Below are positions 1 through 64,000 of a stretch of DNA of 64,000 nucleotides, in pieces. A model generated the notes under the pieces. The model was not told the origin of the DNA. It saw nothing but the letters and a program-made list of their open reading frames with translations, and did not search any database. Origin of the DNA: Eubacterium sp. (lineage in GTDB: Bacteria > Bacillota > Clostridia > Lachnospirales > Lachnospiraceae); the NCBI GenBank assembly GCA_017619835.1, contig JAFZRN010000029.1:62001-126000 (forward strand), written 5' to 3'. Both the position numbers and the translations under genes were made by a program. How positions within the stretch are numbered: the first letter of the stretch is position 1; every line of letters starts with the position of its first letter.

Positions 1-1082
1 ACGAAGATATCGAAAATGAAAAGTTCAGAGTCGGTAACGACGGATTCTTAAGCGCAAAAAAGAACAGTTATTTCTATATGGGATTTTTCCATTCGGGAAT
101 GACTGCTTTTACCATGCTCATTAATGTCATCGTTATCATGGTAGGCGGAGTCCTGATGGCTAAAGGTAAGGTTGTGGTTTCGGACTTTGTTGCATTCCTG
201 CTTTATATAAATATATTTACGGATCCTATCAGGACGCTCATCGATTTTACCGAGCAGTTCCAGAACGGTTACTCGGGCTTTGAGAGATTTGTTGAGATAC
301 TTTCAATCGAATCGGATATCAAGGACAGCCCGGATGCGGTTCCTCTTACAGATGTAAAGGGAGATATTGTTTTTGATGACGTATCCTTTAAGTATAAGGA
401 TACGCAGCACAGGGTATTAAGGCATATAGACCTTAATGTCAAGGCCGGTTCCTATGTTGCTCTGGTTGGTTCATCCGGCGGAGGAAAGACTACACTCTGC
501 AGTCTTATCCCGAGGTTCTATGATGTGACCAAGGGACGTATCCTTATCGATGGTAAGGATATACGTGAGGTGACACTTAAGAGTCTTCGTAATAACATAG
601 GAATAGTCCAGCAGGATGTTTACCTTTTTGCCGGAACGGTTTATGATAATATACTATATGGCAAGCCGGATGCTACGAGAGAAGAAGTTATCGAGGCGGC
701 CAAGCTTGCAAATGCTCATGAATTCATCATGAAGCTTCCGAAGGGCTATGATACAGATATCGGTCAGCGGGGGATCAAGCTTTCCGGCGGTCAGAAGCAG
801 AGGCTTTCAATCGCGAGAGTTTTTCTTAAAAATCCTCCGATCCTTATCTTTGATGAGGCAACGAGTGCACTTGATAATGAAAGTGAAAATATCGTTAAGG
901 AGTCGCTTGAGAAGCTTGCATCCAACAGGACGACATTTGTGATCGCTCACAGGCTTTCGACTATAAGAAATGCCGAAAGGATACTCGTCCTTACCGAAAA
1001 TGGCATCGAGGAAACGGGAACACATGATGAGCTGATGGCTAAAAACGGAATATATGCACAGCTCTATAAATGGACAAGGTAG
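1..1082 (+). CDS. ABC exporter subunit, ATP-binding and permease (5' end missing)
   Basis: The reading frame is open from base 3, so the gene starts before the window; the ATG at 78 is internal. What remains is the last part of the transmembrane region (hydrophobic segments at about 100-230) and a full nucleotide-binding domain: Walker A GSSGGGKT (468-491), Q-loop, signature LSGGQKQR, Walker B ILIFDEATSALD and the H-loop AHRLST. This is the architecture of a half-size type IV exporter (MsbA/multidrug family) that works as a dimer in the membrane. Such genes often come in pairs, so a partner may lie upstream. The substrate cannot be told. The next gene starts four bases after the stop, which suggests co-transcription. 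Confidence 0.93.
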   Translation, partial: EDIENEKFRVGNDGFLSAKKNSYFYMGFFHSGMTAFTMLINVIVIMVGGVLMAKGKVVVSDFVAFLLYINIFTDPIRTLIDFTEQFQNGYSGFERFVEILSIESDIKDSPDAVPLTDVKGDIVFDDVSFKYKDTQHRVLRHIDLNVKAGSYVALVGSSGGGKTTLCSLIPRFYDVTKGRILIDGKDIREVTLKSLRNNIGIVQQDVYLFAGTVYDNILYGKPDATREEVIEAAKLANAHEFIMKLPKGYDTDIGQRGIKLSGGQKQRLSIARVFLKNPPILIFDEATSALDNESENIVKESLEKLASNRTTFVIAHRLSTIRNAERILVLTENGIEETGTHDELMAKNGIYAQLYKWTR

Positions 1083-1086
1083 AATT

Positions 1087-1899
1087 ATGAATAATAAAGA
1101 TATACTAAGAATTGCGATGGCACAGTCTGCTGAAGATATCGGCTGTGCCGTCGAAGATTTTACAAAGACAGAAAATGTAATAAAGAAGTTTCAGCTGGGA
1201 AAGAATGCCAGAAAATATTACAAGGAACCGATATATGCTGATTTTGTTTCATACGGAAGCAATACGGTGATCGCTGCTTCAGATGATGTCAGGGGGATAG
1301 TCGAGGAGTATTCGGCTAAGTATGAGTTTTATCATCTGTTTGAAACACCGAGTGTTTACTGGCTGAATGAAAGACTGGCTGATAAGGACTGTGCCGTGTG
1401 TTTTATGGCTGAGTATTATCTTCCCGATAAGGACAGATTCTTCGATAAGAAGCTTTATGAGAATCTTTCCGTGGATTATGAACTCCGGGTTCTGGAACAT
1501 GATGATTTTGAAGATCTTTATCTTCCGGAGTGGGGTAATGCTCTCTGTAAGGACAGGAGCGAACTGGATGTACTCGGTGTCGGAGCCTATGATAAAGATA
1601 AGCTTATCGGACTTGCGGCATGTTCTGCAGACTGTGACGAGATGTGGCAGATCGGTATAGATGTGCTGCCGGATTTCAGAAAACAGGGTATAGCTTCTGC
1701 GATAACAAGCAGACTTGCTGCTGAGATCTTTGAAAGAGGAAAGATACCATTTTACTGCTCGGCATGGTCAAATGTACGTTCGGTGAGAAATGCGATAAAA
1801 AGCGGATTCGTTCCATCATGGATGGAAATGACCGTAAAACCGATGTCGGTTATAGAGGAGGTTAAAAATGCTACAGGAACTAAAGGCGGAGATGATTAA
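1087..1899 (+). CDS. GNAT family N-acetyltransferase
   Basis: A 270-residue protein whose C-terminal half carries the GNAT acetyl-CoA fold: the run DVLPDFRKQGIASAIT fits motif A (Q/RxxGxG/A), followed by the usual beta-bulge region (YCSAWSNVRSVRNAIKSGF). The N-terminal half is a less conserved substrate-side domain, as in two-domain Lachnospiraceae GNATs. The ATG at 1087 is preferred over an in-frame ATG at 1054 because the latter lies inside the upstream ABC gene and the shorter protein starts right after it. The end overlaps the Nudix gene by 32 bases, so the two are translationally coupled. The acetyl acceptor is unknown. Confidence 0.85.
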   Translation: MNNKDILRIAMAQSAEDIGCAVEDFTKTENVIKKFQLGKNARKYYKEPIYADFVSYGSNTVIAASDDVRGIVEEYSAKYEFYHLFETPSVYWLNERLADKDCAVCFMAEYYLPDKDRFFDKKLYENLSVDYELRVLEHDDFEDLYLPEWGNALCKDRSELDVLGVGAYDKDKLIGLAACSADCDEMWQIGIDVLPDFRKQGIASAITSRLAAEIFERGKIPFYCSAWSNVRSVRNAIKSGFVPSWMEMTVKPMSVIEEVKNATGTKGGDD

Positions 1900-2386
1900 C
1901 TATGACTGCGGTTTCATCAAGGGGGACCGAAAGTTCAGATGTCGTGCCGGAGGATTCATACGAAACAAAGACAGGCTGCTTTTTGTTAAGACCGATGAAC
2001 CCGGAGGATATTATTATATGATCGGCGGAGGTGTCCATATATGTGAAACCTCCAGACAATGTGCCGAGAGAGAAATCTTTGAAGAAACAGGAGTTAAGGT
2101 TGAGGCTTCACGCCTCGCTGTGATCACGGAGAATTTCTTCAGAGGAGTTGGCGGAGTCGAAGATGGATACGACTGCCATACCATAGAATTTTATTATCTT
2201 ATGGAAGTTTCGGATGAGGATGCTGAAAAGATAGGAAAGATAACAGACCAGAATGAGGAGCTGGTCTGGATCCCTATCAGTGAAGTGGAAGCAAGTGATA
2301 TCAAGCCGGGCTTTATCAGAGAGAGAATACATGAGATTCTTAATACCGATACGGTTCTTCATATAATCGAAGAAAGAGACCGATAA
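1868..2386 (+). CDS. Nudix hydrolase
   Basis: A 172-residue protein with a complete Nudix box at residues 54-76 (G-x5-E60-x7-R68-E69-I-F-E72-E73-T-G-V), the Mg2+-binding helix that hydrolyses nucleoside diphosphates linked to another group. The substrate is not predictable from the box. The ATG at 1868 has GAGG six bases upstream; a second in-frame ATG at 1892 has its GGAG directly adjacent and is less suitable. It overlaps the preceding GNAT gene, and a GNAT plus Nudix pair is common among small-molecule repair or modification genes. Confidence 0.9.
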   Translation: MLQELKAEMINYDCGFIKGDRKFRCRAGGFIRNKDRLLFVKTDEPGGYYYMIGGGVHICETSRQCAEREIFEETGVKVEASRLAVITENFFRGVGGVEDGYDCHTIEFYYLMEVSDEDAEKIGKITDQNEELVWIPISEVEASDIKPGFIRERIHEILNTDTVLHIIEERDR

Positions 2387-2415
2387 GATCAAAACCTTAT
2401 ATCAGGGGGTAAAAA

Positions 2416-3600
2416 ATGAAAGAAATAATAAAAAGGGAAGGACCGGATTACAGCAGGTGTCTTGTTAATCTGGCTAATTCGATATTAAAAAAGTTTGGTG
2501 CCGAGACTACGGCAGATACACTTGGTATAGCAGATGAATATCTTGCCAAGGATTATAAAAATGTAGTTGTGCTTCTGCTTGATGCAATGGGTACATCAAT
2601 CATAGAGAAGCATCTTGAAGAAGGTGGATTCTTTAGATCACATTTAAAGGATACTTATTATTCGGTTTATCCGCCGACAACTGTTGCGGCTACAACATCC
2701 ATACTGAGCGGGCTCTATCCTAATGAGCATGGCTGGCTGGGATGGGATGTATTCTTCCCTGAACTAAGTAAGAATGTCACTGTATATACGAATACCGACC
2801 AGATGACAGAAAAGAGTGGGGCTGAACCTACGGACAAGAATGGTAAAATGGAGTGGGGAGAAGACTCGCTGATGGAGTTTAAACCTGCAGCGGATTATAA
2901 TGTCTCATATAAGTACATTCCATATAAGAATATAATTGATAAGATCAATGATGCGGGAGGTACGGCATATCTTTCTATTCCGTTTGCACCGCCTTTTCCG
3001 GATACTCTGGATAAGGTGATTGATCATGTCAAAGAGCTCTGTGATGAACCCGGGAAAAAGTTTATCTATGCATATTGGAACGAACCTGATTCAACTATGC
3101 ACAGGACAGGTACAGTGAGTGATGAAACTCATAACCTGATAATTGAAATAGAGGAAAAGGTTAATGAGTTTTCCGAAAAGCTTTCGGACACTCTTCTTAT
3201 CATCACCGCTGATCACAGTCATATGGATAGCAGGAATCTATGTTTACTGGATTATCCGGAAGTGACGGACTGTCTTGTTCGTATGCCGTCGATTGAGCCT
3301 CGAACACTTAATCTTTTTGTAAAAGAAGAATATAGGGATACTTTTCCTGATATTTTCAAGAGGAATTTCGGAGAGAATTTTCTGCTTCTGACAAAAGAAG
3401 AGGTGATCGAGAATAAGCTGTTCGGAACAGGCACTGACCGTGAAGGGCTAAAAGACATGATAGGAGATTATGTGGCTCTTTCCATAGCTGATGTTTCGAT
3501 ATTTAATACACATATTGAGGCTGAGATGATGCCGGGCGGACATGCGGGTCTTACGGCAGAAGAATGCAGGATTCCATTTGTTGTCGTAGAGAATAAATAG
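2416..3600 (+). CDS. Alkaline phosphatase superfamily protein (type I phosphodiesterase/nucleotide pyrophosphatase-like)
   Basis: A 394-residue protein without a signal peptide. The start VVVLLLDAMGTS has the metal-binding Asp and the Thr/Ser nucleophile region of the phosphodiesterase/nucleotide pyrophosphatase clan, and TADHSHMDSR plus the C-terminal GGHAG supply the remaining metal ligands. It probably hydrolyses a phosphomonoester or phosphodiester in the cytoplasm; the substrate is unknown. The start is set by AGGGGGT just upstream. It lies 29 bases after the Nudix gene and 20 bases before a nitrilase-family gene, so all three are probably one transcript. Confidence 0.85.
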   Translation: MKEIIKREGPDYSRCLVNLANSILKKFGAETTADTLGIADEYLAKDYKNVVVLLLDAMGTSIIEKHLEEGGFFRSHLKDTYYSVYPPTTVAATTSILSGLYPNEHGWLGWDVFFPELSKNVTVYTNTDQMTEKSGAEPTDKNGKMEWGEDSLMEFKPAADYNVSYKYIPYKNIIDKINDAGGTAYLSIPFAPPFPDTLDKVIDHVKELCDEPGKKFIYAYWNEPDSTMHRTGTVSDETHNLIIEIEEKVNEFSEKLSDTLLIITADHSHMDSRNLCLLDYPEVTDCLVRMPSIEPRTLNLFVKEEYRDTFPDIFKRNFGENFLLLTKEEVIENKLFGTGTDREGLKDMIGDYVALSIADVSIFNTHIEAEMMPGGHAGLTAEECRIPFVVVENK

Positions 3601-3620
3601 TATATAAGTGGGATGAAAAA

Positions 3621-4448
3621 ATGAATATAAAGATAGCATTATTACAACTTCTTCCGGGAAAGACACTGGAAGAGAATAAAGAAATAGGAATAAAAGCCTG
3701 CAGAGAGGCAAAGGAGAAGGGTGCTGATGTGGCATTGTTTCCTGAGATGTGGAGTGATGGATATGCACTTCCACAGGATGAAAATGAATTAAACAAATTA
3801 GCGATAAGCAAAGAGAGTGACTTCGTAAATACGTTTCGTGATCTTGCGAAGGGACTTGAGATGGCTATAGGAATCACATATCTGGAAAAGAGCAGTGACA
3901 AGCCCCTTAATTCAGTTTCATTTTTCGATAGAACCGGTAAGGAGATTCTGCATTATTCGAAGGTTCATACCTGTGCATTTGCAGATGAAGTGGTGCTGGC
4001 AGGTGGAGATGACTTCTATGTTGCTGACCTGGATTTCGGAAGAGGCAGTGTGAAGTTTGGTTCAATGATCTGTTTTGACAGGGAATTTCCGGAAAGTGCA
4101 AGAATACTTATGCTGAAGGGGGCAGAACTGATACTTGCTCCTAATGCATGCCCTATGGAGATCAACAGGTTGTCGGCACTTAGAACCAGAGCGTATGAGA
4201 ATATGGTGGCAGTTGCAACCTGTAATTACCCTGAAGGACATCCGGATTGTAATGGACATTCCACACTCTTTGATGGAGTGCCATGGCTGAGAGAAGAACC
4301 GGGAGTTAGAGATATGTGTATGTTAGAAGCTCCGGGAGAGCCGGGAATATACGTGGCTGAACTGGATCTGGATAAACTGAGAACACATCGAAATCGTGAT
4401 GTAATGGGTAATAAGTACAGACACCCTGAAAAATACGGAATACTTTAG
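3621..4448 (+). CDS. Carbon-nitrogen hydrolase (nitrilase superfamily amidohydrolase)
   Basis: A 275-residue protein with the Glu-Lys-Cys triad of the nitrilase superfamily: E42 in LFPEMWSDGY, K114 in YSKVHTC and C151 in SMICFDREFPES. The family cleaves or condenses amide bonds (omega-amidase, N-carbamoyl hydrolase, Nit branches). Length and motif context fit a cytosolic omega-amidase or N-carbamoyl-polyamine type enzyme, but the substrate is a guess. It is close behind the phosphatase-family gene and followed 24 bases later by a GNAT. Confidence 0.9.
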   Translation: MNIKIALLQLLPGKTLEENKEIGIKACREAKEKGADVALFPEMWSDGYALPQDENELNKLAISKESDFVNTFRDLAKGLEMAIGITYLEKSSDKPLNSVSFFDRTGKEILHYSKVHTCAFADEVVLAGGDDFYVADLDFGRGSVKFGSMICFDREFPESARILMLKGAELILAPNACPMEINRLSALRTRAYENMVAVATCNYPEGHPDCNGHSTLFDGVPWLREEPGVRDMCMLEAPGEPGIYVAELDLDKLRTHRNRDVMGNKYRHPEKYGIL

Positions 4449-4472
4449 GAGTTAATATAGAAGAGGATAGAG

Positions 4473-4940
4473 ATGAACAATATAGAGTATAAAGTAACAA
4501 CTAAAGATGATATCGAGCTTCTGATGAGCAGCCGTCTGGAAATGCTTCTGGAGGTAAATGATCTGCCTGATGATTATCAGTATGATGCTGCGTTCGTTGA
4601 TAATAACCGTAAGTATTTTCTTAAAGGAGATCAGTCTACAGTTCTGGCATTGGATGGAGACAAGGTGATCGGATGTGCTTCCTTAAGTTATGTAGTTATA
4701 ATGCCGACCTTTGACCATCCTACAGGAAAACGTGCGCATCTAATGAATGTATATACCAATAAGAATTATCGAAGACTTGGAATTGCTAAAAAGATGATAG
4801 ATATTCTGATGGAAGAAGCAAAAAGTCGTGGCGTTACCGAGATAAGTCTTGATGCAACAGAAGCAGGCAGGCCTCTCTACGAGAACTGTGGATTTACAGC
4901 TTCAGAGGAATGCATGGTAAAGGTTATGCTTGACAGATAA
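4473..4940 (+). CDS. GNAT family N-acetyltransferase
   Basis: A 155-residue single-domain GNAT. Motif A is NVYTNKNYRRLGIAKKM (R-x-x-G-I/L-A) and the C-terminal DATEAGRPLYENCGF is the typical motif B with Tyr and Phe at the acetyl-CoA exit. The ATG has AGAGG upstream. Its last codons overlap the -35 box of the promoter for the leader described next, so it is the last gene of the first transcript. The acceptor is unknown. Confidence 0.88.
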   Translation: MNNIEYKVTTKDDIELLMSSRLEMLLEVNDLPDDYQYDAAFVDNNRKYFLKGDQSTVLALDGDKVIGCASLSYVVIMPTFDHPTGKRAHLMNVYTNKNYRRLGIAKKMIDILMEEAKSRGVTEISLDATEAGRPLYENCGFTASEECMVKVMLDR

Positions 4941-4958
4941 GAAGCAGTAGTGTAATTT
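4930..4958 (+). promoter_or_regulatory. Sigma-A promoter of the CD3324-family gene and its leader
   Basis: TTGACA at 4930-4935, 17 bases, then TAATTT at 4953-4958. The -35 lies within the last codons and stop of the GNAT gene. The expected start of transcription is near 4965, giving a leader of about 128 bases before the CD3324-family start codon. Confidence 0.65.
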
Positions 4959-4991
4959 TTCAATAGTAATTAACAAGGAGGAAGTTTTTGT

Positions 4992-5018
4992 ATGACCACA
5001 CCTGAGTTTAGCGCTTAG
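4992..5018 (+). CDS. Eight-residue leader peptide (MTTPEFSA)
   Basis: An ATG at 4992 follows an excellent ribosome binding site (AAGGAGGA, 4975-4982) and encodes MTTPEFSA, ending at TAG 5016-5018. It sits between a good promoter and a set of hairpins that cover the ribosome binding site of the next gene. A strong start signal on so short a frame is typical of regulatory leader peptides rather than of a product with its own function. That it is translated is inferred from the sequence only. Confidence 0.6.
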   Translation: MTTPEFSA

Positions 5019-5086
5019 CATTGGCTATAGCGAATAAAAATGTAATAGCCGATGCACCCTAAAAGAAAAAAATACATTTTAGGAGG
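5018..5086 (+). promoter_or_regulatory. Putative translational attenuator hiding the CD3324-gene ribosome binding site
   Basis: Hairpin 1 pairs 5018-5028 with 5045-5055 (11 pairs, one G-U) and begins on the last base of the leader stop codon. Hairpin 2 pairs CCTAAAA (5058-5064) with TTTTAGG (5077-5083) and buries half of the AGGAGG (5081-5086) of the next gene. The loop of hairpin 1 (AAAATGTA, 5036-5043) is also complementary to TACATTTT (5073-5080), giving an alternative fold. A ribosome paused on the leader would open hairpin 1 and shift the balance. The pairing is seen; the mechanism is inferred. Confidence 0.5.
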
Positions 5087-5092
5087 CGCAAA

Positions 5093-5371
5093 ATGGGCTA
5101 TATAAGAGCGGAAGAAGCACTTCCGCGTGAAATAATAGAGCTGATCCAACAGTATGTTGAAGGAACCAATATCTATATTCCGAGACGTGACGAAAAGAAA
5201 GCTGCCTGGGGAGAGAAGAATCAGACCAGACAGAAATTCCGGGAACGGAATACAGATATTTACGAAGCCTATCTTAAAGGTTATAAGGTGGCTGAGCTTT
5301 CTTCGATATATTTTCTTTCGGAAAAAAGCATATGGCGTATTGTTGGTCAGGAAAAGAAAAAAGCTGTTTAG
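5093..5371 (+). CDS. CD3324-family small protein (Mor-like HTH candidate)
   Basis: A 92-residue protein matching the CD3324 family by its N-terminal pattern (xAEEALPREIIELIQQYVEG, then IYIPRR and AAWGE). The C-terminal part (YLKGYKVAELSSIYFLSEKSIWRIV) reads as a helix-turn-helix resembling Mor/C-type regulators. The family is widespread in Clostridia without a settled role; a DNA-binding regulator is the best guess. The ATG at 5093 has AGGAGG six bases upstream, but that site is folded into a hairpin. The gene stands alone between its own promoter and a strong terminator. Confidence 0.8.
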   Translation: MGYIRAEEALPREIIELIQQYVEGTNIYIPRRDEKKAAWGEKNQTRQKFRERNTDIYEAYLKGYKVAELSSIYFLSEKSIWRIVGQEKKKAV

Positions 5372-5390
5372 TTTTTTTATGTGATTATTT

Positions 5391-5423
5391 CCTCGGAAAA
5401 CGTAATGTTTTCCGAGGTTTTAT
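5391..5423 (+). terminator. Rho-independent terminator of the CD3324-family gene
   Basis: CCTCGGAAAAC (5391-5401) pairs perfectly with GTTTTCCGAGG (5407-5417) around a GTAAT loop, followed by TTTTATATTTT. Confidence 0.88.
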
Positions 5424-5466
5424 ATTTTGTTTTATGATATAATTTTTTTCCAAGGGGGATAATTAT

Positions 5467-6258
5467 ATGCAGATAATAGATTTTTTTGAAAAAAAGGATC
5501 AGTCTTACTGGATCACCCAGATTGAAAGAAGTGACTGGAGAGCGGCAGCATTTCTTGTAAAGCTGCTTAAGGAAAACGAACTTAAGAAACTATGCGGTGA
5601 GAAAACACAGTTGCTGCTTCTTACTGAAGGAGAGCAGCTTATCTCATTTTGTACTTATGCCGAACATGATGAGGTGCCTGATAAGTCGCTTACTCCGTGG
5701 GCAGGCTTTGTATATACATTTCCGGAATATCGGGGAAAGATGCGTATGGGAAAGCTTCTGGAACATGCATATTCCCTGGCAAAGAAGGATGGTTACAAAA
5801 CTCTTTATATTTCTACCGGAGAAAAAGGCCTGTATGAAAAATACGGTTTCACATACTGGAAGGATATGAAAGATCTAAATGGGGATGATACCAGAGTATA
5901 TAGAAAGTCCATAGTTGATATGGATTACAGCGATGTTATCGGGACCAAGGTAAAGGGAACGATAGACAGACCTTTAGGGTGTCATCATCCCAGACATCCG
6001 GAGATGATATATCCGATCAATTACGGATATGTGGATGGAGTTTTTGCGGATGACGGAGCTGAGCAGGATGTTTATGTTTTCGGAACAGATAAACCACTCT
6101 GGACATATGAAGGTACAGTTGTGGGAGTGATTCATAGACTGAATGACTGTGAGGATAAATGGATAGTCAGCTTAGACGGAACGCCGATAGATAAAGAAAC
6201 TATTCTGAAAAATGTAGAATTTCAGGAACAGTATTATATGGGAGAACTTTATCTTTAG
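5467..6258 (+). CDS. GNAT acetyltransferase fused to an inorganic pyrophosphatase-like domain
   Basis: A 263-residue fusion. Residues 1 to about 146 are a GNAT domain (YTFPEYRGKMRMGKLLEHA is motif A; GLYEKYGF is motif B). Residues about 155-263 resemble a compact family I inorganic pyrophosphatase: GTIDRPLG, a YPINYGYVDG core, a DDG-x3-D metal site and a later D-x-x-D/E-DKW patch. The second domain is shorter than E. coli pyrophosphatase (about 175 residues) but similar to small stand-alone versions in Clostridia that I recall. Whether it hydrolyses pyrophosphate or another small phosphorylated ligand is unknown. AAGGGGG precedes the ATG, with a TATAAT-like box at 5438-5443. Confidence 0.78.
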   Translation: MQIIDFFEKKDQSYWITQIERSDWRAAAFLVKLLKENELKKLCGEKTQLLLLTEGEQLISFCTYAEHDEVPDKSLTPWAGFVYTFPEYRGKMRMGKLLEHAYSLAKKDGYKTLYISTGEKGLYEKYGFTYWKDMKDLNGDDTRVYRKSIVDMDYSDVIGTKVKGTIDRPLGCHHPRHPEMIYPINYGYVDGVFADDGAEQDVYVFGTDKPLWTYEGTVVGVIHRLNDCEDKWIVSLDGTPIDKETILKNVEFQEQYYMGELYL

Positions 6259-6309
6259 AAAGTTAAGTGGCATGTTATTCAAACAAATGTACACCTTATC
6301 CCTGTTTAA

Positions 6310-6338
6310 TTGATTTTAGAAAAATGTTTATGTATAAA
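6310..6338 (+). promoter_or_regulatory. Promoter of the LytTR operon
   Basis: TTGATT (6310-6315), 17 bases, TATAAA (6333-6338), about 20 bases before the LytTR start codon. It is the only good box pair in the gap after the fusion gene. Confidence 0.5.
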
Positions 6339-6358
6339 GAGGTCATGGAGGCAGACAA

Positions 6359-6811
6359 TTGAAGCTTTTTGTAAGAGAAAAACAAAATCTTGCGGAAACA
6401 GAAGTAGAGATAAGATGCAGAGAGCGTAATGAAGAGATCGAGAATCTTATCAGTGCCGTAAAATCTGCGGGCGATACTCTGATAGGCGAAAAGGAGAACG
6501 GAGATAAAACACCGGTATATATTTCCAGGGTTCTTTACTTTGAAGCTGTAGACAGATATGTATTTGCTTATACTACTTCTGAAATCTTTCGGGTTAAAAA
6601 AACTCTTTACGACCTCGAGGATATGACATTGGAACAGTTCTTTGTCAGGATCTCAAAATCAGTCATCGTAAATATAAAAGCTATTCAAAAAATATCTCCT
6701 GATAGTTCGAGACGATTAAAGCTTCTTCTGAGAAACGGAGAGTGGGTTATCGTATCAAGAAACTATGTGGGTGATCTGAAGAAAAGCCTTGGAATGAAAG
6801 GAGATATGTGA
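6359..6811 (+). CDS. LytTR-family DNA-binding transcriptional regulator
   Basis: A 150-residue protein with a LytTR DNA-binding domain over its C-terminal two thirds: ISRVLYFEAVDRYVFAYTT, the KKTLYDLE helix, FVRISKSVIVNIKAI and a final NGEWVIVSRNYVGDLK are standard for the fold. It has no receiver domain, so it is a stand-alone regulator. The start is TTG at 6359, fixed by GGAG (6347-6350) and the absence of an in-frame ATG. It is followed directly by a DUF3021-like membrane protein; LytTR plus DUF3021 is a recurrent Firmicutes pair in which the membrane protein is thought to modulate the regulator. Confidence 0.88.
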   Translation: MKLFVREKQNLAETEVEIRCRERNEEIENLISAVKSAGDTLIGEKENGDKTPVYISRVLYFEAVDRYVFAYTTSEIFRVKKTLYDLEDMTLEQFFVRISKSVIVNIKAIQKISPDSSRRLKLLLRNGEWVIVSRNYVGDLKKSLGMKGDM

Positions 6812-6813
6812 TA

Positions 6814-7287
6814 ATGGATAGAATAAAAAACGCAGTTACAAAAAGTTTTTCAAGAGTTGCCATATGTTTTTCACTGAGCATTATTTTTGTAAGTATCATT
6901 TTTGCTTTTGGAAATATCTTTATAGATCCGGTCATGATGCTCAAGGTATGGATAACATTTTTCTTGCTGGGAATATTTAATGTCTTCAGGATCCTGGTAA
7001 GTACAAGCAAATGGGCTCTTGATAAGCCATATATTTTACCTAATCTGTTATTTATGCCTTTGTTTATGATCACTGCACTGGCTCTTGCCATGAACCTTAT
7101 TAAGGATGTGGATTTTAACGGCATGTTTGATAAAAGGTGGCTGCTGCTTATTTATGCAGGACTGTTTCTGATCATCTTTTCAGTAAAACAGTTTATTGAT
7201 TATTATAGATATAAAGCAAAAACAGATCTTATGAACGATGCTCTTATAAGTTTTCAAAAGGAGCATGAATGGGATGAAGAAGAATAA
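6814..7287 (+). CDS. DUF3021-family membrane protein
   Basis: A 157-residue protein with four predicted membrane segments (about residues 12-30, 40-58, 70-90 and 107-125) and a charged C-terminal tail, as expected for DUF3021. A GTG at 6808 overlapping the LytTR stop is possible, but the ATG at 6814 is better spaced from AAAGGAG (6797-6803). Its place after a LytTR gene supports a role as the membrane partner of that regulator. The end overlaps the next start. Confidence 0.83.
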   Translation: MDRIKNAVTKSFSRVAICFSLSIIFVSIIFAFGNIFIDPVMMLKVWITFFLLGIFNVFRILVSTSKWALDKPYILPNLLFMPLFMITALALAMNLIKDVDFNGMFDKRWLLLIYAGLFLIIFSVKQFIDYYRYKAKTDLMNDALISFQKEHEWDEEE

Positions 7288-8074
7288 TTTTTTAATAGTA
7301 TTACGCGTTGTTTTTGCAATTGCTGCATGGTGGGTGATATTCAAGGGATATACTGCATTTGTTGAACCGCTGTTTGCTGATAGCATACCTGAAACTTTTG
7401 TTTTGATATTAAGATCGATGATAGTACCGTATACCCTGGGATTAGGAGCCTGTTATCTGATCCTTCGTGGAATGGATAAAGGCGAAATGTCAGGTGATAT
7501 AGCGCCGTCTCCAGGACTTGTTATAAAAGGCTTTTTTATCCAGCAGGGACTTGCTATGCCGGTTATCATGTTTGTGAATATAATCTGTCAGATCTTCGGG
7601 ATCACAAAGGTCGGAATGACAGCAGATGAATTATTCGGAAAAGAGTGGTTGTTCTATCTGATACTTCTTCTGGTATTTAATCCGATATTCGAAGAACTGC
7701 TTTTCAGAAAGCTCTTATTAGACAGGCTGCTTGTTCTCGGAGAGACTCCGGCGATCGTTATATCTGCGATCCTCTTCGGACTTCCGCATATATATTCTAT
7801 GGGACTTCCGCTTTTCTTCGGTACCTGTTTGATCGGACTGGTATGGGCATATGTCAGAGTACATACCGGAAAACTATGGCCGAGTATCGTGCTGCATTCA
7901 TTGTTTAATGTATACGGTTCATATTTTACACTTGCCATGGCCGGATCAACTCCGACTACGATGCTGGTTGCGCTGCTGGGATTTATCATCCTTCCTCTGA
8001 TCGCGGCAATCCTGCTCGTGACTTCAGGTATATTTAAACGGGCAGATAAGGTAGAAATTAAAAAAGCTGCTTGA
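7274..8074 (+). CDS. CPBP-family intramembrane glutamic endopeptidase (CAAX protease/bacteriocin-processing type)
   Basis: A 266-residue polytopic membrane protein of the CPBP (Abi) family. The diagnostic motifs are present: EELLFRKLLLDRL (EExxxR), GLPHIYS (second His motif) and a third His-Asn motif HSLFN. Members cleave peptides within the membrane, process prenylated or bacteriocin peptides, or confer self-immunity. The ATG at 7274 is ten bases from AAGGAG (7258-7263); the in-frame ATG at 7265 would be only one base away. It is the third gene of the LytTR operon, and its stop codon overlaps the -35 box of the next promoter. Confidence 0.87.
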   Translation: MKKNNFLIVLRVVFAIAAWWVIFKGYTAFVEPLFADSIPETFVLILRSMIVPYTLGLGACYLILRGMDKGEMSGDIAPSPGLVIKGFFIQQGLAMPVIMFVNIICQIFGITKVGMTADELFGKEWLFYLILLLVFNPIFEELLFRKLLLDRLLVLGETPAIVISAILFGLPHIYSMGLPLFFGTCLIGLVWAYVRVHTGKLWPSIVLHSLFNVYGSYFTLAMAGSTPTTMLVALLGFIILPLIAAILLVTSGIFKRADKVEIKKAA

Positions 8075-8099
8075 CATATAAGATTTACGTCTGTATACT
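8071..8099 (+). promoter_or_regulatory. Near-consensus promoter of the leader/GNAT unit
   Basis: TTGACA (8071-8076), exactly 17 bases, TATACT (8094-8099). Transcription should start near 8106, about 267 bases before the GNAT start codon. Just downstream, GTCACATGTGAC (8121-8132) is a perfect 12-base palindrome and could be an operator or part of an RNA hairpin. Confidence 0.75.
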
Positions 8100-8164
8100 C
8101 TGAAAACATATAACAGGTGAGTCACATGTGACGTGACTAAAAAATATTTAGAAAGGAAACGATT

Positions 8165-8272
8165 ATGCTTAAGTTCACATCTACAACTAAATGGACATCA
8201 ATGCAGATTATGCACGCGGTCAACGTGTATGGTTTTATAGTGCATTCGCCTGGTGGAATAGATAAGCTATAG
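8165..8272 (+). CDS. 35-residue leader peptide upstream of a GNAT gene
   Basis: The ATG at 8165 follows AAAGGAAA (8152-8159) and opens a 35-codon frame ending at TAG 8270-8272. The peptide begins MLKFTSTTKWTS, is rich in Thr and Ser near the start, and ends SPGGIDKL. It has no run of one amino acid that would mark a classical amino-acid attenuator. Its last codons overlap the antiterminator arm, so translation and termination are physically linked. I know no family for it; the coding assignment rests on start signal, promoter and position. Confidence 0.62.
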   Translation: MLKFTSTTKWTSMQIMHAVNVYGFIVHSPGGIDKL

Positions 8273-8340
8273 GTTTCCGTAGTCAAAGTATATTTTTGTG
8301 ATCAGAACCACTTATCTATCCGGGTAAGTGGTTTTTTGTT
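8255..8340 (+). terminator. Transcription attenuator (terminator and competing antiterminator)
   Basis: The terminator pairs AACCACTTA (8306-8314) with TAAGTGGTT (8325-8333), followed by TTTTTG, lying 33 bases before the GNAT start. The competing helix pairs ATAGATAAG (8258-8266), inside the final leader codons, with CTTATCTAT (8311-8319), the upstream arm of the terminator; GG (8255-8256) with CC (8320-8321) extends it past a one-base bulge. A ribosome finishing the leader would cover 8258-8266 and allow termination; one held earlier would permit readthrough. Confidence 0.72.
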
Positions 8341-8372
8341 ACATATATTTGTCAGGGGATAGGAGAATCATC

Positions 8373-8843
8373 ATGGAAAAGAAAAACGATGTAAGAATAG
8401 AGAAAGCCGAAAAGGAAGACCTTAGCGATATCCTTGAACTTCAGTATACGGCTTATCAGAGTGAAGCCGAGCTGTTCGGAGGAAAGAAGATCCCACCGCT
8501 CACTCAGACTCTTGAAGAAGTGATCGAAGAGTATAACGATGGAGTCATACTGAAAATGCTGAATGAAGAGGATAAGATAATCGGCTCGGTCCGCGCAAAG
8601 GAAGATGCGGGTACAGTCTATGTCGGAAAGCTGATGGTTTATCCCGAATATCAGAAGAGAGGATATGGAACAAGGCTGCTCCTCGAGATCGAAAAATACT
8701 TTGATGCTGACAGATTCGAACTTTTTACTAGTACAAGAAGCGAGTCAAATATCCGAATGTACCAAAAAATGGGTTATTACATTTTTGATACAAAGAAGGT
8801 GGATAATGAACTTGAGTTTGTTTATCTGGAGAAAAGAAAGTGA
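8373..8843 (+). CDS. GNAT family N-acetyltransferase under leader-peptide attenuation
   Basis: A 156-residue single-domain GNAT: KLMVYPEYQKRGYGTRLL is a textbook motif A (Q/R-x-x-G-x-G/A) and ESNIRMYQKMGY is motif B. The ATG at 8373 is chosen over upstream in-frame codons because AGGAG lies nine bases before it and the longer frame would start inside the terminator. The acceptor is unknown. The leader/terminator ahead of it suggests induction by something that slows translation, as for several antibiotic-resistance genes, so a drug or toxic metabolite is a reasonable but unproven substrate. Confidence 0.87.
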   Translation: MEKKNDVRIEKAEKEDLSDILELQYTAYQSEAELFGGKKIPPLTQTLEEVIEEYNDGVILKMLNEEDKIIGSVRAKEDAGTVYVGKLMVYPEYQKRGYGTRLLLEIEKYFDADRFELFTSTRSESNIRMYQKMGYYIFDTKKVDNELEFVYLEKRK

Positions 8844-8852
8844 GAATATACT

Positions 8853-9671
8853 ATGGATAAATTTGTAGATGAAAGAGATTATAAGTTAATTGAAAATAAT
8901 AACAAGTATACATTTTTCGTATTGAAGAGAATACTGGAAACAGAGTGTCGCGTGCTTCTGACAGATCATGAGAAACTAATCATATGTCATACTTCGAACC
9001 CATTTCCGGTATGGGTATGGACACCGGATGATGCATCAGAGGAAGAACTTGAAAATGCTTATAAACTTATAGACGAATCAGTTCCGATAAAGGATGGTTA
9101 TACCTATAACCTGAAATATGATCTTGCCGAATACATAATTAAGAAAGAGGCTGAGGCCGGGAATTCGGTATCCATCAAAACCAACATGTTTGCGTATGAC
9201 TGCCCGGAGTCGATTGTACCTCATAAAGAAGCAGAAGGCAGTATTCATCATTGTACCGTGGAAGATATCGATGAACTGACAGAATTAATTGATCTTTTTC
9301 ATAAAGAGATCGGTATAGATGAAGAGAGTCTTGATGAATACAGAAGGAATGCCAAAGAACAGGTAGATTCGGGAATTGTTTATTTTTGGAAAGATGAAAC
9401 CGGAAGAACAGTGGCATGCTGCAACTGGCGTCCGGTCGGAGAACCGAATTCAAAAGACAGTATGGCATCAATCGGACTGGTCTATACCAGAGAAGAAGAC
9501 AGAAGAAAAAATTATGCAGAGAATCTGGTATATCAGGTAACTGAGATAACGAGAAAAGCAGGCTACCTTCCGATGCTATATACTAATGCCGATTACTTAG
9601 CATCTAATGCATGTTATGAAAAGATCGGTTATATACTAAGAGGAAAGCTATGTACTATTGGTCTTGAATGA
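8853..9671 (+). CDS. Two-domain GNAT acetyltransferase
   Basis: A 272-residue protein with an unassigned N-terminal half (contains WVWTPDDASEEEL) and a C-terminal GNAT domain. SIGLVYTREEDRRKNYAENLVYQVT occupies motif A, with R-x-x-x-Y in place of the usual RxxGxG, and NADYLASNACYEKIGY is motif B. The departure from the consensus glycine is worth noting but occurs in related proteins. It starts ten bases after the previous GNAT gene and ends twelve bases before the next one, so the three are probably one transcript. Confidence 0.82.
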   Translation: MDKFVDERDYKLIENNNKYTFFVLKRILETECRVLLTDHEKLIICHTSNPFPVWVWTPDDASEEELENAYKLIDESVPIKDGYTYNLKYDLAEYIIKKEAEAGNSVSIKTNMFAYDCPESIVPHKEAEGSIHHCTVEDIDELTELIDLFHKEIGIDEESLDEYRRNAKEQVDSGIVYFWKDETGRTVACCNWRPVGEPNSKDSMASIGLVYTREEDRRKNYAENLVYQVTEITRKAGYLPMLYTNADYLASNACYEKIGYILRGKLCTIGLE

Positions 9672-9684
9672 CAGGAGAAATCTT

Positions 9685-10206
9685 ATGAATGATGACATGA
9701 TACTCCGCCCTTATGAACCGGGCGATGCAGAGATTATCATAAGCTGGATAAAGGATGAAAAGTCTTTTCGAAAATGGTCTTCTGACAGATACAAATCCTA
9801 TCCGATCACAGCGGATGATATGAATTATAAATACATTGATTGTAACGGAGACTGCGAGGGACCGGACAGCTTTTTCCCGCTTACCGCAGTTTGTGATGAA
9901 GAGGTTGTAGGACATCTTATCTTAAGGTATACTGATGAAGGACACACGGTCATCCGTGTTGGATTTGTAATCGTAGATGATGCAAAAAGAGGCATGGGTT
10001 ACGGAAGGAAAATGCTTCGGCTGGCTGTAAAATACGCAAAAGAAGTACTAAAAGCCGAAAGACTCACACTTGGAGTATTCGATAATAATCCGAATGCATA
10101 TAACTGCTACAAGGCAGCGGGTTTTAAAGAAGCCGAAAAGCAGGAGAGATTCGCTTACGATTACAATGGGGAAAAATGGAAATGTATCGAAATGGAGATG
10201 GTTTAG
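9685..10206 (+). CDS. GNAT family N-acetyltransferase (RimJ/RimL-like)
   Basis: A 173-residue single-domain GNAT opening with the RimJ/RimL-like ILRPYEPGDAEIIISWI. Motif A is VDDAKRGMGYGRKMLRLAV and motif B NPNAYNCYKAAGF. The ATG at 9685 has AGGAG seven bases upstream; an in-frame GTG at 9658 would overlap the previous gene. It is the third GNAT in a row. RimJ/L relatives acetylate protein N-termini or small amines; the actual acceptor is unknown. Confidence 0.87.
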   Translation: MNDDMILRPYEPGDAEIIISWIKDEKSFRKWSSDRYKSYPITADDMNYKYIDCNGDCEGPDSFFPLTAVCDEEVVGHLILRYTDEGHTVIRVGFVIVDDAKRGMGYGRKMLRLAVKYAKEVLKAERLTLGVFDNNPNAYNCYKAAGFKEAEKQERFAYDYNGEKWKCIEMEMV

Positions 10207-10232
10207 TCTTCGCTCGGGAAAGGGGTTAGTCC

Positions 10233-11255
10233 ATGAGAGAAATAGTATTGGGGAAAACAGGAATTAAGACTCCGCAGAATGCTTTCGGTGCTCTGCCGGT
10301 TCAGAGAGTTGATATGAATATGGCGGTTAAGCTTTTACGTGGAGCTTACGAAGGTGGTATGAGATTTTTCGATACTGCCAGAGCATATTCCGACAGTGAA
10401 GAAAAGCTTGGCGAAGCTTTTGACGGGATGAGAGATAAGATATTCATCTCCTCAAAAACTATGGCAAAGACTCCTGAAAAATTCCGGGAGGATCTTGAGA
10501 CCACCCTTAAAAATTTAAGAACAGATTATCTGGATATATATCAGTTCCACTGTGTAGAAAGATGTTATAAGCCGGGAGACGGAACCGGAATGTATGAGGC
10601 TATGCTCGAAGCTAAGGAGCAGGGAAAGGTAAGACATATCGGAATCACTGCTCATCTAATAGGAGTTGCAGAAGAGATAGTTGAAAGCGGCCTTTATGAA
10701 ACACTTCAGTTTCCGTTCTCATATCTGGCATCCGAAAGAGATATCGAACTTGTGAAAAAGGCCAAAGAAGCAGATATGGGCTTTATCGCAATGAAAGGTC
10801 TTTCGGGCGGACTTCTTACTAACAGTGAAGCGTGCATGGCTTTTATGAGCCAGTATGATGCACTCCCTATCTGGGGAATACAAAGAGAAGAGGAGCTTAA
10901 GGAGTGGCTCAGCTTCTTTGAAAAGGATGTTGAAATGACTGATGAGATCAGGGCGTTCATCGAAGAAGACAGAAAGAGTCTGATGGGTGAATTCTGCAGA
11001 GGATGCGGCTACTGCATGCCTTGTACAGTCGGGATACAGATCAATAACTGTGCCAGAATGATTCAGCTGATAAGACGTGCACCGTCAGCTAACTTTTTAT
11101 CAGATGAATGGAAGGCAAATATGTTTCAAATTGAAGATTGTGTAGATTGCGGACTTTGTAAGTCCAGATGTCCTTACGGACTTGATACCCCGAATCTTCT
11201 GAGGAAGAACCTTGCTGACTATAAGGATATCCTTGAAGGAAGAGCAAAGGTATAA
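10233..11255 (+). CDS. Aldo/keto reductase with C-terminal iron-sulfur cluster domain
   Basis: A 340-residue protein. The first 260 residues are an aldo/keto reductase barrel with the Asp-Tyr-Lys-His tetrad (FFDTARAYS, SSKT, YQFH). The last 80 residues carry two cysteine groups (CRGCGYCMPC-x8-C and CVDCGLCKSRCP) of the kind that binds [4Fe-4S] clusters, as in anaerobe AKRs of the MSMEG_2407/YhdN-related, 4Fe-4S-containing branch. It probably uses NAD(P)H or ferredoxin to reduce a carbonyl compound in the cytosol. AAGGGG precedes the ATG. It stands between the GNAT group and the exporter genes; a link with either is unproven. Confidence 0.88.
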   Translation: MREIVLGKTGIKTPQNAFGALPVQRVDMNMAVKLLRGAYEGGMRFFDTARAYSDSEEKLGEAFDGMRDKIFISSKTMAKTPEKFREDLETTLKNLRTDYLDIYQFHCVERCYKPGDGTGMYEAMLEAKEQGKVRHIGITAHLIGVAEEIVESGLYETLQFPFSYLASERDIELVKKAKEADMGFIAMKGLSGGLLTNSEACMAFMSQYDALPIWGIQREEELKEWLSFFEKDVEMTDEIRAFIEEDRKSLMGEFCRGCGYCMPCTVGIQINNCARMIQLIRRAPSANFLSDEWKANMFQIEDCVDCGLCKSRCPYGLDTPNLLRKNLADYKDILEGRAKV

Positions 11256-11302
11256 AAGTATTACATTTTTCTGGCTTACGAAGTTACTAGAAGGTTAAAG
11301 AA

Positions 11303-13579
11303 ATGAAGGAAAATAAACTTAGTAAAAAGGCTGCGATGCAGCTGAAGAATTATAATATCGAAGAAACCGATATACTTTCGGTCTGTCCGGTGGATCTTTC
11401 CCTTGGGAGTGATTACCTTTCGGGATATATCTTTCTGACAGACCGGTATGTGGGTCTCGCAACAATAGAGACTCCGGCAGAATATATACATTGTTTCAGA
11501 GGAATTAAGAACCAACCGCCTGTTACTGATGAAGAGCTTGGCGATTACGAGGTGAAGCTGTATGAACTCGCGAAGCTTGAACATATCCATCTTGACAGAG
11601 GAGTTGGTTCTATTATTGTTACCGCAGAGTATGACTCGGAACCGGTAAGTCTCTCAGCTCTTACCTATACCTATCTCGGACAGATGAATATATTTGTCCG
11701 TCAGGTTAAGAATGTTAAAGAGGGAAATGATATCCTTGACGGCATTCCCGAAAAGGACGAGGAGCAGGAAGAGGAAGAGAGAAAGATAAGCAAGAGATCG
11801 ATCTTCGGAAGAACTCTCAAGTACTTCCTCAGATATAAGCTTCAGCTTCTGATCCTGGTACTTACATATACTACAACTGCAGTGATAAGCATTGCATGGC
11901 CTTATCTTATAGGTAAGGTTCTGTTTGACCATGTACTCGAGAAGGATGATGCTTATCTTTCAAGCTTCGGCCTGGGAGGAAAATATGTTCTTGCACTGTT
12001 CTTTGTTGCGATAGTTATGGTAGGCTGCAGACTCATAGCCGAGCTCTCAACTTATCTGCAGATCTTTGTAATGGCAAAGGTTGCAAGTGTATCCGTAAGA
12101 GATATCAAGACAGATGTATTCGATGCCATGAGCAGACTGTCACTTAACTTCTTTGTTAATAAGCAGACCGGCGGTCTCATGACGAGGGTCTTAAGAGATT
12201 CGGAAAGAGTAAGAGACTTTTTCATAGACGGACTTCCGATGATCTTCGTACATGGTATAACGATAATCGTCACATTTGCGGTAATGTACAGGCTGAACTG
12301 GCAGATGGCACTTATAGCATGCATACTGCTTCCGCTTCTTGTATTCATGACCGTAAGATTACGTCCGGGACTCTGGACACTTTCGGGCAAGAGACACCGC
12401 GCCGAAAAAGCAGTTACCGGAAAAGCAAATGATAACCTGATGGGTGCCCGTGTCATCAAAGCTTTCGGACAGCAGAAGGCTGAGATCGAACGCTTCAGGC
12501 ATCCCAATAAAAATCTGCGTGATGCAGAGATAAATATAGTTAAACTGAGAAACCGTTTCTCGATCCTTTACAACATGGTTCAGGAAGTATCCAGCATCTG
12601 GATCTGGATCATCGGTGTATTCTTCGTACTGAAGACGGATAAGATAGACCTCGGTGTACTGATCACATTTGTCGGCTATGTTATGCAGCTGAACGGCCCG
12701 ATGAATTTCTTCTCATGGGTATTCAGAATGTGGTCTGACAGTATCAATTCGGCAGAACGTCTTTTCGAGATAATAGATGCTGTTCCCGAGATTCAGGAGA
12801 AAGAGGATCCGGTAAGGCTTGAAGAGCCGAAAGGTGAGATTGAACTTGATAATGTTACCTTCGGATATCTTGCCGGAAGACCGGTACTTAAGAATATCAA
12901 TCTTAAGGTGAGAGAAGGGGAAATGCTTGGCATAGTAGGAAGATCCGGTGCAGGTAAATCCACACTCGTTAATCTTATCTCACGTCTTTATGATGTAAAT
13001 GAAGGCACTATCAGGATAGACGGAACGGATGTTAAGGACCTGGCTCTTTCAGACCTCAGAAAAAATGTAGCCATGGTATCCCAGGATACATATATATTCA
13101 TGGGTTCGGTTGCGAAGAATATCGCATACGGAAATGAGAATGCTTCGAGAGCAGATATAATCCGTGCGGCTAAGCTTGCAAGCGCTCACGAATTTATATC
13201 CAAACTTCCGGATGGCTATGACACCATAATCGGTGCTTCCGGTATGGGACTTTCCGGTGGAGAGAAGCAGAGGATATCGATCGCAAGAGCAATCCTTGCT
13301 GACCCGAAGATACTTATACTGGATGAGGCTACAGCCAGCGTTGATACAGAGACAGAAAAGGCGATACAGAATTCGCTTAAGATGCTTGTAAAGGGAAGAA
13401 CTACACTTTCCATAGCTCACAGGCTTTCCACGCTTCGTGATGCAGACCGTCTTATAGTTATTGACGGCGGACGTATCGTTGAGGAAGGAACTGAGGAAGA
13501 ACTTAACAAAAATGAAGAGGGTATCTTCCACAACCTGCTTGAGCTTCAGAATAAATCGCTGTCTCTTAATGTAATGTAA
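11303..13579 (+). CDS. ABC exporter subunit with N-terminal PH-like extension
   Basis: A 758-residue half-transporter. Residues 1 to about 160 are a soluble extension ending in an acidic linker (EKDEEQEEEE), then six membrane segments (about 175-460) and an NBD with Walker A GRSGAGKST, signature LSGGEKQR, Walker B ILILDEAT and AHRLST. The extension (ILSVCPVDLS, then YIFLTDRYVGLA) looks like a small beta-rich, PH-like module, and the second exporter gene downstream has a similar opening. With the DUF1854 gene between them, the two probably form a heterodimer. DUF1854 exporters are associated with cyanophycin metabolism in some proteobacteria; no such enzymes are seen here, so the cargo is open. 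Confidence 0.88.
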   Translation: MKENKLSKKAAMQLKNYNIEETDILSVCPVDLSLGSDYLSGYIFLTDRYVGLATIETPAEYIHCFRGIKNQPPVTDEELGDYEVKLYELAKLEHIHLDRGVGSIIVTAEYDSEPVSLSALTYTYLGQMNIFVRQVKNVKEGNDILDGIPEKDEEQEEEERKISKRSIFGRTLKYFLRYKLQLLILVLTYTTTAVISIAWPYLIGKVLFDHVLEKDDAYLSSFGLGGKYVLALFFVAIVMVGCRLIAELSTYLQIFVMAKVASVSVRDIKTDVFDAMSRLSLNFFVNKQTGGLMTRVLRDSERVRDFFIDGLPMIFVHGITIIVTFAVMYRLNWQMALIACILLPLLVFMTVRLRPGLWTLSGKRHRAEKAVTGKANDNLMGARVIKAFGQQKAEIERFRHPNKNLRDAEINIVKLRNRFSILYNMVQEVSSIWIWIIGVFFVLKTDKIDLGVLITFVGYVMQLNGPMNFFSWVFRMWSDSINSAERLFEIIDAVPEIQEKEDPVRLEEPKGEIELDNVTFGYLAGRPVLKNINLKVREGEMLGIVGRSGAGKSTLVNLISRLYDVNEGTIRIDGTDVKDLALSDLRKNVAMVSQDTYIFMGSVAKNIAYGNENASRADIIRAAKLASAHEFISKLPDGYDTIIGASGMGLSGGEKQRISIARAILADPKILILDEATASVDTETEKAIQNSLKMLVKGRTTLSIAHRLSTLRDADRLIVIDGGRIVEEGTEEELNKNEEGIFHNLLELQNKSLSLNVM

Positions 13580-13589
13580 GGAGTAAATC

Positions 13590-14126
13590 ATGTCAGATAA
13601 TACGTTAAACATATATGAGAAAAAAGCCGAGGAAATGACGGCTACTCACATAATAAAACCAACAGATAAATTTGAACGTACCGAGGGTGGTTTCGTAAGC
13701 CTTGATTATGAGGGCGAGCATTATGACCGCGTCAAGGTGGTGAGACTCTTTCCGTTCACCGATGCGGATAAATATATCTCAATCCGCGAACACGGAAACG
13801 ATGGAAGAGAGATAGGAATAATAGAAGACTTAAATGCCATGCCCGAGGAGACTGTAGCAATCCTTAAAAAGCAGCTTGACTTAAGCTACTTCACACCTGT
13901 CATTCAGAAAATATTCAGCATAAAGGATGAGTATGGCTATGCCTACTTCCATGTAATGACAGATAAGGGTGAATGCAAGTTTTCCATTAATATGGGATCG
14001 AATGCGGTAACAAAGCTTTCGGATACGAGACTCATCATATCCGACGTTGACGAGAACCGTTTCGAGATACGTGACGTTGATGCTTTAACACAGAAGGAAC
14101 GAAGGATGCTGGATCTGTTCCTGTAG
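13590..14126 (+). CDS. DUF1854 protein of the ABC exporter operon
   Basis: A 178-residue soluble protein matching DUF1854 in size and pattern: RTEGGFVSLDYEGEHYDRV, VRLFPFTDADKYISIR, EIGIIEDLNAMPEE and a terminal DVDALTQKERRMLDLFL. DUF1854 genes typically sit between or next to ABC exporter genes, and this one lies 10 bases after one subunit and 19 before the other. It is probably a cytoplasmic accessory subunit. The biochemical role is unknown. Confidence 0.85.
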   Translation: MSDNTLNIYEKKAEEMTATHIIKPTDKFERTEGGFVSLDYEGEHYDRVKVVRLFPFTDADKYISIREHGNDGREIGIIEDLNAMPEETVAILKKQLDLSYFTPVIQKIFSIKDEYGYAYFHVMTDKGECKFSINMGSNAVTKLSDTRLIISDVDENRFEIRDVDALTQKERRMLDLFL

Positions 14127-14145
14127 AAATAAAAGGATTTAAATT

Positions 14146-16308
14146 ATGATACTTAAGTATGATCTTCCGAAAGATATGGAAAGTCAGATCGAGCTTACAC
14201 AGGATGAACGGATTTATTATGCGGTTCCCATCGATATTGATACGGATGGCAACTGGACAAATGATTCGTATCTTGCTGTAACTACAAAGAAGATCTATAT
14301 CTTCGGTGAAAATAAGACAATTAAATATGATATAGCAGTTCTCGACTCTGTAACTGCCGAGCCGGGAGTCGGAGGCGGTATACTTACCGCCAGGGAAAAG
14401 GACGAGGAAAAAGTCCTTGCCCATTATTCTTCGAAGCATCTCAGCCGCTATGCTTATGTGGCGAGAGGTATCAACATTCTGATATCGGGAAGATTCGAAG
14501 AAGTAGAGAGCACGGAATATGAAAAGATATGTCCGATATGCGGACGTGCGATCCCGGGCACAAGGCATTGCCCGAAATGTTCGAAGGAGGGTGGCTTCTT
14601 CAGCGTATTTATAAAGATGGCCGCACCTTATAAAAAGGAATTCTTCGGAATCTTCATTCTGATGATCCTTGCCGCTGTTACAACGCTTCTCAATCCCGAG
14701 GTTCAGAAGCACCTTATCAATGACGTGCTTAAAACCGGCGGAGGGATGCGCCAGGCACTTGTATTCCTTGCTATAATGTTCTCGCTCAGTGTGGGAATAG
14801 TAATAGTAAACGTGCTTAAGAGCAATGCATCCACAAAACTCGGAGCCAGGATATCGGCAGACCTCAGGGTCGCACTTTTCGATAAATATCAGAGCCTGCC
14901 GCTTGAATTCATAAATGACAGAAGACCGGGTGAGCTGCTGAACAGGATAGTACAGGATACTACATTTATCCGCGAATTCATGGAGGATGTTTTCTGCAAC
15001 CTTTTTGCGGTATTCTTCATCTTCTTCTGGGATATAGTATTCATGCTCATAATAAATGTGAAGCTTGCACTTTTAACATTTATCTTCGTGCCGGTCGTAT
15101 CGCTTTTCATCCTTATGATGAGAAAGGTGGTAGAAAGGGTATTTCATCTTCAGTTCAAGAAGAGTGATGACGTATCCAGCGATCTTCAGGATGTTATCTC
15201 CGGAATGCGCGAGGTAAAGAGTTACGGAAGAGAAAAAGACGAATCCGAAAGATTCAAGTTTCTTTCCGATGACTTTGCCGAGATCCAGAAGAGGAACGAA
15301 CGCTTCTGGGGCATGTTCAACTTCGTCATATCCTTCCTTATGGGAATGGGCGTTGTAGTCGTTGTTTATTTCGGTGGAAATGATGTCTTTAAGGGTAAGA
15401 TGTCTGCTGGAGAACTGTATCAGTTCATCACCTACACACTGCTTCTGTTTCAGTATATAGGCTGGCTTGGAAGACTTCCGAGAGAGCTCTCAAGACTTAC
15501 CAGCAGTCTGGAACGTATATATGATGTACTTTCCCAGGAGGTTAAGCCGAGGACCGGAGATCCTATCGATATAGATATTAAGGGCGAGGTAACATTTGAC
15601 CATGCAACCTTCGGATATAAATCCTATCAGCCGGTGCTTGAGGATATCAATGCAGTGATAAAACCGGGAGAGATGATAGGTATCGTAGGTGCTTCCGGAA
15701 CAGGCAAGTCCACATTGATAAATCTTCTTATGGGACTTTATGAGGTTGATGACGGAAGGCTTCTTATAGACGGACATGATATAAAGACCATAAGCAGAGC
15801 GTCATATCATTCGCAGATCGGTGTTGTGCTTCAGGAGACATTCCTCTTTTCGGGAACGGTCATCGACAATATAAGATTCTCGAAACCCGATGCAACCTAT
15901 GAAGAGATAATAAGAGCTGCCAAGCTCGCAAATGCTCACGACTTTATATGTCAGCTTCCCGACGGATATAATACTTATGTCGGTGAGAAGGGACATACGC
16001 TTTCGGGCGGTGAACGTCAGAGGATAGCGATAGCAAGAGCAATCCTTCCCGACCCGAGACTCCTCATCCTTGATGAGGCTACGGCAAGTCTTGATACGGA
16101 AAGTGAATTTCTTATCCAGACGGCTCTGGAGAGACTTACAAAGGGTAAGACGACATTTGCCATTGCTCACAGACTTTCTACATTAAATAAGGCTGACAGG
16201 ATAATGGTAATCGACGGTCACAGGATCGCCGAGATAGGAACCAGGGAAGAACTTATAGCCCGGAAGGGAATCTATTACAACTTATATACTGCGCAGCTTG
16301 CAAGATAA
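14146..16308 (+). CDS. ABC exporter subunit with PH-like and zinc-ribbon N-terminus
   Basis: A 720-residue half-transporter. Residues 1-125 form a beta-rich module (SYLAVTTKKIYIFGENKTIKY is PH-like); residues about 128-150 form a zinc ribbon (CPICGRAIPGTRHCPKC); six membrane segments follow (about 160-430), then an NBD with GASGTGKST, LSGGERQR, LLILDEATAS and AHRLST. All catalytic motifs are intact, as in the partner at 11303, so both ATP sites should be active if they pair. The zinc ribbon just before the first membrane helix is unusual for exporters. A terminator follows. Confidence 0.88.
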   Translation: MILKYDLPKDMESQIELTQDERIYYAVPIDIDTDGNWTNDSYLAVTTKKIYIFGENKTIKYDIAVLDSVTAEPGVGGGILTAREKDEEKVLAHYSSKHLSRYAYVARGINILISGRFEEVESTEYEKICPICGRAIPGTRHCPKCSKEGGFFSVFIKMAAPYKKEFFGIFILMILAAVTTLLNPEVQKHLINDVLKTGGGMRQALVFLAIMFSLSVGIVIVNVLKSNASTKLGARISADLRVALFDKYQSLPLEFINDRRPGELLNRIVQDTTFIREFMEDVFCNLFAVFFIFFWDIVFMLIINVKLALLTFIFVPVVSLFILMMRKVVERVFHLQFKKSDDVSSDLQDVISGMREVKSYGREKDESERFKFLSDDFAEIQKRNERFWGMFNFVISFLMGMGVVVVVYFGGNDVFKGKMSAGELYQFITYTLLLFQYIGWLGRLPRELSRLTSSLERIYDVLSQEVKPRTGDPIDIDIKGEVTFDHATFGYKSYQPVLEDINAVIKPGEMIGIVGASGTGKSTLINLLMGLYEVDDGRLLIDGHDIKTISRASYHSQIGVVLQETFLFSGTVIDNIRFSKPDATYEEIIRAAKLANAHDFICQLPDGYNTYVGEKGHTLSGGERQRIAIARAILPDPRLLILDEATASLDTESEFLIQTALERLTKGKTTFAIAHRLSTLNKADRIMVIDGHRIAEIGTREELIARKGIYYNLYTAQLAR

Positions 16309-16343
16309 TCAGTCTGTTAAAGAATTATATTTTGTGTTATATT

Positions 16344-16392
16344 AGGATGTGTGTGCCGGAACAGGAGTCCGGCATCCGCATCCTATTTTATT
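16344..16392 (+). terminator. Terminator after the ABC/DUF1854 operon
   Basis: An outer stem AGGATG (16344-16349) with CATCCT (16379-16384) and an inner stem TGCCGGA (16354-16360) with TCCGGCA (16368-16374), then ATTTTATTA. The U-run is short, so read-through into the sensor kinase gene is possible. Confidence 0.65.
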
Positions 16393-16456
16393 ACTGAATG
16401 GTACCGTTATGAAAAATCTTCTTCAGAACAGTTTTACAGGGAAAAGGATAAATGAG

Positions 16457-18181
16457 ATGAAGCTTCGTAACAAGCTGATTCTTCTATTTGTGGTGTGCGT
16501 TATCCTCCCCATCATCGTAACCGACGGTATCGTTATCTATAACGTGTACAGGGTTTATAAGATACAGAGGATACAGGAGGTTCAGAGTGATGCGACTGCG
16601 GTCAAGTACGACCTCATAGATAATCTGGAGTATCCGGCTGCCATCATCAGAAACATTTATAAGAATACCTATATCGAAGACCTTCTGAATAAGCGTTACA
16701 GAAATGCGGTGGAATACTATGATGCCTATACAGATTTCAAGAGAAATTCTCTCTATGAAAGCTGGTTCAGTAACGGTATAGAGACCGTTGAGATCTATGC
16801 CGATAATGATACGATCCTGAACGGCGGCATGTTCTATCGCCTTTCCTCAGTGAAGAATAAGGACTGGTATAAAAGGCTCGGAGACGATGACAATATCGTA
16901 CTTATGTTTGCGCTCGATAATAATGTGACAGATGCCTATGGAACGAGAAAGGTCTATCTGCTTCGAAAGATAAACAGAGGAAAGAATAAGAACTGCGAAA
17001 AGGTTCTTAAGATGGAGATCAACTACAGATTCTTCAAGGATCTCGTTTTAAATGACAGCATCAAGTCGGATATCTACGTCTGCCATGATGACAGACTTAT
17101 AATGTCAAATGTAGTCAGCGCGGGTAATACCGAGGACTATCCTGTCTTTGACAGATCCACAAAATATGATTATAAATACGACATCAAGCTATACGGAGAT
17201 GATTATACGGTTTATGTAAGGAGCCGCGAGAGAAGTCTGTTTGATTATAAAGGCACCCTGATCCCTGCGATCATTTTCCTTATCATAATCAATATCGTGC
17301 TTCCGACCTTCATGATCTACAGGCTGGATATCTCCGTTGCCCGAAGGATATCGAGACTGGATAACGTATTTGAATATGCCAATAACGAAAACCTGAAAGA
17401 GGTTGAGAAGATACAGCATATAGAGGGTAATGATGAGATCACCTCACTCATGATCAATTACAACAAGATGGCCGATCGTCTGAATGAGATGATGCAGACA
17501 GTGTATGTTAACAGGATCAAGGAGCAGGAGATGGATATCGCAAGACAGAATGCCGAGCTTCTTGCCCTGCAGAGCCAGATTAATCCGCACTTCCTTTTTA
17601 ATGCTCTGGAAAGTATAAGGATGCACAGTCTTATAAAGAAGGAAGACGAAACGGCAGAGATGGTTGAGAACCTTGCCCTGATGCAGAGAGCAAATGTGGA
17701 CTGGAGCGCCGACACTGTTGCGATAAACGGAGAGATGGATACGGTCGAGGCTTATCTTAAGCTTCAGAAGTACCGTTTCGGAGACCGTCTTAAATTCAGC
17801 CTGGATATCGCTCCCGAATGTAAGAATATGATGATCCCCAAGCTCTCAATAGTTACCTTCGTTGAAAATGCCATCATCCACGGCATAGAGAACAAGGCCG
17901 AGGCGGGCTGGATCTTTGTAAGAGCCAATCCCGATGAAGACGGTTATATCCTCGAGATAGAAGATACGGGCGTCGGAATGGAAGAGGAAGAAAGAGTTAA
18001 GATGGTTGAGCTTATGAACAATGCCAGCCTTGAGATAATCAAGTCACAGAAGAGTATAGGTGTGGTAAATGCCTGCCTGAGACTTAAGATGATGACAGAT
18101 AATAATGTAAGCTTCGATGTGGAGTCGGAGCCCGGAATAGGAACTACCATTATAATAAGAATAAAAAGAAAAGGGATGTAA
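16457..18181 (+). CDS. YesM-type sensor histidine kinase of the xylan locus
   Basis: A 574-residue membrane kinase. TM1 (about residues 7-30) and TM2 (about 255-278) bracket an extracellular sensor of about 220 residues; a HAMP-like region, a His_kinase domain with the phosphoacceptor His in NPHFLFNALESIRM, and an HATPase domain (VENAIIHGIE, DTGVGM) follow. This is the LytS/YesM architecture that senses sugars or oligosaccharides in carbohydrate loci. The ATG at 16457 is preferred because AAAAGGA precedes it at good spacing, whereas the in-frame ATG at 16409 has none. The partner response regulator starts three bases downstream, followed by the transporter it presumably controls. Confidence 0.9.
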   Translation: MKLRNKLILLFVVCVILPIIVTDGIVIYNVYRVYKIQRIQEVQSDATAVKYDLIDNLEYPAAIIRNIYKNTYIEDLLNKRYRNAVEYYDAYTDFKRNSLYESWFSNGIETVEIYADNDTILNGGMFYRLSSVKNKDWYKRLGDDDNIVLMFALDNNVTDAYGTRKVYLLRKINRGKNKNCEKVLKMEINYRFFKDLVLNDSIKSDIYVCHDDRLIMSNVVSAGNTEDYPVFDRSTKYDYKYDIKLYGDDYTVYVRSRERSLFDYKGTLIPAIIFLIIINIVLPTFMIYRLDISVARRISRLDNVFEYANNENLKEVEKIQHIEGNDEITSLMINYNKMADRLNEMMQTVYVNRIKEQEMDIARQNAELLALQSQINPHFLFNALESIRMHSLIKKEDETAEMVENLALMQRANVDWSADTVAINGEMDTVEAYLKLQKYRFGDRLKFSLDIAPECKNMMIPKLSIVTFVENAIIHGIENKAEAGWIFVRANPDEDGYILEIEDTGVGMEEEERVKMVELMNNASLEIIKSQKSIGVVNACLRLKMMTDNNVSFDVESEPGIGTTIIIRIKRKGM

Positions 18182-18184
18182 AAA

Positions 18185-19768
18185 GTGTTAAGGGTACTTT
18201 TTGTAGATGACGAACCATATATACTTCAGGGACTTCAGGTACTGATCGACTGGGAAAAGGAAAAGTTTGAGATAGCCGGCATGGCATCAAACGGAGTTGA
18301 GGCCATAGAGTTCCTCAAGAAAGAGGAGGTTGACCTTATCATTTCCGATATCAAGATGCCCCTTATGTCCGGAATCGAACTTCTTAAGACGGTTAAGGAA
18401 CAGAAGCTTTCGGATGCTTATTTTGTAATGCTCAGCGGATTCAATGATTTTGAATATGCCAAGGAAGCAATGCACTACGGATGTCTCGATTATCTTCTGA
18501 AACCCGTAAAGAAGGAGGAACTTATCCAGATCCTTCACAAGGTGAGCGAGATGAGCGAGGCCAGCCAGCTTAAGGAAAAACATTATAAGGAGACTGAGAC
18601 CGCATATCTTCAGAGACATCTGATATCTCTTATTGTGGGACGTTATGATGATGTGAACCTGAACTACGTGAAGGAAAACATGAAGCTTTCGGAAGGCGTA
18701 AGATATGTGATCCTCGAGCTTCCCGATATCGAGGAAAATGATGTCTTGGAGGGAAGCCTTATGATGTACAGGCGTGAAATGAACCGGACGGCGGATGCTA
18801 TCCTGGGAGAAGACGGAAGCCATCTTATATATGATGTTTCTCTCAATCACAGCAGATACGATACCGGATTAATATATTGCGACTATATGGCAGCCGAAAA
18901 GGGAATGGACGAGCTGGAATACCTGAAGGATTTTCAGGAACGCCTCGAAGCATCTCTCGGAGAAAAGGTAAGGATAATCTCCGGAAAGAAAGTTGCGGAT
19001 ATATCAGCTATATCAAAGTCCTACAGCTCTGCCTGCATCCTTAAATCACAGGAAGTATTCCATGAGCCGAGACCTATCGTTACCTATGAAAAGGAAATGA
19101 GCATCAATCCGGGTAAGGAGCTTCTGTTTAAGAACTCTCTGGATGAACTGATAAATGCCATCGAGCTTAATGATACGGATCTTATCCATAAATGCGTGGA
19201 TTCCTTCTATGAAGATATAGCTGCTGCCGGACTCAGTGATTCGGTCCAGCTCAATATCAACTATCTTCTGTTCAGACTTATACATATAGCTGTTGAGATG
19301 GACAGCGAGCTGGATCAGGAGGAGGTTCTTCACAGGATAAGCGAGAGCTCATTTGACGAAGGAATAAAACGAGGCAGCAGCAAGCATATCTACAGATTTG
19401 CCTGCGAATATGCCGAATACCTTGCCCAGCTCAGGAAAAATGTGTCCGGCGGTATACTTAAAAAGGTAGAAAACGAGATAAAGGAACATTACAGCGAGAA
19501 TCTGAGTCTTAAGAACTTAAGTAAAAAGTATTATATAAACAGCAGTTACCTTGGAATCCTGTTTAATAAGAAGTACGGAATGTCCTTTAAGGATTACCTT
19601 ACGGATTACAGAGTTAAAGAGGCCGCAAAGCTGCTGATCAACACGGATGAGCGGGTTGTGGACATTGCATCGGTGGTCGGATACAAGAACAGCGACTATT
19701 TTATCCGCCGGTTTATCGATATTATGGGCATGACTCCGTCTCAGTACAGACGTAAAAACAGGGAATGA
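18185..19768 (+). CDS. YesN-type AraC response regulator of the xylan locus
   Basis: A 527-residue protein: receiver domain (acidic pocket VDDE, phospho-acceptor D55 in LIISDIKMP, conserved Lys in LLKPVKK), a long central linker typical of YesN proteins, and a C-terminal double helix-turn-helix AraC domain ending VVGYKNSDYFIRRFIDIMGMTPSQYRRK. The start is GTG with AAAAGGG upstream. It should be phosphorylated by the kinase just upstream and activate sugar transport and hydrolase genes. Two direct repeats upstream of the binding-protein gene (19793-19824) are its likely targets. Confidence 0.93.
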   Translation: MLRVLFVDDEPYILQGLQVLIDWEKEKFEIAGMASNGVEAIEFLKKEEVDLIISDIKMPLMSGIELLKTVKEQKLSDAYFVMLSGFNDFEYAKEAMHYGCLDYLLKPVKKEELIQILHKVSEMSEASQLKEKHYKETETAYLQRHLISLIVGRYDDVNLNYVKENMKLSEGVRYVILELPDIEENDVLEGSLMMYRREMNRTADAILGEDGSHLIYDVSLNHSRYDTGLIYCDYMAAEKGMDELEYLKDFQERLEASLGEKVRIISGKKVADISAISKSYSSACILKSQEVFHEPRPIVTYEKEMSINPGKELLFKNSLDELINAIELNDTDLIHKCVDSFYEDIAAAGLSDSVQLNINYLLFRLIHIAVEMDSELDQEEVLHRISESSFDEGIKRGSSKHIYRFACEYAEYLAQLRKNVSGGILKKVENEIKEHYSENLSLKNLSKKYYINSSYLGILFNKKYGMSFKDYLTDYRVKEAAKLLINTDERVVDIASVVGYKNSDYFIRRFIDIMGMTPSQYRRKNRE

Positions 19769-19792
19769 TGCTGTTATGATGTTTTTTAAGAA

Positions 19793-19851
19793 TTTGTAGG
19801 GGTAATTATAAGAGTTTGTAGGGGGAAAAAGAGAAAAAATAGCGATATAAT
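19793..19851 (+). promoter_or_regulatory. Activator-type promoter with two direct repeats for the AraC regulator
   Basis: TTTGTAGGGG occurs at 19793-19802 and 19815-19824, 22 bases apart (two helical turns), directly upstream of TATAAT (19846-19851). The position for a -35 box (19823-19828) has no recognisable TTGACA and is touched by the second repeat. A weak -35 overlapped by direct repeats is the usual layout for an AraC-type activator working next to RNA polymerase. Binding by the adjacent YesN-type protein is inferred. Confidence 0.6.
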
Positions 19852-19914
19852 GGAGGTACTTTAATTTACTCTTTTAAGAGTGCATACTATATTAAAATTT
19901 TAAGGAGGTTAAGT

Positions 19915-21669
19915 ATGAGATTAAAGGCAAAGAAGCTGGGAGCTCTTGTCCTCACTGGAGCAATGATGATGGCAATGCTCTCGGGATGTGGGGGCGCAGC
20001 TGACACATCCAGCACAAGTGATTCGGCTGATACAACAGCCAGCAGTTCTGACGACACCAGCGCTCAGACAGACGTAGCTGAGGATACATCTGATGATTCT
20101 TCAGCATCTAGTGGCGAGGTTAAGGAATTTGATATGTTCATAGCCATGCCTGGTACAGAGATCAATGATGACAATGAGATTCAGCAGATTATCGCTGAGA
20201 AGACCGGTGTTAAGGTTAAGGAAACTTGGCTTACAGGTCAGACAGACGCAGAAGCAGTTGGTACTATCATCGCAGGTGGTGAGTATCCTGACTTCATCAA
20301 CGGTGGAGAGGCTATGATGCAGCTCTATGATAATGATGTTCTTGTAGCTTGGGATGATTATCTTGATAACTATCCTAACCTTAAGGCATTCTACACAGAC
20401 GAAGAGTGGGATAGCTTCCGTATGGACGACGGAAAGATCTACTGGATGAACGTATTCGGAAATACACTTGGCGAGTCCAAGGCTACAACTCATAATGATG
20501 AGGCATTCTGGGTACAGGCTAAGGTTCTTGAGTGGGATAACTATCCGAAGCTTGAGACACTTGATGATTACTTTGATCTCCTTGAGAGATATTATGCAGA
20601 GCATCCGACACTTGAAGACGGAACTCCTGTTATTCCTTACACAATGCTTTGTGAGGACTGGAGATACTTCTGTCTTGAGAATGCTCCTGAGTTCCTTGAT
20701 GGATATCCTAATGATGGTTCTGTAATCGTTGATAAGGAAAACCTCAAGATCGTTGACTACAATACAACTCCTACAGCTGAGATGTATTTCAAGAAGCTCA
20801 ACGAAGAGTACAACAAGGGCATCATCGATGCTGAATTTGGTACACAGACATATGATGAGTATATTGCTAAGCTTTCTACTGGTGCTGTACTTGGTATGTG
20901 CGATCAGAACTGGGATTTCAACTATACTATTACTGACGTATTCAAGCAGTCCGGTCTTGATAAGGAAGGCTGCAGCTACATTCCTTTCGGTCTTACAGCT
21001 AAGCCCGGTATGGAAAACAGATGGCATACATATGATGATACACTTAACATGTCAAGTGGTGTAGCTATCACAACAGATTGTGATGATATCGAAGCTGCAT
21101 TCCAGTTCCTTGATGACCTCTGCACACAGGAGATCAGAGATCTCAGATTCTGGGGTGTTGAGGGTGTTGATTACGAAGTTGATGATGATGGACTTTTCTA
21201 TCGTACAGACGAGATGAGAGCTAACTGGGCAGATCCTACATATAAGGCATCACACATCTGTCAGTACAGCTACATGCCTCAGTATCATGGAACATCTGAG
21301 GATGGAAAGAACGCTAATAAGCCTGAAGAGCAGACATCTGAGTTCTTTACTACTCTTCCTGAGCCTGTAATTAAGGTATTCGAGGCTTATGGTGCTACAA
21401 CATATCCTGACCTTCTTGGTTCAGTAGTAGAGCCTAATGCTCCTTGGTTCCCGATGTATTCATATTCAAACAACATGACAACAGATACACCTGGTGGTGT
21501 TGCATGGGTTAAGATGGGCGAGACAAAGCATGAGTGGCTGCCTAAGGTAGTTATGTCATCTAACTTTGACTCAACCTGGAAAGAGTATATGGATGCTTAC
21601 AATGCTTGCAATCCTCAGGACTTCCTTGATGAGATGCAGACAGAGCTTGAAAGAAGAGCTGGCAAGTAA
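19915..21669 (+). CDS. Xylo-oligosaccharide ABC transporter, solute-binding lipoprotein
   Basis: A 584-residue lipoprotein with a type II signal peptide (lipobox LSGC, Cys25) and an acidic Ser/Thr/Asp-rich linker (about residues 27-68) that spaces the binding domain from the membrane. The body is an extended family 1-type solute-binding protein of the LplA/YtcQ kind paired with YesM/YesN systems. Its codon use leans to T-ending codons and the AAGGAGG site is strong, both signs of high expression. The two permeases follow after a stem-loop. No ATPase gene is present; such importers commonly borrow a shared MsmX-type ATPase encoded elsewhere. The ligand is inferred from the surrounding xylanolytic enzymes. 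Confidence 0.9.
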   Translation: MRLKAKKLGALVLTGAMMMAMLSGCGGAADTSSTSDSADTTASSSDDTSAQTDVAEDTSDDSSASSGEVKEFDMFIAMPGTEINDDNEIQQIIAEKTGVKVKETWLTGQTDAEAVGTIIAGGEYPDFINGGEAMMQLYDNDVLVAWDDYLDNYPNLKAFYTDEEWDSFRMDDGKIYWMNVFGNTLGESKATTHNDEAFWVQAKVLEWDNYPKLETLDDYFDLLERYYAEHPTLEDGTPVIPYTMLCEDWRYFCLENAPEFLDGYPNDGSVIVDKENLKIVDYNTTPTAEMYFKKLNEEYNKGIIDAEFGTQTYDEYIAKLSTGAVLGMCDQNWDFNYTITDVFKQSGLDKEGCSYIPFGLTAKPGMENRWHTYDDTLNMSSGVAITTDCDDIEAAFQFLDDLCTQEIRDLRFWGVEGVDYEVDDDGLFYRTDEMRANWADPTYKASHICQYSYMPQYHGTSEDGKNANKPEEQTSEFFTTLPEPVIKVFEAYGATTYPDLLGSVVEPNAPWFPMYSYSNNMTTDTPGGVAWVKMGETKHEWLPKVVMSSNFDSTWKEYMDAYNACNPQDFLDEMQTELERRAGK

Positions 21670-21689
21670 TTAATCTGAAATACTAATAG

Positions 21690-21730
21690 AAAGGGATGCA
21701 GTCATAGAAATATGGCTGCTCCCCTTTTAT
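21690..21730 (+). terminator. Stem-loop between binding-protein and permease genes
   Basis: AAAGGG (21690-21695) with CCCTTT (21122+600, that is 21722-21727) and GCAGTCATA (21698-21706) with TATGGCTGC (21711-21719) form a long stem around a GAAA loop, with a two-base mismatch in the middle and TTTTAT at the end. Such elements let the binding protein be made in excess of the permeases, by partial termination or by protecting the upstream message. Confidence 0.7.
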
Positions 21731-21748
21731 AACCAGGAGTATATAGTT

Positions 21749-22696
21749 ATGAGTAGAGTAAAAGCTGAAAAAGTTAATCCGCCAAAGGTAAAATTTTCGG
21801 TTAAAGAGGTTAAAAGACAGTGGCCGCTTCTTGCATGGTCCCTGGTATTCTTTTTGTATGGGGTAATTTTTCATTATCTTCCGCTTGCCGGATGGATGAT
21901 GGCATTTCAGAATTACAAGCCTAAGACCGGTATTTTCCATTCCAAATGGATTGGACTTACAAAATTTAAATTCCTTTTCTCTGATAAGAATTTTATTCTT
22001 GATATCAGAAACACACTTGCAATGGGAGTCCTGAACCTGATCGCGACATTTTTCATGGCTATCCTTTTTGCAATTCTCTTAAATGAAATTCAGACCAGAA
22101 TCAGTAAGAAGGCTATTCAGACAATTTCTTATCTTCCGCATTTCCTGTCATGGATCATCGTTACAGGAATCCTGCATGATGCTCTTTCTTCATCTGGTAT
22201 CGTAAATGAACTCCTTGTTAACCTTCACATTATTGACAGAGGAATCAATTTCTTCGCAGAACCCAAGTATTTCTGGGGCATAGTTGCATTTGCAAATGTA
22301 TGGAAGGAGACAGGTTGGAACGCGATCATATATCTTGCGGCTATTACTTCTATTGATCCTAATCTGTATGAAGCAGCTGAGATCGATGGTGCCGGAAGAT
22401 GGGGTAAGATACGACATATCACGCTTCCTTCACTCAGACCTACAATAATGATACTTCTTCTTATTAATATCGGTAACGTTCTTAATGCCGGTTTCGAAGT
22501 ACAGTACATTCTCGGAAATGGTCTGGTAAAGAAAGTTTCAGAGACTATAGATATTTACACACTGACATGGGGTATTAGTCAGAACGACTATGCTCTTGGT
22601 ACTGCTGCCGGTATATTCAGAAGTGCGGTTTCCATCGTGCTTATTCTGCTCGCCAACTATCTGGCGCGTAAGACCGGTGACGACAAATTATTCTAA
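21749..22696 (+). CDS. Xylo-oligosaccharide ABC transporter permease (LplB-type)
   Basis: A 315-residue inner-membrane permease of the LplB/YteP class with about six membrane helices and the EAA loop EAAEIDGAGRWGKIRHITLPS (about residues 211-231) that contacts the ATPase. It is the first of the two permeases behind the binding-protein gene. The 26-residue basic N-terminus before TM1 is normal for the class. It would form a heterodimer with the next gene's product. Confidence 0.92.
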   Translation: MSRVKAEKVNPPKVKFSVKEVKRQWPLLAWSLVFFLYGVIFHYLPLAGWMMAFQNYKPKTGIFHSKWIGLTKFKFLFSDKNFILDIRNTLAMGVLNLIATFFMAILFAILLNEIQTRISKKAIQTISYLPHFLSWIIVTGILHDALSSSGIVNELLVNLHIIDRGINFFAEPKYFWGIVAFANVWKETGWNAIIYLAAITSIDPNLYEAAEIDGAGRWGKIRHITLPSLRPTIMILLLINIGNVLNAGFEVQYILGNGLVKKVSETIDIYTLTWGISQNDYALGTAAGIFRSAVSIVLILLANYLARKTGDDKLF

Positions 22697-22708
22697 GGAG
22701 GTAAAGTT

Positions 22709-23668
22709 ATGTCAGAAGAATTTAACGATGCTGAATTAGATTATTTGGATCAGGAAGACAGGTTCCTTCCCGCTCCGAAGCCGGTAAAGTACAAGAAATC
22801 AATACCCGATCATATATTTGTTGTATGTAACTGGATATTTATGATCTGTTTCGTAGTTATTACGATCTATCCTATCCTCAATACACTCGCTATATCATTT
22901 AATGATGGTATCGATGCTGTAAGAGGAGGAATTCATATTTTCCCGAGAAAGTTCTCGCTTAACAACTACAGCGTTGTGTTTAAACAGCAGAACCTGAAAA
23001 CAGGCCTTTTCATCTCGGTTATGAGAACAGTTATCGGAACAGCACTCGGTGTTGTTGCAAATGCTATTCTTGCTTTCCTTGTAAGTAGAAAGAGATTCCT
23101 TCTCAAAAAACCTCTTACGGTTTTCTGGGTAATAACAATGTATGTAAACGGTGGTATGATCCCCGTACTTATCCTGTTCAAGAATCTTAAACTTACAGGA
23201 ACATTCTGGGTATATGTTATCCCGGGTATGCTTGCTGCATTTAACATGCTCGTTATGAGAACCTTCATGGAGGGAATCCCTGATTCACTTGAAGAAGCTG
23301 CTCAGATCGACGGTGCAAGCTATGGAACAATATTTATAAAAGTTCTTTCACCTCTGTGTAAGCCCATGTACGCTACCATAGCTCTTTTCATTGCTGTAGG
23401 TCAGTGGAATTCATGGTTTGATACAATGCTTTATAACAGAATTTCAAAGCAGTACACAACGCTTCAGTACGAGCTTATGAAGCTGCTTGCATCTGTATCA
23501 TCACAGTCAAGTAAGACAGACCCTAACTCAACAGAGGGCGCAAATCTTACTCCTGTAGCAGTTCGTTCTGCTGCAACAATTGTAACAATGGCACCTATAG
23601 TATGCTTATACCCGTTCCTTCAGAGATATTTCGTTACGGGACTTACAATCGGTGGTGTTAAGGAATAA
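22709..23668 (+). CDS. Xylo-oligosaccharide ABC transporter permease (YtcP-type)
   Basis: A 319-residue permease of the YtcP/AraQ-related class, with six membrane helices and the EAA loop EAAQIDGASYGTIFIKVLSP. Its N-terminal 30 residues are soluble and acidic. AAGGAGG sits before the ATG. Its stop codon overlaps the start of the GH8 gene by one base, so uptake and oligomer breakdown are translationally coupled. Confidence 0.92.
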   Translation: MSEEFNDAELDYLDQEDRFLPAPKPVKYKKSIPDHIFVVCNWIFMICFVVITIYPILNTLAISFNDGIDAVRGGIHIFPRKFSLNNYSVVFKQQNLKTGLFISVMRTVIGTALGVVANAILAFLVSRKRFLLKKPLTVFWVITMYVNGGMIPVLILFKNLKLTGTFWVYVIPGMLAAFNMLVMRTFMEGIPDSLEEAAQIDGASYGTIFIKVLSPLCKPMYATIALFIAVGQWNSWFDTMLYNRISKQYTTLQYELMKLLASVSSQSSKTDPNSTEGANLTPVAVRSAATIVTMAPIVCLYPFLQRYFVTGLTIGGVKE

Positions 23669-24792
23669 TGTTTAAAAACTATTTTGAAAAATTTGGTGTA
23701 TCCCGTGAAGACGCCGCTAAAAGATGTCAGGAGATCTTTGATACGATCTTCTATGGATCTGATGATGAAAAGTTTTATCATACAGCAGGCGACGACATGG
23801 GATACATGGAAGATACAGGCAATCATGATGCACGTACGGAAGGCATGTCCTATGGCATGATGATGTGTGTCCAGATGGATCGCAGGGAAGAATTCGACCG
23901 TCTCTGGAAATGGTCCAAAACATATATGTTTATGGATAAGGGACCTAATGCTGGATATTTTGCATGGTCCTGCAGAACAAACGGAAAGAAGAATTCCTTC
24001 GGTGCTGCGCCTGATGGTGAAGAGTTCTTCGTTCTCGACCTCATTTTCGCAGGAAACAGATGGGGAAACGGAGAAGGAATCTTCAATTATCATGAGGAGG
24101 CAAAAAAGCTTCTTCATACAATGATCAATAAAGGTTATGACGGCTCCAAAGGACGTGCAATGTTCGATAGGGAGACCGCATATATCAAGTTTGTAGCAGA
24201 AGAGGACTTTAGTGATCCTTCATATCATCTTCCTCATTTTTATGAGCTCTATGCTCAGGTTGCCGAGGGAGAAGATAAGGAATTCTGTAAGAGAGCGGCG
24301 GCTGCCAGCAGAGAATACTGGAAGAAAGCCTGTCATCCCGTTACCGGTTTTTCCGCGGAGTATGCCGAATATGACGGAACACCGCACCATGGAGACCTTC
24401 ATAAGTTTTTCGGAAGACATGACTGGTTCTACAGTGATGCTTACAGAACTATCCTGAACATTGCTCTTGACAGTATCTGGTTTGGATTATCAGACTGGGC
24501 AAAACAGGAGGGTGAAAGATACATTGCCTTCTTCGAGAGACCTGAAAATGCCGATGACTGGGATCACATCTATGAATTAGATGGAACAAAGCTCAGTGAA
24601 AAAGCACTTCATCCCGTAGCGATGATAGCTACGAATGCCTGCACAGGCGCGCTGGTGGAGAATAAGGACTCCGACAGATGGGTTAAAAAATTCCTCGACA
24701 CTCCTCTTCGTATGGGAGACAGAAGATATTATGATAATTGTCTTTATTTCTTCTCCTATATGCTGCTAAGTGGTAATTACAAAATATATTAG
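23668..24792 (+). CDS. GH8 reducing-end xylose-releasing exo-oligoxylanase
   Basis: A 374-residue cytoplasmic enzyme with no signal peptide, matching the GH8 Rex type: general acid E58 in ARTEGMSYGMMM, D116 in AAPDGEEFF and the FGRHDWFYSDAYRT segment. Rex enzymes remove one xylose from the reducing end of xylo-oligomers of three or more units. Being the first enzyme after the importer, it would act on incoming oligomers. The start overlaps the permease stop (TAATG). Confidence 0.92.
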   Translation: MFKNYFEKFGVSREDAAKRCQEIFDTIFYGSDDEKFYHTAGDDMGYMEDTGNHDARTEGMSYGMMMCVQMDRREEFDRLWKWSKTYMFMDKGPNAGYFAWSCRTNGKKNSFGAAPDGEEFFVLDLIFAGNRWGNGEGIFNYHEEAKKLLHTMINKGYDGSKGRAMFDRETAYIKFVAEEDFSDPSYHLPHFYELYAQVAEGEDKEFCKRAAAASREYWKKACHPVTGFSAEYAEYDGTPHHGDLHKFFGRHDWFYSDAYRTILNIALDSIWFGLSDWAKQEGERYIAFFERPENADDWDHIYELDGTKLSEKALHPVAMIATNACTGALVENKDSDRWVKKFLDTPLRMGDRRYYDNCLYFFSYMLLSGNYKIY

Positions 24793-24827
24793 AACATTCT
24801 AGTGAAGGTTTGAGGATATATAGGTAT

Positions 24828-25598
24828 ATGAGCTTAATTAGTTACGACAGTGATTTTATGGGGATTATAAGCAGAATAGCGGACCTTGCCTGGTTAAACA
24901 TTCTGTGTTTTATCTTCTGTATTCCAATTGTAACATCGGGAGCTGCCGTGACTGCCAAGTACTATACCGCCATGAAACTAGAAAAGGGAGAGGCTCCGGG
25001 TGTAACCAGAGCCTTTTTCCATTCTTTTAAGCAGAATTTTATCCAGGATCTTAAGATCACGCTGATCCTGGTTCTTGTATATGCTTTCTTCGCAGTTGAC
25101 TGGTATCTTGTATACAAGTCAGATTCCATGGGATATCTCGTCATCGGAATGCTGGGAATATTCACACTTATGGTGGGAATGACCACATTCTGCATCTTCC
25201 CCCTTATTGCAAGATTCGAAATGAAGACTATCGAAGCATTTAGAAATGCACTCGTATTCGGAGTGGCACATTTTCCGAGAGTGCTTCTGGGTGTTTTTCT
25301 TGCGGTGATCCCGTATTTTATCGGCATATGGTATTACAAGTGGGCATGGCTGATATGGCTCTTTATATATTGTATGGCGCTATATTATAATGCCAGATTC
25401 TTCATAAAGAAGTTTGATAAGCTTGAGGAACAGGCGTTCGGTCCGAAGGAGGAAATCCTTACTCCCGAGCAGAAGGCTAACATGGAGGGCGGATACGAGG
25501 AACTGAAGCCTCTGAGATTCGATAAACCAGTAGAAGAGACCGAAGAGACTGTTGAAGAAACCAAAGAAGAGATATCCGGGGAGGCTGAAGAAGAATGA
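24828..25598 (+). CDS. YesL family (DUF624) membrane protein
   Basis: A 256-residue membrane protein of the YesL/DUF624 family, typically found next to YesM/YesN and sugar transporters. Five or six hydrophobic segments lie between residues 15 and 190, and the last 40 residues are strongly acidic (EETEETVEETKEE). The ATG at 24828 gives the family start MSLISYDSDFM; a TTG at 24810 is also open. The function is unknown, though co-occurrence suggests help in sensing or transport. Its end overlaps the next gene by four bases. Confidence 0.85.
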   Translation: MSLISYDSDFMGIISRIADLAWLNILCFIFCIPIVTSGAAVTAKYYTAMKLEKGEAPGVTRAFFHSFKQNFIQDLKITLILVLVYAFFAVDWYLVYKSDSMGYLVIGMLGIFTLMVGMTTFCIFPLIARFEMKTIEAFRNALVFGVAHFPRVLLGVFLAVIPYFIGIWYYKWAWLIWLFIYCMALYYNARFFIKKFDKLEEQAFGPKEEILTPEQKANMEGGYEELKPLRFDKPVEETEETVEETKEEISGEAEEE

Positions 25599-26308
25599 TA
25601 CCGGGTCTTACCTTTAAAGAATATATCGCGCAGGAAAAAGAAAAGCTTGCCGAGATGACCGGGGAAGAAAAGAAGCAGTACTTCAAGGATTATTATCTCA
25701 AGTTTGTTATCGGCGGAGTTGTGGTACTTATCCTTCTGATATGGTTCATCGTTGATATAAGCTTTAGTGCAAGACCTGTTGCAGCTTCCGGAGGAATGAT
25801 CAATCTTACTCTGAGTGATGAGGGAAAGACATTTCTTACTGATGATTATCTGGAATATCTTAAGCTGAATCCTCGTACGAATCAGGTTCAGCTGGCATCA
25901 GACATAATCCTTTCAAAGGGAAGTGAAACATCATATACGGATTTTATGGCGATGCAGGCAGAGCTTGCGACGAATTCTTATAACTATCTGATAGTAAATG
26001 AAGAAGGGCTCGAATGCTGCCTGGAGATAGATTATTCGATGTTTGAAGATCCGAATAAGATCCTGGATGATGATTTAAAGAAGGCGCTTGCCGATAAGAT
26101 CGGTTTCCATCTTATGAAGGAAGCTGAAAGTAGTGGTATCAAAGAGACAGATAAGGACGCACCGGGTTGTTATGCGATAGATATTACCGGTACGGAATTT
26201 GTAAATAAATATATAACATCAAATGGTTCCGTATATTTTCTGTTTACGGGAAGCATGGATGATTATGACCGGGGGATGTCGGTTCTGAGATATATATTGG
26301 GAATGTAA
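25595..26308 (+). CDS. Single-pass membrane protein of unknown function, coupled to YesL
   Basis: I do not recognise this 237-residue protein. A charged cytoplasmic N-terminus (residues 1-38, KEYIAQEKEKLAEMTGEEKK) is followed by one membrane segment (about 39-60, FVIGGVVVLILLIWFIVDI) and an outside domain of about 175 residues with no lipobox and no enzyme motif I can name. The layout suggests an anchored extracellular domain, perhaps a partner of YesL, since its ATG overlaps the YesL stop. It could assist the sensor kinase or the importer; nothing in the sequence decides this. Confidence 0.75.
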   Translation: MIPGLTFKEYIAQEKEKLAEMTGEEKKQYFKDYYLKFVIGGVVVLILLIWFIVDISFSARPVAASGGMINLTLSDEGKTFLTDDYLEYLKLNPRTNQVQLASDIILSKGSETSYTDFMAMQAELATNSYNYLIVNEEGLECCLEIDYSMFEDPNKILDDDLKKALADKIGFHLMKEAESSGIKETDKDAPGCYAIDITGTEFVNKYITSNGSVYFLFTGSMDDYDRGMSVLRYILGM

Positions 26309-26323
26309 ATATTTGATCGAAAC

Positions 26324-26380
26324 AGACGTATCTTTATAGCATGTATCATCTGATGTGACATGGCTATATTTGGTACGTCT
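26324..26380 (+). promoter_or_regulatory. Long hairpin in the leader of the GH43 gene
   Basis: AGACGTA (26324-26330) pairs with TACGTCT (26374-26380), and TATAGCATG (26335-26343) with CATGGCTATA (26359-26368, one bulge). The result is a stem of about 16 pairs ending 22 bases before the GH43 start codon. No U-run follows, so it is not a terminator; it may be an RNA stability or processing element. Confidence 0.5.
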
Positions 26381-26402
26381 AAATTTATAAAGGAGCATGA
26401 AA

Positions 26403-27827
26403 ATGAATTCAATGGACATGAAAGTTACGAAAGAAGCTGTTAATCCGTATCTTCCTTCGTGGGAATATATTCCGGATGGAGAGCCCTATGTTTTTGACGG
26501 AAGAGTATATGTTTACGGATCACATGATCTTTATGATGGTCCTACCTTCTGTATGGGAGATTATATCTGCTACTCCGCACCGGTTGATGATCTGGGTAAC
26601 TGGAGATATGAGGGTGTTATATATCCCAAGACTTCCGATCCTTTGAATCCGGACGGAAGAATGTGTCTTTATGCTCCCGATGTAACGATCGGTCCCGATG
26701 GAAGATATTATCTTTATTATGTTCTTGATAAAGTGTCTGTAGTATCCGTTGCTGTATGTGATACACCGGCTGGACGATATGAATTCCTCGGATATGTTCA
26801 CTATAAGGATGGAACAAAGCTCGGTGACAGAGAAGGCGATGAACCGTCATTTGATCCGGGAGTTATAACCGAGGGAGATAAGACATATCTTTACCTTGGC
26901 TTCTGTCCGAGAGGAGATGACAGAAGGACCGGTTCCTTTATGACAGTCATCGGACCGGATATGCTGACTATAGAAGAAGCCCCCGTTCGTGTGGCTCCGG
27001 GAATAATGAATCCCGAGAAGAGAGGCTTTGACGGACATGAATTCTTCGAAGCTCCTTCCATCAGAAAGAGAGGAGATAAGTATTACTTCATTTATTCCTC
27101 TATCTGGATGCATGAGCTCTGCTATGCGATGAGCGATTCTCCCGCAGGACCTTTTGAATTCAAGGGAACGATAGTAAGTAATGCCGATATAGGTATTGAT
27201 ACATATAAGAAGGGTGATATGGCATCAATGCCAGGTGCCAATAATCACGGAAGCATAGTTGAGATAGGTGACAAATGGTATATCTTCTATCACAGACACA
27301 CCAATGGAACCTGGTACAGCCGTCAGGGCTGCGCTGAGCCGATAGAGTTTAATGAGGACGGAACGATCCCTCAGGTTGAGATTACTTCACAGGGATTAAG
27401 CGGTGCGCCGCTTACAGGTAAGGGTGAGCACCTCGCGTATACCTGCTGTAATCTCTTTACCGATAAACCTCAGCTTTATATCGGTGAGCCGGGACGTCCT
27501 ACAGTAAGACAGTGGCAGACTGAGGATATGGAAAATCCCGAAGCGTTTGTAGCAGGGATCGCGGATAATACGACGATTGGTTTTAAGTACTATAAGTGTG
27601 AGGGAGTGAAATCATTTTCAATAAAATCCAGAGGCTACGGAGACGGAGTATTCGAGCTCAGGACAGAGATAGACGGTGAGGTTCTCGGAAGTGTCGAGGT
27701 TCATAATGAAAATATATGGACCGAGTATTCGACGGAAATCGAGCTGCCTGATGGTGTATATGCAATCTATATTACATTTAAGGGCCAGAGCTCATCACTT
27801 CAGCTGAGAAGCTTTACTTTAGGATAA
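26403..27827 (+). CDS. GH43 family glycosidase (beta-xylosidase/arabinofuranosidase) with C-terminal beta-sandwich
   Basis: A 474-residue cytoplasmic enzyme. The N-terminal five-bladed propeller carries the GH43 residues: catalytic base Asp in the opening EYIPDGEP, the pKa-modulating Asp in YAPDVTIG and the general acid Glu in FFEAPSIRK. The last 130 residues form a CBM6-like beta-sandwich. GH43 members remove xylose or arabinose from oligomers; sequence alone does not say which. The ATG at 26403 is seven bases from AAAGGAG, while the ATG at 26397 is only one base from it. It precedes the GH51 gene by 11 bases. Confidence 0.9.
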   Translation: MNSMDMKVTKEAVNPYLPSWEYIPDGEPYVFDGRVYVYGSHDLYDGPTFCMGDYICYSAPVDDLGNWRYEGVIYPKTSDPLNPDGRMCLYAPDVTIGPDGRYYLYYVLDKVSVVSVAVCDTPAGRYEFLGYVHYKDGTKLGDREGDEPSFDPGVITEGDKTYLYLGFCPRGDDRRTGSFMTVIGPDMLTIEEAPVRVAPGIMNPEKRGFDGHEFFEAPSIRKRGDKYYFIYSSIWMHELCYAMSDSPAGPFEFKGTIVSNADIGIDTYKKGDMASMPGANNHGSIVEIGDKWYIFYHRHTNGTWYSRQGCAEPIEFNEDGTIPQVEITSQGLSGAPLTGKGEHLAYTCCNLFTDKPQLYIGEPGRPTVRQWQTEDMENPEAFVAGIADNTTIGFKYYKCEGVKSFSIKSRGYGDGVFELRTEIDGEVLGSVEVHNENIWTEYSTEIELPDGVYAIYITFKGQSSSLQLRSFTLG

Positions 27828-27838
27828 GAGGAAGAATT

Positions 27839-29320
27839 ATGAAAGCAAGTATTAAATTTTCAAAGGATGCAGTCATCAGCAAGATCGATGAAAGGATATA
27901 CAGCTCCTTTATAGAGCATCTCGGACGTGCCGTATATGGCGGAATATATGAGCCGGGTCATCCCACAGCTGATGATATGGGCTTCAGAAAGGATGTAATG
28001 GAGCTTATCGCCGAGCTTAAGGTTCCGATGGTAAGATATCCCGGCGGTAATTTTGTTTCCGGTTATAACTGGGAGGATGGAACAGGCGACAGGGCCAAAA
28101 GACCTAAGAAGCTCGAGCTTGCCTGGAATTCGGTCGAGACCAATGAGGTTGGAATCGATGAGTTTCAGGAGTGGGCAAAGAGAGTTGGGACTGACGTGAT
28201 GATGGCGGTCAATCTCGGAACAAGAGGTCCGGAAGAAGCAAGGAATCTTGTAGAGTATTCGAACCAGAAGACCGATACCTATTATGCTAATAAGCGTCGT
28301 GAGAACGGCTTTGAGGAGCCATTTAATATAAAGACCTGGTGTCTTGGAAATGAGATGGACGGCGACTGGCAGATCGGAACAAAGAGAGCCAATGAATACG
28401 GACGTATCGCCTGCGAAACCGCAAAGCTCATGAAGATGGTCGATAAGGATATCGAGCTTGTGGCATGCGGAAGCTCAGGTCCGTTTATGCCGACCTTCGG
28501 TGAGTGGGAGGAGACAGTGCTAAGAGAAGCTTATGAGCATCTTGACTACCTTTCCCTTCACAGCTATTACGGGAATCCCGAGGATAATTCACAGGAATAT
28601 ATGGGCTCTGCCTGTATAATGGATTCCTTCATCAGGAAGGTCGTTGAGATCTGCGATAAGATAAAGGAAGAAAAGAAGTCCGATAAATCCATCATGCTTT
28701 CCTTTGATGAGTGGAATGTATGGTTCCACAGCAATGAGCAGGATAAGGAACAGGAGCCCTGGCAGATAGCGCCTCCGCTTCTTGAGGATATGTATAATCT
28801 CGAGGATGCGATCGTTGTCGGCGACCTTATGATAACTCTTCTCAAGAATTCCGACAGAGTTAAGATCGCATGTCTTGCCCAGCTTGTAAATGTCATCGCA
28901 CCGATAATGACTGTAACAGGTGGCGGAGTATGGAAGCAGACCATATTCTATCCGTTTAAGTATACATCTCAGAACGGAAGAGGAACGGCTATAAAGGCCG
29001 AGATCGAGGCCGGCACATTTACCGAAGGAAAAGCTGAGAATATCCCGAATGTGGATGCTGTTGCGGTTCTTTCCGAGGATGAGAAGGAGCTTGCTGTATT
29101 TGCTGTCAACAGAGTGATCGGTGAGGATGCCGAGGTAGAGCTTAAGCTTGACGGTTTTGAGGGCTATAAGCTTACAGAGCATGTTTCAATGGAAGGCGCC
29201 GATCTTAAGGCAGGAAACAGCATTGACGAGCCGGAAAAGGTAGTTCCGGTTATTAAAGAGATCGGTGAAACATTAAAGCTTACTGGCGGCTCATGGAACT
29301 TCCTTAAGTTTGAGAAATAA
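27839..29320 (+). CDS. GH51 alpha-L-arabinofuranosidase
   Basis: A 493-residue cytoplasmic enzyme of normal GH51 length. The start RIYSSFIEHLGRAVYGGIYEPG is diagnostic; E172 in CLGNEMDG is the acid/base and E291 in SFDEWNVW the nucleophile. A C-terminal beta domain follows. It removes L-arabinose side groups from arabinoxylan oligomers. No signal peptide is present, so it acts after import, alongside GH43 and GH115. Confidence 0.95.
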   Translation: MKASIKFSKDAVISKIDERIYSSFIEHLGRAVYGGIYEPGHPTADDMGFRKDVMELIAELKVPMVRYPGGNFVSGYNWEDGTGDRAKRPKKLELAWNSVETNEVGIDEFQEWAKRVGTDVMMAVNLGTRGPEEARNLVEYSNQKTDTYYANKRRENGFEEPFNIKTWCLGNEMDGDWQIGTKRANEYGRIACETAKLMKMVDKDIELVACGSSGPFMPTFGEWEETVLREAYEHLDYLSLHSYYGNPEDNSQEYMGSACIMDSFIRKVVEICDKIKEEKKSDKSIMLSFDEWNVWFHSNEQDKEQEPWQIAPPLLEDMYNLEDAIVVGDLMITLLKNSDRVKIACLAQLVNVIAPIMTVTGGGVWKQTIFYPFKYTSQNGRGTAIKAEIEAGTFTEGKAENIPNVDAVAVLSEDEKELAVFAVNRVIGEDAEVELKLDGFEGYKLTEHVSMEGADLKAGNSIDEPEKVVPVIKEIGETLKLTGGSWNFLKFEK

Positions 29321-29347
29321 TATCACTTTTGTGATGAATGAATAAAT

Positions 29348-32143
29348 ATGATTATTGATAAAAGTACGAAGATCAATTTCATATATGACGAAAAGACTCC
29401 CTCGGGTCTTAAGAAGATCGCGTCAAAGGTTGCCGGGGATATCCGTCTGGTAACAGGTGGAGAGGCGGGACTTGCTGCTGAAAAGAGTGGCGGGATCGAC
29501 GTCATTTTCGGTATTGCGGGAATTACTGAGTTTCCGGAAAGTATCGACGTTTCGGGAGTCATCGGGAAAAGAGAAGTTTATCTTTTTAAGCCTGTTCCCG
29601 CGGAAAATGTGATCTATATCGCAGGAAGCGATAAGAGAGGAACTATCTACGGGCTTTTCCATATCTCGGATCTGCTTGGGGTATCTCCCCTTGTGAACTG
29701 GTCGAATGTGGTTCCGGTGAAGAAGAGCCTTACATTAGGCGCCGATGATGAGTATCTTTCGAAGGAGCCTTCGGTAAGATACAGAGGCTTTTTCATAAAT
29801 GATGAATGGCCCTGTTTCGGTAACTGGTGCATGAAGCATTTCGGAGGCTTCACGGCCGAAATGTATGAGGGAGTATTTGAGCTTCTGCTTCGTATGAAGG
29901 GCAATTATCTCTGGCCGGCTATGTGGTCTTCCTGCTTTGCGGAGGATGGTCCGGGGCTTAAAAGTGCCGAGCTTGCCGATGAGCTGGGAGTTGTCATCGG
30001 GCTTTCCCATCATGAGCCCTGCCTTCGCCATGGTGAGGAATATTCACATGTCCGCGGCAAGGATTCAATCTACGGAGATGCATGGGACTTCAGGTCGAAC
30101 CGCGAGGGGATAATCCGTTTCTGGAGAGACGGCCTTAAAAGAAACGGTCATCTGGAAAATGTCATCACCATCGGAATGAGAGGCGAGAGGGACTCGAAGA
30201 TCCTCGGAGAGGATGCGACTTTAAGAGATAATATCGAGCTGCTTCGCGATGTCATAAAGACCCAGAATCAGCTGATAAAAGAAGAAGTAAATGAGAATAT
30301 AGATGAAGTTCCGAGAATGCTCGCTCTTTATAAAGAAGTTGAGCCTTATTACTACGGAAGAGGCGAGGTTAAAGGCCTCAGGGGTTCAGAGGACCTGGAT
30401 GATGTCATCCTTCTTCTCTGTGACGATAATCATGGCTATGTGAGAAGTCTTCCGGATGAGGAGATGAGAAAGCATAAGGGCGGCTTCGGAATGTATTATC
30501 ACTTTGATTATCACGGAGATCCGGTCTCCTATGAGTGGATAAACAGTACTCATCTTCCGGAGGTCTGGGAGCAGATGACCACAGCCTACGAGCATGGTAT
30601 CAGAAGTCTCTGGATCGTAAATGTCGGAGATCTGGGACTTCAGGAGACGCCGCTTTCGTATTTCCTTAGCCTTGCATATGATTATGATAAATGGGGCATT
30701 ACAAATCCGAATAATACAGAAGACTATCTTAAGAGCTGGTTTACCCAGCAGTTTGGCGGAGCCTTCGATGAGGCCGGTCTTGAAAGATTATGTTCCATGT
30801 ATGTAAGGTACTCGAGGCTTGTTCATAACAGAAGGCCGGAGCATCTTAATGATAAGGTATATCATCCTCAGAATTATCATGAGGCCGAGCTCATCCTTAA
30901 AGAAGCTGAGGAGGTTGCTTCTATATGCGAGGAGCTTTACGCCAAGTGTCCTGCAGAGAATAAGGATAGCTTTGAGGAGCTCGTATCCTATAACGTTCTT
31001 GCGGGAATGAATCTTATAAAGCTCTGGATAATGAGAGCATATGATCATTACTTTGCATCCATCGGTGCCGTAGTGGCAAACGACTATGCGGATGAGATAA
31101 GAAAATGTCTTGCTAAGGATGATGATCTGAGAGATATATTCCACAGCGCAGCTGACGGCAAATGGGACGGCTTCGGGCTTGCCGAACATATCGGCTTTAA
31201 GCACTGGAACTCCGAGGAATGTGCTTATCCGATAATAGAAACCGTAACTCCTGTAAGAAGGCCCGAGATCATGGTCGGACTTATGGGTGAGAGAGCTGAA
31301 ACCAGCGGTCAGGAATGGACGAAGAAGGTTCTTAAGATAAGTAATTATCCGGATGCAGATAAGGATGTGCTGAAGACCGGGTTCTTCATTGCTCTTACCG
31401 GTGACAGGAAGGTTCCTTATCGGATTACTACCGATTCCGATGAGGTGAAGCTTTCCGATACGGAGGGGTCAGTGTCCTTAGATAAGCCGATGGAGGTTAT
31501 TGAGGTAAGTATCGGAAGGAAGGCATTTGACAAAGAAAATAAAGCTCATATCTATGTGACCTATGAACTGGGCAGGGTTGAAATTGAGCTTTGTCCTGTT
31601 ACGGACAGTGTTTATATCCTGGATGCGGATGAGTATTCGGCTGAACAGTCCGGTAGCGGTGAGTGGCTTCCGGTTAAGGATATCGGAAGACGTGAGAGTG
31701 GTATGAAGTATCTTCCGGTAATCGAAGATAAGGTTCCGGATGACTCGGCATATCTTGATTATAAGTTTGATGTAATAAGAGGCGGAACTTACAGAATTCT
31801 GTTCCAGCTGCTTCCGACGAATCCGTATACGTTCGGGCAGAGGATAAGGCTTTCCTATTCGGTGAATCCCGGTGAGGCGGGAGAAACGAACGGTGATAAG
31901 GCAGAGGTAAAAACGGTTTATGTTACGAGCGAAGAGTATGAGCCGGGAGTGACAGCCGACTGGGGACAGGGTGTACTTGACCATGTGAGGATGGTCGAAG
32001 TCAGGGCTGAACTTAAAGGCGGCGAGAATATTGTAAGGTTCTATGCAACTTCCAGAGAGAATGTGCTTGAAAGGGTCATCCTTGTTGAGGAGGGCTATGA
32101 CCTGCCGGATTCTTACCTGGGCCCGCCGTCAAATAAAATGTGA
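29348..32143 (+). CDS. GH115 xylan alpha-glucuronidase
   Basis: A 931-residue protein with GH115 landmarks in order: an N-terminal alpha/beta domain (IYIAGSDKRGTIYGLFHISD), the catalytic barrel (RYRGFFINDEWP, NGHLENVITIGMRGERD, WIVNVGDLG), an EHIGFKHWNSE segment and C-terminal beta domains. GH115 removes (4-O-methyl)glucuronic acid from xylan. There is no signal peptide, so it should act on imported oligomers. No clear ribosome binding site precedes the ATG, which lies 27 bases after the GH51 stop. The stop codon is inside a palindromic repeat shared with another locus. The released glucuronate would feed the UxaC/UxuB/UxuA route encoded downstream. Confidence 0.93.
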   Translation: MIIDKSTKINFIYDEKTPSGLKKIASKVAGDIRLVTGGEAGLAAEKSGGIDVIFGIAGITEFPESIDVSGVIGKREVYLFKPVPAENVIYIAGSDKRGTIYGLFHISDLLGVSPLVNWSNVVPVKKSLTLGADDEYLSKEPSVRYRGFFINDEWPCFGNWCMKHFGGFTAEMYEGVFELLLRMKGNYLWPAMWSSCFAEDGPGLKSAELADELGVVIGLSHHEPCLRHGEEYSHVRGKDSIYGDAWDFRSNREGIIRFWRDGLKRNGHLENVITIGMRGERDSKILGEDATLRDNIELLRDVIKTQNQLIKEEVNENIDEVPRMLALYKEVEPYYYGRGEVKGLRGSEDLDDVILLLCDDNHGYVRSLPDEEMRKHKGGFGMYYHFDYHGDPVSYEWINSTHLPEVWEQMTTAYEHGIRSLWIVNVGDLGLQETPLSYFLSLAYDYDKWGITNPNNTEDYLKSWFTQQFGGAFDEAGLERLCSMYVRYSRLVHNRRPEHLNDKVYHPQNYHEAELILKEAEEVASICEELYAKCPAENKDSFEELVSYNVLAGMNLIKLWIMRAYDHYFASIGAVVANDYADEIRKCLAKDDDLRDIFHSAADGKWDGFGLAEHIGFKHWNSEECAYPIIETVTPVRRPEIMVGLMGERAETSGQEWTKKVLKISNYPDADKDVLKTGFFIALTGDRKVPYRITTDSDEVKLSDTEGSVSLDKPMEVIEVSIGRKAFDKENKAHIYVTYELGRVEIELCPVTDSVYILDADEYSAEQSGSGEWLPVKDIGRRESGMKYLPVIEDKVPDDSAYLDYKFDVIRGGTYRILFQLLPTNPYTFGQRIRLSYSVNPGEAGETNGDKAEVKTVYVTSEEYEPGVTADWGQGVLDHVRMVEVRAELKGGENIVRFYATSRENVLERVILVEEGYDLPDSYLGPPSNKM

Positions 32144-32170
32144 CAAACTGATCTGAACTGTTTGTCACAT
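32138..32170. repeat. Dispersed 33-base palindromic repeat, copy 1
   Basis: ATGTGACAAAC (32138-32148), an 11-base loop (32149-32159), GTTTGTCACAT (32160-32170). The arms are a perfect inverted repeat and identical to those of copy 2 at 53572-53604; only the loop differs. It includes the stop codon of the GH115 gene and ends 15 bases before the uxuA start codon. No U-run follows this copy. Confidence 0.85.
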
Positions 32171-32185
32171 TCTGAGGTGAATGAA

Positions 32186-33250
32186 ATGAAAATGAGCTTT
32201 CGCTGGTATGGTACCGGCAATGACTCTGTTTCTCTTTCGGATATAAAGCAGATACCCGGAGTTGAGGAGATCGTCTGGGCGCTGCATCATAAGCAGCCCG
32301 GTGAGATCTGGTATAAGGAAGAGATACAGAAGGTTAAAGATGAACTGGATGAATACGGCTTCGGAATGGCAGTCGTTGAATCCGTAAATGTTCATGACGA
32401 CATCAAGACAGCAGGACCCGGAAGGGACCTATATATAGAGAATTATAAAGAGACGCTCCGGAATCTGGCTGAGTTCGGTGTCAAGGTTGTATGCTACAAC
32501 TTTATGCCTGTCTTTGACTGGACCAGAACAGATCTTTGGCATCCGCTTCCGGATGGATCCACGGCTCTTTATTATGAGAAGGCAAAGATAAGGCAGGATC
32601 CGCAGGAGATGGCAGACTATATCCTTAAGGAGTGCGAAGGATTTACGATGCCGGGCTGGGAGCCTGAGAGAATGGCAGTCCTGGGTGAACTTTTCAAAAT
32701 GTATGAGAAGGTCGATAAGGAAACACTCTGGGAGAATCTTAAGTATTTTCTTGAAAGCCTGATGCCGGTATGTCACGAGACCGGGATAAAGATGGCTATA
32801 CATCCGGATGATCCGCCATGGGATATATTCGGACTTCCGAGACTTCTCGTTGATGCGGAGTCTGTGGACAGATTCATTAAGATGGTGGATGATCCATATA
32901 ACTGTCTTACTCTCTGCAGCGGTTCGCTTGGTTCGAATCCGGATAATAACGTGGCAGAGATCGTAAGAAAGCATGCGGACAGGATCGCATTTGCCCATAT
33001 CAGAAATGTAAAGCATTATCCGAACGGTGACTTCAGTGAGACTTCACACAGGGACTGCGACGGAGATGTGGGAATCCTGGATATAATAAAGGCTTACCAT
33101 GATGCCGGCTTTGACGGATATATCAGACCGGATCACGGAAGGCATATATGGGGAGAAAAATCCAGGCCGGGTTACGGCTTATATGACCGGGCGCTCGGGA
33201 TCATGTATATCCTCGGCGCATGGGATGCACTTGATAAATACGACAAATGA
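32186..33250 (+). CDS. uxuA: Mannonate dehydratase
   Basis: A 354-residue TIM-barrel enzyme that dehydrates D-mannonate to 2-keto-3-deoxygluconate. The family start MKMSFRWYGTGNDSVSL and the metal site segments AIHPDDPPW, CSGSLG and HIRNVKHYPNGDFSE are all present, and the length is normal. The ATG at 32186 has GAGGTG seven bases upstream; a TTG at 32162 would start inside the palindromic repeat. Its stop overlaps the uxuB start, so the two glucuronate enzymes are coupled. Confidence 0.95.
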   Translation: MKMSFRWYGTGNDSVSLSDIKQIPGVEEIVWALHHKQPGEIWYKEEIQKVKDELDEYGFGMAVVESVNVHDDIKTAGPGRDLYIENYKETLRNLAEFGVKVVCYNFMPVFDWTRTDLWHPLPDGSTALYYEKAKIRQDPQEMADYILKECEGFTMPGWEPERMAVLGELFKMYEKVDKETLWENLKYFLESLMPVCHETGIKMAIHPDDPPWDIFGLPRLLVDAESVDRFIKMVDDPYNCLTLCSGSLGSNPDNNVAEIVRKHADRIAFAHIRNVKHYPNGDFSETSHRDCDGDVGILDIIKAYHDAGFDGYIRPDHGRHIWGEKSRPGYGLYDRALGIMYILGAWDALDKYDK

Positions 33251-34866
33251 GGTACAGGGGTTTGGTTTTAAGTATTAAAGGAATCACAGGGGAAAAAGAA
33301 AGATGGAAATCTGCGGGGGTCGATATTCCCTCTTATGATATTCCGGCAGTAAGAGAGGCGACAAAGGATTCTCCGAAGTGGCTTCATTTCGGAGCCGGCA
33401 ATATCTTCAGAGGATTTATCGCTGGTCTTGCCGATACTCTTATCGAGGAAGGTAAGCTGGAGTCGGGGATCGTCGCCGCGGAAACCTTTGACGGTGAGAT
33501 AATCGAAAAGATATATGAGCCTTATGATAATCTTACTCTTTCGATTGGCTTAAAGGCCGACGGAACAAGCGTAAAGAAGGTTACGGCAGGAATAGGGGAT
33601 GCCATAAGACTTGATCAGGGCGATACAAATGAACTTCGCAGATATATGAAAATGTCTTCGCTCCAGATGGTATCTTTCACAATTACCGAAAAAGGCTATG
33701 CATATATGGATCTTGCGGGAAATACTCTCGGACCGGTGGAGATGGATATTGAAGCCGGACCCGAAAATGCAAGGACCGCAATGGGAATCGTGGTATCAGC
33801 TTTAAATGACCGATATAATGCGGGGGCATTTCCAATAAGCATGGTCAGCATGGATAACTGCAGCCAGAACGGAAGGAAGCTTAAAAACGCAGTCCTTTTC
33901 ATAGCCGAAAGGTGGTTCAAGAGAGGATTTGTGGAAAAGGGCTTCATAGATTATATAAGTGATGAGACGAAGGTGGCATTTCCCTGGTCGATGATCGATA
34001 AGATCACGCCGAGACCGGATGAGAAGATCGCTGAGTCACTTGCCGGACTTGGGATAGAAGGTATGGCTCCGATCGTTACCGGCAGGAAGACATTTATCGC
34101 ACCATTCGTAAATGCCGAGATACCGCAGTATCTCGTTATAGAGGACAGCTTCCCTAACGGACGTCCGCCGCTTGAAGAGGCCGGGGTTTATATGACTGAC
34201 CGCGACACAGTCAACAATGCCGAAAGGATGAAGGTAATGACCTGCCTTAATCCGCTCCATACGGCACTCGCACTTTCGGGATGCATTTTAGGATTTAATA
34301 AGATCTCGGAGGAAATGAGGGACGAGGACTTAAAGAAGCTGGTATATAAACTGGGCGATGAGGGGATGAAGGTTGTGACCAGTCCCGGAATCATCGAACC
34401 GGAGGATTTTATAAAAGAAGTGCTTGAGGAGAGGCTTCCGAATCCCGCGCTTCCCGATACACCTCAGAGGATCGCGACCGACACCAGCCAGAAGATGGCG
34501 ATAAGATTCGGCGAAACGATACATGGATACATGAGTCAGGGAATGGAAGAGGATCTGAAGATAGTTCCATTCGTTATCGCAAGCTGGTTCAGATATCTTA
34601 CAGGACTTGATGATGAGGGCCGTGAGATGTCTCTCAGTCCGGATCCGATGACGGATGTCATACGTTCCGCACTGGTGGGACTTGAGCTTGGAAAAGATAA
34701 TGACGATATGTCCGGGATCAACTGGATCCTTACAAATATAGAACTTTTCGGAAGTAACTTAATGGATATTGACAGTTTGGGAGATAAGATTAAAATCTAT
34801 CTTAAAGATATGCTTAAGGGCCCCGGGGCCTACAGGAGGACACTGCATCAGCTCGTTAACGGGTAG
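33247..34866 (+). CDS. uxuB: Fructuronate reductase (mannitol dehydrogenase family)
   Basis: A 539-residue NAD-dependent long-chain polyol dehydrogenase that reduces fructuronate to mannonate. Seen are the Rossmann start KWLHFGAGNIFRGFIAG, the central SMDNCSQNGRKLKNAV and the catalytic Lys region of FPWSMIDKITPRP. It lies between uxuA and the rest of the uronate genes, which favours fructuronate over mannitol or tagaturonate as substrate. The ATG at 33247 overlaps the uxuA stop (ATGA); a TTG at 33262 behind AGGGG is an alternative start five codons in. Confidence 0.9.
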   Translation: MRYRGLVLSIKGITGEKERWKSAGVDIPSYDIPAVREATKDSPKWLHFGAGNIFRGFIAGLADTLIEEGKLESGIVAAETFDGEIIEKIYEPYDNLTLSIGLKADGTSVKKVTAGIGDAIRLDQGDTNELRRYMKMSSLQMVSFTITEKGYAYMDLAGNTLGPVEMDIEAGPENARTAMGIVVSALNDRYNAGAFPISMVSMDNCSQNGRKLKNAVLFIAERWFKRGFVEKGFIDYISDETKVAFPWSMIDKITPRPDEKIAESLAGLGIEGMAPIVTGRKTFIAPFVNAEIPQYLVIEDSFPNGRPPLEEAGVYMTDRDTVNNAERMKVMTCLNPLHTALALSGCILGFNKISEEMRDEDLKKLVYKLGDEGMKVVTSPGIIEPEDFIKEVLEERLPNPALPDTPQRIATDTSQKMAIRFGETIHGYMSQGMEEDLKIVPFVIASWFRYLTGLDDEGREMSLSPDPMTDVIRSALVGLELGKDNDDMSGINWILTNIELFGSNLMDIDSLGDKIKIYLKDMLKGPGAYRRTLHQLVNG

Positions 34867-34878
34867 AAAGGAAAACCT

Positions 34879-36798
34879 ATGATACAGCTTTCTAGTATAT
34901 TCGGTGATTATATGGTACTTCAGAGGGATACCGAGAATCTCATATGGGGATATTCGGATCAGAAATCTGATGTTATCGTCATCATAAAGGATAATATCAC
35001 GGGAGAGATTGTCTTTGACAGCAAGGTAACACTTTCAAAGGACGGTCTGTTTGAACTCGCGCTGGAACCGTATCCGGCAGGCGGAGATTTCAGATTTGTG
35101 ATAACTGATGCCGATGATAAAAAGAGTATAGATCATATAACCTTCGGCGATGTATTCATCTGCGGAGGACAGTCCAATATGGAGCTTCCTCTTCAGCGTA
35201 CGCTAGAGAGATACGAAGAAGAGATAAAGGCTGCATATGATGAAGATCTGAGATATTTTCATGTTCCCGAAAAATATAATTTCCATCATACCGAAGATCT
35301 TCTCGAGGGCGGTGAGTGGAAGTATGATAAGTATCCCGACAATCTGGATTTCGGTGCCGTGCCTTACTTTGCGGCAGTAGAGATAAGAAAAAATAAAGGT
35401 GTTCCCGTCGGGATCATCAATACCGCTATCGGCGGCACTCCCATAAAGTCATGGTGCTGTGAAGAGACCATCAGGACACTAAATATGCATGTAAAAGAGT
35501 TCGAGCAGTGTCAGGATGACGAATATGTAGCAGAGACAATTAAAAAAGATCTGGATGCTGACATGAAGTGGAGAGAGGAAGCCAACAGATCATTTGATGA
35601 TATCAATGAATCAAACAGGAGAGGTACGGTCTTAATGCCGGGCTTCTTCGAGGATATTCCTGAGCTTGCCGGTAAGCAGATGGCTATCTATATGCATAAG
35701 GAGATAGAAGTTCCCGCAAGCTTTGTTGATCAGAACTGCAAGCTCTATCTCGGAGCGCTTATCGATTCGGATATGACCTATCTTAACGGTGAGCTGGTAG
35801 GTGAGACCGGATATCTCTATCCGCCGAGAATATACAGAATCGCTCCGGGAACACTCAAGGAAGGAACCAACAGGATAGATATCAAGCTTCTTGTCTTCAG
35901 AGAGCAGGGAGGCTTCATGCCGGGAATGCATTATATGCTTAAAGCCGAAAGCGGCGAAGAGATATCTCTTGAAGGAGAGTGGAGCTACGAGATAGCTAAA
36001 AGAATGCCATATCTTCCTAACATGACATTTTTCTCATATAAGGCTACGGGCGTTTATAACGGAATGATCTATCCTTTAAGAAGACAGAAGCATAGAGGCA
36101 TCTTCTTCTATCAGGGAGAGTCAAATATAGAAGAATACAGAACCTATAAGATGGAATTCGAAGCCTGCATCAGGGACTGGAGAAAGCTCTGGAATGATCC
36201 CGAGATGCCATTCATCTTTGTTCAGCTGGCAAGCTGGTGCGAGGGTAAGAGTGTGTTCGGAGAAAAGAGAGCCTGCCTTGCCGAGGAGCAGCGTAAGTGT
36301 ACGCATCTTCCTAAAACGGCTCTGGTCCAGGCACATGACCTCGGAGAATATAATGAGCTTCATCCTACCAATAAAAAAGAAGTGGGACGAAGGATCGCTC
36401 TTGCGGCAGATGATCTTGTATATGGTGAATCTAAGTATGTTCCGGGACCCGAATATATCGATGTTTACAGACCAAAAGACCAGCCTTTGGATCATCTTGA
36501 GGTAGAGGTAACATTTAATGACGAGCTTATCCTTTCACATGGTTACGGCGTGATCGTGGATAAAGATCGTGATGAAGAAAATATAAGAGGCTTCTTCTAC
36601 ATAGTTAACGGACAGAGGCATGTTGCAGAGGCAGAGTTTATCGAGCCAAATAAGATACTCTTAATGATACCGAAGAATGCCGAGGCCATAAGCTATGCAT
36701 GGGCAGACAGCTGTACCGAAGCAAATCTTTATTCGAAGGACAGACTGCCTGTTGTACCGTTTTTAAAGAAGCGAAATAAACTATCGTTGAAAGGATAA
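34879..36798 (+). CDS. SGNH-type acetylesterase (sialate O-acetylesterase/acetyl xylan esterase)
   Basis: A 639-residue esterase with the family signature FICGGQSNMELPLQ (nucleophile S99), FYQGESNIEEYR and a C-terminal HPTNKKEVGRR segment with the catalytic His. An inserted beta-sandwich domain (about residues 240-380) resembles the jelly-roll in large acetylesterases. No signal peptide. In this locus the likely role is removal of acetyl groups from xylan oligomers rather than from sialic acid. It follows uxuB by 12 bases. Confidence 0.85.
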   Translation: MIQLSSIFGDYMVLQRDTENLIWGYSDQKSDVIVIIKDNITGEIVFDSKVTLSKDGLFELALEPYPAGGDFRFVITDADDKKSIDHITFGDVFICGGQSNMELPLQRTLERYEEEIKAAYDEDLRYFHVPEKYNFHHTEDLLEGGEWKYDKYPDNLDFGAVPYFAAVEIRKNKGVPVGIINTAIGGTPIKSWCCEETIRTLNMHVKEFEQCQDDEYVAETIKKDLDADMKWREEANRSFDDINESNRRGTVLMPGFFEDIPELAGKQMAIYMHKEIEVPASFVDQNCKLYLGALIDSDMTYLNGELVGETGYLYPPRIYRIAPGTLKEGTNRIDIKLLVFREQGGFMPGMHYMLKAESGEEISLEGEWSYEIAKRMPYLPNMTFFSYKATGVYNGMIYPLRRQKHRGIFFYQGESNIEEYRTYKMEFEACIRDWRKLWNDPEMPFIFVQLASWCEGKSVFGEKRACLAEEQRKCTHLPKTALVQAHDLGEYNELHPTNKKEVGRRIALAADDLVYGESKYVPGPEYIDVYRPKDQPLDHLEVEVTFNDELILSHGYGVIVDKDRDEENIRGFFYIVNGQRHVAEAEFIEPNKILLMIPKNAEAISYAWADSCTEANLYSKDRLPVVPFLKKRNKLSLKG

Positions 36799-36805
36799 TG
36801 AAAAA

Positions 36806-38182
36806 ATGATCAGAGAGGTGAGGGTAGAAAACGGAATCTTAAGAGGAATGCCGTCGGCAGATCCCAGAGTTACAGCATTCAGAGGAGTGCCATTTGCAGC
36901 GCCCCCTGTGGGAAAGAACAGATGGAGAGCACCGCAGCCCTGTGAAAACTGGGAGGGCGTAAGAGAGGCCTACACATTTGCACCTATATCAATGCAGGAT
37001 CAGCCTGCAGTCGGAGAGGATGTATATTGCAAGGAGTGGCATGTGGATAAGGATATCCCTATGGATGAGGACTGCCTTTATCTGAATGTCTGGACTCCGG
37101 CAAACAGCGTGGATGAAAAGCTTCCCGTTCTGGTATGGTTCTTCGGAGGAGCTTTCCAGTGGGGCTATACAGCTGAGATGGAATTTGACGGCGAGAGACT
37201 GGCAAGAAGAGGCATCATCGTTGTCACGGTCAACTATAGACTTGCCGTGATGGGCTTCATGTGTCATCCCGAGATCACAAAGGAAAGTCCCGACGCACCG
37301 GCTAACTTCGGTCTCCTGGATCAGCAGGCCGGACTTCACTGGGTATACAGAAATATCGCCGCATTCGGCGGAGATCCCGAGAATATAACGATAGCAGGAC
37401 AGTCTGCAGGTGGCGGAAGCGTGCTTCAGCAGCTTACCTGTGAAAAGAATTATGATATCGTAAAGGGCGCCGTTATCATGAGCGGCATGATCGATATGGA
37501 AGGAATGCCCGGCGATATCTTTAAGCCGCTTACTCTTGAAGAAGCTGAGAAAAAGGGCGAGGAGTTCTTTGAATATATCGGAGTAAAGACTCTTGAAGAA
37601 GCAAGAAGCATCGATGCTAAGCGTATCAGAGATCTTTACGGAGAATACTCACCGATGAATTTTGCTCCCAACAGCCCGCCAGATATCGGAAAGAAAATGT
37701 TCCCTATAATAGACGGAGTTAATTATCTTGGGAATCCTCTTACGAGAGTAAAGGAAGGAAAATATCCTGATGTTCCGGTTATCACAGGATATACAAGCGA
37801 TGAGTTTACCTTCGGCGGTGTAAATATAGTTAAGAAGAGTGTTACCAATGCAGTAACAGCTGCTCTGGAAAATGCAAAGGCGGCCGGAAAAGATAAAAAG
37901 TTCTATGTTTACTGCTTCGATCCCGATATTCCGGGTGAAGATAATCCGGGAACCTTCCATTCAGTAGATCTATGGTTCTGGTTCGAGACGATCAGCAAGT
38001 GCTGGAGACCGTTCAGGGGAAGACATTATGATCTTGCAAGAAAGATGGCGAATTACTTTGCCGACTTTGTTAAGGCACATGATCCTAACGGCGTGGACGA
38101 TGACGGTAAGGAAATGGCCGGCTGGAAGCCATTTTCAATTGAAGATAAAGAAGAAATGGTCTTTAAATGTGATCAGGAGTAA
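36806..38182 (+). CDS. Type B carboxylesterase (alpha/beta hydrolase)
   Basis: A 458-residue alpha/beta hydrolase of the carboxylesterase type: FRGVPFAAPPVG, EDCLYLNVWTP, the oxyanion hole FFGGAFQWG, nucleophile S200 in GQSAGGGS, and a late His in FHSVDLWFWF. It is shorter than most type B esterases (about 500 residues). In a xylan locus it could release feruloyl, acetyl or methylglucuronoyl esters from imported oligomers; the sequence does not decide. It starts eight bases after the SGNH esterase and is followed two bases later by uxaC. Confidence 0.87.
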   Translation: MIREVRVENGILRGMPSADPRVTAFRGVPFAAPPVGKNRWRAPQPCENWEGVREAYTFAPISMQDQPAVGEDVYCKEWHVDKDIPMDEDCLYLNVWTPANSVDEKLPVLVWFFGGAFQWGYTAEMEFDGERLARRGIIVVTVNYRLAVMGFMCHPEITKESPDAPANFGLLDQQAGLHWVYRNIAAFGGDPENITIAGQSAGGGSVLQQLTCEKNYDIVKGAVIMSGMIDMEGMPGDIFKPLTLEEAEKKGEEFFEYIGVKTLEEARSIDAKRIRDLYGEYSPMNFAPNSPPDIGKKMFPIIDGVNYLGNPLTRVKEGKYPDVPVITGYTSDEFTFGGVNIVKKSVTNAVTAALENAKAAGKDKKFYVYCFDPDIPGEDNPGTFHSVDLWFWFETISKCWRPFRGRHYDLARKMANYFADFVKAHDPNGVDDDGKEMAGWKPFSIEDKEEMVFKCDQE

Positions 38183-38184
38183 AG

Positions 38185-39588
38185 ATGTTCATAACAGATG
38201 ACTTTATGCTCTATAACGATGCGGCGCGTGAGCTTTATCATGAGCATGCCGAGAAGCTGCCCATAATCGATTATCATAATCACCTGAGCCCGCGCGAGAT
38301 AGCGGAGGATAAGACTTACTTGAATATGACCGAGGTCTGGCTCGGCGGCGACCACTATAAGTGGAGAGCTATGAGAGCCCGCGGCTATTCGGAAAAATTG
38401 ATCACCGGCGACGCCGATCCCTATGAAAAGTTTCTTGCTTATGCAGATACGGTGCAGGCTTCGATCGGCAATCCGATCTATCACTGGACGCATCTTGAGC
38501 TTAAAAGATATTTTGATATAGACGAGACGCTGGATAAGGCTTCGGCACCATCAATCTGGGAAAAGTGTAATGAGAAGCTGAAGAGATCTGAATTTTCTGC
38601 GCTAGGGCTTCTTAGAGCGCAAAATGTAAAGGTGCTCTGCACTACCGATGATCCGGTGGATGATCTTAAATGGCATAAAAAGATCCGAGAGGAAATAAAA
38701 GATATCAGCGTTTTTCCTTCCTTCAGGCCGGGAAATGTCCTGGATATCGAAAAGGCTTCTTTTAAGGATTATATCGCAAAACTCGGAGAGGTTTCGGGTA
38801 TTGATATAGGTGATTCCGAGGATTTGATTTCGGCGCTTAAAGAAAGGCTTCTTTTCTTTATTGAAAACGGCTGCAGAGTTTCGGATCACAGCCTTGAAAA
38901 TGATTTCTTCAGGCCTTGCCGAAAGGCCGATGCTGACAGGATCCTTGCTGCAAAGCTTAAGGGTGAACAGGTTACTTTGGATGAGGCTTCGATGTTCCGC
39001 GGATATATCCTGACAGAACTCGGAAAGATGTATGCAAAGTACGGCCTTGCAATGCAGCTTCATATCGGAGCTATAAGAAACAACAGTTCAAGGATGTTTG
39101 AAAGAGTCGGGGCCGATACAGGCTACGATTCGGTAAATGATATAAACTATGCCCCGCAGCTCGGGGCACTCCTTAATGAAATGGATAAGGAAGAAAAGCT
39201 TCCGAAGACTATACTTTATTATCTGAATCCGAAAGATGCGGTGATGCTTGCAACTATGGCAGGCTGCTTCCAGGGAAATGAAGAGGGTATAAAGAGTAAG
39301 GTTCAGCTCGGAAGCGCATGGTGGTTTAATGATCACCTTCACGGAATGGAGGAGCAGCTTCAGGTGCTTTCCGATACCGGACTTCTTTCCGGTTTTATCG
39401 GAATGCTGACTGATTCGAGAAGCTTTCTTTCCTTCCCGAGACATGAATACTTCCGCAGGATCCTCTGCAACAAGGTAGGAGAGATCGTGGAGAAGGGACA
39501 GTATCCCCGCGACATGGCATACCTGGGTAAGATGATAGAGGATATCTGCTACTACAACGCAGAAGAGTATTTTGGATTGAGTATATGA
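38185..39588 (+). CDS. uxaC: Glucuronate isomerase
   Basis: A 467-residue enzyme of the uronate isomerase family, which converts D-glucuronate to D-fructuronate. The metal site DYHNHLSP at residues about 30-37, EVWLGGDHYKWRAMR, TTDDP and HIGAIRNNSSRM are diagnostic. Length matches the family. The ATG is two bases after the esterase stop and the 3' end overlaps eda by four bases (ATGA), giving tight coupling within the uronate pathway. Confidence 0.96.
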   Translation: MFITDDFMLYNDAARELYHEHAEKLPIIDYHNHLSPREIAEDKTYLNMTEVWLGGDHYKWRAMRARGYSEKLITGDADPYEKFLAYADTVQASIGNPIYHWTHLELKRYFDIDETLDKASAPSIWEKCNEKLKRSEFSALGLLRAQNVKVLCTTDDPVDDLKWHKKIREEIKDISVFPSFRPGNVLDIEKASFKDYIAKLGEVSGIDIGDSEDLISALKERLLFFIENGCRVSDHSLENDFFRPCRKADADRILAAKLKGEQVTLDEASMFRGYILTELGKMYAKYGLAMQLHIGAIRNNSSRMFERVGADTGYDSVNDINYAPQLGALLNEMDKEEKLPKTILYYLNPKDAVMLATMAGCFQGNEEGIKSKVQLGSAWWFNDHLHGMEEQLQVLSDTGLLSGFIGMLTDSRSFLSFPRHEYFRRILCNKVGEIVEKGQYPRDMAYLGKMIEDICYYNAEEYFGLSI

Positions 39589-40226
39589 ATATAGCTGAGT
39601 TAAGAGATAAACTACAAAGGGCGGGGATAATCCCCGTGATCGTGATCGAGGATGCTGAGTCGGCCGAGCCTCTCGCCGAAGCACTCATCAGGGGCGGGAT
39701 CCCATGTGCCGAGGTTACCTTCAGGACAGAGGCTGCACCGGAAGCGATAAGGAGAATGTCAAAGTATCCCGAGCTTCTTGTGGGAGCGGGTACGGTCCTT
39801 ACTCCGGAGCAGATGGATAAGGCTGCTGAGTCGGGCGCAAGCTTCATGGTAAGCCCGGGCTTCAATCCCGAAACGGTGAGATATGCCAAAGAGAAGGGCT
39901 ATCTTTTCATTCCGGGAACCCAGACTCCGGGCGAGATGGAGCAGGCTATGACTCTTGGCTATGACACCGTAAAGTTTTTCCCGGCAGAGCCTTCGGGCGG
40001 CATAAATATGATAAAGGCCGTTGCGGCAGCTTATACGAATCTTACTTTCATGCCGACCGGCGGCATCAATCCCGAAAATGTATCGGAATATCTTAAGTAT
40101 GATAAGATAATCGCCTGTGGCGGAAGCTGGATGGTAAAGAAAGACCTTATCAGTGAAGGCCGTTTCGATGAGATAGAAAAGCTGGTAGCCGAAGCTGCCG
40201 GCATAGTCAAGACCATAAGAGGATAA
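39585..40226 (+). CDS. eda: KDPG aldolase / 4-hydroxy-2-oxoglutarate aldolase
   Basis: A 213-residue class I aldolase that splits 2-keto-3-deoxy-6-phosphogluconate into pyruvate and glyceraldehyde 3-phosphate. The Schiff-base lysine is K130 in DTVKFFPAE, and the catalytic Glu is E43 in CAEVTFR; VGAGTVLTPEQ and FMPTGGINPENV complete the phosphate site. It overlaps uxaC and is followed 15 bases later by the kinase that makes its substrate. Confidence 0.95.
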   Translation: MNIAELRDKLQRAGIIPVIVIEDAESAEPLAEALIRGGIPCAEVTFRTEAAPEAIRRMSKYPELLVGAGTVLTPEQMDKAAESGASFMVSPGFNPETVRYAKEKGYLFIPGTQTPGEMEQAMTLGYDTVKFFPAEPSGGINMIKAVAAAYTNLTFMPTGGINPENVSEYLKYDKIIACGGSWMVKKDLISEGRFDEIEKLVAEAAGIVKTIRG

Positions 40227-40241
40227 CAGAGGACAAGGTTT

Positions 40242-41339
40242 ATGGATATAAATATCAGACCTGAAAGTGAATGCAAATTTGATATGGTAAGCCTCGGAGA
40301 GGTAATGCTGAGATTCGATCCGGGCGAAGGAAGGATCCGCACAGCCAGAAGCTTTAAGGTCTGGGAGGGCGGCGGCGAATATAATGTTGCGAGAGCCCTT
40401 CATAAAGGCTTCGGAATGAATACAGCCGTAATAACCGCTATAGCCGATAATGAGATCGGAAAGCTTCTTTTTGATCTGATCGAGCAGGGCGGAGTATCGA
40501 CTGAGCTTATATATAAGATGAAGACGGATGCCATCGGAAAGACGGCAAGGAACGGTCTTAATTTTACGGAAAGAGGTTTTGGAATAAGAGGCGCCATGAG
40601 CTGCTCGGACAGAGCGGGAACCGCGATATCAAAGGCGACTTCAGAAGATTTCGATTTCAAATATATCTTCGGTGATCTTGGAGTAAGATGGCTTCATACC
40701 GGAGGCATATATGGGGCACTTTCGGAAACCTCCGCAAAGACTCTTCTCGAAGCTGTTAAGACTGCAAAGAAGTATGGCACTGTGGTTTCATATGATCTGA
40801 ATTACAGAGCTTCTCTCTGGGACATAAACGGCGGACTCGAAAAGGCAAGAGAGATAAATAAAGAGATAGTAAAATATGTGGATGTGGTCATCGGAAGCGA
40901 GGAAGACTTTACGGCATGTCTCGGCTATGAGCCGGAGGGCATTGATGAAGGTCTTACAAACCTTGATCCGGAAAGCTTTAAGAAGATGCTGGATCAGGTG
41001 GCAGCCGATTATCCGAATCTTAAGCTTATCGCAAATATGCTTCATACGGTAAAGACCGCATCGGTAAATGACTGGATGGCGATCTGCCGCACCGATTCGG
41101 GGGTTCTTAGATCTCATGAATATAAGGATCTGGAAGTGCTCGACAGAGTAGGTATAGGCGACTCATTTGCGGCAGGATTCATATATGCGATAATGAAGGG
41201 AATGGAGCCTCAGGAGGCTCTTGAATACGGAACAGCTCACGGAGCGCTGGTTATGACTACTCCGGGAGATACATCGATGGCCTCGGTCGAAGAAGTTGAG
41301 GCAGTGATCAATAACAGGGGAGCCAGAGTAAAGAGATAG
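40242..41339 (+). CDS. kdgK: 2-Keto-3-deoxygluconate kinase (PfkB family)
   Basis: A 365-residue PfkB-family sugar kinase with an N-terminal substrate site (GEVMLRFDPGEGRIRTA, then GGGEYNVARAL) and the C-terminal DRVGIGDSFAAGF signature, whose Asp is the catalytic base. Between eda and the other uronate genes the expected substrate is 2-keto-3-deoxygluconate. It is 30 to 50 residues longer than most KDG kinases because of insertions between residues about 205 and 270. Confidence 0.88.
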   Translation: MDINIRPESECKFDMVSLGEVMLRFDPGEGRIRTARSFKVWEGGGEYNVARALHKGFGMNTAVITAIADNEIGKLLFDLIEQGGVSTELIYKMKTDAIGKTARNGLNFTERGFGIRGAMSCSDRAGTAISKATSEDFDFKYIFGDLGVRWLHTGGIYGALSETSAKTLLEAVKTAKKYGTVVSYDLNYRASLWDINGGLEKAREINKEIVKYVDVVIGSEEDFTACLGYEPEGIDEGLTNLDPESFKKMLDQVAADYPNLKLIANMLHTVKTASVNDWMAICRTDSGVLRSHEYKDLEVLDRVGIGDSFAAGFIYAIMKGMEPQEALEYGTAHGALVMTTPGDTSMASVEEVEAVINNRGARVKR

Positions 41340-41360
41340 AATAATTAAAGCGTGATTATT

Positions 41361-43283
41361 ATGAGAAAAAAAGTGGCGGTTTTAGTATCAAATATATATG
41401 GGTCCATGATCTATGAACAGCAGGAGGGACTGATCGACGCTGCCAGGGAACTGGATATAAAGCTGATATTTCTTACCAGCTTCAGCGACGGCTTCAGCAG
41501 CGAGTTTTATGATAAGTATGTAAAGTATGACGAGGGTGATCTCGTCTCATTCCTGCTTACCGATCTTAATGATTTTGACGGGATCGTTATCCTGTCCGAT
41601 TCATTTTCGGTGGAATATAAGAACAGGCTTAACAGGCTTCTTGAAAATGTCACGATCCCGATAATGAATATAGGAAGCAACGACTGCAAGACCTATTACA
41701 ATCTTGAAAATGTGGAGGACAGATCCTTCAGCAGTGTAGTAGAGCATGTCATAACCGAGCATGGATGTAAGGATATCTATCATGTTGCGGGACGTAAGAT
41801 CAGTGATTTTACTTATGACAGGATAAATGCCTTCAAGCTTACGCTTCAAAGGTACGGACTTCCCTGCGATAACGAGAGGATATATTTCGGAACTCTCTGG
41901 AAGGATACGGGAAAGCCTGCACTGGAGTATATACTTAAAAAATGTGCAGAGAGGGGAACCAAATATCCCGATGCCATCATCTGCGCAAATGATTACATGG
42001 CGATAGGTGTTGTGGATGCCTGCAAGGAAAAGGGCATCAGGGTTCCTGCGGACATAATCGTTACGGGTTATGACGGAATTGCTGCGGCAAGTGAGGGACG
42101 TCCCACTATCACGACCTCGAGACAGCCTTTCCATGAAAAGGCCGCTCTCAGTCTGAAGCTGCTGACAAAGATATGGAATAATGAAGAGATAGGCGAAAAG
42201 GTGACTGCCGAAGGAGAACTGATACTGAATCAGTCCTGCGGCTGCAAATCTCTCGATCTGGATGACAGTAACGAGATCCGTTATTCCTACAGTGAGAAGA
42301 TGGATAAGATGGAATATCTAGCCCAGTCAACTACGAATATGATCCTAAGCCTCTCGAACAGCAGTACGCTGGAGGAGGCATTTGACGAGATAGGCAAGAA
42401 TGCCCAGGTGGATACCGGTTTTAAAGATTTCTTCCTATGCCTTGCTCCCGATTGGGATAAGCAGAGAGTCGTTAATGACTTGAGCAATATGGAAGATGAA
42501 GAGATGACGGTCGTCGCGGGCTTCAGAAAAGAGGGAGAGGTTAAGAAGGTAACCTTCAGGAGAAAGCAGCTCCTTCCGGATGAACTTCTAAACGACCCGA
42601 ACCCCTACTACATATTTGCGGTACATCATCTTCAATATTACATGGGATATATAATCGTATCACCCAACTTAAGATCCTATAACCAGCTGATCATGAAATC
42701 CTGGCTGGTTAATCTCGGCGCCATGCTCGAGAACTGGAGGATAAGACAGAAGCTGAATGAAACTGTTGACAGACTTGAGGATCTTTATAACAGGGATATG
42801 CTGACGGGGCTTTATAACAGACGCGGCTATGATTTATTTTTCAAGGATTATTATAAAAGAAGTCTCTGGGATCAGACCGATCTTGCGGTACTCGTAATAG
42901 ATATGGATGATCTGAAACTGGTAAATGATACCTATGGCCATAATGAAGGCGATTACAGTCTGTGTACCATTTCGGAGGCTCTGACCAAATCCGTAAAATA
43001 TGATGAGATATGCATGAGGACCGGCGGAGATGAGTTCGTAGTCATCGCAACTGATTATTCCCGCGAAAAAGCGGATAAATATATCAAGTCTGTAAGAAAG
43101 TATATTGAAGAAAAAACTTCTAAGGACAAGAAGGAATATCCGCTGACCGTAAGTGTCGGTACCTGTATCACTATTCCGGAAGAAGGTGACGAAAGAGATT
43201 TAAAAGAGATAGCAGAAGGCTACATCCGTATAGCGGATGAAGAAATGTATAAAGAAAAGAAAAAGAAGAAAAAAGGAAGATAA
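41361..43283 (+). CDS. LacI-type sugar-binding domain fused to a GGDEF diguanylate cyclase
   Basis: A 640-residue cytoplasmic protein. Residues 1 to about 290 are a periplasmic-binding-protein-like domain of LacI type (VITEHGCKDIYHVAG, VTGYDGIAAASEGRPTIT) but without any helix-turn-helix before it. A middle region follows, then a GGDEF domain (RDMLTGLYNRRGYD and an intact RTGGDEF). The canonical inhibitory site RxxD is replaced by KxxE nine bases of protein sequence before GG. It should make cyclic di-GMP in response to a cytosolic sugar. The ATG at 41361 is preferred to a GTG at 41352. Its place between kdgK and the xylanase makes a xylan or uronate product the likely ligand. Confidence 0.88.
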   Translation: MRKKVAVLVSNIYGSMIYEQQEGLIDAARELDIKLIFLTSFSDGFSSEFYDKYVKYDEGDLVSFLLTDLNDFDGIVILSDSFSVEYKNRLNRLLENVTIPIMNIGSNDCKTYYNLENVEDRSFSSVVEHVITEHGCKDIYHVAGRKISDFTYDRINAFKLTLQRYGLPCDNERIYFGTLWKDTGKPALEYILKKCAERGTKYPDAIICANDYMAIGVVDACKEKGIRVPADIIVTGYDGIAAASEGRPTITTSRQPFHEKAALSLKLLTKIWNNEEIGEKVTAEGELILNQSCGCKSLDLDDSNEIRYSYSEKMDKMEYLAQSTTNMILSLSNSSTLEEAFDEIGKNAQVDTGFKDFFLCLAPDWDKQRVVNDLSNMEDEEMTVVAGFRKEGEVKKVTFRRKQLLPDELLNDPNPYYIFAVHHLQYYMGYIIVSPNLRSYNQLIMKSWLVNLGAMLENWRIRQKLNETVDRLEDLYNRDMLTGLYNRRGYDLFFKDYYKRSLWDQTDLAVLVIDMDDLKLVNDTYGHNEGDYSLCTISEALTKSVKYDEICMRTGGDEFVVIATDYSREKADKYIKSVRKYIEEKTSKDKKEYPLTVSVGTCITIPEEGDERDLKEIAEGYIRIADEEMYKEKKKKKKGR

Positions 43284-43295
43284 ACGGAGGACAAA

Positions 43296-45284
43296 ATGTC
43301 AAAGAAGATTAAGACCATTATCTGTGCATCACTTGCTGCTGCAATGATGGTGAGTATGTGCGGCTGCGGAACCGGAAGTACCGGTAGCGAAAACGATGTG
43401 AAGGAAGAAGTTACAGAGGCAGTTACAGAGGCGACTGAGGAAACTTCCGAAGAACCGATCGAAGATTTTGCGGGAATTGAAAATGACATCCCGGAATTAA
43501 GATCTGTCATGGCATCAGCTGACGGACTCGGAGAGGACGCTATCTGCGGAACATGCTTCGGTATGAATGAATTCTATGACGGCTATGTTCTGAATCTGAT
43601 AAAGAAACATTTTAATGCGGTTACTCTTGAAAATGAGCTCAAGATGGATGCGATGTTCGGCTATAACAATGACGCCCCGCCATCGGGAAGCATTCATGAG
43701 GAAGAGCTTAACGGCGAGAAGATCATGGTCCCGACTCTTGATCATTCAAGAGCAGACGGAGTCCTTGATAAGATCAAGGAGTGGAATGATGCTCATCCGA
43801 GTAAGTTCATAAAGATAAGAGGCCACGTTCTCGTATGGCATTCACAGGCTCCGGAGTGGTTCTTCCATAAGGATTATGATAAGTCCAAGGACTATGTGTC
43901 CAAGGAAGAGATGGATAAGCGCCAGGAGTGGTATATAAAGACTCTTCTTGAGTATTATACAGGCGAAGGAAGTAAGTATCAGGGAATGTTCTATGGCTGG
44001 GATGTTGTAAATGAAGCTATAAGCGACAACACCGGATCCTACAGGACGGATACAGAGCCGGGAAATGACCAGCTTTCCGATTCAACCCACGGAAGCAAGT
44101 CCAGCTGGTGGAAGGTATACGGAAGTAATGAATTCATAATCAATGCATTTAAGTATGCCAATAAGTATGCACCCGCCGACCTCGAGCTCTATTATAATGA
44201 TTACAATGAATGTGATGCCAAGAAATCACAGGGCATCATTGAGCTTATAAATGCGGTCAAGGCTGCAGACGGAACCAGGATCGACGGCTTCGGAATGCAG
44301 GGGCACTATACCGTAAATGCACCGTCAGTCGATCAGATCGAGACAGCAGCAAGAGCTTATGCCGAGGTTGTAGACAAGGTTATGCTCACAGAGCTTGACG
44401 TTAAGGTCAGCGCACTGTTTGACGGAACAAAGGATGCGCTTCCCGCCGAATATGCAAGACAGGCAGCATATTACAGTTCGATATATGAGCTCTTCAAGAG
44501 ACTTAAGAACGAAGACGGCATCAATGTATCAGGTATCACCGTCTGGGGTGTTATCGATACCTATTCATGGCTTCAGTCACAGAGTAATGTAGGCGGCGGA
44601 GCTTCAGGTACGATCCTTCAGTGCCCGCTTCTCTTTGACGGAGATTATAAGGCTAAGCCATGTTTCTGGGCAATCCTTGATCCTACCACGGTGGATGCTT
44701 CGATTCTTGAGGTTAAGAGACCTGAGATCACGATCACGAAGGGTACAGCCACTATCGATGGTTCTGTTGAAGACGCATGGAATGACAGGGAAGAGATACC
44801 TCTTGATATAATCGTCCAGAAGTCAGACGCTACTTGTACGGCAAAACTCATGTGGGATGAGGAATATCTCTATGTGCTTATGGATGTCAAGGACGCCACT
44901 CTGAATGATGACAGCGAAAATGAGTGGGAGCAGGATTCAATCGAAGTATTCATCGATGAGAATAATGCAAGGAGCGGCTCTTATGATGCAGATGATAAGC
45001 AGTACAGAGTAAGCTTCAATGATAAGCACAGCTTCAATGGTGAGAAATGTCTTGAAGAGAATATGCAGGCTGCAGTAGTGATCACTGACGGAGGCTATAT
45101 GGTTGAGGCTGCATTTAAGTGGACAGATATCACTCCGGCTGACGGAACCGAGATCAGTCTTGAGCTTCAGGTAAATGATGCTTCATCGGCAGGCTCCAGA
45201 ACCGGAACATTAAGCTGGGCAGATGATACGGGAACATGTTATATGAACCCTTCGATGCTCGGACATGCCAAACTTTCGGAGTAA
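43296..45284 (+). CDS. GH10 endo-1,4-beta-xylanase lipoprotein with CBM9-like domain
   Basis: A 662-residue exported enzyme. The signal peptide ends in Cys22/Cys24 (SMCGCG), an imperfect lipobox, followed by an acidic Thr/Glu-rich linker. The GH10 barrel (about residues 70-460) has acid/base E240 in WDVVNEAIS and nucleophile E366 in LTELDVK. Residues about 478-660 are a CBM9-like module (GSVEDAWND, MWDEEYLYVLMDVKD). It is the only secreted hydrolase in the locus, so it must supply the oligomers taken up by the importer. AAACGGAGGA before the ATG is a good start signal. Confidence 0.93.
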   Translation: MSKKIKTIICASLAAAMMVSMCGCGTGSTGSENDVKEEVTEAVTEATEETSEEPIEDFAGIENDIPELRSVMASADGLGEDAICGTCFGMNEFYDGYVLNLIKKHFNAVTLENELKMDAMFGYNNDAPPSGSIHEEELNGEKIMVPTLDHSRADGVLDKIKEWNDAHPSKFIKIRGHVLVWHSQAPEWFFHKDYDKSKDYVSKEEMDKRQEWYIKTLLEYYTGEGSKYQGMFYGWDVVNEAISDNTGSYRTDTEPGNDQLSDSTHGSKSSWWKVYGSNEFIINAFKYANKYAPADLELYYNDYNECDAKKSQGIIELINAVKAADGTRIDGFGMQGHYTVNAPSVDQIETAARAYAEVVDKVMLTELDVKVSALFDGTKDALPAEYARQAAYYSSIYELFKRLKNEDGINVSGITVWGVIDTYSWLQSQSNVGGGASGTILQCPLLFDGDYKAKPCFWAILDPTTVDASILEVKRPEITITKGTATIDGSVEDAWNDREEIPLDIIVQKSDATCTAKLMWDEEYLYVLMDVKDATLNDDSENEWEQDSIEVFIDENNARSGSYDADDKQYRVSFNDKHSFNGEKCLEENMQAAVVITDGGYMVEAAFKWTDITPADGTEISLELQVNDASSAGSRTGTLSWADDTGTCYMNPSMLGHAKLSE

Positions 45285-45312
45285 TAGGCAAAACCTATAA
45301 CAGAGTATAATT

Positions 45313-45350
45313 ATTAGGGATTAGACATATAATCGCTCATGGTTTATTAT
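45313..45350 (+). promoter_or_regulatory. metY promoter with shared upstream motif
   Basis: ATTAGGGATTAGACA (45313-45327) contains TTAGAC (45321-45326) as a -35, followed 18 bases later by TATTAT (45345-45350). The same motif with one change and the same -10 spacing stands before the AhpD-like gene at 55846, at an equal distance from the start codon. Confidence 0.5.
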
Positions 45351-45400
45351 CTTCTCAACAAAGGTTAAACAAATGATCAAAAAGAGAGGAGAACAAAATC

Positions 45401-46684
45401 ATGAGCGATTATAAATTTGAAACCTTACAGGTACACTTTGGACAGGAACAGGCAGACCCCACAACAGATTCGAGGGCAGTTCCCATTTATCAGACAACTT
45501 CCTATGTATTCCATAACAGCAAGCATGCTGCAGACCGTTTCGGACTTGCAGATGCAGGAAACATATACGGAAGACTTACGAACACCACACAGGATGTTCT
45601 TGAGAGAAGACTTGCAGCACTTGAAGGCGGAAGCGCAGCACTTGCTCTTGCATCAGGAGCAGCAGCTATCACATATACGATAGAGGCTCTTGCAGCTAAC
45701 GGTGGTCACATAGTTTCACAGAAGACTATCTACGGTGGAAGCTATAACCTCCTTTCACACACACTTCCTCAGTACGGAATAACCACTACATTTGTGGATA
45801 TCCATAATCACAGCGAGGTAGAAGCTGCTATACAGGAAAATACCAGAGCACTTTATCTTGAGACACTCGGCAACCCCAACAGCGACATCCCCGATATCGA
45901 AGCTCTTTCAGAGATAGCTCATAAGCATGGTATCCCGCTTGTGATCGATAATACATTCGGTACACCTTATCTTATCAGACCTTTTGAGCATGGCGCAGAT
46001 ATCGTAGTTCATTCAGCTACCAAGTTCATCGGCGGACACGGAACAACACTCGGCGGTGTAATTATCGAATCAGGTAAGTTCGACTGGAGTGCAGGAGGAA
46101 AGTATCCTCAGATCGCATCTCCGAATCCGAGCTATCATGGAGTATCCTTCTATGATGTAGTAGGACCGGCTGCATTTGTTACATATATAAGAGCAATACT
46201 CTTAAGAGATACAGGTGCAACACTTGCTCCGTTCAGCGCATTCCTTCTGCTTCAGGGTACTGAGACACTTTCACTCAGACTCGAGAGACATGCAGAGAAT
46301 ACAAAGAAGGTAGTTGAGTACCTTGCAAATCATCCACTGGTTGAGAAGGTAAACCATCCTTCACTTCCGGATCATCCTCAGTATGATCTTTATAAGAAAT
46401 ATTTCCCTAACGGCGGCGGATCGATCTTCACATTTGAGATTAAGGGCGGCCAGGAAGAAGCATGGAAGTTCATCGATAACCTTAAAATATTCTCACTTCT
46501 TGCAAACGTTGCAGATGTTAAGAGTCTTGTTATCCATCCGGCTTCCACAACACATTCACAGCTCTCCGAAGCTGAGCTTCTGGATCAGGGCATCAAGCCT
46601 AATACGATCCGTCTCTCAATCGGAACAGAGCATATAGACGATATCATTGCCGACCTTGAAAAAGGTTTTGATGCAATCAGATAG
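45401..46684 (+). CDS. metY: O-acetylhomoserine sulfhydrylase (homocysteine synthase)
   Basis: A 427-residue PLP enzyme of the Cys/Met metabolism family. The Schiff-base lysine is K208 in VVHSATKFIGGHGT; length and the insertion around residues 220-250 (GKFDWSAGGKYP) mark the MetY branch rather than cystathionine synthases. It makes homocysteine from O-acetylhomoserine and sulfide. AGAGGAG precedes the ATG. It faces the LysR gene convergently and begins the sulfur region, just after the xylanase. Confidence 0.93.
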   Translation: MSDYKFETLQVHFGQEQADPTTDSRAVPIYQTTSYVFHNSKHAADRFGLADAGNIYGRLTNTTQDVLERRLAALEGGSAALALASGAAAITYTIEALAANGGHIVSQKTIYGGSYNLLSHTLPQYGITTTFVDIHNHSEVEAAIQENTRALYLETLGNPNSDIPDIEALSEIAHKHGIPLVIDNTFGTPYLIRPFEHGADIVVHSATKFIGGHGTTLGGVIIESGKFDWSAGGKYPQIASPNPSYHGVSFYDVVGPAAFVTYIRAILLRDTGATLAPFSAFLLLQGTETLSLRLERHAENTKKVVEYLANHPLVEKVNHPSLPDHPQYDLYKKYFPNGGGSIFTFEIKGGQEEAWKFIDNLKIFSLLANVADVKSLVIHPASTTHSQLSEAELLDQGIKPNTIRLSIGTEHIDDIIADLEKGFDAIR

Positions 46685-46712
46685 ATAAACCATAAACAAA
46701 AATGCCATTTGA

Positions 46713-47615
46713 TCAGCGGGGAGACAACCTCCTGAGAATTTCGATATATTCATTAGTTAGGCCGGATGGGTGGATGGCTGATGGTAATATGTACCCGATT
46801 TCCATATAGTCATCTACCAGAAGAGGTCTTGCGACAATATTCGGTCCATTAAGTTCCTCGCTGATGACACCACTGCAGATGGTGTAACCGTTCATGCCGA
46901 TAAGCAGATTAAAAAGGGTAGCCCTGTCACGTACAAGCAGCTCCTTGTCACAGTCCATGGTGCTCATGATCTCCTCTGAGAAATAGAAGGAGTTGTGGCT
47001 GCCCTGTTCATATGAAAGCCTTGGAAAAGGCTTCAGGTCATCGAGCGTGATCTGCTTAAATCCGGCAAGCGGTGAATCTTTGCCAACAAAAACATGAGGC
47101 TTTGCGCGAAAGAGCGGCTCGAAAATGAGTCCGTTATCGCGCAAAGTCTTTTTTATTACTGTCTCATTAAAACGGTTTATATAGATGATCCCAATCTCAC
47201 TCCTCAGGTGCGATACGTCATCGATTATGTTATAGGTCTGGGTTTCTCTCATATGGAATTCATATTTATCACCGCCATATTCCTTAAGAAGCTCTACAAA
47301 GGCCTCCACGACAAAGGAGTAGTGCTGCGAGGATACACAGAAGCGAAGCTTTCCCCTGTTGGTACCGGCATATCTTTCATCGATAAGATCCGTCTGCTCG
47401 AGGACCTGCCTTGCATAGCCTAAGAATTCCTCACCCTCCGGAGTTACTTCGATACCCTTCTTGCTTCTTTTGAATATGATAACACCGTATTCCTTCTCCA
47501 GCTCCTGGATGGCGGAGGTCAGGCTGGGCTGGGCAATATAGAGAGTTTTGGCGGCTTCGGTGATATTTCCCGTATCGGCAACAGTTACTGCATATCTAAG
47601 CTGTTTTAATGTCAT
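46713..47615 (-). CDS. LysR-family regulator of methionine genes
   Basis: A 300-residue LysR-type regulator with an N-terminal winged helix (TLKQLRYAVTVADTGNITEAAKTLYIAQPSLTSAIQELEKE) and a C-terminal two-lobe effector domain. It is transcribed away from metE, the usual arrangement for a LysR protein and its target, and a palindrome lies between them. By analogy with MetR/MtaR/CmbR proteins it may sense homocysteine or O-acetylserine; this is inference from context. Confidence 0.9.
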   Translation of the reverse strand: MTLKQLRYAVTVADTGNITEAAKTLYIAQPSLTSAIQELEKEYGVIIFKRSKKGIEVTPEGEEFLGYARQVLEQTDLIDERYAGTNRGKLRFCVSSQHYSFVVEAFVELLKEYGGDKYEFHMRETQTYNIIDDVSHLRSEIGIIYINRFNETVIKKTLRDNGLIFEPLFRAKPHVFVGKDSPLAGFKQITLDDLKPFPRLSYEQGSHNSFYFSEEIMSTMDCDKELLVRDRATLFNLLIGMNGYTICSGVISEELNGPNIVARPLLVDDYMEIGYILPSAIHPSGLTNEYIEILRRLSPR

Positions 47616-47671
47616 GGTTATAATTGCTCCTTATAACAAATAATAGATAGTGGCTATAATATATCATAAAC

Positions 47672-47688
47672 CATAGATTAAATCTATG
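47672..47688. promoter_or_regulatory. LysR-type operator between the regulator and metE
   Basis: CATAGATTAAATCTATG is a perfect palindrome with 8-base arms around one A, centred about 66 bases before the predicted metE transcription start. It contains T-N11-A and resembles the streptococcal MET box (TATAGTTT-x-AAACTATA). Confidence 0.6.
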
Positions 47689-47710
47689 AAAAGTTAAACA
47701 TTTTAAATAT

Positions 47711-47739
47711 TTTACCTATCATAAGGATGGGCTTATACT
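47711..47739 (+). promoter_or_regulatory. metE: metE promoter
   Basis: TTTACC (47711-47716), 17 bases, TATACT (47734-47739), about 31 bases before the metE start codon. The weak -35 fits activation from the palindrome upstream. Confidence 0.6.
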
Positions 47740-47769
47740 CGTAAAAAAAGATGAAAGGAAGTTACGGAT

Positions 47770-50073
47770 ATGAAAACATCAGTGATAGGATTTCCGAGAA
47801 TAGGAAAAAACAGAGAGCTTAAGTTTGCTTCTGAAAGATACTTTAAAAATGAGATAAACGAGACTGTTCTTGAAGGAGTAGCTAAGGAGCTCAGGACCTA
47901 CGGTCTTCAGAAACAGAAGGAGGCAGGAATCAGCTTCATCTCATCAAATGATTTCTCATTTTATGATAATGTTCTGGATACCGCATTTCTCTTTAATGTA
48001 GTACCGGCAAGATATAAGGAGCTTGGCTTAAGCGAGCTTGGAACATATTTCGCTCTTGCCAGAGGCTATCAGGGTGAAGAGGGAAATGTAAAGGCTCTTG
48101 CACTTAAGAAGTGGTTCAACACAAACTACCATTATCTTGTTCCCGAGATAGATGATGATACCGAGATAAAGCTTGTGGGTGATAAGCCCATAAAAGAATA
48201 TAAGGAAGCTAAGGAGCTTGGAATCGAGACTAAGACATCCCTTATCGGCCCCTTTACATTCTTAAAGCTTGCCAAATATACGGGAGCAAAGAAGGCTGAA
48301 GATTTCAGCGAAAAACTTACTGCTGAATATATAAAGCTCATCAGTGCACTTGGCGAAGCCGGAGCAGAGTGGATACAGTTCGAGGAACCGTATCTTGTAA
48401 GAGATATCGATGAGAAGAACCTTTCACTCTTTAAAAAGATCTACGAAGCAATCCTTGGAGATAAGGGTAACGTAAAGATCCTTCTTCAGACCTACTTCGG
48501 AGATATCAGGGATGTATATGATGAGGTTACGGCACTTAGCTTTGACGGAATCGGACTTGACTTTATCGAAGGAAGAAAGACACTCGAGCTTCTTAAGACC
48601 AAGGGCTTCCCGAAGGATAAGCTTCTCTTTGCGGGAGTAGTAAACGGCAAAAATATCTGGAAGAATAATTATGCAAAGACTCTGGATCTTCTGAAGGAGA
48701 TCAAGGGTATAGTTCCTGCTAATGAGGACGGCTCTTCAAATGTAGTTGTCGGCACATCCTGCTCACTTCTTCTTGTTCCTTACACTCTTGAGAGCGAGAC
48801 AAAGCTTTCAGAGGATTATACAAAGCATTTTGCATTTGCAGAGGAAAAGCTCGTTGAGCTATCTGAGCTTTCAAAGCTTTCCGATTATGCTGATAAGTCA
48901 AATGTCGCCGCAATCGATACATTTAAGAAGAACCAGGCACTCTTTACCGGAAGAGTAAACAGCAGGGACGATGCGGTCCTTAACAGAGTTGCAAATATCA
49001 GCGATTCAGATTATACTAGACTTCCGGAGTTTAATGAAAGAGAAAAGCTTCAGAAAGCAAGACTCGGATTACCGCTTTTCCCTACAACAACAATTGGTTC
49101 GTTCCCTCAGACCGCCGATGTAAGAAAGAACAGACAGCTTTTCAGAAAGGGCGAGATCACAAGGGACGAATATATAAGCTTCAATAAGAATAAGATCAAA
49201 GAATGCATAGCTCTTCAGGAAGAGATAGGACTTGATGTCATTGTACACGGCGAGTTCGAGCGTAATGACATGGTTGAATATTTCGGAGAGCATCTTTCGG
49301 GATATGTATTTACCGAGAAAGCCTGGGTTCAGTCCTACGGTACAAGATGCGTTAAGCCGCCTATCATCTGGGGCGATGTATCCCGTAAGGAGCCGATCAC
49401 TGTAGAGTGGTCAAAGTATGCAAAGAGCTGCACCGATAAGCCCGTAAAGGGAATGCTTACCGGTCCGGTGACCATACTTAACTGGTCATTCCCGAGGGAA
49501 GACATTTCCATAAAAGAAAGTACGCTGCAGATCGCGCTTGCCATCCGTGATGAGGTGCTGGATCTTGAAGCAAACGGGATCGATATCATTCAGATAGATG
49601 AGGCAGCGCTTCGCGAGAAGCTGCCTTTAAGAAAGTCTGACTGGTACAGTGAGTATCTTGACTGGGCAATCCCGGCATTCCGTCTCGTACACAGCGGTGT
49701 TAAGCCCGAGACCCAGATCCATACACATATGTGCTACAGTGAGTTCACGGATATCATTCCCGCGATCGATGCGATGGATGCGGATGTCATCACCTTTGAG
49801 GCTTCACGTTCGGACCTTCAGATCCTTGATTCTTTGAAGGAAAATAACTTCAAGACAGAAGTAGGTCCCGGTGTCTATGATATTCACAGCCCGAGAGTTC
49901 CCTCTGTGGATGAGATTGTGACTGCTCTAACAAAGATGCGTGATAAGATTGAAGACAGTAAGCTCTGGGTTAATCCCGACTGCGGTCTTAAGACAAGAGG
50001 AGACGTTGAGACAAAGGCAAGTCTCATCAATCTTGTGGAGGCTGCGAAGATTATACGTAATACCCCGGTATAG
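47770..50073 (+). CDS. metE: Cobalamin-independent methionine synthase
   Basis: A 767-residue enzyme of standard length that transfers the methyl group of 5-methyltetrahydropteroyltriglutamate to homocysteine. The N-terminal half starts [17 protein letters not shown]; the C-terminal catalytic half has the IGSFPQT start, the zinc ligands in HTHMCYSEF and NPDCGLKTR, and [21 protein letters not shown] lies before the ATG. The metF gene follows by 22 bases, so methyl donor and acceptor enzymes are made together. Confidence 0.97.
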
Positions 50074-50095
50074 AAGTTTTATGAGGTAAAAGATT

Positions 50096-50956
50096 TTGAA
50101 AGTAAGTGATATGTACAAAACCAAAAACAGAACTCTCTCCTTTGAGATATTCCCGCCGAAGAAGGATACCGAGCTGGAGAATATCGATGAGACACTGGAG
50201 ATACTCTGTGAGCTTAAGCCTGATTTTATCAGCGTTACCTTCGGTGCAGGCGGAAGTGTGAACCGTAACAGGACCATAAAGCTTGCAAAGAAGATAAAGG
50301 ATAAATATCATGTAGAGCCGGTGGTTCATCTCACCTGCCTTCATTATGATAAGGATGAGATCGACAGCTTTGCAAGAGAGATGCAGAGTGAGGGCATTGA
50401 GAATATCCTGGCCTTAAGAGGTGACAGAACCCCGAAGGCCCAGGAGAAGAATGTATTCCTGCATGCTTCGGATCTTATAGAATACCTTAAGCCGAATTAT
50501 GATTTTGATTTTCTGGGAGCCTGCTATCCCGAGCTTCATCCCGAGTCGGAGAACAGGATAAAGGAGATAAAGCAGCTTAAGAAAAAGGTTGATGCGGGAG
50601 CTTCAACACTTCTCAGCCAGCTTTTCTTCGATAATGATATGTTCTTTAGATTCTGCGAGGACTGTAAGCTTGCAGATATAGATGTGCCCATAGTTCCGGG
50701 AGTAATGCCCGTAATAAATGCAGCACAGATCAAGAGGATGGTAAGCCTCTGTAATGCTTCCTTCCCCGAGAGATTCCAGAGAATAATCAACAGATATGAG
50801 AATAACAAAGAGGCTCTTTTCGACGCGGGAATGTCCTACGCACTGAGCCAGATAATAGACCTCCTGGTAAGCGATATCCCCGGAATTCATCTATATACGA
50901 TGAATAATCCCACCGTCGCAAGAAGAATCTGCGAAGGAATAAAGAATATCGTATAG
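50096..50956 (+). CDS. metF: 5,10-Methylenetetrahydrofolate reductase
   Basis: A 286-residue flavoprotein with the MetF landmarks SFEIFPPKKD (active-site Glu), SVTFGAGGS, HLTCLHYDKDE and ALRGD. It makes the 5-methyl-THF used by MetE. The start is TTG at 50096, supported by GAGG nine bases upstream; an ATG at 50111 would drop five residues and lacks a binding site. A strong terminator follows. Confidence 0.95.
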   Translation: MKVSDMYKTKNRTLSFEIFPPKKDTELENIDETLEILCELKPDFISVTFGAGGSVNRNRTIKLAKKIKDKYHVEPVVHLTCLHYDKDEIDSFAREMQSEGIENILALRGDRTPKAQEKNVFLHASDLIEYLKPNYDFDFLGACYPELHPESENRIKEIKQLKKKVDAGASTLLSQLFFDNDMFFRFCEDCKLADIDVPIVPGVMPVINAAQIKRMVSLCNASFPERFQRIINRYENNKEALFDAGMSYALSQIIDLLVSDIPGIHLYTMNNPTVARRICEGIKNIV

Positions 50957-50962
50957 AAATTT

Positions 50963-50992
50963 CGCCCGGCTTTAAGTCGGGCGTTTTTTTTG
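50963..50992 (+). terminator. Terminator of the metE-metF operon
   Basis: CGCCCGGC (50963-50970) pairs with GTCGGGCG (50976-50983, one G-U) around TTTAA, followed by eight T. Confidence 0.92.
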
Positions 50993-51052
50993 TTTTGTCC
51001 GGGCTCCGGAGTGTATTCATTTTTCCTATAACCAAGTATAGAATTCAAAGAT

Positions 51053-51116
51053 TTGCTTTTAACGAAAAGAAGTATTATAGTAGTCGCATAAGATAAAAAC
51101 CTACCAAAAAGGTAGG
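51053..51116 (+). promoter_or_regulatory. metQ promoter with CCTAC-N7-GTAGG operator
   Basis: TTGCTT (51053-51058), 17 bases, TATAGT (51076-51081). Just past the expected start of transcription lies CCTACC-AAAAA-GGTAGG (51100-51116), a perfect inverted repeat. The same CCTAC-N7-GTAGG arrangement occurs past the mccBA promoter at 53379-53399. The shape fits operators that I recall for Rrf2-type regulators (CymR/IscR) in Clostridia; the regulator itself is not in the window. Confidence 0.6.
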
Positions 51117-51134
51117 CGATAGGAGGAAAAAGAA

Positions 51135-52100
51135 ATGAGAAAGAAAATAGTAGCATTAGGAGTATCAATAGTATTAGCACTTGGAGTTATAGGATGCGGA
51201 TCATCTGATTCAAGTAAGGCTGAACCCACTACAGCCGAAGCAGTAACAGAGGAAGCAAAGAGTGAAGAAGCAGCGAGTGAGGACATCGCTTCTGAAGTAA
51301 ATGAAAATGATCAGCTTACAAGCGTAAACGAAAGCTCATCAAGTGATGCAGAATTTGTTTACACAGGAGATCCCGTAACCATCAAGGTCGGAGCAAATAT
51401 CACCCCACACTCCGAAGTACTTGAGCAGGCAAAACCGATCCTTGCAGAGCAGGGCATCACACTTGAGATAGTACAGCTTGAAGATGCTATCACACCTAAC
51501 ACAGGAGTTATCGAAGGAAGTCTCGATGCCAATTATTTCCAGCATGTTCCTTATCTTGAGCAATTCAATGAAGAGAACGGTTCGGATCTTGTATCTATCG
51601 GCGCAGTTCATTATGAGCCTTTCGGTGTATATGCAGGAAGAGTTTCAGATCTGAGTGAACTTCCGGATGGTGCAACAGTTGCAGTTCCCAATAACGTAAC
51701 AAATGAAGCAAGAGCACTTCTCTTACTTGCACAGGAGGGCATCCTCACACTTAAGGATGACGCCGGAATCGAAGCAACAGTAGCTGATATCGTAGATAAT
51801 CCTAAGAATATCCAGTTCAAGGAGCTTGCACCGGAGCAGCTTGTTAATGCTCTTCCTGATGTAGATGTTGCAGTCATCAACGGTAACTATGCTATAGAAG
51901 GCGGTCTCAGTGTTAAGGATGCACTTGCAGTAGAAGCAAATGACGGACTTGCAGCTCAGACCTATGGAAACATTGTAGCTACATCAGCTGATAAGCAGAA
52001 TGATGAGGCTCTCAAGGCACTTGTTTCAGTACTTCAGAGCAAGGCTATAAGTGATTATATCAAAGCAACCTATGATGGAGCAGTTGTTCCTTTATACTAA
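51135..52100 (+). CDS. metQ: MetQ/NlpA-type methionine-binding lipoprotein
   Basis: A 321-residue lipoprotein with lipobox VIGC (Cys21), an acidic Glu/Ser-rich spacer of about 55 residues and an NlpA-type binding domain (VGANITPHSEVLEQAKPIL, YFQHVPYLEQFNEENGSDL, VPNNVTNEARALLLL). It would deliver methionine or related thioethers to a MetNI transporter, encoded 5 kb away at 57320-59009 rather than adjacent. The separate operator suggests it is controlled apart from MetNI. AGGAGG lies before the ATG. Confidence 0.9.
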   Translation: MRKKIVALGVSIVLALGVIGCGSSDSSKAEPTTAEAVTEEAKSEEAASEDIASEVNENDQLTSVNESSSSDAEFVYTGDPVTIKVGANITPHSEVLEQAKPILAEQGITLEIVQLEDAITPNTGVIEGSLDANYFQHVPYLEQFNEENGSDLVSIGAVHYEPFGVYAGRVSDLSELPDGATVAVPNNVTNEARALLLLAQEGILTLKDDAGIEATVADIVDNPKNIQFKELAPEQLVNALPDVDVAVINGNYAIEGGLSVKDALAVEANDGLAAQTYGNIVATSADKQNDEALKALVSVLQSKAISDYIKATYDGAVVPLY

Positions 52101-52120
52101 GATATATACAGGTAAATGAC

Positions 52121-53317
52121 GTGATAAGTTTTGAGTATTATAACCCGGCGAAGATCATTTTCGGAGTCGGAAGTGAGAATAAATTAAAAGCCCTCCTGGA
52201 AAAAGAAGGCGTAAAGTCTCTTCTCCTGGTATATAGCGGTGACTTCATTAAGGATCTGGGTATATACCGGGTAATAAAGGAGGCTGCCGAAGAACTCGGC
52301 ATTAAACTGTTGGAGAACGGAAATGTAGTTCCGAATCCGACGATTCAGCTCGCCAGGCAGCTGGTTGAGCAGGGAAAGAGAGAGAAGATAGATTTCATCC
52401 TGGCGGTCGGAGGCGGTAGTGCCATAGATACCGCAAAGGCGGTCGCCATAGGTGTCCCTTATGAAGGCGATGTGTGGGATTTCTTCGAGAAAGGAATTGT
52501 GCCCGAAAAGGTACTTCCAATCGGAGTTATCTCCACAACAGCCTCGAGCGGGTCAGAAACTTCAAATGCCGCGATCCTTTCAAGCGGTGAGTGGAAGCTG
52601 GGTTTTGAGGATGACAGGATCATCCCCAGATTTGCCATAATGAATCCCCTATATACAGCCGGACTTCCAAAATACCAGACCGCTGTTGGAATTGCAGATG
52701 TGCTGGCGCATCTGCTTGAAAGGTATTTCTCGGATGTGAAGAATTCCGATACGACGGATTACCTGATTGAAGGAGCGATAAAAGCACTCCTTCTTAATGG
52801 TCGACGGATAATAAGGCTTCTGAATGAACATTCAGTGGAAGAACTGAAAGCCAGTGAGGATTATATAAATGCCAAGGCTGAGATCCAGTGGCTGGCAAGT
52901 GTTGCTCATAATAACTTCCTGGATGCGGGACGGATCGCTGACTGGGGCTCACACAGGATAGAACATGAGCTTTCGGCAGAGTATGGTATCACTCACGGCG
53001 AGGGAATGGCAGTTGTCTTTGTGGCATGGACAAAGTATATCGCTAAGATTAAGCCCTGGAGGCCTGCACTTCTGGCAACGAGAGTCTTCGGAGTGGATTC
53101 CTATGATCACACAGAAGAAGAGAGAGCACTTATACTTTCCGATAAGCTTAAAGAATTCTTTGTCGAGCTGGGAGTGGCTACCAGCCTGAGGGACCTTGGT
53201 ATAAGTGATAAGGACTTTGAAGTAATGGCTGCAAGGGCTACGAGAAATGGCCCGGTTGGTCACTATGTTCCTCTGGATGAAAAGAAGTTTATAGAAGTCC
53301 TTGAAAATGCTTTATAA
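52121..53317 (+). CDS. Iron-containing alcohol dehydrogenase family protein
   Basis: A 398-residue group III dehydrogenase of the BDH (YqhD-related) branch: GGGSAIDTAKAVAIG binds the nucleotide, and H residues of HNNFLDAGR, WGSHRIEHELSAEYGITHGEGMA bind the metal. It reduces an aldehyde or oxidises an alcohol with NAD(P)H. It starts (GTG) 20 bases after metQ and so belongs to that transcript, an unusual partner for a methionine-binding protein. It might handle an aldehyde from thioether breakdown; that is only a guess. Confidence 0.9.
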   Translation: MISFEYYNPAKIIFGVGSENKLKALLEKEGVKSLLLVYSGDFIKDLGIYRVIKEAAEELGIKLLENGNVVPNPTIQLARQLVEQGKREKIDFILAVGGGSAIDTAKAVAIGVPYEGDVWDFFEKGIVPEKVLPIGVISTTASSGSETSNAAILSSGEWKLGFEDDRIIPRFAIMNPLYTAGLPKYQTAVGIADVLAHLLERYFSDVKNSDTTDYLIEGAIKALLLNGRRIIRLLNEHSVEELKASEDYINAKAEIQWLASVAHNNFLDAGRIADWGSHRIEHELSAEYGITHGEGMAVVFVAWTKYIAKIKPWRPALLATRVFGVDSYDHTEEERALILSDKLKEFFVELGVATSLRDLGISDKDFEVMAARATRNGPVGHYVPLDEKKFIEVLENAL

Positions 53318-53336
53318 ATGTTTTTTTGAAAAGCGC

Positions 53337-53399
53337 TTGACAGTTAATCTGTCAGGTGCTATTCTATTCGATGTGAAATACCTACCAAAATAGTAGGTA
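53337..53399 (+). promoter_or_regulatory. mccBA promoter with CCTAC-N7-GTAGG operator
   Basis: TTGACA (53337-53342), 17 bases, TATTCT (53360-53365), followed by TACCTAC-N7-GTAGGTA (53379-53399), a perfect 7-base inverted repeat just past the start of transcription. A bound repressor would block elongation or initiation. The operator matches that of metQ. Confidence 0.68.
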
Positions 53400-53417
53400 A
53401 ATATAAAGGAGACAAAA

Positions 53418-53477
53418 ATGAAAGGATCAGTTCAGATTTTTAGAAGAAACTGCTGTAGCTGTTGTTGTATTAGATAA
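53418..53477 (+). CDS. Cysteine-rich leader peptide (MKGSVQIFRRNCCSCCCIR)
   Basis: A 19-codon frame with a good AAAGGAG (53405-53411) and ATG at 53418, ending TAA 53475-53477. Codons 12-17 are TGC TGT AGC TGT TGT TGT: five cysteines in six codons. The stop lies ten bases before an antiterminator arm and a terminator follows, all upstream of cysteine-forming enzymes. This is the form of a classical amino-acid attenuator leader responding to charged tRNA-Cys. The peptide itself is unlikely to have another role. Confidence 0.82.
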   Translation: MKGSVQIFRRNCCSCCCIR

Positions 53478-53486
53478 CAATTAACA

Positions 53487-53571
53487 GCTTTGTTTCGATT
53501 GTCTGAAAATCTGTATCTTTGTCTAAAAGTATGATCAGCGGAACAAGCTTTGTCGTTTGTTCCGTTTTTTT
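53487..53571 (+). terminator. Cysteine attenuator: antiterminator and terminator
   Basis: The terminator pairs CGGAACAAGC (53539-53548) with GTTTGTTCCG (53555-53564; one G-U) around a six-base loop, followed by seven T. The competing arm GCTTTGTTTCG (53487-53497) pairs with the same CGGAACAAGC with one bulged base and one G-U. A ribosome that reaches the leader stop codon covers the start of 53487-53497 and favours termination; one stalled at the Cys codons leaves it free and favours readthrough. Confidence 0.78.
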
Positions 53572-53604
53572 ATGTGACAAACAAATCTGATCTGTTTGTC
53601 ACAT
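53572..53604. repeat. Dispersed 33-base palindromic repeat, copy 2
   Basis: ATGTGACAAAC (53572-53582), 11-base loop, GTTTGTCACAT (53594-53604), followed by TTTT. The arms are identical to copy 1 at 32138-32170. It lies directly after the attenuator's U-run and could serve as a second terminator or an RNA end-protecting hairpin for the mccBA message. Confidence 0.85.
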
Positions 53605-53625
53605 TTTTCTAAGGAGGAGAAGAAA

Positions 53626-54777
53626 ATGTCTTATTCAATCAATTCATTATTAATTCATGGTGGTATCGACGGAGACGAGACCACAGGCGCTGTAAATGTA
53701 CCGGTATACCAGACCTCGACCTATAAGCAGGACGGTCTCGGACAGACCAGAGGAGGATGGGAATATTCAAGAACAGGAAATCCCACAAGAGCAGCACTTG
53801 AGAAACTGGTAGCTGATCTCGAAAAAGGAGAATATGGTCTTGCGTTTGCATCCGGACTTGCAGCGATAAATACGGTGCTCTCGCTTTTTAAATCGGGTGA
53901 CAAGCTGATAGTATCCGACAATATCTACGGTGGTACCTTCAGGATTCTGGATAATGTATTCAGTAACTTCAATATCACATATAAGATAGTCGATACATCT
54001 GATCTTGATGCAGTAAGAGCTGCGTTGGATGATGACGTTAAAGCAATCTATGTGGAGAGTCCCGCTAATCCACTGCTTACTGTTACGGATATCGAAGCAG
54101 TATCGAAGGTTGCTAAAGAAAGCGGACGACTTCTGATCGTCGATAATACTTTTATGACACCATATCTCCAAAGACCTATAGAGCTCGGTGCGGATATCGT
54201 TATCCATAGTGGAACAAAATATCTCGGAGGGCATAGCGATGTGGTTTCCGGCTTCGTGGTTGTAAATGATAAGGCTCTCGCTGACAGACTCTATTATCTT
54301 CAGAATGCGATCGGCGGTATCCTCGGTCCCTGGGACAGCTATCTTATGATAAGAGGAATCAAGACACTTGGTGTAAGAATGGACAGGCATGTTGCGAATG
54401 CAGAGAAGATTGCAGAGTGGCTTGTAGGAAGCGGCTATGTGGATAAGGTATATTATCCCGGACTTAAATCAGATCCCGGCTATGAGACTCAGAAAAAACA
54501 GGCCGACGGTCCCGGAGCGATGATCTCATTTACTTTAAAGAAAGAATATGATTACAAGACATTTTTCAAAAGCACAAAGCTTGTGACACTGGCTGAAAGT
54601 CTCGGTGGAGTGGAGTCCCTTCTCTGCCATCCGGCATCCATGACACATGCGGCAATTCCGAAGGAAATAAGAGATGAGGTCGGGATCACAGACGAGCTGA
54701 TCAGACTTTCGGTCGGTATAGAAGATGTAGATGATCTGATCGAAGACCTTGAACAGACAATACTTGCATCAAGATAA
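53626..54777 (+). CDS. mccB: Cystathionine gamma-lyase / homocysteine gamma-lyase (MccB-like)
   Basis: A 383-residue PLP enzyme of the Cys/Met family with Schiff-base K198 in VIHSGTKYLGGHSDV and the pattern LLIHGGIDGDETTGAVNVPVYQTSTYKQ typical of MccB (YrhB) proteins. It would split cystathionine to cysteine as the second step of reverse transsulfuration. ATG 53626 follows AAGGAGG; earlier codons would fall in the repeat. It is followed 33 bases later by the MccA-like gene. Cystathionine gamma-synthase is the main alternative reading, but the pairing with MccA and the Cys leader favour lyase. Confidence 0.88.
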   Translation: MSYSINSLLIHGGIDGDETTGAVNVPVYQTSTYKQDGLGQTRGGWEYSRTGNPTRAALEKLVADLEKGEYGLAFASGLAAINTVLSLFKSGDKLIVSDNIYGGTFRILDNVFSNFNITYKIVDTSDLDAVRAALDDDVKAIYVESPANPLLTVTDIEAVSKVAKESGRLLIVDNTFMTPYLQRPIELGADIVIHSGTKYLGGHSDVVSGFVVVNDKALADRLYYLQNAIGGILGPWDSYLMIRGIKTLGVRMDRHVANAEKIAEWLVGSGYVDKVYYPGLKSDPGYETQKKQADGPGAMISFTLKKEYDYKTFFKSTKLVTLAESLGGVESLLCHPASMTHAAIPKEIRDEVGITDELIRLSVGIEDVDDLIEDLEQTILASR

Positions 54778-54810
54778 AGAATTATTATTCGTAGGAAGAA
54801 AGGGAACACC

Positions 54811-55722
54811 ATGGAAAACGTATATAACAGTATTCAGGATATGATAGGAAACACACCGATCCTTAAGATCACACATATGGGCGTAAAGCCCGGAGTGAAT
54901 CTATATGCAAAGCTTGAACTTATGAATCCCGCAGGAAGCGTAAAGGACAGAGTGGGACAATATATGATAAAAGATGCCGAGGAAAGAGGCATCCTTAAAC
55001 CCGGCGGAACGATAGTGGATGCGACTGCCGGTAATACAGGAATAGGAATAGCGGTTGCAGCACTTAACAAGGGCTACAGGATAATCTTTGCTGTGCCCGA
55101 GAAGTTTTCGATTGAAAAGCAGAAGGTCATGCAGGCACTGGGTGCCGAGATAGTTCATACTCCCAGAGCTGATGGTATGCTTGGAGCTGACAGAAAGGCC
55201 GACGAGATTATCGCGGCAACTCCGGGTGCTATATCCCTCAAGCAGTTTCAGAATCCTGCCAATCCGCTTTCTCATTACGAGACTACAGGTCCCGAAATAT
55301 ATAAGCAGCTGGACGGAAAAGTAGACTATCTTGTTGCAGGCGCCGGGAGCGGCGGAACTTTTTCCGGAGTGGTCAGATATCTGAAGGAACAGAACCCCGA
55401 TATAAAAGGCGTTCTGGCAGATCCTTATGGTTCCATAATCGGTGGCGGCGAGCATGCCGATTACGATATAGAAGGGATTGGAAATGATTTCATTGCCGAT
55501 ACAATGGATGTGAGTCTCATTGATAAGGTTATAAAGATTTCGGACGGCGATGCATTTAAAGCGTCCCGTGAACTTGCTCTGCATGAGGGTATCCTGGCAG
55601 GTTCGTCTTCCGGAGCTGCTCTTCATGCTGCGCTTAAACTTGCAGAGGAGATCGAGAGCGGAAATATAGTAGTTATCTTTCCGGACAGGGGAGACAGATA
55701 TATCAGTAAGGGACTGTTTTAA
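54811..55722 (+). CDS. mccA: Cystathionine beta-synthase (O-acetylserine-dependent, MccA-like)
   Basis: A 303-residue PLP enzyme of the cysteine synthase fold: K45 in NPAGSVKDRVG is the Schiff-base lysine, GSGGTFSG binds phosphate, and GSSSGAA lies near the C-terminus. The loop reads DATAGNTGIGIAVAALN, the MccA (YrhA) form, where CysK enzymes have SGNTGI. It would join homocysteine with O-acetylserine or serine to make cystathionine. With MccB next door and a Cys-sensing leader upstream, the pair makes cysteine from methionine-derived homocysteine. CysK-type activity cannot be excluded. Confidence 0.87.
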   Translation: MENVYNSIQDMIGNTPILKITHMGVKPGVNLYAKLELMNPAGSVKDRVGQYMIKDAEERGILKPGGTIVDATAGNTGIGIAVAALNKGYRIIFAVPEKFSIEKQKVMQALGAEIVHTPRADGMLGADRKADEIIAATPGAISLKQFQNPANPLSHYETTGPEIYKQLDGKVDYLVAGAGSGGTFSGVVRYLKEQNPDIKGVLADPYGSIIGGGEHADYDIEGIGNDFIADTMDVSLIDKVIKISDGDAFKASRELALHEGILAGSSSGAALHAALKLAEEIESGNIVVIFPDRGDRYISKGLF

Positions 55723-55756
55723 ATGCTATAAGAAATGACTATAGATGACTATAGTA

Positions 55757-55794
55757 ATTAGGAATTAGACAGAACTCCCGAAAGGGATTATCAT
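55757..55794 (+). promoter_or_regulatory. Promoter of the AhpD-like gene with motif shared with metY
   Basis: ATTAGGAATTAGACA (55757-55771) includes TTAGAC (55765-55770), then 18 bases, then TATCAT (55789-55794). Fourteen of fifteen bases of the upstream motif match the metY promoter. Two direct copies of ATGACTATAG lie just upstream (55736-55755). Confidence 0.45.
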
Positions 55795-55845
55795 ACATTT
55801 CGAAAGAGGAAAAATTACCAAATCATTTGAAAAGGAGACACCAAA

Positions 55846-56400
55846 ATGGCAAGAGTAAAATTATTAGAGCTTGAAGAAACAAGCGGAGCAGAGAGAGAAA
55901 GATATGAAGAACTCGCAGGCAGAAATGCCGTAACAAATATGAAGAGAGGTCTTCTGAATGATGCAGCAACGTATGACGCATTTATCGCATGGTATACATC
56001 ATGGAATCGTCTGGTAGAAGTTATCGGTGAGAAGGATGCAGTGCTTTATGCGCATTCGATCTCAACAACAAATTCATGCCAGTTATGCTCACTGTTCTTC
56101 ATCAGTGATGTAAAGGGTCTTGGACTTGATCCTGCAAATCTTCAGTATGATGAGAAGGAGCAGGTGCTTGCAGAACTCGGACAGCAGATTGTTAAGAATC
56201 CTACAGCTGTATCAGATGAGCTCTTTGAAAGAGTAAGAAAATTCTGGAATGATCAGGAGATCGTTGTAATCGTTGGCTTTGCAGGACAGATGATCGCAAC
56301 CAACAACTTCAATTCAGTTCTTAAGATAGATGTGGATCAGAGATTACTTCCGATCATTAATGAGTTTAAGCCTGCAACCTGGCGTGAAAACATAAAATAA
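55846..56400 (+). CDS. AhpD-like carboxymuconolactone decarboxylase family protein
   Basis: A 184-residue all-helical protein of the CMD/AhpD family. The redox pair is C78-x-x-C81 (NSCQLCSLFF) with a His eight residues before it (YAHSISTTNSC), as in alkylhydroperoxidase-like members that use a thiol/disulfide cycle. It probably reduces a peroxide or disulfide in the cytosol. It shares a promoter motif with metY, which ties it to sulfur metabolism, and lies between mccA and a tRNA-thiolating enzyme. AAGGAG lies before the ATG. Confidence 0.85.
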   Translation: MARVKLLELEETSGAERERYEELAGRNAVTNMKRGLLNDAATYDAFIAWYTSWNRLVEVIGEKDAVLYAHSISTTNSCQLCSLFFISDVKGLGLDPANLQYDEKEQVLAELGQQIVKNPTAVSDELFERVRKFWNDQEIVVIVGFAGQMIATNNFNSVLKIDVDQRLLPIINEFKPATWRENIK

Positions 56401-56403
56401 TAA

Positions 56404-57234
56404 TCAATATTCGTCGAGGAAGTGGTGTCTGACACCATCCTGCTTATAAGCGATAACGGTTGAGAGATTAACATTTTCCACACTTCGGAAAATGTTTTTC
56501 TCTATTATGGGATCTTCCTGGGAAAGCTGCTTTATCAGCTCTTTGATCTCCTTACGCTTGGATGTAACTTCGGATTCTTCATTTGCTAAGTTCTCCGTAA
56601 AACGGCAGGCACACTGAAGGAAGCGAAGATCATTATAATCACGCCATCTGATTATTGCATCCTCGCGTATAAGATACAAGGGACGGATAAGCTCCATTCC
56701 TTCGAAGTTGGTGCTGTGAAGCTTCGGCATCATGGTCTGGATCTGGCCACCCCACATCATTCCCATAAGAATCGTTTCTATAACGTCATCAAAGTGATGT
56801 CCGAGAGCAATCTTATTACAGCCCAGCTCCTTTGCATTGCTGTAAAGATGACCGCGTCTCATTCTTGCGCAGAGGTAGCAGGGATTGTCGCCGACATCAG
56901 CTACGGATTCAAATATATCGGATTCAAAAACCTTGATCGGGACATCAAGCATTTTTGAGTTATCGAGGATGAGCTGATAATTTACATCATTATATCCGGG
57001 ATTCATCACAAGAAAGACCGGTTCAAAGTTCTGCACTCCATGACGATAGAGCTCCTGAAAAAGCTTAGCCATAAGCATGGAGTCCTTGCCGCCCGATATG
57101 CAGACTGCGATACGGTCGCCGTCCTGAATCAGATCATATTCATTTATCGCCTTGGTGAATTTGCACCAGATTTCTTTTCGAAATTTCTTTACGATGCTTC
57201 TTTCAACATCACGGCTTTTGGTTTGTTCAGGCAT
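56404..57234 (-). CDS. TtcA-like tRNA 2-thiocytidine synthetase (PP-loop ATPase)
   Basis: A 276-residue cytosolic enzyme with the PP-loop SGGKDS (residues 47-52), which adenylates the tRNA base, and cysteines in CYLC and CACRF that suit the [4Fe-4S] cluster of TtcA. TtcA adds sulfur to cytidine 32 of tRNAs. The start at 57234 has AGAGG seven bases upstream; a much longer frame reaching 57441 reads into the metN gene and is rejected. It is converging with the AhpD-like gene and divergent from metN. A related PP-loop substrate is possible. Confidence 0.87.
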   Translation of the reverse strand: MPEQTKSRDVERSIVKKFRKEIWCKFTKAINEYDLIQDGDRIAVCISGGKDSMLMAKLFQELYRHGVQNFEPVFLVMNPGYNDVNYQLILDNSKMLDVPIKVFESDIFESVADVGDNPCYLCARMRRGHLYSNAKELGCNKIALGHHFDDVIETILMGMMWGGQIQTMMPKLHSTNFEGMELIRPLYLIREDAIIRWRDYNDLRFLQCACRFTENLANEESEVTSKRKEIKELIKQLSQEDPIIEKNIFRSVENVNLSTVIAYKQDGVRHHFLDEY

Positions 57235-57266
57235 TTTATAACCTCTGTAAATGTATTGCTCAAAAC

Positions 57267-57295
57267 ATAATAAACTATAAGGGATATATCCGCAA
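57267..57295 (-). promoter_or_regulatory. Promoter of the ttcA-like gene
   Basis: On the minus strand, TTGCGG (57295-57290), 17 bases, TATTAT (57272-57267), about 33 bases before the start codon. Confidence 0.45.
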
Positions 57296-57319
57296 GTAAA
57301 AAGATAATGAGGAAAAACT

Positions 57320-58336
57320 ATGGCAGAAAAAGTTTTCGAATTAAAAAACGTAACAAAGATATACAAAAATGAAGGTAAGGAATTCACAGCCCTTAAGGAT
57401 GTAAGTCTTGAGATAGATGAGGGAGAGATATTCGGTATCATCGGAATGAGCGGAGCGGGTAAGTCAACCCTGGTGAGAACACTGAACCGCCTTGAAGAAG
57501 TGACTTCGGGTGAGGTGCTTTTCTACGGAGAAGATATAGGTAAGCTAAAGGCGGCTGAACTTCGTAAGGTGAGGCAATCCATTTCCATGATATTCCAGAG
57601 CTTTAATCTTCTGATGCAGAAGACTGTTCTTGAAAATGTCATGCTTCCTCTACGGATTGCAGGAGTACCAAGGTCCGAAAGAAAGAAGACCGCACTTGAG
57701 ATGCTGAAGGTGGTCGGGCTGGAAGATAAAAAGAACTCATTTCCGGCTCAGTTATCAGGCGGTCAGAGACAGCGTGTGGCTATAGCAAGAGCACTTACAA
57801 ATAACCCCAAAGTACTTCTTTGCGATGAGGCGACATCTGCTCTGGATCCGAAGATCACGGAAGAAATACTGGAACTGCTTCAGGAGATCAACAGAACGAG
57901 AAAGCTTACGGTCATTATCATTACTCATGAGATGTCGGTGGTAGAGAAGATTTGCGACAGAGTGGCGATTATAGATAACGGTAATCTGGCTGAGGTCGGA
58001 AATGTGCAGGATATCTTTACTAATCCCGAGTCGGAGGCGGCCAAAAACTTAGTGCTTCCGAAATATGATCAGGATCAGCCTAATCCGTTTGAAGCACCCC
58101 ATGAGAACAGCAGACTGATCAGGATCGCATTTGACGGACAGTCGGCGAAAAAGCCATTTATATCCGAACTGGTCGAGGATACGGGCAAGAAGGTCAATAT
58201 ACTCAGTGCAAATACAAGGAGTGTCGGCGGAGTGGTATACGGACAGATGGTGCTGGAGCTTCCCGAGTTAAAGAAGGATCAGGAGATCGTTCTGGAGTAC
58301 TTCAGGTCGGCGGGATTAAGTATAGTGGATATTTAA
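57320..58336 (+). CDS. metN: Methionine ABC transporter ATP-binding protein
   Basis: A 338-residue ATPase with Walker A GMSGAGKST (residues 42-50), signature LSGGQRQR, Walker B VLLCDEATSALD and the H-loop ITHEMS. Residues about 262-338 form the NIL regulatory domain (LIRIAFDGQSAKKPFISEL) that binds methionine and shuts the transporter by trans-inhibition. It sits divergently from the ttcA-like gene and 19 bases before its permease. Confidence 0.95.
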   Translation: MAEKVFELKNVTKIYKNEGKEFTALKDVSLEIDEGEIFGIIGMSGAGKSTLVRTLNRLEEVTSGEVLFYGEDIGKLKAAELRKVRQSISMIFQSFNLLMQKTVLENVMLPLRIAGVPRSERKKTALEMLKVVGLEDKKNSFPAQLSGGQRQRVAIARALTNNPKVLLCDEATSALDPKITEEILELLQEINRTRKLTVIIITHEMSVVEKICDRVAIIDNGNLAEVGNVQDIFTNPESEAAKNLVLPKYDQDQPNPFEAPHENSRLIRIAFDGQSAKKPFISELVEDTGKKVNILSANTRSVGGVVYGQMVLELPELKKDQEIVLEYFRSAGLSIVDI

Positions 58337-58355
58337 TATTTGGGAGAGGAAAGAT

Positions 58356-59009
58356 ATGACTGATTATATAAGAGATGCAATAATAAAAGGAATATTTGAG
58401 ACGCTCGAGATGACATTTTTCTCGTCACTCTTTGCATATATCGTGGGACTCCCGCTGGGAGTCATCCTGTATGTGACATCTAAGGGAAGACTTTATGAGA
58501 ATAAGGCAGTGAACGGAGCTGTAGGGCTTCTGGTCAATATATTCAGATCACTTCCGTTTCTGATACTTCTGGTGCTTCTGATCCCTTTCACCAGATTCGT
58601 GGTGGGTTCATCCATCGGCACCAGAGCTACTATAGTACCGCTTACGATCGGAGCAATTCCGATCGTTGCGAGAATGGTCGAATCATCTCTTAATGAAGTT
58701 CCCTCGGGGATCATAGAGGCGGCCAATTCAATGGGCGCAAGTCCGCTGTTCATAATAGTGCACTTTATACTTCCGGAAGCATTTCCTTCACTACTTCTGG
58801 GAGGTGCGATCAATATCGCAACCGTGCTCGGATACTCCGCAATGGCGGGAGTTATCGGAGGAGGCGGACTCGGCGCCATAGCTCTTCAGTATGGATATTA
58901 CAGATATGAGAAAACAGTGCTCTGGATCACGGTCAGCATTCTGATCCTGATGGTAATGCTGGTGCAGGAAGCAGGAGTAAGACTTTCGAAAACTTCAAGG
59001 AAGGCATAA
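58356..59009 (+). CDS. metI: Methionine ABC transporter permease
   Basis: A 217-residue MetI permease with five membrane segments and the EAA loop EAANSMGASPLFIIVHFILP. MetI dimerises and pairs with two MetN subunits. The binding protein is not in this operon; metQ at 51135 is the best candidate. AGAGGA precedes the ATG, and a terminator follows the stop. Confidence 0.95.
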   Translation: MTDYIRDAIIKGIFETLEMTFFSSLFAYIVGLPLGVILYVTSKGRLYENKAVNGAVGLLVNIFRSLPFLILLVLLIPFTRFVVGSSIGTRATIVPLTIGAIPIVARMVESSLNEVPSGIIEAANSMGASPLFIIVHFILPEAFPSLLLGGAINIATVLGYSAMAGVIGGGGLGAIALQYGYYRYEKTVLWITVSILILMVMLVQEAGVRLSKTSRKA

Positions 59010-59014
59010 ATGCC

Positions 59015-59042
59015 GGGGCGGAGAAAACCGCCCCATTTTTAA
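59015..59042 (+). terminator. Terminator of the metNI operon
   Basis: GGGGCGG (59015-59021) pairs with CCGCCCC (59028-59034) around AGAAAA, followed by ATTTTTAATT. Confidence 0.88.
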
Positions 59043-59088
59043 TTGAAATCAAGACGATAAAAATATATAATGTAATGTTGTAAATAAT

Positions 59089-61515
59089 GTGGAAATGGGG
59101 TCTTTAAACGTCGGTATGAGTATTTATAAGTTGATCCAGGAACATCAACTGAATATCATGCTTTTTATGAGCGGTATATGCGCTATTCTTGTAGTGCTTG
59201 CATTTTTTACAGGGTCGCTTTCCCGTAAGAGAAGACTGATACTGGTCCGTCTTGAGCTGAACGCTATGCTCGTTCTTCTGTTTGACCGTGCCGCATACAT
59301 TTACCGCGGTGATCCATCCGAACTCGGATACTGGATGGTGAGGATCAGTAACTTTATCGTATTTTTCTTGTCTCTTAATATCCCGCATACTTTAACTTTA
59401 TATATGGCCGATCTTTATCGGACTGAGGGTAAGATGAAGGTGCTTCCGAAACGTATAGTAGTCTGTGAGGTTCTATATTTCATAGGTGTGATACTTCTTA
59501 TCATCTCTCAGTTTACGGGTCTTTATTATACCTTTGATGAACAGAATACCTATTCGCGTTCACCATATAATTCGCTTTGTTATCTTGTTCCGTTTTTGAT
59601 CGTTATACTTCAGCAGACAATGGTATTCCAGTTTAGAGATAAGCTCAGCCGTCCGCTTACCGCATCGCTTATGCTTAATACGATTGTTCCGCTACTGGCA
59701 TCCATCGTTCAGATATTTGTATATGGAATCTCGCTTACAAACATGACTATCGTTGGAATGATGATAATTCTCTATATCTATGCACTGGTGCATCTGAATC
59801 AGTCTTTGAATGAAGCCCGTGAGTCGGAAATGAATGCCTACAAGGAAGTCAGTGAACGTGAGCATATCCTTTTCGAGCAGACTGCCGAAGCGCTTGCGAG
59901 TGCTATCGATGCGAAGGACAGATATACTCATGGTCATTCCGCAAGAGTTGCAATGTACTCGAGACAGATAGCCAAGGAAGCCGGCAAGAGTGAGGAAGAG
60001 TGCGAAAGAGTTTATTTTGCTGCACTTCTCCATGATGTAGGTAAGATAGGTGTTTCGGACGAGATCATCCGTAAGAACGGAAAGCTGACTGATGAGGAGT
60101 ATTCCGAGATCAAGATGCATCCCGTGTACGGTAATCAGATACTTTCGACGATTCAGGAATCGCCATACCTCAGTATCGGTGCAAACTACCATCATGAACG
60201 TTATGACGGAAAAGGTTATCCGGAAAGGCTGGTAGGAGAAGATATTCCCGAGATCGCACGTATCATAGCCGTGGCTGATGCCTATGATGCTATGACCTCG
60301 ATAAGAAGCTACCGTGATATCATTCCTCAGCATAAAGTCCGCGAGGAACTTGTAAAGGGAAGCGGAACCCAGTTCGATCCGAAGTTTGCTAAGATCATGC
60401 TCCATATGCTCGATCATGATATCAATTACAGCATGCATGAGGATTCGATTGAAAATGATTCGGTCATCAAAACAAGACTGAAGTGTGACAGATTATTCCA
60501 TGACTGTTCGACAGGTATCATTATCACTAATATGACGACCCATATCAGTTTATTCTATAAGGGAGACGAAGGAATCCCCGAAGAAAATGCCATGCCTTGT
60601 CTTGTTGCATTTGATGCTCTGGACGGCCGTGTGCATGAGACAAAGGAAGATAAGAAAGAACTGATGTACATGGAATATGCTCAGATGTGGTTTGACGGGG
60701 AGGTTATTAAGAAAGACGCCCGTAAGGTCGAGGCACGAGAATATCCCGTAGAGAATCCTCAGTACGGAAGCGGTACTCTTGTGGGATTCAAACGTTATGA
60801 TATAGAAGCAGTCAGATTTAATGATCATGTAAGGATCAGGATATCTGACGATAAGAAAACAATTGAAACAATAATAGCTCTTCCGGATAATACACGTTAC
60901 AGCTATATATCAATCACAGGCGAGAATTGTGTTCTCTCGAATATCCATATAGATCAGAGAGATGATCATGTTGATGAGAATACGATCCCGAGGATCGTGG
61001 AAGAGATAAGCTATATCAAGGGACTTCCCGAAGGTGATATCCCGAATATTCAGGTCGACGGATGGCGGGAGAAGACCACTGCCGGAATTCCGATTGATGG
61101 AGAGATGCATCTTAAGTTCCATGCTTTCAGCCTTCCGACTGCAAGACTTGTATGGCACTGTCCATTTATCTGTATCTATACTTCAAAGGACGGTACCGTG
61201 GATGCGGATGATTTTCTGGAATATGTTCTGATCCGTCTCGATGGCGAGAGCTGGGAATCAAATCTCCATGCCGAGAATAAGTTTCTCGTAGATAGAACGC
61301 TTGACTTTGAAGACTGGAACGTCTGGAAGGAAAAGAATAAGAAGGGCATGGACTGCGAGGCAGTTATCCGCCGGGAGGGAAATGTCATTACGGTTTCGAC
61401 CGAGAACTTCGGTATAAATATTAAATGTACTACAACTCTAAAAGATGAACCTGAGAAAGTATACTTCGCCCTTACCGGCGATCAGTGTGCGATCACAGAT
61501 ATCCATGTTGAATAA
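59089..61515 (+). CDS. Membrane HD-GYP phosphodiesterase with duplicated C-terminal module
   Basis: An 808-residue protein. Seven or so hydrophobic segments (about residues 20-240) form an unassigned membrane sensor. The HD-GYP domain follows (about 262-450) with HD at H315-D316 and an intact GKGYP motif at 374-378, so it should hydrolyse cyclic di-GMP. The C-terminal 330 residues contain two similar stretches (about 585-622 and 766-807; ITGENCVLSNIHI against LTGDQCAITDIHV), suggesting a duplicated beta-sandwich inside the cell. The start is unsure: GTG 59089, ATG 59095 and ATG 59116 are in frame and none has a good binding site. Confidence 0.85.
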   Translation: MEMGSLNVGMSIYKLIQEHQLNIMLFMSGICAILVVLAFFTGSLSRKRRLILVRLELNAMLVLLFDRAAYIYRGDPSELGYWMVRISNFIVFFLSLNIPHTLTLYMADLYRTEGKMKVLPKRIVVCEVLYFIGVILLIISQFTGLYYTFDEQNTYSRSPYNSLCYLVPFLIVILQQTMVFQFRDKLSRPLTASLMLNTIVPLLASIVQIFVYGISLTNMTIVGMMIILYIYALVHLNQSLNEARESEMNAYKEVSEREHILFEQTAEALASAIDAKDRYTHGHSARVAMYSRQIAKEAGKSEEECERVYFAALLHDVGKIGVSDEIIRKNGKLTDEEYSEIKMHPVYGNQILSTIQESPYLSIGANYHHERYDGKGYPERLVGEDIPEIARIIAVADAYDAMTSIRSYRDIIPQHKVREELVKGSGTQFDPKFAKIMLHMLDHDINYSMHEDSIENDSVIKTRLKCDRLFHDCSTGIIITNMTTHISLFYKGDEGIPEENAMPCLVAFDALDGRVHETKEDKKELMYMEYAQMWFDGEVIKKDARKVEAREYPVENPQYGSGTLVGFKRYDIEAVRFNDHVRIRISDDKKTIETIIALPDNTRYSYISITGENCVLSNIHIDQRDDHVDENTIPRIVEEISYIKGLPEGDIPNIQVDGWREKTTAGIPIDGEMHLKFHAFSLPTARLVWHCPFICIYTSKDGTVDADDFLEYVLIRLDGESWESNLHAENKFLVDRTLDFEDWNVWKEKNKKGMDCEAVIRREGNVITVSTENFGINIKCTTTLKDEPEKVYFALTGDQCAITDIHVE

Positions 61516-61519
61516 AGAT

Positions 61520-61557
61520 AAAGGATGCTGCTTAAACGGCATCTTTTATTTTTTACG
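61520..61557 (+). terminator. Terminator of the HD-GYP gene
   Basis: AAAGGATGCTG (61520-61530) pairs with CGGCATCTTTT (61537-61547, two G-U pairs) around CTTAAA, followed by ATTTTTT. Confidence 0.82.
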
Positions 61558-61565
61558 AAAAAGTA

Positions 61566-61629
61566 TTGACAAAGTAAAAAAGTCGGTGTATTATCTGTAT
61601 TACAAAGAGTAATACAAACAATACACCGA
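61566..61629 (+). promoter_or_regulatory. Promoter with nested palindromic operator of the GntR operon
   Basis: TTGACA (61566-61571), 17 bases, TATTAT (61589-61594). An outer inverted repeat TCGGTGTATT (61583-61592) / AATACACCGA (61620-61629) overlaps the -10; an inner one TGTATTAC (61596-61603) / GTAATACA (61609-61616) lies on the start site. The half-site GTATTA resembles the operators of YtrA-type GntR repressors; the third-last gene of the window encodes one. Confidence 0.72.
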
Positions 61630-61652
61630 TGGTTTTTTGAAAGGAGAAAGCT

Positions 61653-62582
61653 ATGGATAAGAAGAAAGTTATAAAATATATCGGGATCACATTTCTGATC
61701 TCATGGACATTGCAGATAATCGGTTCCGTATATATAGTAAAGAATAATAATATGACAGGCCTGAAGGTATTCCAGGGGGCTCTGCTGATAGTTATGTTTT
61801 CACCGATGATAGCAGCGCTCATCACAAACAGGGGACTTAAGGGAATGGGCTGGAAGCCGAAACTTAAGGGTAATATCAAATGGATACTTTTTTCAATGTT
61901 TGTTCCGATGATCATCACAATTCTTGGCTTCGTATGCTTCTTCCTGGTATTTCCTGATCTGTTTGCTCTGGATGGTTCATATCTTATGAAATATCTGCAG
62001 TCAATGAATGTAGATGCAGAGACGATAGAGAGTACTCTTGCTATGTTTAATATGGATATCAGGAAAGTGTTAATACTTTCGATAATCCAGGTTTGTATAG
62101 AAGGCCCGTTTATAAATATGTTTGCAGCTATCGGCGAAGAGGCCGGCTGGAGAGGTTTCCTTTATCCCGAACTTATCAAGGGCTTCGGCAGAGTTAAGAC
62201 CTGGATCATAGGAGGTATCATCTGGGGAGCATTTCATTTCCCATGCATGCTTATTGAAGGTTATGAATATGGCTTGAATTATATAGGAGCACCTGTTCTC
62301 GGACTTATCGTATTTACGATATTCTGCATTGCACTAGGTATTATGGAAGAAGTAATATATGATAAGACAAAATGTATCTGGTATCCGGCGCTTCTTCATG
62401 GCTCGATCAATGCAGCAGCCACAACATACCAGCTTATACTTAATGGAAATCAGATGGACAGGATTGAGAGGCTTCAGATATTTGGTCCTAGTCCTGGCGG
62501 TATTATAGCGGGGATACCAATCCTGATAATATCGATCGTTATAGGAGTATGGGCACTGAAGTCTAAGGAAAGGAATGACTGA
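61653..62582 (+). CDS. CPBP-family intramembrane glutamic endopeptidase
   Basis: A 309-residue membrane protein with six to eight helices and all CPBP motifs: EEAGWRGFLYPEL (EExxxR), GAFHFPCM and HGSINA. The family includes type II CAAX proteases and bacteriocin-immunity proteins. AAAGGAG lies upstream. It is the first gene behind the nested operator, followed by the GntR repressor; such operons are often induced by cell-envelope stress or antimicrobial peptides, though the inducer here is unknown. Confidence 0.9.
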   Translation: MDKKKVIKYIGITFLISWTLQIIGSVYIVKNNNMTGLKVFQGALLIVMFSPMIAALITNRGLKGMGWKPKLKGNIKWILFSMFVPMIITILGFVCFFLVFPDLFALDGSYLMKYLQSMNVDAETIESTLAMFNMDIRKVLILSIIQVCIEGPFINMFAAIGEEAGWRGFLYPELIKGFGRVKTWIIGGIIWGAFHFPCMLIEGYEYGLNYIGAPVLGLIVFTIFCIALGIMEEVIYDKTKCIWYPALLHGSINAAATTYQLILNGNQMDRIERLQIFGPSPGGIIAGIPILIISIVIGVWALKSKERND

Positions 62583-62583
62583 T

Positions 62584-62943
62584 ATGGTAATAAAGATAGA
62601 TGAATATTCCGATGTCCCTATATATCAGCAGATCCGAAATCAGATTGTAATGGGGATATCGAGCGGAGAATTAAAAGCGGGAGAGCAGCTCCCGACAGTA
62701 AGGGCGCTTGCGATGGAAATCGGTATAAATACCATGACCGTCAGCAAGACCTACCAGATGCTGAAAAATGAAGGCTATATCACAACCGACAGAAAAAACG
62801 GAGCCCGGGTCAGGGCCGAGATACAAAAGTCCGGCGTGATAAGCGATGAGAATAAGGCTGAGCTTCGGCGAATCATTTCCGAAGCAAGACTATCAGGAGT
62901 CTCAAAGAGCGAGATAAAGAATCTCGTCGATGAGTATTATTGA
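62584..62943 (+). CDS. YtrA-type GntR transcriptional regulator
   Basis: A 119-residue protein with the N-terminal winged helix of GntR regulators (DVPIYQQIRNQIVMGISSGELKAGEQLPTVRALA) and the short helical tail of the YtrA subfamily. YtrA proteins repress their own operons, usually with membrane or ABC proteins. The ATG at 62584 is ten bases from AAAGG (62569-62573); an ATG at 62575 overlaps the CPBP stop and is only one base from it. The nested palindrome upstream of the operon is the expected binding site. Confidence 0.92.
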   Translation: MVIKIDEYSDVPIYQQIRNQIVMGISSGELKAGEQLPTVRALAMEIGINTMTVSKTYQMLKNEGYITTDRKNGARVRAEIQKSGVISDENKAELRRIISEARLSGVSKSEIKNLVDEYY

Positions 62944-62957
62944 AAGAAGGTAGAGAG

Positions 62958-64000
62958 ATGAATCTAAAGCTTGGTTTGATAATGTTTGTATGCCTTGTGC
63001 CTTTTCTTATAGCTATGTATTTTATAATGTATCCGAAGAAATGGCATAAGAGGAAGAATATATTAGGAATAAGAAACCGTGAAGAGTATAAGATCGGCGA
63101 GACCGAAAAAAAGGTTGATGAGATCGTACAGGATAATAGAGAGATCGCGCTCAGGATCGTTATAATCGGATCCGTTATAGCAGCACTTCTCCTTCTGATC
63201 CCGAATCTTACCGCAATGATGATCACTTACACGATATATATATTACTTGCATTAGTGGTAGCAGTCTTACCGTATGTTAAGGGAAACACAGAGCTTAAAG
63301 CATTAAAGCGTGAGCTTGGCATCGAGGCTAAGGGAGTAAGAGTAGCGGATCTTAAGAGTATAAGTGCATCGCACGCGCTTAATATGCCGATGCTTCTTCT
63401 GCCCAATATCATAGCTGCAGTCGGAACTGTTTTCGCACTTCTTTTTGATCTTAAAGTGATCAGCATTCCCGGAAGCGTAACCCAGGGAAGCTATGTTGCA
63501 ACTGCAATGGCCGTGATATTTCTCTCAATGGGAATCCTGTTTATCTTCCTTGCAAAGCTGATGGACAACATGCGTAATGATGTGATATCCGAAGAAAGCG
63601 AAGTGAATTCGAATTATAACCGTGCAAAGAAAAAGATGTGGAGCGATGCCTGGATCCAGTTCAGCTGGATGAACACCGGAATGCTGATTTTCCTCGTTAT
63701 AGGCATAATCATGAACTGGTCGGAACTCGCTGTTATAGTACTTAGTGTTCTCTATATGCTCGGAGTCTTTGTAATAATCGCGATCGTGGCACATAAGACT
63801 GCGCTTCTTAACGAATGTTATAAATATGAAAATGACGCCGCAGACGATGATGATAACTGGATCTACGGTCTGTTTTACTACAATCCGAAGGATGGAAGAG
63901 TTAATATAGAGAGAAGAGACGGAATGGGCGTAACCATCAATATGGCTCATCCTCTTGGCAAGATATACACCGGTATTGTTATACTTGTACTTATCGGAAC
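62958..64000 (+). CDS. DUF1648/DUF5808-type membrane protein (3' end missing)
   Basis: A frame from ATG 62958 stays open to the end of the window (347 codons), so the gene is cut off. Hydrophobic segments lie at about residues 5-22, 58-77, 80-98, 152-172, 185-205, 235-255 and 258-280, plus one at the very end. Between the last two lies a DUF5808-like stretch (NWIYGLFYYNPKDGR, then GMGVTINMAHPLGK). Such proteins follow YtrA-type GntR genes in many Firmicutes, and several are related to SdpI-like or DUF1648 proteins. The role may be in envelope stress or peptide resistance; this is inference. GTAGAGAG precedes the start. Confidence 0.82.
   Translation, partial: MNLKLGLIMFVCLVPFLIAMYFIMYPKKWHKRKNILGIRNREEYKIGETEKKVDEIVQDNREIALRIVIIGSVIAALLLLIPNLTAMMITYTIYILLALVVAVLPYVKGNTELKALKRELGIEAKGVRVADLKSISASHALNMPMLLLPNIIAAVGTVFALLFDLKVISIPGSVTQGSYVATAMAVIFLSMGILFIFLAKLMDNMRNDVISEESEVNSNYNRAKKKMWSDAWIQFSWMNTGMLIFLVIGIIMNWSELAVIVLSVLYMLGVFVIIAIVAHKTALLNECYKYENDAADDDDNWIYGLFYYNPKDGRVNIERRDGMGVTINMAHPLGKIYTGIVILVLIG

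Follow-up and report, generated by a model that had tools for sequence, protein, structure and literature searches.

Candidate cysteine leader-peptide attenuators before mccB and other sulfur genes in Lachnospiraceae, with related elements in other Clostridia and Fibrobacter

The Firmicutes are the classic home of T-boxes, and polycysteine frames in mycobacteria were reportedly described by Canestrari in 2020. The described systems closest to the element analyzed here come from several bacterial groups. In actinobacteria, Cys leader peptides precede cys operons or cbs; they resemble our leader in carrying Cys codon runs near the leader stop but belong to another phylum and, in the portion of the source available, are presented as lacking conserved terminator hairpins, with Rho suggested (PMC1262725). 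In Rhodobacterales, uORFC-8-2 is a predicted ribosome-mediated Cys attenuator before cysS (PMC8632094). It shares with our locus a short frame, the Cys codons of which lie inside a stem there, followed by an intrinsic terminator, whereas it differs in having two tandem Cys codons, an alphaproteobacterial host, and a tRNA synthetase gene downstream; the accessible text of PMC8632094 mentions no promoter operator, while the locus described below has a candidate one. In bacilli, a His leader before hisS and hisZ was reported in 2010 as a surprise, and the accessible text presents it as the first case in which regular leader peptides occur beyond Proteobacteria and Actinobacteria (PMC2965389). This is leader-peptide attenuation in the Firmicutes, where it replaces a T-box, but the amino acid is His rather than Cys, and the genes and the order are different (PMC2965389). 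Finally, CymR controls mccAB and cysteine genes in Bacillus and Staphylococcus (PMC3828012, PMC2869319). The target genes overlap with ours, and an Rrf2-family repressor acts at the promoters there; unlike our locus, the CymR system has no leader peptide mentioned in the accessible text of these two papers.

The original prediction for the locus had called such leaders rare in Firmicutes and known for Cys from actinobacteria. The actinobacterial leaders are indeed known, but the Rhodobacterales cysS leader and the bacilli His leader had also been predicted earlier, as far as the accessible text of these sources goes (PMC1262725, PMC8632094, PMC2965389). Full-text searches, which reached few subscription papers, turned up no description of a Cys leader attenuator in either Bacillota or Fibrobacterota. 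The element is of a known mechanistic type, used more widely and in a more organized way than expected.

Leader and competing helices at the mccB-cysK locus

The locus lies in the window, the whole 64,000-nucleotide stretch that was analyzed (G000:C35:62001-126000; source genome, 2.75 Mb and 93% complete), and comprises the following features.

53337..53365, + strand: candidate promoter TTGACA-17-TATTCT (10/12 match to consensus)
53380..53398, + strand: palindrome ACCTAC-N7-GTAGGT (ACCTACCAAAATAGTAGGT), just past the -10; candidate repressor operator
53405..53411, + strand: leader ribosome-binding site AAAGGAG, as read from the sequence
53418..53477, + strand: leader frame of 19 codons, MKGSVQIFRRNCCSCCCIR then stop; Cys-run leaders are kept in relatives
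53433..53444, + strand: predicted protector helix, 5' side (CAGATTTTTAGA), within the leader frame
53485..53498, + strand: arm 2, the antiterminator 5' side (CAGCTTTGTTTCGA), forming a duplex with arm 3
53502..53513, + strand: predicted protector helix, 3' side (TCTGAAAATCTG)
53537..53548, + strand: arm 3, the terminator 5' arm, common to the antiterminator
53537..53571, + strand: intrinsic terminator (hairpin to 53566), a 12-bp stem and then a T-run
53572..53608, + strand: second hairpin, ending in a short T-run; possibly a tandem terminator
53626..54777, + strand: mccB-like gene, Cys/Met metabolism PLP enzyme (NF005810, 552 bits against a cut-off of 594; PF01053)
54811..55722, + strand: cysK/mccA-like gene (TIGR01136, 343 bits, just under the cut-off; PF00291)

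The leader extends from an ATG at 53418-53420 to a TAA at 53475-53477. Its codons 12 to 17 read TGC TGT AGC TGT TGT TGT, which places Cys at codons 12, 13, 15, 16, and 17 (53451-53456 and 53460-53468). The predicted 19-codon frame with five Cys in six codons, the good terminator after it, and a CCTAC-N7-GTAGG palindrome at the promoter were all found, the last also being conserved at promoters of relatives. The claim that the leader ends ten bases before the antiterminator arm holds when counted from the first base of the stop codon, 10 nt before the start of arm 2, but only 7 bases lie between the stop and the arm. The intrinsic terminator stands before the first gene of the locus, and the 248-nt leader region folds more stably than all of 200 dinucleotide shuffles (200/200, z = -6.2). 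The second hairpin, which had not been part of the prediction, is a perfect 12 bp directly 3' of the terminator and, among the genus leaders, occurs at the window locus only. In the predicted minimum-energy fold, 53410-53416, overlapping the edge of the leader ribosome-binding site, pair with 53518-53524, downstream of arm 2.

The best models for the two downstream proteins are cystathionine gamma-lyase/synthase and cysteine synthase, which fit the MccB/MccA reverse transsulfuration pair that had been proposed. Because the scores are under the NCBIfam equivalog cut-offs, however, this function is likely rather than firm. After the pair, 55846-56400 encodes a carboxymuconolactone-decarboxylase-like or YciW-like protein with a weak NCBIfam match (29.9 bits) and no match in a Pfam search.

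The analysis demonstrates the sequence parts, their conservation, and their folding logic; promoter activity, leader translation, ribosome stalling, terminator readthrough, and repressor binding are inferred in the model that follows. When Cys-tRNA is ample, the ribosome would read CCSCCC through to the stop codon, and 53433-53444 would pair with 53502-53513, shutting arm 2 away; arm 3 would then pair with arm 4, and transcription would end near 53565-53571. Under a shortage of Cys-tRNA, the ribosome would halt in the Cys run and cover the 5' side of the protector helix, such that a free arm 2 would capture arm 3, no terminator would form, and mccB-cysK would be transcribed. A repressor, perhaps of the Rrf2 family, would bind the palindrome at the promoter as a second layer.

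Of the 61 genomes of the genus that were searched with MccB, 38 matched at E ≤ 1e-100, and the best-matching loci were retrieved. The closest relative found was L007 (G020, same genus; 96%), while MccB of L066, from the uncultured Lachnospiraceae MAG RUG12719, was 92% identical. The orthologue set comprised 20 loci with at least 81% identity and a readable upstream region (L001, L007 to L024, and L028); L025 was left out because of a contig end. Conservation had been set beforehand as the test that could refute the prediction, and a Cys-run leader preceded mccB in 18 of these 20 same-genus orthologues. The two loci without one, L014 and L022, have mccB close behind another gene. At L010 and L028, the leader frame has no clear separate start, and the palindrome is also absent; at the more distant L026 (64%), a Cys leader is again present. 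Sorted by sequence, the leaders form subtype A (the window and L007 to L010; GCTTGTTTCG), subtype B (L017 to L021, L024, and L028; CATTCTTCG, but CACTCTTCG in L021), and subtype C (L011 to L013, L015, L016, and L023; CCCGGACAT-like). The Cys codons of 19 leaders vary in their third positions (84 TGT and 40 TGC).

The sample for the chance test was 101 mccB loci minus 4 duplicate genomes and 2 loci with less than 200 nt upstream, leaving 95, in which short frames bearing a Shine-Dalgarno-like site were scored by their Cys content per six-codon stretch. A stretch containing 4 or more Cys occurred in 26/95 upstream regions, versus a mean of 0.1 in ten shuffles (0 to 1); eight other amino acids with two codons each gave 0 to 2. 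When the threshold was lowered to 3 in 6, 35/95 regions passed (shuffle mean, 0.9), and the other amino acids reached 13. The Cys runs are therefore not due to chance and are specific to Cys. The genus count at the lower threshold (19/21) probably includes the false frame of L014, which was dropped because it lies inside the upstream gene, and misses L023, where the leader start has no clear ribosome-binding site.

Wider scans yielded mostly rejected candidates. A family-wide scan for TGYTGYWSYTGYTGYTGY (134/299 genomes) gave 30 fetched loci, of which only L041 appeared leader-like by eye, the rest being repeats or alternative frames within genes. When the genus was scanned for TGYTGYTGYTGYTGY (at least 50/61 genomes), the convincing leaders among the loci checked were the mccB leaders. 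Two striking frames, at L152 and L191, run across a lipoprotein signal peptide in a different reading frame. The L041 leader, from another genus (reverse strand, about 1438-1542), ends in CCSCCSCCCCCIPLTI and a stop, has a strong ribosome-binding site, and lies ~34 nt before a symporter gene that is TcyP-like by eye. Since no terminator separates the two, control at L041 is perhaps translational.

The competing helices were evaluated for 18 of 19 leaders, those with a definable terminator (L026 was left out). The arm 2:arm 3 duplex of the window had an energy of -12.4 kcal/mol, with 14/300 shuffles as good. The energy was at or below the level of 15/300 shuffles at 14 of the 18 loci, bringing arm pairing into the same conservation test, and was not below that level at L013, L015, L016, and L023. 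Antiterminator and terminator sequences also change together between subtypes, which, with the conservation, argues at the sequence level for leader-peptide attenuation as originally proposed. Arm 2 starts 12 to 19 nt past the last Cys codon at 15 of 18 loci (exceptions: L009, 11 nt; L011, 4 nt; L012, 6 nt), and the terminator arm of L010 does not match the usual arm 2.

For ribosome-masked folding, transcripts were cut at the terminator loop, and the assumed mask extended from 18 nt upstream to 12 nt downstream of the first A-site base. In the window, the predicted antiterminator probability was 0.00 both without a ribosome and with one on the stop codon, whereas a ribosome on codons 12 to 17 gave 0.87, 0.34, 0.33 (Ser), 0.84, 0.63, and 0.47. 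The modeled protector is a 12-bp helix, the 5' side of which is covered by a ribosome on codon 12 but not by one on the stop. The window antiterminator, as modeled, excludes the terminator and is freed by a ribosome on the Cys codons, not on the stop. Across the 18 loci, a ribosome on the first Cys codon gave a predicted probability of at least 0.5 in 16 (not in L016 and L023); the value was below 0.1 on the stop in 11 and below 0.1 without a ribosome in 11. A ribosome modeled on arm 2 gave 0.00 in all 14 frames that reach arm 2. In the closest relative, L007, a ribosome on the stop left a predicted probability of 0.89, and the model does not reproduce the full switch for some relatives, this nearest one among them. 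At full-length equilibrium, the window terminator is predicted to win in every ribosome state (T = 1.00), such that the switch would have to be kinetic.

We consider it very likely that this region senses charged tRNA-Cys through ribosome-mediated attenuation of transcription before mccB-cysK, although several points count against this reading: the terminator's win at equilibrium, the dips to 0.33-0.34 within the Cys run, the 0.89 on the stop at L007, the antiterminator that the model forms by default in many subtype-C elements (see below), the oddities of L010 and L028, and the leaderless L014 and L022.

The promoter palindrome and a candidate repressor

The pattern CCTA-N5..9-TAGG was present in 27 of 34 leader-bearing mccB upstream regions versus 7 of 61 leaderless ones (shuffles, 0 to 2). 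The list of 34 was made by hand, L067, L074, and L078 having been added by eye, and L067 and L078 fall short of the chance-test threshold. The palindrome overlaps the -35 in subtype C and lies just past the -10 in the window, a shift relative to the promoter that is easier to reconcile with a site in DNA than with a hairpin in the RNA. Its support consists of genus-wide counts and promoter positions; the exact form ACCTAY-N7-RTAGGT was not enriched in the window's own genome (2 sites versus 4 per strand for the reversed pattern).

That genome carries two palindromes at a glutamate-cysteine ligase promoter (C35:126403-126455, L187), 437 bases and less past the window end. One Rrf2 gene was detected in the 93%-complete genome, ~2 kb from these gshA-type operators and divergent from adjoining sufC- and sufB-like genes; its product scores over the Rrf2 superfamily cut-off and under those for IscR and CymR. 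The arrangement is suggestive of a palindrome-binding repressor, perhaps this Rrf2-family protein type, as a second layer.

It seems very improbable that control rests essentially with such a promoter repressor, the leader and terminator setting only the basal level. The conservation of the palindrome fits this explanation, as do the operators that stand before glutamate-cysteine ligase genes with no detected Cys leader, both in the window's genome and at three other genus loci (L206, L224, and L239), but it leaves the conserved Cys runs and competing helices unexplained, and 7 of the 34 leader-bearing loci have no detected palindrome. Rather, the attenuator is probably layered on a promoter repressor. 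Having leader and promoter operator together makes the division of labor between the two layers testable.

Cysteine leaders and candidate operators before other sulfur genes

Within the genus, elements that share the layout but not the sequence stand before metY, transporter, and methyltransferase genes. The palindrome form that overlaps the -35, ACCTATTGAC-N3-RTAGG, occurred in 43/61 genus genomes (reversed control, 0). Among the 42 loci fetched for it, which include the same site twice in some cases, it was often located before metY; it also precedes glutamate-cysteine ligase genes (L206, L222, L224, and L239), cystine-type binding proteins, and MetN. The copies of metY and of the ligase gene were identified from their similarity to a single tested example of each. 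At 21/42 loci, the palindrome was followed by a frame carrying 3 or more Cys in 6 codons. At L218, L232, and L234, operator and Cys leader precede a TIGR00027/LCM-type methyltransferase gene (tested: L218), which is unexpected for a cysteine regulon. A differently built leader region precedes cystine-type binding proteins at L220, L230, L231, and L233. Behind it lies a second small frame, recognized by eye, in which these loci have RMPxxRRC in common and which may be an extra small protein or RNA element.

Twenty-six subtype-C-like elements were assembled, and 18 were aligned, the eight from outside the genus being left out. The antiterminator pairs in 90% of alignment cells, compared with 29 to 47% for slid versions, and 5 of its 15 pairs have changed on both sides. 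The observed covariation was reached by 0/500 shuffles on four of five measures and by 25/500 on the fifth, and RNAalifold, unprompted, predicts 8 of these pairs. In static folding, the antiterminator is predicted to form by default in most of 15 elements, with only a ribosome on arm 2 preventing it. The proposal that a stall at the second Cys cluster frees arm 2 was dropped, since the effect was weak (mean arm-2 pairing, 0.68 to 0.57 in 15 elements). A helix between the Shine-Dalgarno region of the leader and the element's own 3' half scored at a level of at most 15/300 shuffles in 11 of the 26 elements, which is only suggestive of a helix hiding that region in subtype C, similar to the pairing of 53410-53416 in the window.

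Covariance model R1, built from 15 sequences, found 51 places in 37/61 genus genomes, training sequences included, and 17 places in 12/391 genomes (5/223 genera) class-wide. It had no match in the window's genome, the window element being of subtype A. At least two adjacent Cys codons stood at the expected place in 30/30 genus loci and 12/17 class loci fetched with R1 (not in L277, L281, L287, L288, and L292), a check that is partly dependent because R1 starts at the Cys codons. The genes behind the related elements concern sulfur amino acids and transport.

We also consider it very unlikely that the RNA is a structured sensor, either a riboswitch or a protein-binding RNA, with the Cys-rich frame a by-product of its conservation. 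Subtype C does have strongly conserved nucleotides, including a CGA next to the Cys codons, and the possible helix with the leader ribosome-binding site. However, the RNA sequence changes between subtypes A, B, and C, the other Clostridia, and Fibrobacter, whereas the Cys codons persist, with variable third positions, and the window and 18 related loci gave no match at gathering score to the T-box (RF00230), a riboswitch, or any other Rfam family. Least probable of all is a working Cys-rich peptide that binds metal or thiols and does not act through translation, since, despite the dense Cys and the ribosome-binding site, the leaders range in length from 17 to about 40 residues and diverge strongly in sequence outside the Cys run, and the run keeps a fairly fixed distance from arm 2.

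T-box matches do occur elsewhere in all 61 genus genomes at E ≤ 0.001 (52 over the curated cut-off), so the Cys leader is used beside T-boxes. Extending the attenuator reading beyond mccB, we lean toward the view that cysteine leader-peptide attenuators run a sulfur regulon in rumen Lachnospiraceae and some other Clostridia, with Cys leaders on mccB and metY, on transporter genes of the cystine and methionine types, and on a methyltransferase gene. The leader frame would extend across the antiterminator arm. Such leaders would often come with two Cys clusters, a helix that may conceal their own ribosome-binding site, and an operator common to the promoters, and Fibrobacter would have the same leader-plus-operator layout on mccB. 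Together, this would constitute a two-layer cysteine sensor, DNA repressor plus ribosome. Used on several operons, Cys leaders would demonstrate that anaerobic rumen bacteria run a regulon by ribosome-mediated attenuation, in combination with a promoter operator.

Related elements before mccB in other Clostridia and Fibrobacter

Outside the genus, Cys leaders and terminators were recognized by eye before mccB in Oscillospiraceae, Saccharofermentans, and other Clostridia records (L067, L070, L071, and L074 to L078), in the Lachnospiraceae record hRUG872 (L080), and in Fibrobacter (L093, L094, L102, L104, L105, and L109). At the scan threshold, no leader was found for Clostridium ljungdahlii, C. 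carboxidivorans, and two Acetobacterium loci. Switch analysis covered 14 of the 15 loci (L074 was left out). The arm 2:arm 3 energy was at or below 15/300 shuffles in 6/14 (L075, L077, L078, L104, L105, and L109). With the first Cys codon occupied by a ribosome, the modeled antiterminator probability reached 0.5 or more in 12/14 (exceptions: L080, 0.11; L094, 0.42). Placing the ribosome on the stop or over arm 2 was predicted to remove the antiterminator, in one or both of those states, at all 14.

In a tree of 96 MccB proteins, 33 rows of which have a leader, the leader label changed 8 times, versus 27.6 times with shuffled labels, and well-supported branches force 7 of the 8 changes. The Fibrobacter leaders stand apart from the Clostridia clade, so the leaders there may have arisen by transfer or by convergence. 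The presence of the element in Lachnospiraceae, other Clostridia, and Fibrobacter bears on the spread versus the repeated origin of attenuators. Two Fibrobacter genomes, G741 and G743, each contain a second similar element, and the G741 copy also lies before an mccB-like gene.
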